From a bacterium (GTDB taxonomy: Bacteria; UBA9089; JASEIO01): a DNA stretch of 20,658 nucleotides. Shown here in pieces: positions 1-20,658 of this stretch; the stretch's first letter is position 1, and each line of letters opens with the position of its first letter. The notes below the pieces were generated by a model. It ran no database searches. It was given only the letters and a program-made list of their open reading frames with translations, and was not told the DNA's origin. The position numbers were made by a program, and so were the translations under genes. The stretch lies in NCBI GenBank assembly GCA_030017475.1, contig JASEIO010000012.1:1-20658 (forward strand), in the 5' to 3' direction.

Positions 1-1
1 A

Positions 2-76
2 ATATTGTTTGACAATTATTACAAGACTGGATACCATGTGCCTATGCCAGCCAAAATGACATCAAAAAGTGCTTGA
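2..76 (+). CDS. C-terminal end of an unidentified protein (partial, runs off left edge)
   Basis: One frame is open from the window edge to a TGA at 74-76 and encodes 24 residues that include DNYYKTGYHVPMPAK. The other two + frames close earlier. The composition looks like ordinary protein, but too little remains to assign a family. The stop codon overlaps the probable -35 box of the tRNA-Arg promoter. It could also be non-coding sequence that is open by chance. Confidence 0.35.
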   Translation: MLFDNYYKTGYHVPMPAKMTSKSA

Positions 77-101
77 TTTTAAATCCCAGTTATGTTATCA
101 T
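73..101 (+). promoter_or_regulatory. Probable sigma-70 promoter for tRNA-Arg and the downstream genes
   Basis: TTGATT (73-78), a 17-bp spacer and TATCAT (96-101) put a start near 108, about 24 nt before the tRNA. No terminator is visible between the tRNA and the aminotransferase gene, so this promoter may also serve the two sugar-nucleotide genes. A second TTGACT at 112-117 is too close to the tRNA to act as its -35. Confidence 0.45.
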
Positions 102-131
102 TAAAAGCACGTTGACTTTGCCTAAGTACAG

Positions 132-205
132 GCGCTCATAGCTCAATTGGATAGAGCGACGGACTACGAATCCGTAGGTTGGGGGTTCAACTCTCCCTGA
201 GCGCA
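132..205 (+). tRNA. tRNA-Arg (anticodon ACG)
   Basis: A full cloverleaf can be drawn. The acceptor arm is GCGCTCA (132-138) with TGAGCGC (198-204). The D arm is GCTC/GAGC. The anticodon stem ACGGA/TCCGT encloses loop CTACGAA, giving anticodon ACG at 166-168. The T arm is GGGGG/CTCCC with loop TTCAACT and contains one G-U pair. The discriminator base is A205. The 3' CCA is not encoded, so it must be added by the CCA-adding enzyme. The ACG anticodon is normally edited to ICG by TadA and reads CGU, CGC and CGA. Confidence 0.95.
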
Positions 206-232
206 CTACTAAAATTTGGGAGGTAAATTTTG

Positions 233-1324
233 ATGATACCTTTAGTAGATCTGAAGGCACAATATAATTCAATTAAAGATGAGATAGATGAAGCTATCCA
301 TAGAGTCTTAAAAAGCGGTGAGTTTATATTAGGTAAAGAGGTAGAGAAGTTAGAAGAGGAGATCGCAGAATATCTGGGAGCAAGATATGCTATAGGTGTT
401 GCCTCAGGAACAGATGCATTGTATTTGTCCCTTTTAGCCTATGGCATCTCCTTTGGAGATGAGGTAATTACAACCCCTTTTACATTCATCGCTACCTCCG
501 AAGTGATTTCTCTTTTAGGAGCACGCCCTGTGTTTGTTGATATTTCACCAAAAACCTATAATATTGACCCCTCAAAGATTAAAGAATGTATTAACAGTCG
601 TACAAAGGCAATTATCCCTGTTCACCTTTATGGCCAACCAGCAGAATTAGATTCTATAATAGAATTGGCTAAGGAAAATAACCTAAAGGTAATTGAAGAC
701 GCTGCCCAATCGATCGGTGCGGAATACAAAGGGAAAAAGGTTGGGCATATTGGAGATGTTGGTTGTTTTAGTTTTTTCCCCAGTAAAAATCTGGGTTGTT
801 TTGGAGATGGTGGAATGGTGGTTACAGACTCAGAAGAGGTTGCCCGCAAGATTAGGATGTTAAGAACACATGGTTCATCGGAAAAGTATGTTCATCTCAT
901 GATAGGTAAAAATAGCAGATTAGATGCCATTCAAGCAGCTATATTACGGGTAAAACTTAAGTATTTACAATCTTGGACAGATGCAAGACGCAAGAATGCA
1001 GCCCTTTATAATGAACTATTAAAAGATGTAGTAGAGATTCCCTATGAAATGAATGATTGTAAACATGTTTATAATCAGTATACCATTCGCGTAGATAATA
1101 GAGAAAGGATTCGTTCTTTTCTCAAAAAGAAAGGGGTTTCTACTGCAGTTCATTACCCTATTCCTCTCCATTTGCAAAAGGCATTTAGTCATCTGGGTTA
1201 TGAAAAAGGGAGTTTCAAAGAATCAGAAAAGGCATCACGTGAAGTCCTCTCTTTACCCAACTATCCAGAACTTTCGGAAAGTGATATCCAAAGGATTGCT
1301 ATGTTAATCAAAGAAGTGGTATAA
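233..1324 (+). CDS. DegT/DnrJ/EryC1/StrS-family PLP-dependent nucleotide-sugar aminotransferase
   Basis: This enzyme family transfers an amino group to a keto-sugar nucleotide, feeding O-antigen, capsule or other glycan synthesis. The protein has 363 residues, normal for the family. Counting from the ATG, it shows the PLP-phosphate segment GVASGTDAL (about 55-63), Asp156 in IEDAAQSIGA that contacts the PLP ring nitrogen, and the Schiff-base lysine Lys185 in SFFPSKNLG. It also has NSRLDAIQAA and the C-terminal TAVHYPIPLH. As I recall WbpE/WlbC-type enzymes, which act on UDP-3-keto-2-acetamido-glucuronate, the resemblance is close; that substrate is an inference. I chose ATG 233 because GGGAGG at 218-223 lies 9 nt upstream; TTG 230 in the same frame is also possible. 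It is followed 17 nt later by a nucleotide-sugar dehydrogenase, which fits the same pathway. Confidence 0.92.
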   Translation: MIPLVDLKAQYNSIKDEIDEAIHRVLKSGEFILGKEVEKLEEEIAEYLGARYAIGVASGTDALYLSLLAYGISFGDEVITTPFTFIATSEVISLLGARPVFVDISPKTYNIDPSKIKECINSRTKAIIPVHLYGQPAELDSIIELAKENNLKVIEDAAQSIGAEYKGKKVGHIGDVGCFSFFPSKNLGCFGDGGMVVTDSEEVARKIRMLRTHGSSEKYVHLMIGKNSRLDAIQAAILRVKLKYLQSWTDARRKNAALYNELLKDVVEIPYEMNDCKHVYNQYTIRVDNRERIRSFLKKKGVSTAVHYPIPLHLQKAFSHLGYEKGSFKESEKASREVLSLPNYPELSESDIQRIAMLIKEVV

Positions 1325-1341
1325 GATTAAGAGGGTGAAGA

Positions 1342-2634
1342 TTGAGAAATATTTGTATTATTGGTACTGGACATGTGGGATTAATCACTGGAGTTTGTCT
1401 TGCCTCATTAGGAAATAAGGTAATCTGTGTTGATTCAGATAAGGAGAAGATTGAAAAGTTAAAGCGGGAAGTTATTCCTATTTATGAACCTAACTTAGAA
1501 GAGATGGTTAGAGAAAATATTAGAGAAGATAGAATCTCATTTACTACCTCAATACCAACTGGGGTTCGGGAATCAGAAATCATTTTCATTTCAGTAAGTA
1601 CTCCTTCTAAACCGAATGGAGAGACAGATCTTAGATACGTGGAAGCAGTTTCTACGGAAATAGCCCGCTCAATGGATTCCTATAAGGTGATTGTGGAAAA
1701 AAGCACGGTTCCAGTAAAGACAGGAGAAAGGATTAAGAAGACCATTGAGATTAATAATCCAAGAAATATCGAGTTTGATATTGTTTCAAATCCTGAGTTT
1801 TTGCGTGAAGGAGAGGCGATACACGATTTTATGCATCCAGATAGGATAGTTATTGGAGTTGAGCAAGAAAGGGCAAAAGATATTATGTTAGAATTGTATA
1901 GGCCATTAAATGTTCCCATAATTGTAACTGATATAAAAAGCGCTGAACTTATAAAGCATGCCTCTAACTCATTTTTGGCTCTAAAGATCTCTTACATTAA
2001 TGCTGTGTCACAGATATGTGAAAAGGTAGGAACAGATATTAAAGAAGTGGCTAAAGGAATGGGTTTGGATAAAAGGATAGGACACGACTTTTTAGAAGCA
2101 GGTGTAGGTTATGGAGGCTCCTGTTTCCCAAAGGATTTATCTGCGTTTATAAAGATCTCGCACGATCTTGGATATGACTTTGAACTGTTAAAGGCAGTTC
2201 AAAGGATAAATGCTATGCAGCGAAAAAAGGTAGTAGAAAAGGTAAAAGAACTACTATGGATTTTAAGTGGTAAAACAATAGGGATCTTAGGACTTTCATT
2301 TAAGCCAAATACTGACGATATGCGAGAGGCCCCATCTGTGACTATAATCAATTCTCTCCAAAAAGAAGGAGGAAGAATAAAGGCTTATGATCCAAAGGCT
2401 ATTCATGAAGCCAAAAAGATAATTAAGGATGTAGAATTTTCGCACAATCCATATGATTTAGCAAAAGGGTGCGATTGTCTAGTCATTCTAACAGAATGGG
2501 ATGAGTTTAAAAGGTTAGATTTAAAAAGGATTAAGGATTTATTGAATCAACCCAATATAATTGATGGAAGAAATATCTTTGAACCAAAGGAAATGAAAAA
2601 ACTTGGGTTTAATTACAAAGGGATAGGGAGATAG
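1342..2634 (+). CDS. UDP-glucose/GDP-mannose 6-dehydrogenase family protein
   Basis: NAD-dependent four-electron oxidation of a nucleotide sugar to its uronic acid (for example UDP-glucose to UDP-glucuronate), supplying surface polysaccharide. The 430 residues match the family length. The Rossmann motif is IIGTGHVGL (6-14), with an acidic VDSD at about 30-33 favouring NAD. STPSKPNGETDL (86-97), VEKSTVPVKTG (118-128) and NPEFLREGEA (150-159) follow. LIKHASNSFLA (203-213) contains the conserved Lys205 and Asn209. The catalytic cysteine is Cys261 in GVGYGGSCFPKD. The start is TTG: an in-frame TGA lies at 1336-1338 and no ATG or GTG is available, while GAGGG at 1331-1335 is a good ribosome site. 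The stop lies 1 nt from the 3' end of the opposing tRNA-Leu. Whether the substrate is UDP-glucose or another sugar nucleotide cannot be told from sequence. Confidence 0.95.
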   Translation: MRNICIIGTGHVGLITGVCLASLGNKVICVDSDKEKIEKLKREVIPIYEPNLEEMVRENIREDRISFTTSIPTGVRESEIIFISVSTPSKPNGETDLRYVEAVSTEIARSMDSYKVIVEKSTVPVKTGERIKKTIEINNPRNIEFDIVSNPEFLREGEAIHDFMHPDRIVIGVEQERAKDIMLELYRPLNVPIIVTDIKSAELIKHASNSFLALKISYINAVSQICEKVGTDIKEVAKGMGLDKRIGHDFLEAGVGYGGSCFPKDLSAFIKISHDLGYDFELLKAVQRINAMQRKKVVEKVKELLWILSGKTIGILGLSFKPNTDDMREAPSVTIINSLQKEGGRIKAYDPKAIHEAKKIIKDVEFSHNPYDLAKGCDCLVILTEWDEFKRLDLKRIKDLLNQPNIIDGRNIFEPKEMKKLGFNYKGIGR

Positions 2635-2635
2635 G

Positions 2636-2721
2636 TGCCGGAGGTCGGATTCGAACCGACATGGAGATAAATCTCCGCTGGATTTTGAGTCCAGTGCGTC
2701 TACCAATTTCACCACTCCGGC
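2636..2721 (-). tRNA. tRNA-Leu (anticodon CAA)
   Basis: Read on the - strand, the acceptor GCCGGAG pairs with CTCCGGC. The anticodon stem CTGGA/TCCAG encloses loop CTCAAAA, giving anticodon CAA (window 2685-2687), which reads UUG. A long variable arm GGAGA-TTTA-TCTCC marks a class II tRNA. The T arm is GTCGG-TTCGAAT-CCGAC. The discriminator is A. The next bases are CCT, so a complete CCA is not encoded. Length is 86 nt. A consensus promoter lies just upstream at 2749-2777. Confidence 0.96.
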
Positions 2722-2755
2722 ATTTTAGATTATTATATATTTTAGATTATTATAT
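2722..2755 (-). repeat. Perfect 17-bp tandem duplication upstream of tRNA-Leu
   Basis: ATTTTAGATTATTATAT occurs at 2722-2738 and again, directly abutting, at 2739-2755. Each copy carries ATTATA, which is TATAAT on the - strand, so the -10 box of the tRNA-Leu promoter is duplicated 17 bp apart. Only the copy at 2749-2754 is correctly spaced from the TTGACA box. Confidence 0.95.
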
Positions 2756-2777
2756 CTATATCTGTCTATTTTGTCAA
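2749..2777 (-). promoter_or_regulatory. Consensus sigma-70 promoter for tRNA-Leu
   Basis: On the - strand, TTGACA (2772-2777), a 17-bp spacer and TATAAT (2749-2754) match the textbook consensus exactly. Transcription should begin near 2742, about 20 nt before the tRNA. The promoter starts only a few bases beyond the terminator of the left-hand small RNA unit, so tRNA-Leu is insulated from it. Confidence 0.9.
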
Positions 2778-2779
2778 AT

Positions 2780-2815
2780 AAAAAAAGGCTAAATGAGGAA
2801 TCCCCCATTTAGCCT
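2780..2815 (-). terminator. Intrinsic terminator of small RNA unit A
   Basis: On the - strand, AGGCTAAATG (2806-2815) pairs with CATTTAGCCT (2786-2795), a 10-bp stem with a 10-nt loop. It is followed by a run of T (2786 down to 2780 are all A on the + strand). Read on the + strand the hairpin is followed by GGTATG, not T, so it terminates leftward transcription only. Confidence 0.9.
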
Positions 2816-2884
2816 GGTATGAGGCATTGGTTAGGTCATAGAGACTGGGAGAGGAAACTATAACCTTAACCGCTTGCCTTTCAA
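2780..2884 (-). ncRNA. Predicted sigma-28-dependent small RNA, unit A
   Basis: A stand-alone transcription unit of about 105 nt is bounded by a sigma-28 promoter (2890-2917) and an intrinsic terminator (2780-2815). The start site is estimated from promoter spacing. The RNA can form a long hairpin. On the - strand GGTTATAG (2865-2858) pairs with CTATGACC (2841-2834), and beyond a single bulged A (2866) GGTTA (2871-2867) pairs with TAACC (2833-2829). The 16-nt loop is TTTCCTCTCCCAGTCT. No open reading frame is shared with unit B, and the loops differ in length by 2 nt, which argues against a coding role. The C-rich loop resembles those of small RNAs that pair with ribosome-binding sites; that function is inferred. 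Family unknown to me. Confidence 0.72.
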
Positions 2885-2889
2885 TATCT

Positions 2890-2917
2890 ATATCGGCAAA
2901 AAATCTAAAAAACTTTA
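2890..2917 (-). promoter_or_regulatory. Sigma-28 (FliA/SigD-type) promoter of small RNA unit A
   Basis: On the - strand TAAA (2914-2917), part of CTAAAG, is followed by 16 bp and then GCCGATAT (2890-2897). The flagellar sigma consensus is TAAA, about 15 bp (14-16 tolerated), then GCCGATAA or GCCGATAT. All 12 defined bases match the GCCGATAT form. The -35 box abuts the T-tract of unit B's terminator, so the two units are packed head to tail. Confidence 0.85.
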
Positions 2918-2918
2918 G

Positions 2919-2951
2919 AAAAAAAGCTAAACGGGCTAGCCCGTTTAGCTT
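2919..2951 (-). terminator. Intrinsic terminator of small RNA unit B (perfect palindrome)
   Basis: A perfect 28-bp palindrome spans 2924-2951 (half-site AAGCTAAACGGGCT). On the - strand it forms a very stable stem followed by T at 2925 down to 2919. On the + strand only TTAAGG follows, so efficient termination is expected leftward. The outer stem shares GCTAAA with the terminator of unit A. Confidence 0.92.
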
Positions 2952-3032
2952 AAGGTATAGAATAGTACATAAATTAAGGATTATAGAAACTGGGAGGGGA
3001 AAAACTATAACCCATTAATTTATGGCTTCATT
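2919..3032 (-). ncRNA. Predicted sigma-28-dependent small RNA, unit B
   Basis: A diverged tandem paralogue of unit A, about 114 nt, between the sigma-28 promoter at 3038-3065 and the terminator at 2919-2951. On the - strand CATAAATTAA (3024-3015), a bulged T (3014) and GGGTTATAG (3013-3005) pair with CTATAATCC (2986-2978) and TTAATTTATG (2977-2968). This gives 19 bp with one G-U pair and one bulge, in the same position as in unit A. The 18-nt loop is TTTTTCCCCTCCCAGTTT and shares CTCCCAGT with unit A. The stem bases differ from unit A while pairing is kept. A 13-codon frame starting ATGGGT exists here but has no counterpart in unit A. The RNA is antisense to any pfkB leader that starts upstream of about 3032. 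Confidence 0.72.
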
Positions 3033-3037
3033 TATAT

Positions 3038-3065
3038 ATATCGGCAAGGAGCGGAAAAAACTTTA
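3038..3065 (-). promoter_or_regulatory. Sigma-28 (FliA/SigD-type) promoter of small RNA unit B
   Basis: On the - strand TAAA (3062-3065), 16 bp, then GCCGATAT (3038-3045), identical in boxes and spacing to the promoter of unit A while the spacer sequence differs. The -35 box lies only 12 bp from the pfkB start codon on the other strand, so a polymerase bound here would probably interfere with transcription into pfkB. No convincing + strand sigma-70 promoter for pfkB was seen in this gap. Confidence 0.85.
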
Positions 3066-3077
3066 GAAGAATTTTTT

Positions 3078-4010
3078 ATGATCTACACTATAACCTTAAA
3101 TCCATCTTTAGATAAGACAGTTGTAGTTAAAAATTTAGTGTTTGAGGACGTAAACCGAGTAGAAAAAATCTATACTGATCCTGGAGGGAAAGGGATAAAT
3201 GTTTCCAGGGTAATTCATAAGTTTCGGGGTGATACTACCTCGTCTGGTCTCTTGGGGGGTTATACTGGAGAACATATAGAAAAGTTATTAATAAAAAAAG
3301 GAATAAATACAGATTTTGTTTATACTAAAGGAGAAACCAGGACAAATATTTTGATCTTTGATACTGGAAGACATACACAAGCGAAAATTAATGAACCCGG
3401 ACCTTTAATTTCAGCCAATGAGATAGATCTACTTTTACAAAAGATTTTATCCTTATCCCTTAAAGTGAGGATTCTTGTATTAGCAGGTTCTATACCTCCT
3501 GGAGTACCTTTGGATATCTATTGTAAAATAATCAAGATATGCCATCGAAAGAACATTTTGACTATCTTGGATGCGGATACCGAGGCGCTGAAGTTTGGGA
3601 TAAAGGCAAATCCATTTCTAATTAAACTAAACATCCATGAAATAGAGAGACTACTTGGAAAAAAACTATTTAGTAAAACGTCCTTAATTGAAGGAGCAAG
3701 GACTTTATCGAAAATGGGGATAAAGATAGTAGTTGTCTCTCAAGGAGAAAAAGGGGTTATTGTAGTTAAAGATAACCATATTTGGGAAAGTACACCTCCA
3801 AAGGTACAAGTTTCAAGTACTGTTGGAGCTGGAGAGTCTTTTTTAGCCGGGTTTTCTTTAATGTTATTGCAGAAAAAAGAGATGGAAGAGGTTATAAGAT
3901 TTGCTACGGCTTGTGGAACTGCAGCAGTCTTAACTCCAGGAACAAAGCTTTGTAGAAAGGAGGATGTAGAAAGTTTGTTAAATAAGGTTAGGGTTAAAAG
4001 GATTGACTAA
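3078..4010 (+). CDS. PfkB-family sugar-phosphate kinase, 1-phosphofructokinase/tagatose-6-phosphate kinase type
   Basis: ATP-dependent phosphorylation of a sugar phosphate such as fructose-1-phosphate or tagatose-6-phosphate. The 310 residues and the opening MIYTITLNPSLD fit the FruK/LacC branch. PfkB signature 1 is GGKGINVSRV (36-45). LAGSIPPG (135-142) and LNIHEIERL (184-192, usually PN-x-x-E) follow. Signature 2 reads STVGAGESFLAGF (247-259), where the catalytic base, normally Asp in GAGD, is Glu253. The start ATG at 3078 fits the family N-terminus; the ribosome site is weak (AGAAGA) and no upstream in-frame start exists. It leads an operon with purH (11-nt gap), nadC, coaX and a lipoprotein gene. 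No PTS gene is nearby, so a fructose role is not supported by context. Confidence 0.88.
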   Translation: MIYTITLNPSLDKTVVVKNLVFEDVNRVEKIYTDPGGKGINVSRVIHKFRGDTTSSGLLGGYTGEHIEKLLIKKGINTDFVYTKGETRTNILIFDTGRHTQAKINEPGPLISANEIDLLLQKILSLSLKVRILVLAGSIPPGVPLDIYCKIIKICHRKNILTILDADTEALKFGIKANPFLIKLNIHEIERLLGKKLFSKTSLIEGARTLSKMGIKIVVVSQGEKGVIVVKDNHIWESTPPKVQVSSTVGAGESFLAGFSLMLLQKKEMEEVIRFATACGTAAVLTPGTKLCRKEDVESLLNKVRVKRID

Positions 4011-4021
4011 AAAGGAGAGGG

Positions 4022-5569
4022 ATGATGGTAAAGGTTAAACGTGCTTTGCTTAGTGTTTTTGACAAAAGGGGATTGATTCCTTTGGCCAAAACCTTGGCTA
4101 CGCAAGAAATAGAGATTATCTCTACTGGGGGAACCTATTCAGTGCTAAGGGATGCAGGTATTAGAGCTATCAAAGTAGAAGAGGTGACATCTTTTCCTGA
4201 GGTTTTGGACGGAAGGGTAAAAACCTTACATCCAAATATTCACGCTGCAATCTTAGCCAAACGGACAGAAGATCACTTATCTCAGCTTAAAAAGGTAGGA
4301 ATTGTCCCTATTGATCTTGTAGTGGTAAATCTTTATCCGTTTGAAGAAACTATCTTGAAGACAGATGTATTGGAAGAGATAATAGAGAATATTGATATTG
4401 GTGGTCTTGCAATGATCAGGGCTGCTGCCAAAAACTATAGATATGTAGCTACGGTAGTGAATCCAGAAAGGTATGAAGAGATAATAACTATACTCCAGGA
4501 GAATAATGGAATGATACCAGAGGAGGTGCGATTCAGGCTTTCCTGTGAGGCCTTTTCTTATACTGCTTCCTATGATGTACTTATCTCTCAATATCTTTCA
4601 AGAAGGCTTGATAAGACATTTCCAGATGTATTAAATCTATCTTATTATAAGGTGCAAAACCTAAGGTATGGAGAAAATCCACATCAAAGGGCTTCTTTCT
4701 ATAAACTTAGAGGAATCGAAGAACCTTGTATAGGTAATGCCAAGAAACTCCATGGAAAAGAGCTCTCTTTCAATAATATCCTTGACCTTAATGCTGCTTT
4801 GGAGCTGGTAAAGGAGTTCAGGGAAAAGGTATGTGTGATTATAAAGCATACAAACCCATGTGGCGTAGCAATTGGGAATACTCTAAAGGATGCATATAAT
4901 AAGGCCTATCAATCAGATCCCATTTCTGCTTTTGGAAGTGTAGTTGGATTTAATGAAGTAGTTTCAGAAGATGTAGCAGAAGATTTAATTACGAAATATG
5001 TAGAGGCAATTATTGCACCAGGGTTCACCGAAACAGCTCTAAGGATATTAAGGAAGAAGAAAAATCTCCGTCTATTAGAGGTCCAAAAACCCCTAAATAT
5101 TATACAGAGGAAGGAGATGGACATGAGGAAGGTGGTTGGAGGACTGCTGATTCAAGATTGGGATCTAGATATGCATCCTTCGGATAGCCTAAAGACAGTC
5201 ACTCGCCAAAAACCTTCTCCTCAAGAACTAAAGACTGCTCTCTTTGCATGGAAGGTGGTAAAGTGTGTGAAGTCTAATGCTATTGTCTTAGCGCGTGACG
5301 GAAGTACTGTTGGCGTTGGAGCTGGGCAGATGTCAAGAGTTGATGCAGTTAGAATTGCAATCTCAAAAGCAGGGGATAGAACTAAAGGAGCAGTTTTAGC
5401 ATCAGATGCCTTCTTCCCTTTCAAAGACAGTATAGATTTAGCCGGAGAGGCAGGGATTAAAGTAATCATTCAACCAGGTGGTTCTTTAAGGGATGAAGAG
5501 GTAATTAAGGCTTGTGATAGATATAATATCTCTATGGTATTTACTGGAATAAGACATTTCAGGCACTAA
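4022..5569 (+). CDS. purH: Bifunctional AICAR formyltransferase/IMP cyclohydrolase
   Basis: Catalyses the last two steps of IMP synthesis: 10-formyl-THF-dependent formylation of AICAR, then ring closure. The 515 residues are the usual length. The IMP cyclohydrolase half (about 1-200) contains ALLSVFDKRGL, STGGTYSVL and FPEVLDGRVKTLHPNIH. The transformylase half contains RYGENPHQRASFY (215-227), IIKHTNPCG (273-281) with the catalytic Lys275-His276 pair, SDPISAFGSVV and the C-terminal SDAFFPFKDSID and TGIRHFRH. Both activities look intact. A ribosome site AAGGAGAGG (4012-4020) precedes two adjacent in-frame ATGs at 4022 and 4025; spacing slightly favours the second, but the proteins differ by one residue. 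No other purine gene is present here, so it appears detached from a pur cluster. Confidence 0.98.
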   Translation: MMVKVKRALLSVFDKRGLIPLAKTLATQEIEIISTGGTYSVLRDAGIRAIKVEEVTSFPEVLDGRVKTLHPNIHAAILAKRTEDHLSQLKKVGIVPIDLVVVNLYPFEETILKTDVLEEIIENIDIGGLAMIRAAAKNYRYVATVVNPERYEEIITILQENNGMIPEEVRFRLSCEAFSYTASYDVLISQYLSRRLDKTFPDVLNLSYYKVQNLRYGENPHQRASFYKLRGIEEPCIGNAKKLHGKELSFNNILDLNAALELVKEFREKVCVIIKHTNPCGVAIGNTLKDAYNKAYQSDPISAFGSVVGFNEVVSEDVAEDLITKYVEAIIAPGFTETALRILRKKKNLRLLEVQKPLNIIQRKEMDMRKVVGGLLIQDWDLDMHPSDSLKTVTRQKPSPQELKTALFAWKVVKCVKSNAIVLARDGSTVGVGAGQMSRVDAVRIAISKAGDRTKGAVLASDAFFPFKDSIDLAGEAGIKVIIQPGGSLRDEEVIKACDRYNISMVFTGIRHFRH

Positions 5570-5570
5570 A

Positions 5571-6413
5571 ATGAAACTGGATCTATGTATCATAAAACCT
5601 ATCATAGAAAGGGCACTCTTAGAGGATATAGGTACAGGTGACCTAACTACCAATTTGATGGATTTAAAGGATGAGATTTCGGAAGTGAAGATTGTAGTAA
5701 ATGATGAAGGTATCATTGCCGGATTAGAGGTAGCAGAATTGGTATTCAAGACAGTGGATCCGCAAATAGGATTTACGAAAAAGGTGTCTGATGGAGAAAG
5801 CGTTTCATCTTCGGAAATTGTAGCTTTTATAACCGGCAAGGTGGGTTCAGTGTTATCAAGTGAAAGGGTAGCCTTGAATTTCCTAAGTAGATTATCTGGA
5901 ATTGCAACTAAAACCCGTAAATTTGTTGAGAAGGTTAAGCCTTTTCCGGTAAAGATTGTTGACACAAGAAAAACAACCCCAGGTTTAAGAATCTTAGAGA
6001 GGTATGCTGTAGCCGTTGGTGGAGGGTACAATCATCGCTTTGGGCTTTATGATGGAATACTGATTAAAGATAATCATATTAGAATAGTTGGAGGTGTTGC
6101 GGAAGCTGTAAAACTTGTAAAAAGGAAAGCGACACATACATTAAAGATAGAAATAGAGGTAGAGAATTTAGAACAGGTGAAGGAGGCAGTAGATAGTGGT
6201 GTAGATATTATCATGCTTGATAATATGGATTTTCCTACCTTAAATGAGGCCGTACGATTTATTAAAGGAAATAGTAAAGCGATTATCGAGGTTTCTGGAG
6301 GTGTTTCTCTTTCGAATGTAACCCAAATTGCAGAGACAGGAGTCGATCTCATCTCTATTGGCGAATTAACTCATTCTGCACCGATTGTAGATTACAGTTT
6401 AGAAATAATTTAA
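5571..6413 (+). CDS. nadC: Nicotinate-nucleotide pyrophosphorylase (quinolinate phosphoribosyltransferase)
   Basis: Converts quinolinate and PRPP to nicotinate mononucleotide in de novo NAD synthesis. At 280 residues it is full length. The N-terminal ALLEDIGTGDLTT (15-27) and SERVALNFLSRLSGIAT (97-113) are typical. KIVDTRKTTPGLR (128-140) and GGGYNHRFGLYDGILIKDNH (150-169) form the PRPP and quinolinate pocket, and IEVENLEQ, DIIMLDNM and IEVSGGV complete the barrel. ATG 5571 follows the purH stop by one base, with no clear ribosome site of its own, so translation is probably coupled to purH. nadA and nadB are not in the window. Confidence 0.97.
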   Translation: MKLDLCIIKPIIERALLEDIGTGDLTTNLMDLKDEISEVKIVVNDEGIIAGLEVAELVFKTVDPQIGFTKKVSDGESVSSSEIVAFITGKVGSVLSSERVALNFLSRLSGIATKTRKFVEKVKPFPVKIVDTRKTTPGLRILERYAVAVGGGYNHRFGLYDGILIKDNHIRIVGGVAEAVKLVKRKATHTLKIEIEVENLEQVKEAVDSGVDIIMLDNMDFPTLNEAVRFIKGNSKAIIEVSGGVSLSNVTQIAETGVDLISIGELTHSAPIVDYSLEII

Positions 6414-6422
6414 AGGGAATTT

Positions 6423-7187
6423 ATGCTTTTGACGATAGATATTGGTAATACTACAATCTTTATAGGGATGTATAAAGGCGCAAATTTAGCTGCAAATTTC
6501 AGCTTGAACACTGCAAGAAAAACAGAAGACGAGTATGGTATAGAAATCTTGGAATTGATTAAATATGTCAATATAGATCTTGAAATTACTGGGTGTATTA
6601 TCTCTTGTGTAGTTCCCACTCTCACCCCTATCTTTAAGAAATTGGTAGAAAAATATTTTAAAATAAGCCCTGTGTTTGTAGACCCACTTAAGGTAAGTAT
6701 GCCTATTCGATGTAGCAATCCAAAAGAGATAGGTCAAGATAGAATCGTAAATGCAATAGCAGCATATAAGATTTATGGTGGCCCAAATATTGTAATCGAT
6801 TTTGGAACTGCCACTACCTTTGATGTGGTTTCAAAGGAAGGTGAGTATTTAGGGGGAGCTATTGCACCAGGTATAGGGATTTCAATAGAAGCTCTATCAA
6901 GGCATACTGCTCGTTTACCAAAGGTTGAATTGGTTAAGCCAGGATCTATAATTGGTAAGAATACAGTAGAGGCTTTACAAGTAGGTATATATTATGGATT
7001 TGTAGGGCAAGTGGATGAGATTGTTAGAAGAATTAAAGAAGAATTCACAGAGGAGGTTAAGGTTATTGCTACTGGTGGATTAGCAGAGTTCATAAGCGAT
7101 GGTTCTAAGTATATAGAAATAGTCAATTCTGTCCTTATATTAGAAGGATTGAGAATCATATACGAAGATTTGAAAGGAGGTGGTTAA
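6423..7187 (+). CDS. coaX: Type III pantothenate kinase
   Basis: First step of coenzyme A synthesis: ATP-dependent phosphorylation of pantothenate by the type III enzyme of the ASKHA fold. The 254 residues match the family. It shows the phosphate loop DIGNTTIFIG (6-15), IGQDRIVNA (103-111) with the probable catalytic Asp106, DFGTATTFD (126-134), GGAIAPGIGIS (144-154) and the second phosphate segment ATGGLAEF near the C-terminus. AAAGGGA at 6412-6418 overlaps the nadC stop and serves as ribosome site, pointing to coupled translation. birA, often its neighbour, is absent. The NAD and CoA genes next to each other suggest a cofactor operon. Confidence 0.97.
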   Translation: MLLTIDIGNTTIFIGMYKGANLAANFSLNTARKTEDEYGIEILELIKYVNIDLEITGCIISCVVPTLTPIFKKLVEKYFKISPVFVDPLKVSMPIRCSNPKEIGQDRIVNAIAAYKIYGGPNIVIDFGTATTFDVVSKEGEYLGGAIAPGIGISIEALSRHTARLPKVELVKPGSIIGKNTVEALQVGIYYGFVGQVDEIVRRIKEEFTEEVKVIATGGLAEFISDGSKYIEIVNSVLILEGLRIIYEDLKGGG

Positions 7188-7233
7188 GGGAAATAGAACA
7201 AAACAATAATAGTATAGTTTAAGGAGGATTGAA

Positions 7234-7998
7234 ATGAAGAGGTTATCTATCTTAAGTCTTATAGTGTTTATCTTTTTCGTTGGATGTGCCACTAAGAAAC
7301 AGATAGTTGTACCACCTTTACTTCAAGAAAGATTAGAGAGATTACAAAAAGAAAATGAGGCATTGATTAATGAGAAAAAGGAATGGCAAGAGAAAGAAGA
7401 GACATTAAGGAGAAAGAATAAAGGTTTAGAGGCAAAGATAGTGGATCTTGAGAAAGAGAATGAGGATTTAGTAAAAGATATAGAAGAAAATAGGGTTAAG
7501 AGTGAAAAGGCATTACAAAGATTAAAGGAAGAGAATGAGAGGATCAAAAATGACTTAGAGAGGTATATCAAGGAAGGGAAGGTAGAGATTAAAGAAGAGA
7601 AAAGAGGACTAAAAATAACCTTAATTGATAAGGTCCTTTTTGATACAGGACAAGCAATAATTAAAGAGGATGGTGTTCAGATATTAAATAAGGTAGCAGA
7701 GATTATTAAAAGGCATGAGGATAGAGAGGTAGTAATTGAAGGGCATACTGATTCAGTCCCTATTTGTAACTGGAAATATCCCTCTAATTGGGAACTCTCT
7801 ACAAGACGAGCTACAGAGGTGTTGAAATTTTTTATAAATAAACATGGTATCTCACCTTTACGGCTTCAGGCAACAGGATATGGGGAATATAGACCAATAG
7901 CCACAAATGAAACCGAAGAGGGAAGAAAGAAAAATAGAAGGGTGGAGATTATCCTCTTACCAGCAGATTATCTTAGAGAGGTAACTACCCTACAGTAA
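7234..7998 (+). CDS. OmpA/MotB-type peptidoglycan-binding lipoprotein with coiled-coil stalk
   Basis: An envelope protein of 254 residues. The N-terminal signal MKRLSILSLIVFIFF ends at a lipobox-like FVGC, giving lipidated Cys18; Phe at -3 is less usual. Residues about 30-118 are a charged Glu/Lys heptad-rich coiled coil. Residues about 125-243 are an OmpA C-terminal domain with VLFDTGQA, the peptidoglycan-binding IEGHTDS (168-174, Asp173), YPSNWELSTRRA (182-193) and GYGEYRP plus GRKKNRRVEI. YPSNWELS is a MotB-like feature, but there is no MotB transmembrane segment, so it is not a stator protein. It most likely tethers the outer membrane or an envelope complex to the cell wall. AAGGAGG at 7221-7227 is a strong ribosome site 6 nt before the ATG. 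Convergent with dapL. Confidence 0.9.
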   Translation: MKRLSILSLIVFIFFVGCATKKQIVVPPLLQERLERLQKENEALINEKKEWQEKEETLRRKNKGLEAKIVDLEKENEDLVKDIEENRVKSEKALQRLKEENERIKNDLERYIKEGKVEIKEEKRGLKITLIDKVLFDTGQAIIKEDGVQILNKVAEIIKRHEDREVVIEGHTDSVPICNWKYPSNWELSTRRATEVLKFFINKHGISPLRLQATGYGEYRPIATNETEEGRKKNRRVEIILLPADYLREVTTLQ

Positions 7999-8009
7999 GA
8001 GATAGAAAT

Positions 8010-9164
8010 CTATAATTGTAAACCTTTTATCCTTTCCACAGCCTCCTTTAGTCTTTCTTTATCTACGGTTAAGGCAATCCTTATGTATCCTTCACCATAC
8101 TTTCCAAAGCCAATACCAGGGGTAGTTACAATTCCGCAATGCCTTAGTAATGTCTTTGTAAACTCGATGGATGTATACTTAGGTGGTATAGGTATCCACA
8201 CGTAAAATGTAGCCTTTGGCTTTACTACCCTCCAACCTATATCATCTAATCCATCTACCAAAATGTCCCGTCTTTCTTTATAAACAACTTGCATCTCCTT
8301 TACACAGGTTTTATCTGAAGCCAATGCAGTAATCCCTGCATATTGGATAGCACGGAACACCCCTGAGTCAAGGTTTGATTTTACCTTACCCAAAAGGGAG
8401 ATGATCTCTTTATTTCCTACTGCAAACCCGATTCTCCATCCAGTCATATTAAAGGTCTTTGATAAAGAATGAAATTCCACTCCTACATCTTTCCCACCTT
8501 CAACCTGTAAAAAACTTGGTGCCCTATACCCATCATATGTAATCTCTGAATAGGTAGCATCATGACATATCACTATATTATGTCTTTCAGCAAATCTTAC
8601 CACATGCCTAAAAAATTCAACTGGACATACAGCTCCGGTAGGATTGTTTGGGTAATTCAAAAATAATATCTTTGTCCTTTTTAGGATTGATTCCGGAATA
8701 GAATCCAAATCAGGCAAGAAATCATTCCCTTTTAAAAGTGGCAACATATAAGGTTCTCCAGAAGCCAAGATTGTTCCTGCCTGGTAAACAGGATAGCCTG
8801 GATTTGGGGTAAGTACAACATCCCCTGGATTTATAAATGCAAGGGGGAGATGCCCAATCCCCTCTTTAGCTCCAATTAAAGTTAAAACCTCTGTTTCTGG
8901 ATCTAACTTAACACCAAATCTTTCTTTATACCATCCAGCTACTGCCTCTCGAAATCTAAGTAAGCCTTCATATGATGGATAACGGTGATTTTCCTTTTCT
9001 CCCAAGGCATCTTTCATGGCTTGGATTATATGGACAGGGGTTGGTTTATCTGGATCACCAACCCCTAAATCAATCAAGTCTTTCCCTTCCTTTTCTTTCA
9101 TTCTATCTATTTCAACGAATAAATAGGTAGGTAGATTTTTAATCCTTTCTGCCTCCTCTATCAT
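8010..9164 (-). CDS. dapL: LL-diaminopimelate aminotransferase
   Basis: PLP class I/II aminotransferase converting tetrahydrodipicolinate directly to LL-diaminopimelate, for lysine and peptidoglycan. The 384 residues include LGVGDPDKPTP (33-43) and ENHRYPSYEG (58-67), both typical of DapL, NYPNNPTGA (170-178), Asp202 and Tyr205 in CHDATYSE, and the Schiff-base Lys236 in FHSLSKTFNMTGWRIGF with Arg244. The assignment to DapL rather than a related alanine or aspartate aminotransferase rests on the N-terminal motifs. ATG 9164 lies 1 nt after the uvrA stop, with GGGGGA as ribosome site, so it is the last gene of the origin operon and translationally coupled. No hairpin terminator is visible after it. 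Confidence 0.9.
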   Translation of the reverse strand: MIEEAERIKNLPTYLFVEIDRMKEKEGKDLIDLGVGDPDKPTPVHIIQAMKDALGEKENHRYPSYEGLLRFREAVAGWYKERFGVKLDPETEVLTLIGAKEGIGHLPLAFINPGDVVLTPNPGYPVYQAGTILASGEPYMLPLLKGNDFLPDLDSIPESILKRTKILFLNYPNNPTGAVCPVEFFRHVVRFAERHNIVICHDATYSEITYDGYRAPSFLQVEGGKDVGVEFHSLSKTFNMTGWRIGFAVGNKEIISLLGKVKSNLDSGVFRAIQYAGITALASDKTCVKEMQVVYKERRDILVDGLDDIGWRVVKPKATFYVWIPIPPKYTSIEFTKTLLRHCGIVTTPGIGFGKYGEGYIRIALTVDKERLKEAVERIKGLQL

Positions 9165-9165
9165 T

Positions 9166-11691
9166 TCATCCCCCTAATACCTTAGTTAAAAATTGTCCTG
9201 TATAAGAACTATCGTTCATCTTTACCTCTTCAGGTGTACCAACGGCAACTATCTCCCCTCCTTTTTCACCACCTTCAGGACCTAAATCGATTATATAATC
9301 AGCTGTCTTTATCACGTCCATATTGTGCTCAATAACCACAACAGTATTTCCATTATCTACTAACCTAAACAAAACATCTAATAACCGTTGAACATCAGCA
9401 AAATGCAGACCTGTAGTTGGTTCATCAAGTAAATAAAGGGTTCTGCAAGTTTTGGTTTTTGAAAGTTCACTTGCCAATTTTATTCTTTGAGCCTCTCCCG
9501 AAGATAAAGTGGGAGCAGGTTGTCCAAGTTTTATATAGCCTAATCCAACATCATCTAATGTTTCTAAGTATCTGAAGATAGCAGGGATATTTTTAAAGAA
9601 CCTTTTTGCCTCTGCGACACTCATCGATAAAACCTGAGCTATATTTTTACCCTTATATTTAACCTCTAATGTCTCCTGGTTATATCTTTTCCCTTTACAA
9701 ACCTCGCAACGTACATAGACATCTGGCAAAAAATGCATCTCAATCTTTATAATCCCATCTCCAAGGCAGGCTTCACATCTCCCACCTTTTACATTAAAAC
9801 TGAATCTTCCAGGCCTATATCCCCTTATCTTTGACTCAGGAATTTGAGAGAATAGTTGTCTAATATGGGTAAATACCCCTGTATAGGTCGAAGGATTTGA
9901 TTTAGGTGTTCTACCAATAGGAGACTGATCAACTATTATTACCCGATCTATATACTGTAATCCAGTAATCCTTTCATATCCAGAAGGTCTGGGATTAGTC
10001 CTTCTTGATAGATGATGCTGTAGTGCAGGATAAAGAATCTCTTTCATTAAGGTACTCTTTCCAGAACCAGATACACCAGTAATGCATACAAATCGCTGTA
10101 AAGGAATCGAAACCCTTATATTTTTTAAATTGTGCTTTTTTGCCCCTATTATCTCTAAAAATCTATTTTGACCATTTCTTCTATGCCTTGGAACAGATAT
10201 TTTCAGCTCCCCTTTTAAATATCTTCCGGTCAGTGAATTGGAATTATTAATCAATTCTAAAGGTGTTCCGCTGAATATTACATAACCTCCATCCTCACCT
10301 GCTCCAGGTCCTAAATCAATTACATAATCAGAATGCCTAATTGTAGCCTCATCATGCTCTACTACAATTAATGTATTTCCTAAATCCCTTAATTTGCATA
10401 AGGTATTTAACAACCTTTTGATATCCCTTTGATGTAAACCAATGGATGGTTCATCTAAGATATATAAAACACCCATTAGACCAGATCCAATCTGAGTAGC
10501 CAATCTTATCCTTTGAGTCTCTCCCCCTGAAAGTGTTTCTGATCTTCTATCTAAGGTTAAATAGTCTAATCCTACATCTATTAAAAAATCTAATCTGGCT
10601 CTAATCTCCTTTAAAACCTCGCAAGCAATATCTTCTTGATGCGGAGATAACTTAAGATTTTCAAAAAACTCTTTTGCCCCTTTAATTGAAAGCCTGCTAA
10701 TATCAAAGATTGTCTTATTGGCTATAGTAACAGATAGACTTTCCTTTTTTAATCTTGCCCCATTGCACTCACGACAAGGAGCTTCAGATAAAAGACTTGC
10801 AATCTCATCCATTTCATAATCTGACTTTTCTCTTAATTCTATTCCAAGCCCTCCACAGGCTGAACAAGCGCCATAAGGGGAGTTAAAGGAAAACATTCGA
10901 GGGGATAGTTCTTCATACGTTATCCCACAATTTAAACAAGAAAGATCTTCAGAGAATAGAAGTTCTGACTTCCCATTGATACTAACTATTACTCTTCCAG
11001 AACCAAGTCTTAATGCTGTCTCCACAGAATCAGCCAATCTTGTAGTAACATCTTTTTTTATAGATAATCTATCTATAACCACTTCAATATCATGCCGCTT
11101 GTTTTTTTCTAAAGTCGATATGTCAGAAAGATCATATATTACACTATCTACCCTAACCCGAACATACCCTTCTCTTCTTACTTGTTCAAAAACCTGTTTG
11201 TATTCTCCTTTTCTTCCTCGTACTATTGGAGCTAAAATTTGAACCTTTGTTCCAAGAGGTAATGAATTAATTTGATCTATTATAACATCTACCGATTGTT
11301 TCCTTATCTCCATACCACATCTGTAACAATGAGGTTTACCAATTTTAGCAAAAAGGAGCCTTAAATAATCATAAATCTCTGTTTGGGTTCCCACTGTTGA
11401 TCTTGGGTTTTTTGCCACCTTCCTTTGTTCAATAGAGATTGCAGGAGACAAACCTTCAATATATTCCACATCTGGTTTTCCTATCTGTTCCAAAAATTGT
11501 CTGGCATAGGAAGATAAAGATTTTACATATCTTCTTTGTCCTTCAGCATAGATTGTGTCAAATGCTAAAGATGATTTCCCTGATCCAGAGAGTCCTGTAA
11601 TTACAACTAATTTATCTCTTGGAATCCGTAAGTCTATATTTTTCAAATTGTGTACTTTAGCCCCTTTAATAACAATTGCATCCAAACCCAT
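9166..11691 (-). CDS. uvrA: Excinuclease ABC subunit A, lacking the insertion domain
   Basis: DNA-damage recognition ATPase of nucleotide excision repair. Both ABC modules are present: Walker [10 protein letters not shown] (33-41) and GVSGSGKST (539-547), signatures LSGGETQR (387-394) and LSSGEAQR (729-736), Walker B ILDEPS and LLDEPT. The UvrB-binding region (about 120-250) is present, as are zinc pairs C122/C125 with C252/C255, and C639/C642 with C662/C665. The protein has 841 residues against about 940 usual. The missing part is the insertion domain: C276/C279 and C306/C309 are only 26 residues apart, where I expect about 100 more. Both flanks are in one frame, so this is not a frameshift. 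The UvrB-binding domain separates it from UvrA2 proteins. Starts 4 nt after the HD-GYP gene stop; dapL follows. Confidence 0.96.
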
Positions 11692-11695
11692 TTAT

Positions 11696-12679
11696 TTACC
11701 CATTTTCATTTGTCTTCTGTCTTCGATAGATCTTAACAAACAAGTCTGCTAAGTAAGGATCAAATTGAATGCCCTTATTTTTCATTATCTCTCTAATTGC
11801 CTCTTCTTCAGACATCTTTTTTCGGTAGGGTCTATTTGAGGTCATGGCATCAAATGCATCCGAAATAGCAACTATCCTTGACTCTCTTGGGATTTCTTCT
11901 CCTTTAAGTCCAATAGGGTAACCTCTTCCATCCCATCTTTCATGATGATGCCTGACTATAATTGCGGCATCCCTTAGAGGTCTTATTGGTTCAATTATCT
12001 GTGCACCGATTAAGGGATGATTTTTGATTAATGAAAACTCATCATCTGTTAATTTGCCCTGTTTATGAAGGATCAATTCAGATGTACCAATCTTCCCAAT
12101 ATCATGTAAAATAGCCGCATATTCAAGCATTTTTAATGACTCTATAGGAAAATCACCCAATCTTTTCGCAAGTTCTAAGGAATATTTAGTCACCCTTTCA
12201 GAATGTCCCGAGGTATATGGGTCTTTTGCTTCTATTGCTATTACTAACGACTTAATGATACTTATGAATAATTCATCTAAATCTTGAGCGGTGGATAAGG
12301 CCTTTTCCTTTGATTTTCGGAGAGTTTCTCCCATTTTGTTAACTGCCTCTACCAATTCACCAATTTCTCCACCTACATCTACTTCAATCCTTTTTGTTAC
12401 CCCTTCCGAAACTATCCTTTGTGTCAATTCAGTTATTTTGTGAAGAGGTTTGGTAAGGGTTCTTGTAACTATAAAACTTATCCCAAAGGATATGGCTATG
12501 GAGATGAAGTAAGTGATTAGGAAATCTCTATCGATTACATCTATGACCTCATTTATATCCTCTACCTTGGAGATGTCTGCCTTCGTCTTGTAATAAAACA
12601 ATAGACTTGCAAAGGTTATTAATACAAATACCACAGCCCCGATTTTTATTTGTAAATGTATTCCTTTGTATCTCTTCAA
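11696..12679 (-). CDS. Membrane-bound HAMP/HD-GYP domain protein, probable c-di-GMP phosphodiesterase
   Basis: Inner-membrane signalling protein of 327 residues. Two transmembrane segments (about 12-30 and 53-71) enclose a loop of only about 22 residues, too short for a sensor domain. A HAMP linker (about 72-125) follows, then the HD-GYP domain (about 135-318). All catalytic motifs are present: SGHSERV (157-163), HDIGKIG (192-198) with the HD pair, [13 protein letters not shown] (243-255) and [14 protein letters not shown]. This subtype hydrolyses c-di-GMP. The start is TTG at 12679, 4 nt after the parB stop; the AGG in the parB end serves as ribosome site. Its place between parB and uvrA in an origin operon is unusual and suggests co-regulation with growth. 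Specific input unknown. Confidence 0.92.
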
Positions 12680-12683
12680 TCTC

Positions 12684-13469
12684 TTACCTTAAGCGTTCAA
12701 ATATCCTTTCTAAATCTGAGCTTGAGTAATATTCAATAATAATTTTCCCTTTTCCAGACCTAATCTCATTTATCTTTACCTTTGTTCCTAACGCCTTCAT
12801 AAGCTCTCCCTCCCATATAGAAAGCATTGGATCAGGTAAAATACCTCCTTGCTTGGGTGAAGTTTCTTCTCTGGCTATATTTTTAACCATCCTTTCAGTT
12901 TCTCTTACAGAAAGCCCCTGTTTGATTATCTTCTTACATACCTCAATTTGCTGAAATTTGCTTTCTAATCCCAATAAGGCCCTTCCATGTCCTGGAGTAA
13001 TTGCCCCATTAATAATCTCATTTTGTACCTCAACAGGCAATTTTAGAAGTCTAACTGAATTTGTAATTGTTGTCCTATCCTTCCCTAATCTCTCAGCCAA
13101 ATCGTCCTGAGTTAAATCATATTCAATTAGAAGTCTTTTATAGATTTCTGCTTCTTCAATCGGGTTTAGATCTTCCCTTTGGATATTTTCAACCAATGCC
13201 AATTCCAATAACTCCCGGTCATCGACCTCTTTTATTATGGCAGGGATCTTTTCTAATCCATTCAATTTGGCTGCAAGAAGTCTTCTTTCTCCAATTATCA
13301 GTTCATAGCCTTTTTCTTTCTTCCTAACCACAATTGGTTGAATAATTCCCTTTTTTTCAATAGATGCAGCAAGTTCCCTCAACGCATTTTCATCAAAACC
13401 TCTCCTTAATCGATATTTGCTTTGTACAACCTCTTCAATCCTAATCTCTCTGACTTCTGAATCTTGCAT
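12684..13469 (-). CDS. parB: Chromosome partitioning protein ParB (Spo0J-type), no ParA-contact N-terminus
   Basis: CTP-dependent DNA clamp that loads at parS and spreads. In 261 residues it shows the nuclease-like/CTP-binding core GIIQPIVVRK (41-50), IIGERRLLAA (58-67) and ALVENIQRED (91-100), the helix-turn-helix LTQDDLAERLGKDRTTITNSVRLL (119-142, read in two parts), TPGHGRALL and a C-terminal dimerisation region like Spo0J (KIIIEYYSSSDLERI). It starts directly at the domain: the usual GLGRGL-x-AL peptide that stimulates ParA is missing. Extension upstream is excluded by an in-frame TAA four codons before the ATG. AGGAGAAAGGAG is a strong ribosome site. parA, normally between rsmG and parB, is absent. 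A Noc-like role is possible, but the C-terminus and the nearby consensus parS favour ParB. Confidence 0.93.
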   Translation of the reverse strand: MQDSEVREIRIEEVVQSKYRLRRGFDENALRELAASIEKKGIIQPIVVRKKEKGYELIIGERRLLAAKLNGLEKIPAIIKEVDDRELLELALVENIQREDLNPIEEAEIYKRLLIEYDLTQDDLAERLGKDRTTITNSVRLLKLPVEVQNEIINGAITPGHGRALLGLESKFQQIEVCKKIIKQGLSVRETERMVKNIAREETSPKQGGILPDPMLSIWEGELMKALGTKVKINEIRSGKGKIIIEYYSSSDLERIFERLR

Positions 13470-13481
13470 CTCCTTTCTCCT

Positions 13482-14222
13482 TTATAATGGTCTTTTCTTT
13501 GGAATACCGATACCTCTTGGATACCTAATTGGTGTACACTTCTCTTTTTCTATAATAACCAAATTCCTTACCTGATTTATAAATGGAAGGATAATCTTAT
13601 TTACACCAACCACCTTTCCCCCTAAAATTGAGATTGCATTTTCTGCCTTTTCTATTTCTTCTCCTATCTCCTTTCCTTTAAGGGCAATAAAAACTCCTTC
13701 CTTTCTCAAGAGTGGTAAACATAACTCTATTAAAATTCTTAATTCACTCACTGCACGAGATAAAACTACATCGTATCCATTTCTATATCCAGCCTTCCTT
13801 CCATATTCTTCTGCTCTACCCCAAAGTATCTCCACCCTATCTAATTTAAGGGCGCTCTTTATATATTTAAGAAAATCGCTCTTTTTTTTATTGGCCTCAA
13901 GCAAGGTCAAGTTTATCTCTGGAAAATAGACCTTCACTGGAATCCCAGGAAAGCCAGCTCCAGTACCTATGTCGATAACCCTTTCCCCTTTAAAAAATCG
14001 GTAAATTTTAGTACAGGTTAATGAATCTAAAAAATGCTTGATAATTATATCTTCGGGATTTTTGATACCAGTTAGATTCATCTTTTTGTTCCATTCTTTG
14101 AGTATCTCTAAGTAGGTGAAAAATTGGTATATCTTATGCTCATCAGGTTCTATCCCAAGATGTATTAATCCCTTTATGAACAGGTTCTTTAAATATTCAA
14201 TATCTATCTTTACATCTTGCAT
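13482..14222 (-). CDS. rsmG: 16S rRNA (guanine-N7) methyltransferase RsmG (GidB)
   Basis: SAM-dependent methylation of G527 (E. coli numbering) in 16S rRNA. The 246 residues contain [21 protein letters not shown] (48-68, read in two parts), the SAM-binding [14 protein letters not shown] (82-95), [12 protein letters not shown] and VLSRAVSEL, all typical. It is slightly longer than usual because of a basic C-terminal tail. ATG 14222 is the only in-frame start near the expected N-terminus and overlaps the end of mnmG by 26 nt. The parB gene follows after 12 nt. Confidence 0.97.
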
Positions 14223-16050
14223 ACTTCTTTAAATAGATCATCAAAACTGATATATCTCCTTGTCTAATTCCAGAAATACGTGAAGCTTGTCCTAATGATA
14301 AAGGTCTTATTTTGGAAAGCTTCTCTTTTGATTCATAGCTCAATCCTGGTATTATATAGTAGTCAATATCTTCAGGAATTCTTCTATTTTCTAATCTCTT
14401 AAAATGATCTATTTGATTTAATTGCCTATTGATGTATCCTTCATACTTAATTTGTATCTCAACCTGTTCCGCTATCTCTTTGGGTAAATTATTCGTAGAT
14501 TGATCAATCTCATGCAGATCTTGATAGGTTACTTCTGGCCGTTTAAGGACCTTCGATAATGTAGTACCTGGTTTTAATTTGGTTCCCCTCAAGGTAATGG
14601 CTCCAATCCTATTATTTTTTAGCCTATTTATTTCTTCCTTTATCATCTTCCTCTTTTCAAGAAGGGCCTTGTATTGTTCATCCTCTATAAGACCAAATCT
14701 ATATCCATAATCCATTAGTCTTAGATCTGCATTGTCATGACGTAAAACTAATCTATACTCAGCCCTGGATGTAAACATTCTGTATGGCTCATTCGTTCCT
14801 TTAGTTACTAAATCGTCTATTAATACCCCGATGTAAGCCTCCCCTCTCGAAAGGATAAACGGTTTATCTCCTTTTAATTTAAGGGCGGCATTTATTCCAG
14901 CCATTATTCCGAGGGAGGCTGCCTCTTCATACCCAGTAGTACCGTTAATCTGTCCAGCGAGGTATAGATTTTCAACAAGCTTTGTTTCTAAAGTCGGCCA
15001 GATTTGTGTAGGTGGGCAAAAATCATATTCAATAGCATAGGCTGGACGAATGATTTCAGCCTCTTCTAATCCAGGGATGGTATGTAATACCTCCCATTGA
15101 ACCTCCTCGGGTAAACTAGTAGCTAATCCATTTATATAAAATTCACACGTTTCCAATCCTTCTGGTTCTAAAAAAAGTTGATGGTGTTCCTTATCAGGGA
15201 ATTTCACTATCTTATCCTCTATCGAAGGACAATATCTCACACCTGTTCCTTTAATCCTTCCTCCATAAAGTGCAGTTCTATGTAAATTCTTTCGGATTAA
15301 ATCATGGGTCTTTTGATTTGTATAGGTTATGAAGCACTTAGCCTTATTATTAACCTCTATTCCCTCTTTAAAGGAAAACCTTGAGGGTTCTGGATCCCCT
15401 TCTTGTGGGATCATTTTGCTAAAATCCACAGTCCTTCCATCGATTCTTGGGGAAGTACCAGTTTTTAGTCTTCCAAGCTCAAATCCGAGTTCCTTTAAAT
15501 TAGAGGATAGGTTAATAGAAGAAAACTCTCCCATTCTGCCAGATGCAAAAGAGGTGTTTCCTATATGAATAACACCTTTTAAGAAGGTCCCAGGGGTGAT
15601 GATTACTATATCCCCGAAATAATGCATCCCAGTTTGGGTAACAACCCCTTTTGCCTTTCTACCTTCAACCAATATCCTTTCAACCAAGGCCTGTTTCACA
15701 TCTAAATTAGATTGATTTTCAACAACCTCTTTCATCTTAAGACGGTACAAGTTACGATCAGCTTGAGCCCTTAATGAATGGACAGCCGCTCCTTTTTTAG
15801 TATTTAGCATTCTAAATTGAATCCCTGTTTTATCTATATTTTTCCCCATCTCTCCACCCAAGGCATCGATCTCCCTTACCAATTGTCCTTTGGCTAATCC
15901 ACCAATAGCTGGATTACAAGACATCTGAGCTATAGTATCGATATTTAAGGTCAGGAGAAGGGTAGAACAGCCCATCCGAGAAGTGGCTAAGCTTGCCTCT
16001 ACCCCAGCATGACCACCACCAACCACAATAACATCGTATCTCTTATCCAT
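14197..16050 (-). CDS. mnmG: tRNA uridine 5-carboxymethylaminomethyl modification enzyme MnmG (GidA)
   Basis: FAD-binding partner of MnmE that installs the cmnm5 group on wobble U34 of several tRNAs. The 617 residues are standard. The FAD motif [14 protein letters not shown] lies at 7-20. Other family motifs are [23 protein letters not shown] (44-66, read in two parts), [42 protein letters not shown] and [18 protein letters not shown] precedes ATG 16050. It is separated from mnmE by 54 nt containing the parS site and overlaps rsmG by 26 nt. Complex formation with MnmE, encoded next door, is established for the family. Confidence 0.98.
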
Positions 16051-16088
16051 ACCTTTTCCTATTGAATAATCTATCCAATTCGTTATAG

Positions 16089-16104
16089 TGTTTCACGTGA
16101 AACA
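16089..16104. promoter_or_regulatory. parS centromere site (perfect 16-bp palindrome)
   Basis: TGTTTCACGTGAAACA matches the bacterial parS consensus at every base and is a perfect inverted repeat. It fills the start of the only gap in this part of the operon, directly after the mnmE stop codon and 38 nt before the mnmG start. The ParB encoded 2.6 kb downstream is the expected ligand. Sites of this type cluster near the replication origin, in line with the rpmH-rnpA gene order here. Confidence 0.95.
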
Positions 16105-17481
16105 TTATTTTCCAATACAGAACTGAGAGAAGATTTCGGAAAGAATGTCCTCATTGATCGTTTCTCCAATAATAGCCCCTAAATGGTTTAAGGCTTCTCT
16201 TAAATCCAAAGCTATAAACTCCTCTGAGAGGTTGTTAGAGATTGTATCAATCACCCTTTCCATTGATTGACATGCCTTTTGAAGGGCACGTTTGTGTCTA
16301 AGGTTAGTGATTAGAATGCCATTTATCGATGGCAAACCTCTTAAGAAAAATTTTTCCTTAATCCCCTCTTTCAGATCATCCAATCCAAGTTTTTCTGTAG
16401 CCGAAGTTCTTACTATCTTTACTCCATCCAATAGAGTTTGTATGTTATTTAATTCAATAGTCTGGGGAAGATCGATTTTATTTATTACAATAATCCGTAG
16501 TTTATCACGTGTCTCTTCTATGATCTCTATATCTTCTTCAGTCAATTTCTCAGATCCATCTAATACCAGTATAACAAGATCAGCCAACTGTAAAGACTCC
16601 CTTGTTCTAGACACCCCTTTCTCTTCTATTTGGTCAATCGGATGCCTTAGGCCTGCTGTATCAATTAGGGTTAGGGGAATACCTTCTATATCTATTGCTT
16701 CCTCAATCGTATCTCGGGTAGTTCCCGGAATGGAGGTAACAATAGCCCTCTCTTCACCAAGTAAGGCATTTAATAAACTTGACTTACCAACGTTAGGTCT
16801 TCCTACTATAACCGTGCGTATTCCTTCTTTAAATAGCTTCCCATATTTCGAGGTCTCAATAAGCCCTTTAATTCTATCTCTTATTTCTTCGACCCTTATC
16901 TTAACTTGGGTAGAGTCTAATCGTTCAATATCTTCTTCAGGAAAATCGATAGAGGCTTCTAAGTAAGCGAGTATGTTTACAATCTGATCCCGTAAGGTGT
17001 AAATTTCCCTTGAAAGGTCCCCTTTTAATTGATGTAAGGCATATCTTAAACCTACATCAGTTTTTGCCCGAATTACTTCAATTACTGCCTCTGCTTGACA
17101 GAGGTCAATCCTTCCATTAAGAAAGGCACGGCGAGTAAATTCACCTGGTGAAGCAAGCTCTGCACCATATTCTAATGTCAATTCTAATATCCTTTTTAAT
17201 GGGATGATCCCACCGTGTGCATTTATTTCTACCACATCTTCTCTCGTGTATGTTTTAGGAGCCTTCATTACAGTGATTAATACATCATCAATAAGTTCCG
17301 ATGTAGCAGGATCTCGAATTTGACCATAATGGATGGTATGAGTTGGAAAGTTTGAAACCTTATCCTTCCCCACAAAGATCTTTTCTGCTATTTTTATAGC
17401 AGATGGCCCACTTAACCTTACAATTCCAATTCCTGATTCACCAAGTGGAGTTGATATAGCAGAGATAGTATTATCCTTCAT
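16105..17481 (-). CDS. mnmE: tRNA modification GTPase MnmE (TrmE)
   Basis: GTPase that works with MnmG in wobble-uridine modification. The 458 residues have the usual plan: an N-terminal THF-binding domain (ISTPLGESGIGIVRLSG, 9-25), a helical domain, and the inserted G domain (about 220-380) with GRPNVGKSS (227-235), GTTRDTI (253-259), DTAG (274-277) and NKID (334-337). The C-terminal CIGK (455-458) carries the conserved catalytic cysteine. ATG 17481 lies inside the end of jag (11-nt overlap), with AAAGGA upstream as ribosome site, so the two are coupled. parS follows directly after the stop. Confidence 0.98.
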   Translation of the reverse strand: MKDNTISAISTPLGESGIGIVRLSGPSAIKIAEKIFVGKDKVSNFPTHTIHYGQIRDPATSELIDDVLITVMKAPKTYTREDVVEINAHGGIIPLKRILELTLEYGAELASPGEFTRRAFLNGRIDLCQAEAVIEVIRAKTDVGLRYALHQLKGDLSREIYTLRDQIVNILAYLEASIDFPEEDIERLDSTQVKIRVEEIRDRIKGLIETSKYGKLFKEGIRTVIVGRPNVGKSSLLNALLGEERAIVTSIPGTTRDTIEEAIDIEGIPLTLIDTAGLRHPIDQIEEKGVSRTRESLQLADLVILVLDGSEKLTEEDIEIIEETRDKLRIIVINKIDLPQTIELNNIQTLLDGVKIVRTSATEKLGLDDLKEGIKEKFFLRGLPSINGILITNLRHKRALQKACQSMERVIDTISNNLSEEFIALDLREALNHLGAIIGETINEDILSEIFSQFCIGK

Positions 17482-18106
17482 CTCCCTGTCCTTTAAGGTA
17501 AATAGTTACCCTTCTGTATTCCCCTTCACCTCTTGATCTTGTGGTCACTAAAGAATCTTCCTGTAGTGCTGTATGAATAATGTGTCTTTCATGGGAGTTC
17601 ATTGGCTCTAAAACTATCTCTTTCTTAGTCTCTTTGACCTTATCTGCTAACCTTTTGGCTAAATCTTCTAATGTTTTTTGGCGTCTATCCCTATACCTTT
17701 CTGTATCTAAGATAATCTTTCTCCTTGCTCTACATACTTTATTCACCAGCAAATTAACAATAAATTGAAGAGAATTAAGGGTCTTTCCTCTTTTTCCAAT
17801 TAAAATTCCAGGATCTTCCGTTTTTATCTCTAAATGTATCTCATCGTTATCCTCTTTAATATCTATCTCTGCCTTTATGCCCATTAACCCTAAAATCCTG
17901 TTAGTAATTTGATATGCAATATGGGATGGATCATCTTTTATAAACACCTTTATTTTTGCAGGTTTTGATCCTACTAAACCAAATAATCCTTTATTACCTT
18001 TATCTAAAATTTCAACCTTTACCTTCTCACGAGATACCCCAAGTTTTTTTAAGGCCGATTCAACAGCTTCATCAGCTGTTCTCCCTTCTTGTTCCAAGAT
18101 TCTCAT
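17471..18106 (-). CDS. jag: RNA-binding protein Jag/KhpB (Jag-N, KH, R3H)
   Basis: Single-stranded RNA-binding protein linked in other bacteria to envelope growth and to small-RNA binding with KhpA. The 211 residues comprise a Jag-N domain (about 1-52), a KH domain (about 65-145) with the loop GILIGKRGKTL (100-110), and an R3H domain (about 148-205) with NSHERHIIHTALQ (170-182). A strong ribosome site AAGGAGGGAG precedes ATG 18106. It lies between yidC (36-nt gap) and mnmE, the common order. Given the two predicted small RNAs in this window, it is a possible RNA chaperone for them, but nothing in the sequence shows this. Confidence 0.95.
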   Translation of the reverse strand: MRILEQEGRTADEAVESALKKLGVSREKVKVEILDKGNKGLFGLVGSKPAKIKVFIKDDPSHIAYQITNRILGLMGIKAEIDIKEDNDEIHLEIKTEDPGILIGKRGKTLNSLQFIVNLLVNKVCRARRKIILDTERYRDRRQKTLEDLAKRLADKVKETKKEIVLEPMNSHERHIIHTALQEDSLVTTRSRGEGEYRRVTIYLKGQGDEG

Positions 18107-18142
18107 ACAAACTCCCTCCTTTAAAATCAGAAGCCAGATCTT

Positions 18143-19759
18143 CTATCCCCTCTGATTTCTAGCAACTGATTTCTTTTTTCTTATTATGAGATATTGTTGT
18201 CCAATAGTTAATATGTTTTGTACTAACCAATATAAGATTAAACCAGATGGAAAACCAAAACATATAAATGTAAAGAATGTAGTCATAAATATAGCCATAT
18301 TTGGTTGTTTAGGGTCCGCTTGAACAGGGGTCATTATTCTTTGTTGAATATACATACTCACACCCATTAGTATAGGTAAGATGTAATATGGATCTTGCAT
18401 AGATAGGTCTTTTAACCAGAATATAAAAGGGGATCCTCTTAATTCTATAGCAGTCCGGAAGGTAGTGAATAAGGCAAAAAGGATTGGTAGTTGGAGGAAC
18501 ATTGGTAAACAACCTCCTGTAAGGGATTGTACTGGATTGATCCCATGTCTCTTATAAAGAGCTATTATCTCCCGGTTGAGTTTCTCTCGATCATTTCTGT
18601 ATTTCTGCCTTATCCTATTCATATGAGGTTGCAATTCTTGCATGGACTTCATTGATCTAAAACTTATTTGATTTAAGGGAAATAGAATTATTTTTATAAC
18701 AATGGCCAATAGGATTATAGCTACCCCATAATTTCGAGTTATAAGATAGAAAAGTTTCAATGTCTTTAAAATTAGACGTGAGAAAGGAGCTAACCAACCT
18801 GAATATACTATGCGCTCGCATCCTTTTTCAAAGATTTCAAGTGATTCATATTCCTTAGGTCCAATATAGAACTTAAAACTTCCTGTGCTAATGTTAGGTA
18901 AGACTAAGGCCATACTAAGAACTCCATCTTTTCCTTTCTTGAAATGTACCTCTTTCTGGAAAATAGATTCTGGTAAGATGATAGTAGAGAAGTATCTTTT
19001 ACTTTGAGATGACCAAGAAAAGTTGGTAATTTTCTTTATTTCCGCCCGAGGCTCCTCCTTTTTTCTTAAGCCCAAAGAGACCATAATCTTGTCAAAAGGT
19101 CCCTTTTTTTTAAAAGAAACCTTGTGGATTTGATTGTCTATGGAATATACTTGTTCTATCAATTCCTTTTGATCTTCCTGCTCCTTAATAAAACCTCCCC
19201 ACAAAACAAGAGAACCTGAAGATTGGAGTAATGATGGGTTTTCCATCTTCAAATCTACCCTAACCTCATATCTATCTGGGAAAAAGGTTAACCTTTTTTC
19301 CAATCTTACATCAGGTATATCTTCAACCTGATAGATAAATTGTTTTGTGTATCTATCTAAAGAAATAAAATCACAAACTACTAAATTTTTACCATTCTGT
19401 AGTGATAAATCTAAAGGAAAACATGATAAATCTTGGGAGTGAATCATTTCTATAGGTTTTCTATCCTTCTCAAGATATCTTTTTAACTTCCAACTCTGTA
19501 ATGATCCTCGTGGGGTAAGCTGAACATCAATCAGTTCTGTGTCTATATATAGATCCTTCTTTGGAATGTCTATAGAGGCTAATTTTATCTCAGGGATGGA
19601 AGGCAGGGAAGTTTCTTTAATTTGAGAGGAAGGAAAAACCCTTTCCGCTTCTTGAGCCTTTTTAACCTCTGTGAGTTCATAATTTTGATAGTAACGAATA
19701 TTATACAAAAGTAGTATCAAAGCGGATATAAATATCGCTAAGGCTACCCTTTTCTCCAT
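18143..19759 (-). CDS. yidC: Membrane protein insertase YidC (diderm type)
   Basis: Inserts and folds inner-membrane proteins, alone or with SecYEG. At 538 residues it has the Gram-negative layout: N-terminal transmembrane helix (4-22), large periplasmic P1 domain (about 60-325), then the core with helices at about 335-362, 418-438, 458-474 and 490-525. The positively charged residue in the hydrophilic groove, Arg in E. coli, appears as Lys356 in IVIKIILFPLN. The C1 loop SFRSMKSMQELQPHMNRI (366-383) and GGCLPMFLQLPILFALF (415-431) are typical. ATG 19759 follows the yidD stop with no gap. The P1 domain is the main evidence here that the cell has an outer membrane. Confidence 0.97.
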   Translation of the reverse strand: MEKRVALAIFISALILLLYNIRYYQNYELTEVKKAQEAERVFPSSQIKETSLPSIPEIKLASIDIPKKDLYIDTELIDVQLTPRGSLQSWKLKRYLEKDRKPIEMIHSQDLSCFPLDLSLQNGKNLVVCDFISLDRYTKQFIYQVEDIPDVRLEKRLTFFPDRYEVRVDLKMENPSLLQSSGSLVLWGGFIKEQEDQKELIEQVYSIDNQIHKVSFKKKGPFDKIMVSLGLRKKEEPRAEIKKITNFSWSSQSKRYFSTIILPESIFQKEVHFKKGKDGVLSMALVLPNISTGSFKFYIGPKEYESLEIFEKGCERIVYSGWLAPFSRLILKTLKLFYLITRNYGVAIILLAIVIKIILFPLNQISFRSMKSMQELQPHMNRIRQKYRNDREKLNREIIALYKRHGINPVQSLTGGCLPMFLQLPILFALFTTFRTAIELRGSPFIFWLKDLSMQDPYYILPILMGVSMYIQQRIMTPVQADPKQPNMAIFMTTFFTFICFGFPSGLILYWLVQNILTIGQQYLIIRKKKSVARNQRG

Positions 19760-19981
19760 CTAATTTTCCCTTTCTACGGGATCATATCCACCAGGATGGA
19801 GAGGGTTGCATTTTAAGATTCTAATTAGTCCTTTCCAAACACCCTTTTTTAGTCCATACTTCCTTATACTTCCCTCAAAATATCGGGAGCAGCTAGGGGA
19901 AAACCTACATGTTGGAGGGAAAAAAGGAGATATGTGGTTTTGATATATCTTTATCAGTCTTAAAAGTATCTTTGGTACCAT
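19760..19981 (-). CDS. yidD: Membrane protein insertion efficiency factor YidD
   Basis: Small membrane-associated protein that assists YidC-dependent insertion. It has the signature PTCRFSPSCSRY with three cysteines, then YGLKKGVWKGLIRILKCNPLHPGGYDPV. I chose ATG 19981 (73 residues, MVPKILLRLIKIYQ), which begins where family members begin and has GGGAAG 7 nt upstream. An earlier in-frame ATG at 20011 adds ten residues and has no ribosome site. The first 77 nt of the gene lie inside the end of rnpA in another frame. The stop abuts the yidC start. Confidence 0.95.
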   Translation of the reverse strand: MVPKILLRLIKIYQNHISPFFPPTCRFSPSCSRYFEGSIRKYGLKKGVWKGLIRILKCNPLHPGGYDPVEREN

Positions 19982-20345
19982 TAGGTATCTTCCCAAGGAG
20001 ATGTGCTTCATTAAACAATTGCAGTAACTCCCTCTCCATTTTATGAAAGTTTAATCCGATAGATTCTGGCTTTATTACTACAACCAAATCTATCCCTTCA
20101 ATTAGCCGATTCTTATTTAATCTAAAGATTTCTCGAACATATCTCTTTAGTTTATTTCTTTCTACTGCCCCTTTTACATTTTTATCTACAGAAATTCCCA
20201 ATCTTTTTAAAGGGGTTTTATTTCTATTATATAGGAGATATAGAATTAAAAATTTACCTTTAAAGAACTTACCTTTAGAATATACCTCTCTAAATTCACT
20301 TGGTGAATGGAGGCGTTCCCACTTTCTAAAACCAAATCGTTTCAT
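19905..20345 (-). CDS. rnpA: Ribonuclease P protein component
   Basis: Protein subunit that helps the RNase P RNA mature tRNA 5' ends. The 146 residues are longer than the usual 110-130. The RNA-binding RNR motif AVERNKLKRYVREIFRL lies at 60-76, preceded by RLGISVDKNVKG and followed by the hydrophobic strand IDLVVVIKPE. Residues after about 118 (KIPNGTKDTFKT and on) have no family character; they come from the reading frame continuing 77 nt into yidD. The ATG directly follows the rpmH stop, so translation is probably coupled. The order rpmH-rnpA-yidD-yidC is the classical one. Confidence 0.97.
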   Translation of the reverse strand: MKRFGFRKWERLHSPSEFREVYSKGKFFKGKFLILYLLYNRNKTPLKRLGISVDKNVKGAVERNKLKRYVREIFRLNKNRLIEGIDLVVVIKPESIGLNFHKMERELLQLFNEAHLLGKIPNGTKDTFKTDKDISKPHISFFPSNM

Positions 20346-20480
20346 TTAAACAGTTAATTTAGCCCTTCCTTTCATCCTTCTTCTTTTAATAACCTCTCGT
20401 CCCCCTTTTGTACTCATTCTTTTTCTAAACCCATGAGTTCTTTTTCTTTTTCTATTCTTTGGCTGATAGGTCCTTTTCAA
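20346..20480 (-). CDS. rpmH: 50S ribosomal protein L34
   Basis: The 44-residue, strongly basic protein reads [20 protein letters not shown], followed by [20 protein letters not shown] and KLTV, the standard L34 sequence and length. The initiation codon is TTG (20478-20480), placed just after GGAGAAAGGA. No ATG fits. The stop TAA is followed directly by the rnpA ATG. First gene of the long - strand operon, with a consensus promoter at 20524-20551. Confidence 0.97.
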
Positions 20481-20523
20481 ATCCTTTCTCCTTTACTATC
20501 AAATGTGCTTTAAACAAGAATAT

Positions 20524-20551
20524 ATTATATTAAACAAAATGGCTATGTCAA
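20524..20551 (-). promoter_or_regulatory. Sigma-70 promoter of the rpmH operon
   Basis: On the - strand TTGACA (20546-20551), a 16-bp AT-rich spacer and TATAAT (20524-20529). Both hexamers are perfect; the spacer is 1 bp shorter than ideal. The leader to the TTG start is about 37 nt. As the only clear promoter found upstream of this operon, it could drive everything from rpmH to dapL. Confidence 0.85.
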
Positions 20552-20559
20552 GATTTTTC

Positions 20560-20588
20560 TTGATATTTAAAAAGATTTGTGTTATCTT
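20560..20588 (+). promoter_or_regulatory. Possible sigma-70 promoter of the right-edge gene
   Basis: TTGATA (20560-20565), 17 bp, TATCTT (20583-20588). The predicted start near 20595 is only a few bases from the ATG at 20598. It is divergent from the rpmH promoter, with about 8 bp between the two -35 boxes. Confidence 0.4.
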
Positions 20589-20597
20589 TATCTAATC

Positions 20598-20658
20598 ATG
20601 GTAAAGGTTGGGATTCCAAGGGCATTACTATATTATAGATATTACCCGTTTTGGGAGG
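20598..20658 (+). CDS. Start of an acyl-CoA dehydratase activase-related protein (DUF2229-like), partial
   Basis: Twenty codons are visible before the window ends: MVKVGIPRALLYYRYYPFWE. KVGIPRALLYY followed by YYPFW is, from memory, the characteristic opening of the DUF2229 proteins related to activators of 2-hydroxyacyl-CoA dehydratases, found mostly in anaerobes. No Shine-Dalgarno sequence lies before the ATG. The divergent position and separate promoter show it is not part of the rpmH operon. Family assignment rests on this short segment only. Confidence 0.6.
   Translation, partial: MVKVGIPRALLYYRYYPFWE

Follow-up and report, generated by a model that had tools for sequence, protein, structure and literature searches.

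Sibling predicted sigma-28-dependent small RNAs in Candidatus Desantisbacteria and their relatives in Spirochaetota

To our knowledge, it is seldom possible to follow trans-acting small RNAs (sRNAs) outside a single bacterial family. Those that depend on the flagellar sigma factor, sigma-28, are known in E. coli (PMC10578931) and in Campylobacter (PMC4626219, PMC11187230). The nearest in behavior to the RNAs described here are CjNC1 and CjNC4 (CJnc10/CJnc170, FlmR), which are known only in thermophilic Campylobacter and have sigma-54 genes as their predicted targets (PMC4626219, PMC11187230). The E. coli representatives UhpU, MotR, FliX, and FlgO are likewise sigma-28-dependent sRNAs that act by base pairing and connect flagella with further functions, but they are UTR-derived, bound by Hfq, and limited to some Enterobacteriaceae, and MotR and FliX pair within coding sequences; in all of these respects they are unlike the units discussed below (PMC10578931). 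We analyzed a stretch of 20,658 nucleotides (the window) from a genome of the phylum Candidatus Desantisbacteria, in which a preliminary description had claimed two diverged copies of a unit composed of a sigma-28 promoter, an sRNA, and a terminator.

The two units are present and lie head-to-tail (Table 1), between tRNA-Leu and a divergent gene that we take, from its sequence, to encode a PfkB-type kinase. Most of what had been claimed for them held up: both promoters read TAAA-N16-GCCGATAT in exact agreement with the consensus and are offset by 148 bp, both units end in an intrinsic terminator (three terminator-like sites in the region versus 0.5 in shuffles), the apical loops have CUCCCAGU in common, and the lengths given for the predicted transcripts stand. 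The shared long hairpin with a single bulge was an accurate picture of copy A, where one U is bulged, but not of copy B, which has interior loops besides the bulge. No shuffled sequence folded as well as either RNA (z-score of -7.15 for copy A). When the copies are aligned with each other, 105 of 153 columns are identical and the score is 41.5 versus a shuffle maximum of -7. Their loops contain one informative difference, CCCCUCCCAG in copy A and CCUCUCCCAG in copy B, the latter being a change of C to U relative to the family consensus.

Table 1. Features of the two predicted sRNA units and their flanks (window positions)
Feature	Positions	Strand	Basis or remark
Copy A promoter, sigma-28-type	3038-3065	-	Exact TAAAGTTT-N12-GCCGATAT; letters TAAAGTTTTTTCCGCTCCTTGCCGATAT
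sRNA A, predicted, ~114 nt	2919-3032	-	Start inferred from promoter, end from terminator
Copy A hairpin	2968-3024	-	Fold; single bulged U
Copy A loop, 18 nt, UUUUUCCCCUCCCAGUUU	2987-3004	-	Unpaired in fold; conserved core 2990-2999
Copy A intrinsic terminator	2924-2951	-	Stem of 12 bp, then U run
Copy B promoter, sigma-28-type	2890-2917	-	Exact TAAAGTTT-N12-GCCGATAT; letters TAAAGTTTTTTAGATTTTTTGCCGATAT
sRNA B, predicted, ~105-109 nt	2780-2884	-	Fold z-score -5.65
Copy B hairpin	2822-2879	-	Fold; covariance-model match
Copy B loop	2842-2857	-	Unpaired in centroid fold; core CCUCUCCCAG at 2845-2854, one base from family consensus
Copy B intrinsic terminator	2786-2815	-	Stem of 13 bp, then U run
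tRNA-Leu promoter, sigma-70-type	2777-2749	-	TTGACA-N17-TATAAT, 12/12; between sRNA pair and tRNA-Leu
Flanking tRNA-Leu	2634-2721	-	Both units point towards it
Flanking kinase gene, presumably PfkB-type	3078-4010	+	Divergent

A link of both units to sigma-28 is strongly indicated by their promoter sequences. The strict motif, TAAAGTTT-N10-14-GCCGATAT, occurs at five sites in the genome and at none in the reversed control, and a looser form gives 13 matches versus one, so the expectation that the same promoter would be used elsewhere in this genome was borne out. Downstream genes include a presumed fliS, recognized from its sequence, a DUF5610-domain gene, and other flagellar-type genes. The proposed check for fliA had a mixed outcome: flgM and flagellin are present, but no fliA was found at the family cut-off in the window assembly (98.5% complete, 111 contigs). 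Of the 19 genomes of the phylum, 16 have a FliA that reaches this cut-off. Given the presence of flgM and flagellin, we read the missing gene as more likely an assembly gap than a true absence. A search for Hfq (PF17209) that succeeded in five control genomes detected none in the same 19 genomes, and a published analysis detected Hfq in Leptospiraceae and none in Borrelia (PMC11607428). Downstream of three other sigma-28 promoters (L020, G000 C14:38462; L027, G000 C44:4769; L029, G000 C56:12402), a terminator-like hairpin follows within ~100 nt, and their G-rich leaders (GGGAGGG, GGAGGGGG, GGAAGGGG) are complementary to the sRNA loop; it is possible that they are attenuators or sponges. Separately, flagellin leaders of Desantisbacteria and spirochaetes (L124, L137, L140, L155-L183) contain GGA-loop hairpins that adjoin the ribosome-binding site and resemble CsrA sites.

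Conservation of the hairpin in relatives had been put forward as a check, and it extends across phyla. In an alignment of the hairpins of 14 spirochaetes and four Desantisbacteria, with a helix of 13 bp, 85.7% of helix cells are paired, 12 of the 13 helix pairs change on both sides, and covariation is 0.708 versus at most 0.195 in slid controls. Each arm pairs with its own partner at a mean of -19.1 kcal/mol and with the arms of other members at -8.1 kcal/mol. G-U cells number 28 and A-C cells three, an asymmetry that assigns the RNA to the minus strand. The loop UCCCCUCCCA is invariant in this cross-phylum alignment; since six or seven loop bases were in the search patterns, only the outer bases are independent evidence. 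A covariance model built from the 18 aligned sequences, with no promoter information, found untrained members in several phyla. Among them is copy B of the window (2830-2870, 22.9 bits, E of 0.01 in 367 kb); copy A, a training sequence, matches at 2974-3017 with 40.5 bits.

Within the phylum, the RNA is carried by eight of the 19 genomes, in four families (G000, G001, G003, G005, G006, G009, G011, and G015), with the same promoter-hairpin-terminator layout in all eight. Pairs are common, with a tandem pair in G001 as well and two copies each in G006 and G009. The neighboring genes differ between carriers, which makes the sRNA an independent gene, and anchoring a search for relatives on the neighboring kinase in genome contigs found none. 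One further match (G013 C256) was dropped because it lies inside an ORF and has no -35 element. As for the carriers themselves, G005, G009, G011, and G015 all have FliA together with the sRNA, and a PF00669 search found flagellin in none of the four. G011 (L263, C16) also has genes resembling FlhA, FlhF, FlhG, and FlgM, together with FliA. At L265 and L266 (G009 C326 and G011 C46), a sigma-28-like promoter is followed by a sigma-70-like promoter and then by a gene for a porin-like secreted protein.

Beyond the phylum, 84,980 species genomes were scanned for the strict promoter plus CCCTCCC, which returned 32 loci versus ~5 expected by a rough estimate. Many of the loci outside Desantisbacteria have an open-loop hairpin and a terminator, and these belong to Treponema, other Spirochaetota, one further bacterium (two copies), and one gammaproteobacterium. 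A looser pattern applied to 392 Spirochaetota genomes gave 41 matches versus ~19 in the control; 16 of the 30 inspected combine an open C-rich loop with a terminator and, with two carriers confirmed separately (L066 and L087), the total comes to at least 18 genomes. Spirochaete matches that lack an open loop mostly lack a terminator too and were taken as chance. The promoter-hairpin-terminator layout recurs on a gammaproteobacterial contig (L091), where the loop is extended, UCCCUCCUCCCUCCCUCAG. Loci in Gastranaerophilales (L062, L069, L070, L084, and L092) have a sigma-28-like promoter, CCTCCCTCCCC, and a terminator, with the C-rich stretch outside any hairpin loop; flagellin was found in none of the three that were tested (L069, L084, and L092). 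The earlier inference of a new RNA family agrees with Rfam, which at gathering score matched only tRNAs in the window and 16 related loci and otherwise gave weak sub-threshold matches. Promoter motif, structure, strand, covariation, cross-phylum membership, and the lack of detectable Hfq were all computed directly.

That these loci constitute one RNA family in at least two bacterial phyla, with carriers in one group besides Desantisbacteria and Spirochaetota, is well supported. The most serious competitor is convergence, in which unrelated sigma-28-dependent sRNAs would each have evolved a loop against strong Shine-Dalgarno sequences. The stem sequences are indeed unrelated between groups, the conservation of the loop is partly ascertained through the presence of CCTCCC in the survey patterns, and the C-rich stretch of the Gastranaerophilales is not in a hairpin loop. 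Against convergence, bases beyond the search pattern are also common to the groups, such as UAGUUCCCCUCCCAGUUU in Spirochaetota and Desantisbacteria, and a single covariance model picks up members of each that it was not trained on. We regard it as a credible minority reading.

The best mechanism on offer is that the loop probably pairs with the ribosome-binding sites of mRNAs, as judged from complementarity. The loop can base-pair with Shine-Dalgarno sequences of the GGGAGGGG type, whose general form is GGGAG(G/A)GG. Enrichment of GGGAGRGG in the genome is slight (121 sites versus 100 in the control), and of the 101 distinct sites examined among these 121, a handful are at convincing gene starts, including those of mraW, flagellin, and flgM. 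The loop of copy B can form 17 contiguous pairs with mraW, over the ribosome-binding site and the first bases of the start codon, at -30.7 kcal/mol, an energy reached by none of 1200 full shuffles and three of 600 core shuffles. It can form 11 contiguous pairs with the flgM ribosome-binding site, and at both sites the fit is exact where the loop departs from the consensus. A matching mraW ribosome-binding site was not found in relatives. The best partners of copy A are flagellin and L019, the latter a short, sigma-28-dependent gene outside any Pfam family; the strength of the flagellin pairing is within the shuffled-loop range, with 34 of 120 shuffled loops reaching it. Among 48 genes of G001, fliP has the best site; motA, fliP, and fliA rank 1, 4, and 5 of 207 in T. 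lecithinolyticum; and in G003, with 92 genes ranked, flagellins are at 2 and 7 and a FliD-like gene is at 8. These rankings cover sampled stretches and motif sites from samples enriched in flagellar loci, so the flagellar pattern is suggestive, and a caveat for all target matches is that C-rich loops generally pair with Shine-Dalgarno sequences.

Considering these observations together, we think it likely that the two units encode sibling Hfq-independent trans-acting sRNAs, transcribed by sigma-28, with a loop that covers the Shine-Dalgarno sequences of their targets. We infer transcription, sigma-28 dependence, targets, and the direction of regulation as follows. With sigma-28 promoters on the minus strand, both sRNAs would appear only after the flagellar sigma factor has been freed. 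Each would fold into the long hairpin, followed by the terminator, and the hairpin would expose a single-stranded C/U-rich loop of 16-18 nt. Without Hfq, this loop would pair with the ribosome-binding site of a target mRNA and block its translation. Copy A, which keeps the family loop, would most likely act on flagellin and the second, sigma-28-dependent gene, and the one-base change in the core of copy B would suit the ribosome-binding sites of flgM, which encodes the anti-sigma-28 factor, and of mraW in the cell-division and cell-wall cluster.

The RNAs might instead be real and sigma-28-dependent but have a C-rich loop whose partner is a protein or a second small RNA, such as one of the G-rich sigma-28 leaders, so that they act as a decoy or sponge partner. 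Three other sigma-28 promoters in this genome do lead into short G-rich leaders with terminator-like hairpins, and a protein partner could equally keep the loop invariant across phyla. We nevertheless consider this unlikely, as the loop of copy B fits the mraW and flgM sites exactly where it diverges and the predicted mRNA sites in other genomes sit on flagellar genes; for a CsrA decoy in particular, the RNA strand has no GGA motif. A role in cis, as leaders or attenuators of the downstream tRNA-Leu or as short peptide genes, would suit the direction of both units and is very improbable: each unit has its own terminator, tRNA-Leu has its own promoter, relatives adjoin unrelated genes, and loop lengths differ by non-multiples of three, so that no reading frame is kept. 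The missing fliA could be cited in favor of functionless AT-rich intergenic sequence that resembles a promoter and a hairpin by chance, a reading that is scarcely believable given the covariation, the fold z-scores, and the occurrence in many genomes with controls.

Returning to base-pairing sibling sRNAs, promoter class, architecture, and loop are all kept across phyla, and carriers include cultured treponemes, which makes the hypothesis directly testable. FliA, a mapped sigma-28 promoter, and CsrA sites on flagellin mRNAs are all present in T. denticola (PMC9481697), so the regulatory context that such an RNA would require exists in its genus. If the hypothesis is true, it would provide a widespread RNA component for the sigma-28/FlgM/CsrA flagellar circuit of bacteria that lack Hfq, and the two siblings would be a natural case of target switching through a single loop change. 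Rather doubtfully, we extend it to one sRNA family, either ancient or spread by horizontal transfer, in Desantisbacteria, Spirochaetota, and other flagellated bacteria, that would give the sigma-28 switch an added level of post-transcriptional control. One sibling would act on flagellin and the other, re-aimed by a single loop change, on FlgM and the cell-division cluster, and completion of the flagellum would then tune both the switch and cell division.

Comparison with described sRNAs yields partial matches. CsrA-sequestering RNAs of the CsrB type were rejected, as repeated GGA loop motifs are not found and the loop is CU-rich on the RNA strand, and Hfq-dependent sRNAs were rejected on the Hfq result for the phylum. 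PmaR of Agrobacterium tumefaciens, whose long stem exposes a C-rich loop for pairing with mRNAs, is a precedent for the C-rich spoon loop, and it affects cell-wall genes and motility; it mostly activates its targets, is described as not anti-Shine-Dalgarno, and has no sigma-28 link in the available part of the source (PMC6234868). Neisseria NgncR_162/163 are likewise sibling sRNAs in one genome, with a metabolism regulon and, in the available part of the source, no link to sigma-28 (PMC9973317). For flgM, the predicted target of copy B, a precedent is FlmE (CJnc230) of Campylobacter jejuni, which represses flgM but, unlike the units here, is RpoN-dependent and processed from flgE mRNA (PMC11187230). 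Like CjNC1 and CjNC4, the units are paralogous and presumably Hfq-independent, with sigma-28 promoters, varying genomic places, a conserved interaction region, and predicted pairing with flagellar 5' UTRs (PMC4626219, PMC11187230). In CjNC1 and CjNC4, however, ~44 nt are aligned and the interaction region is 5' of the terminator stem-loop (PMC4626219), whereas here a separate long hairpin carries the loop within 105-114 nt; the units are therefore not assigned to that family. Sigma-28-dependent sRNAs as a kind are thus already known, but a family of them conserved across phyla with a fixed anti-Shine-Dalgarno loop appears to be new.
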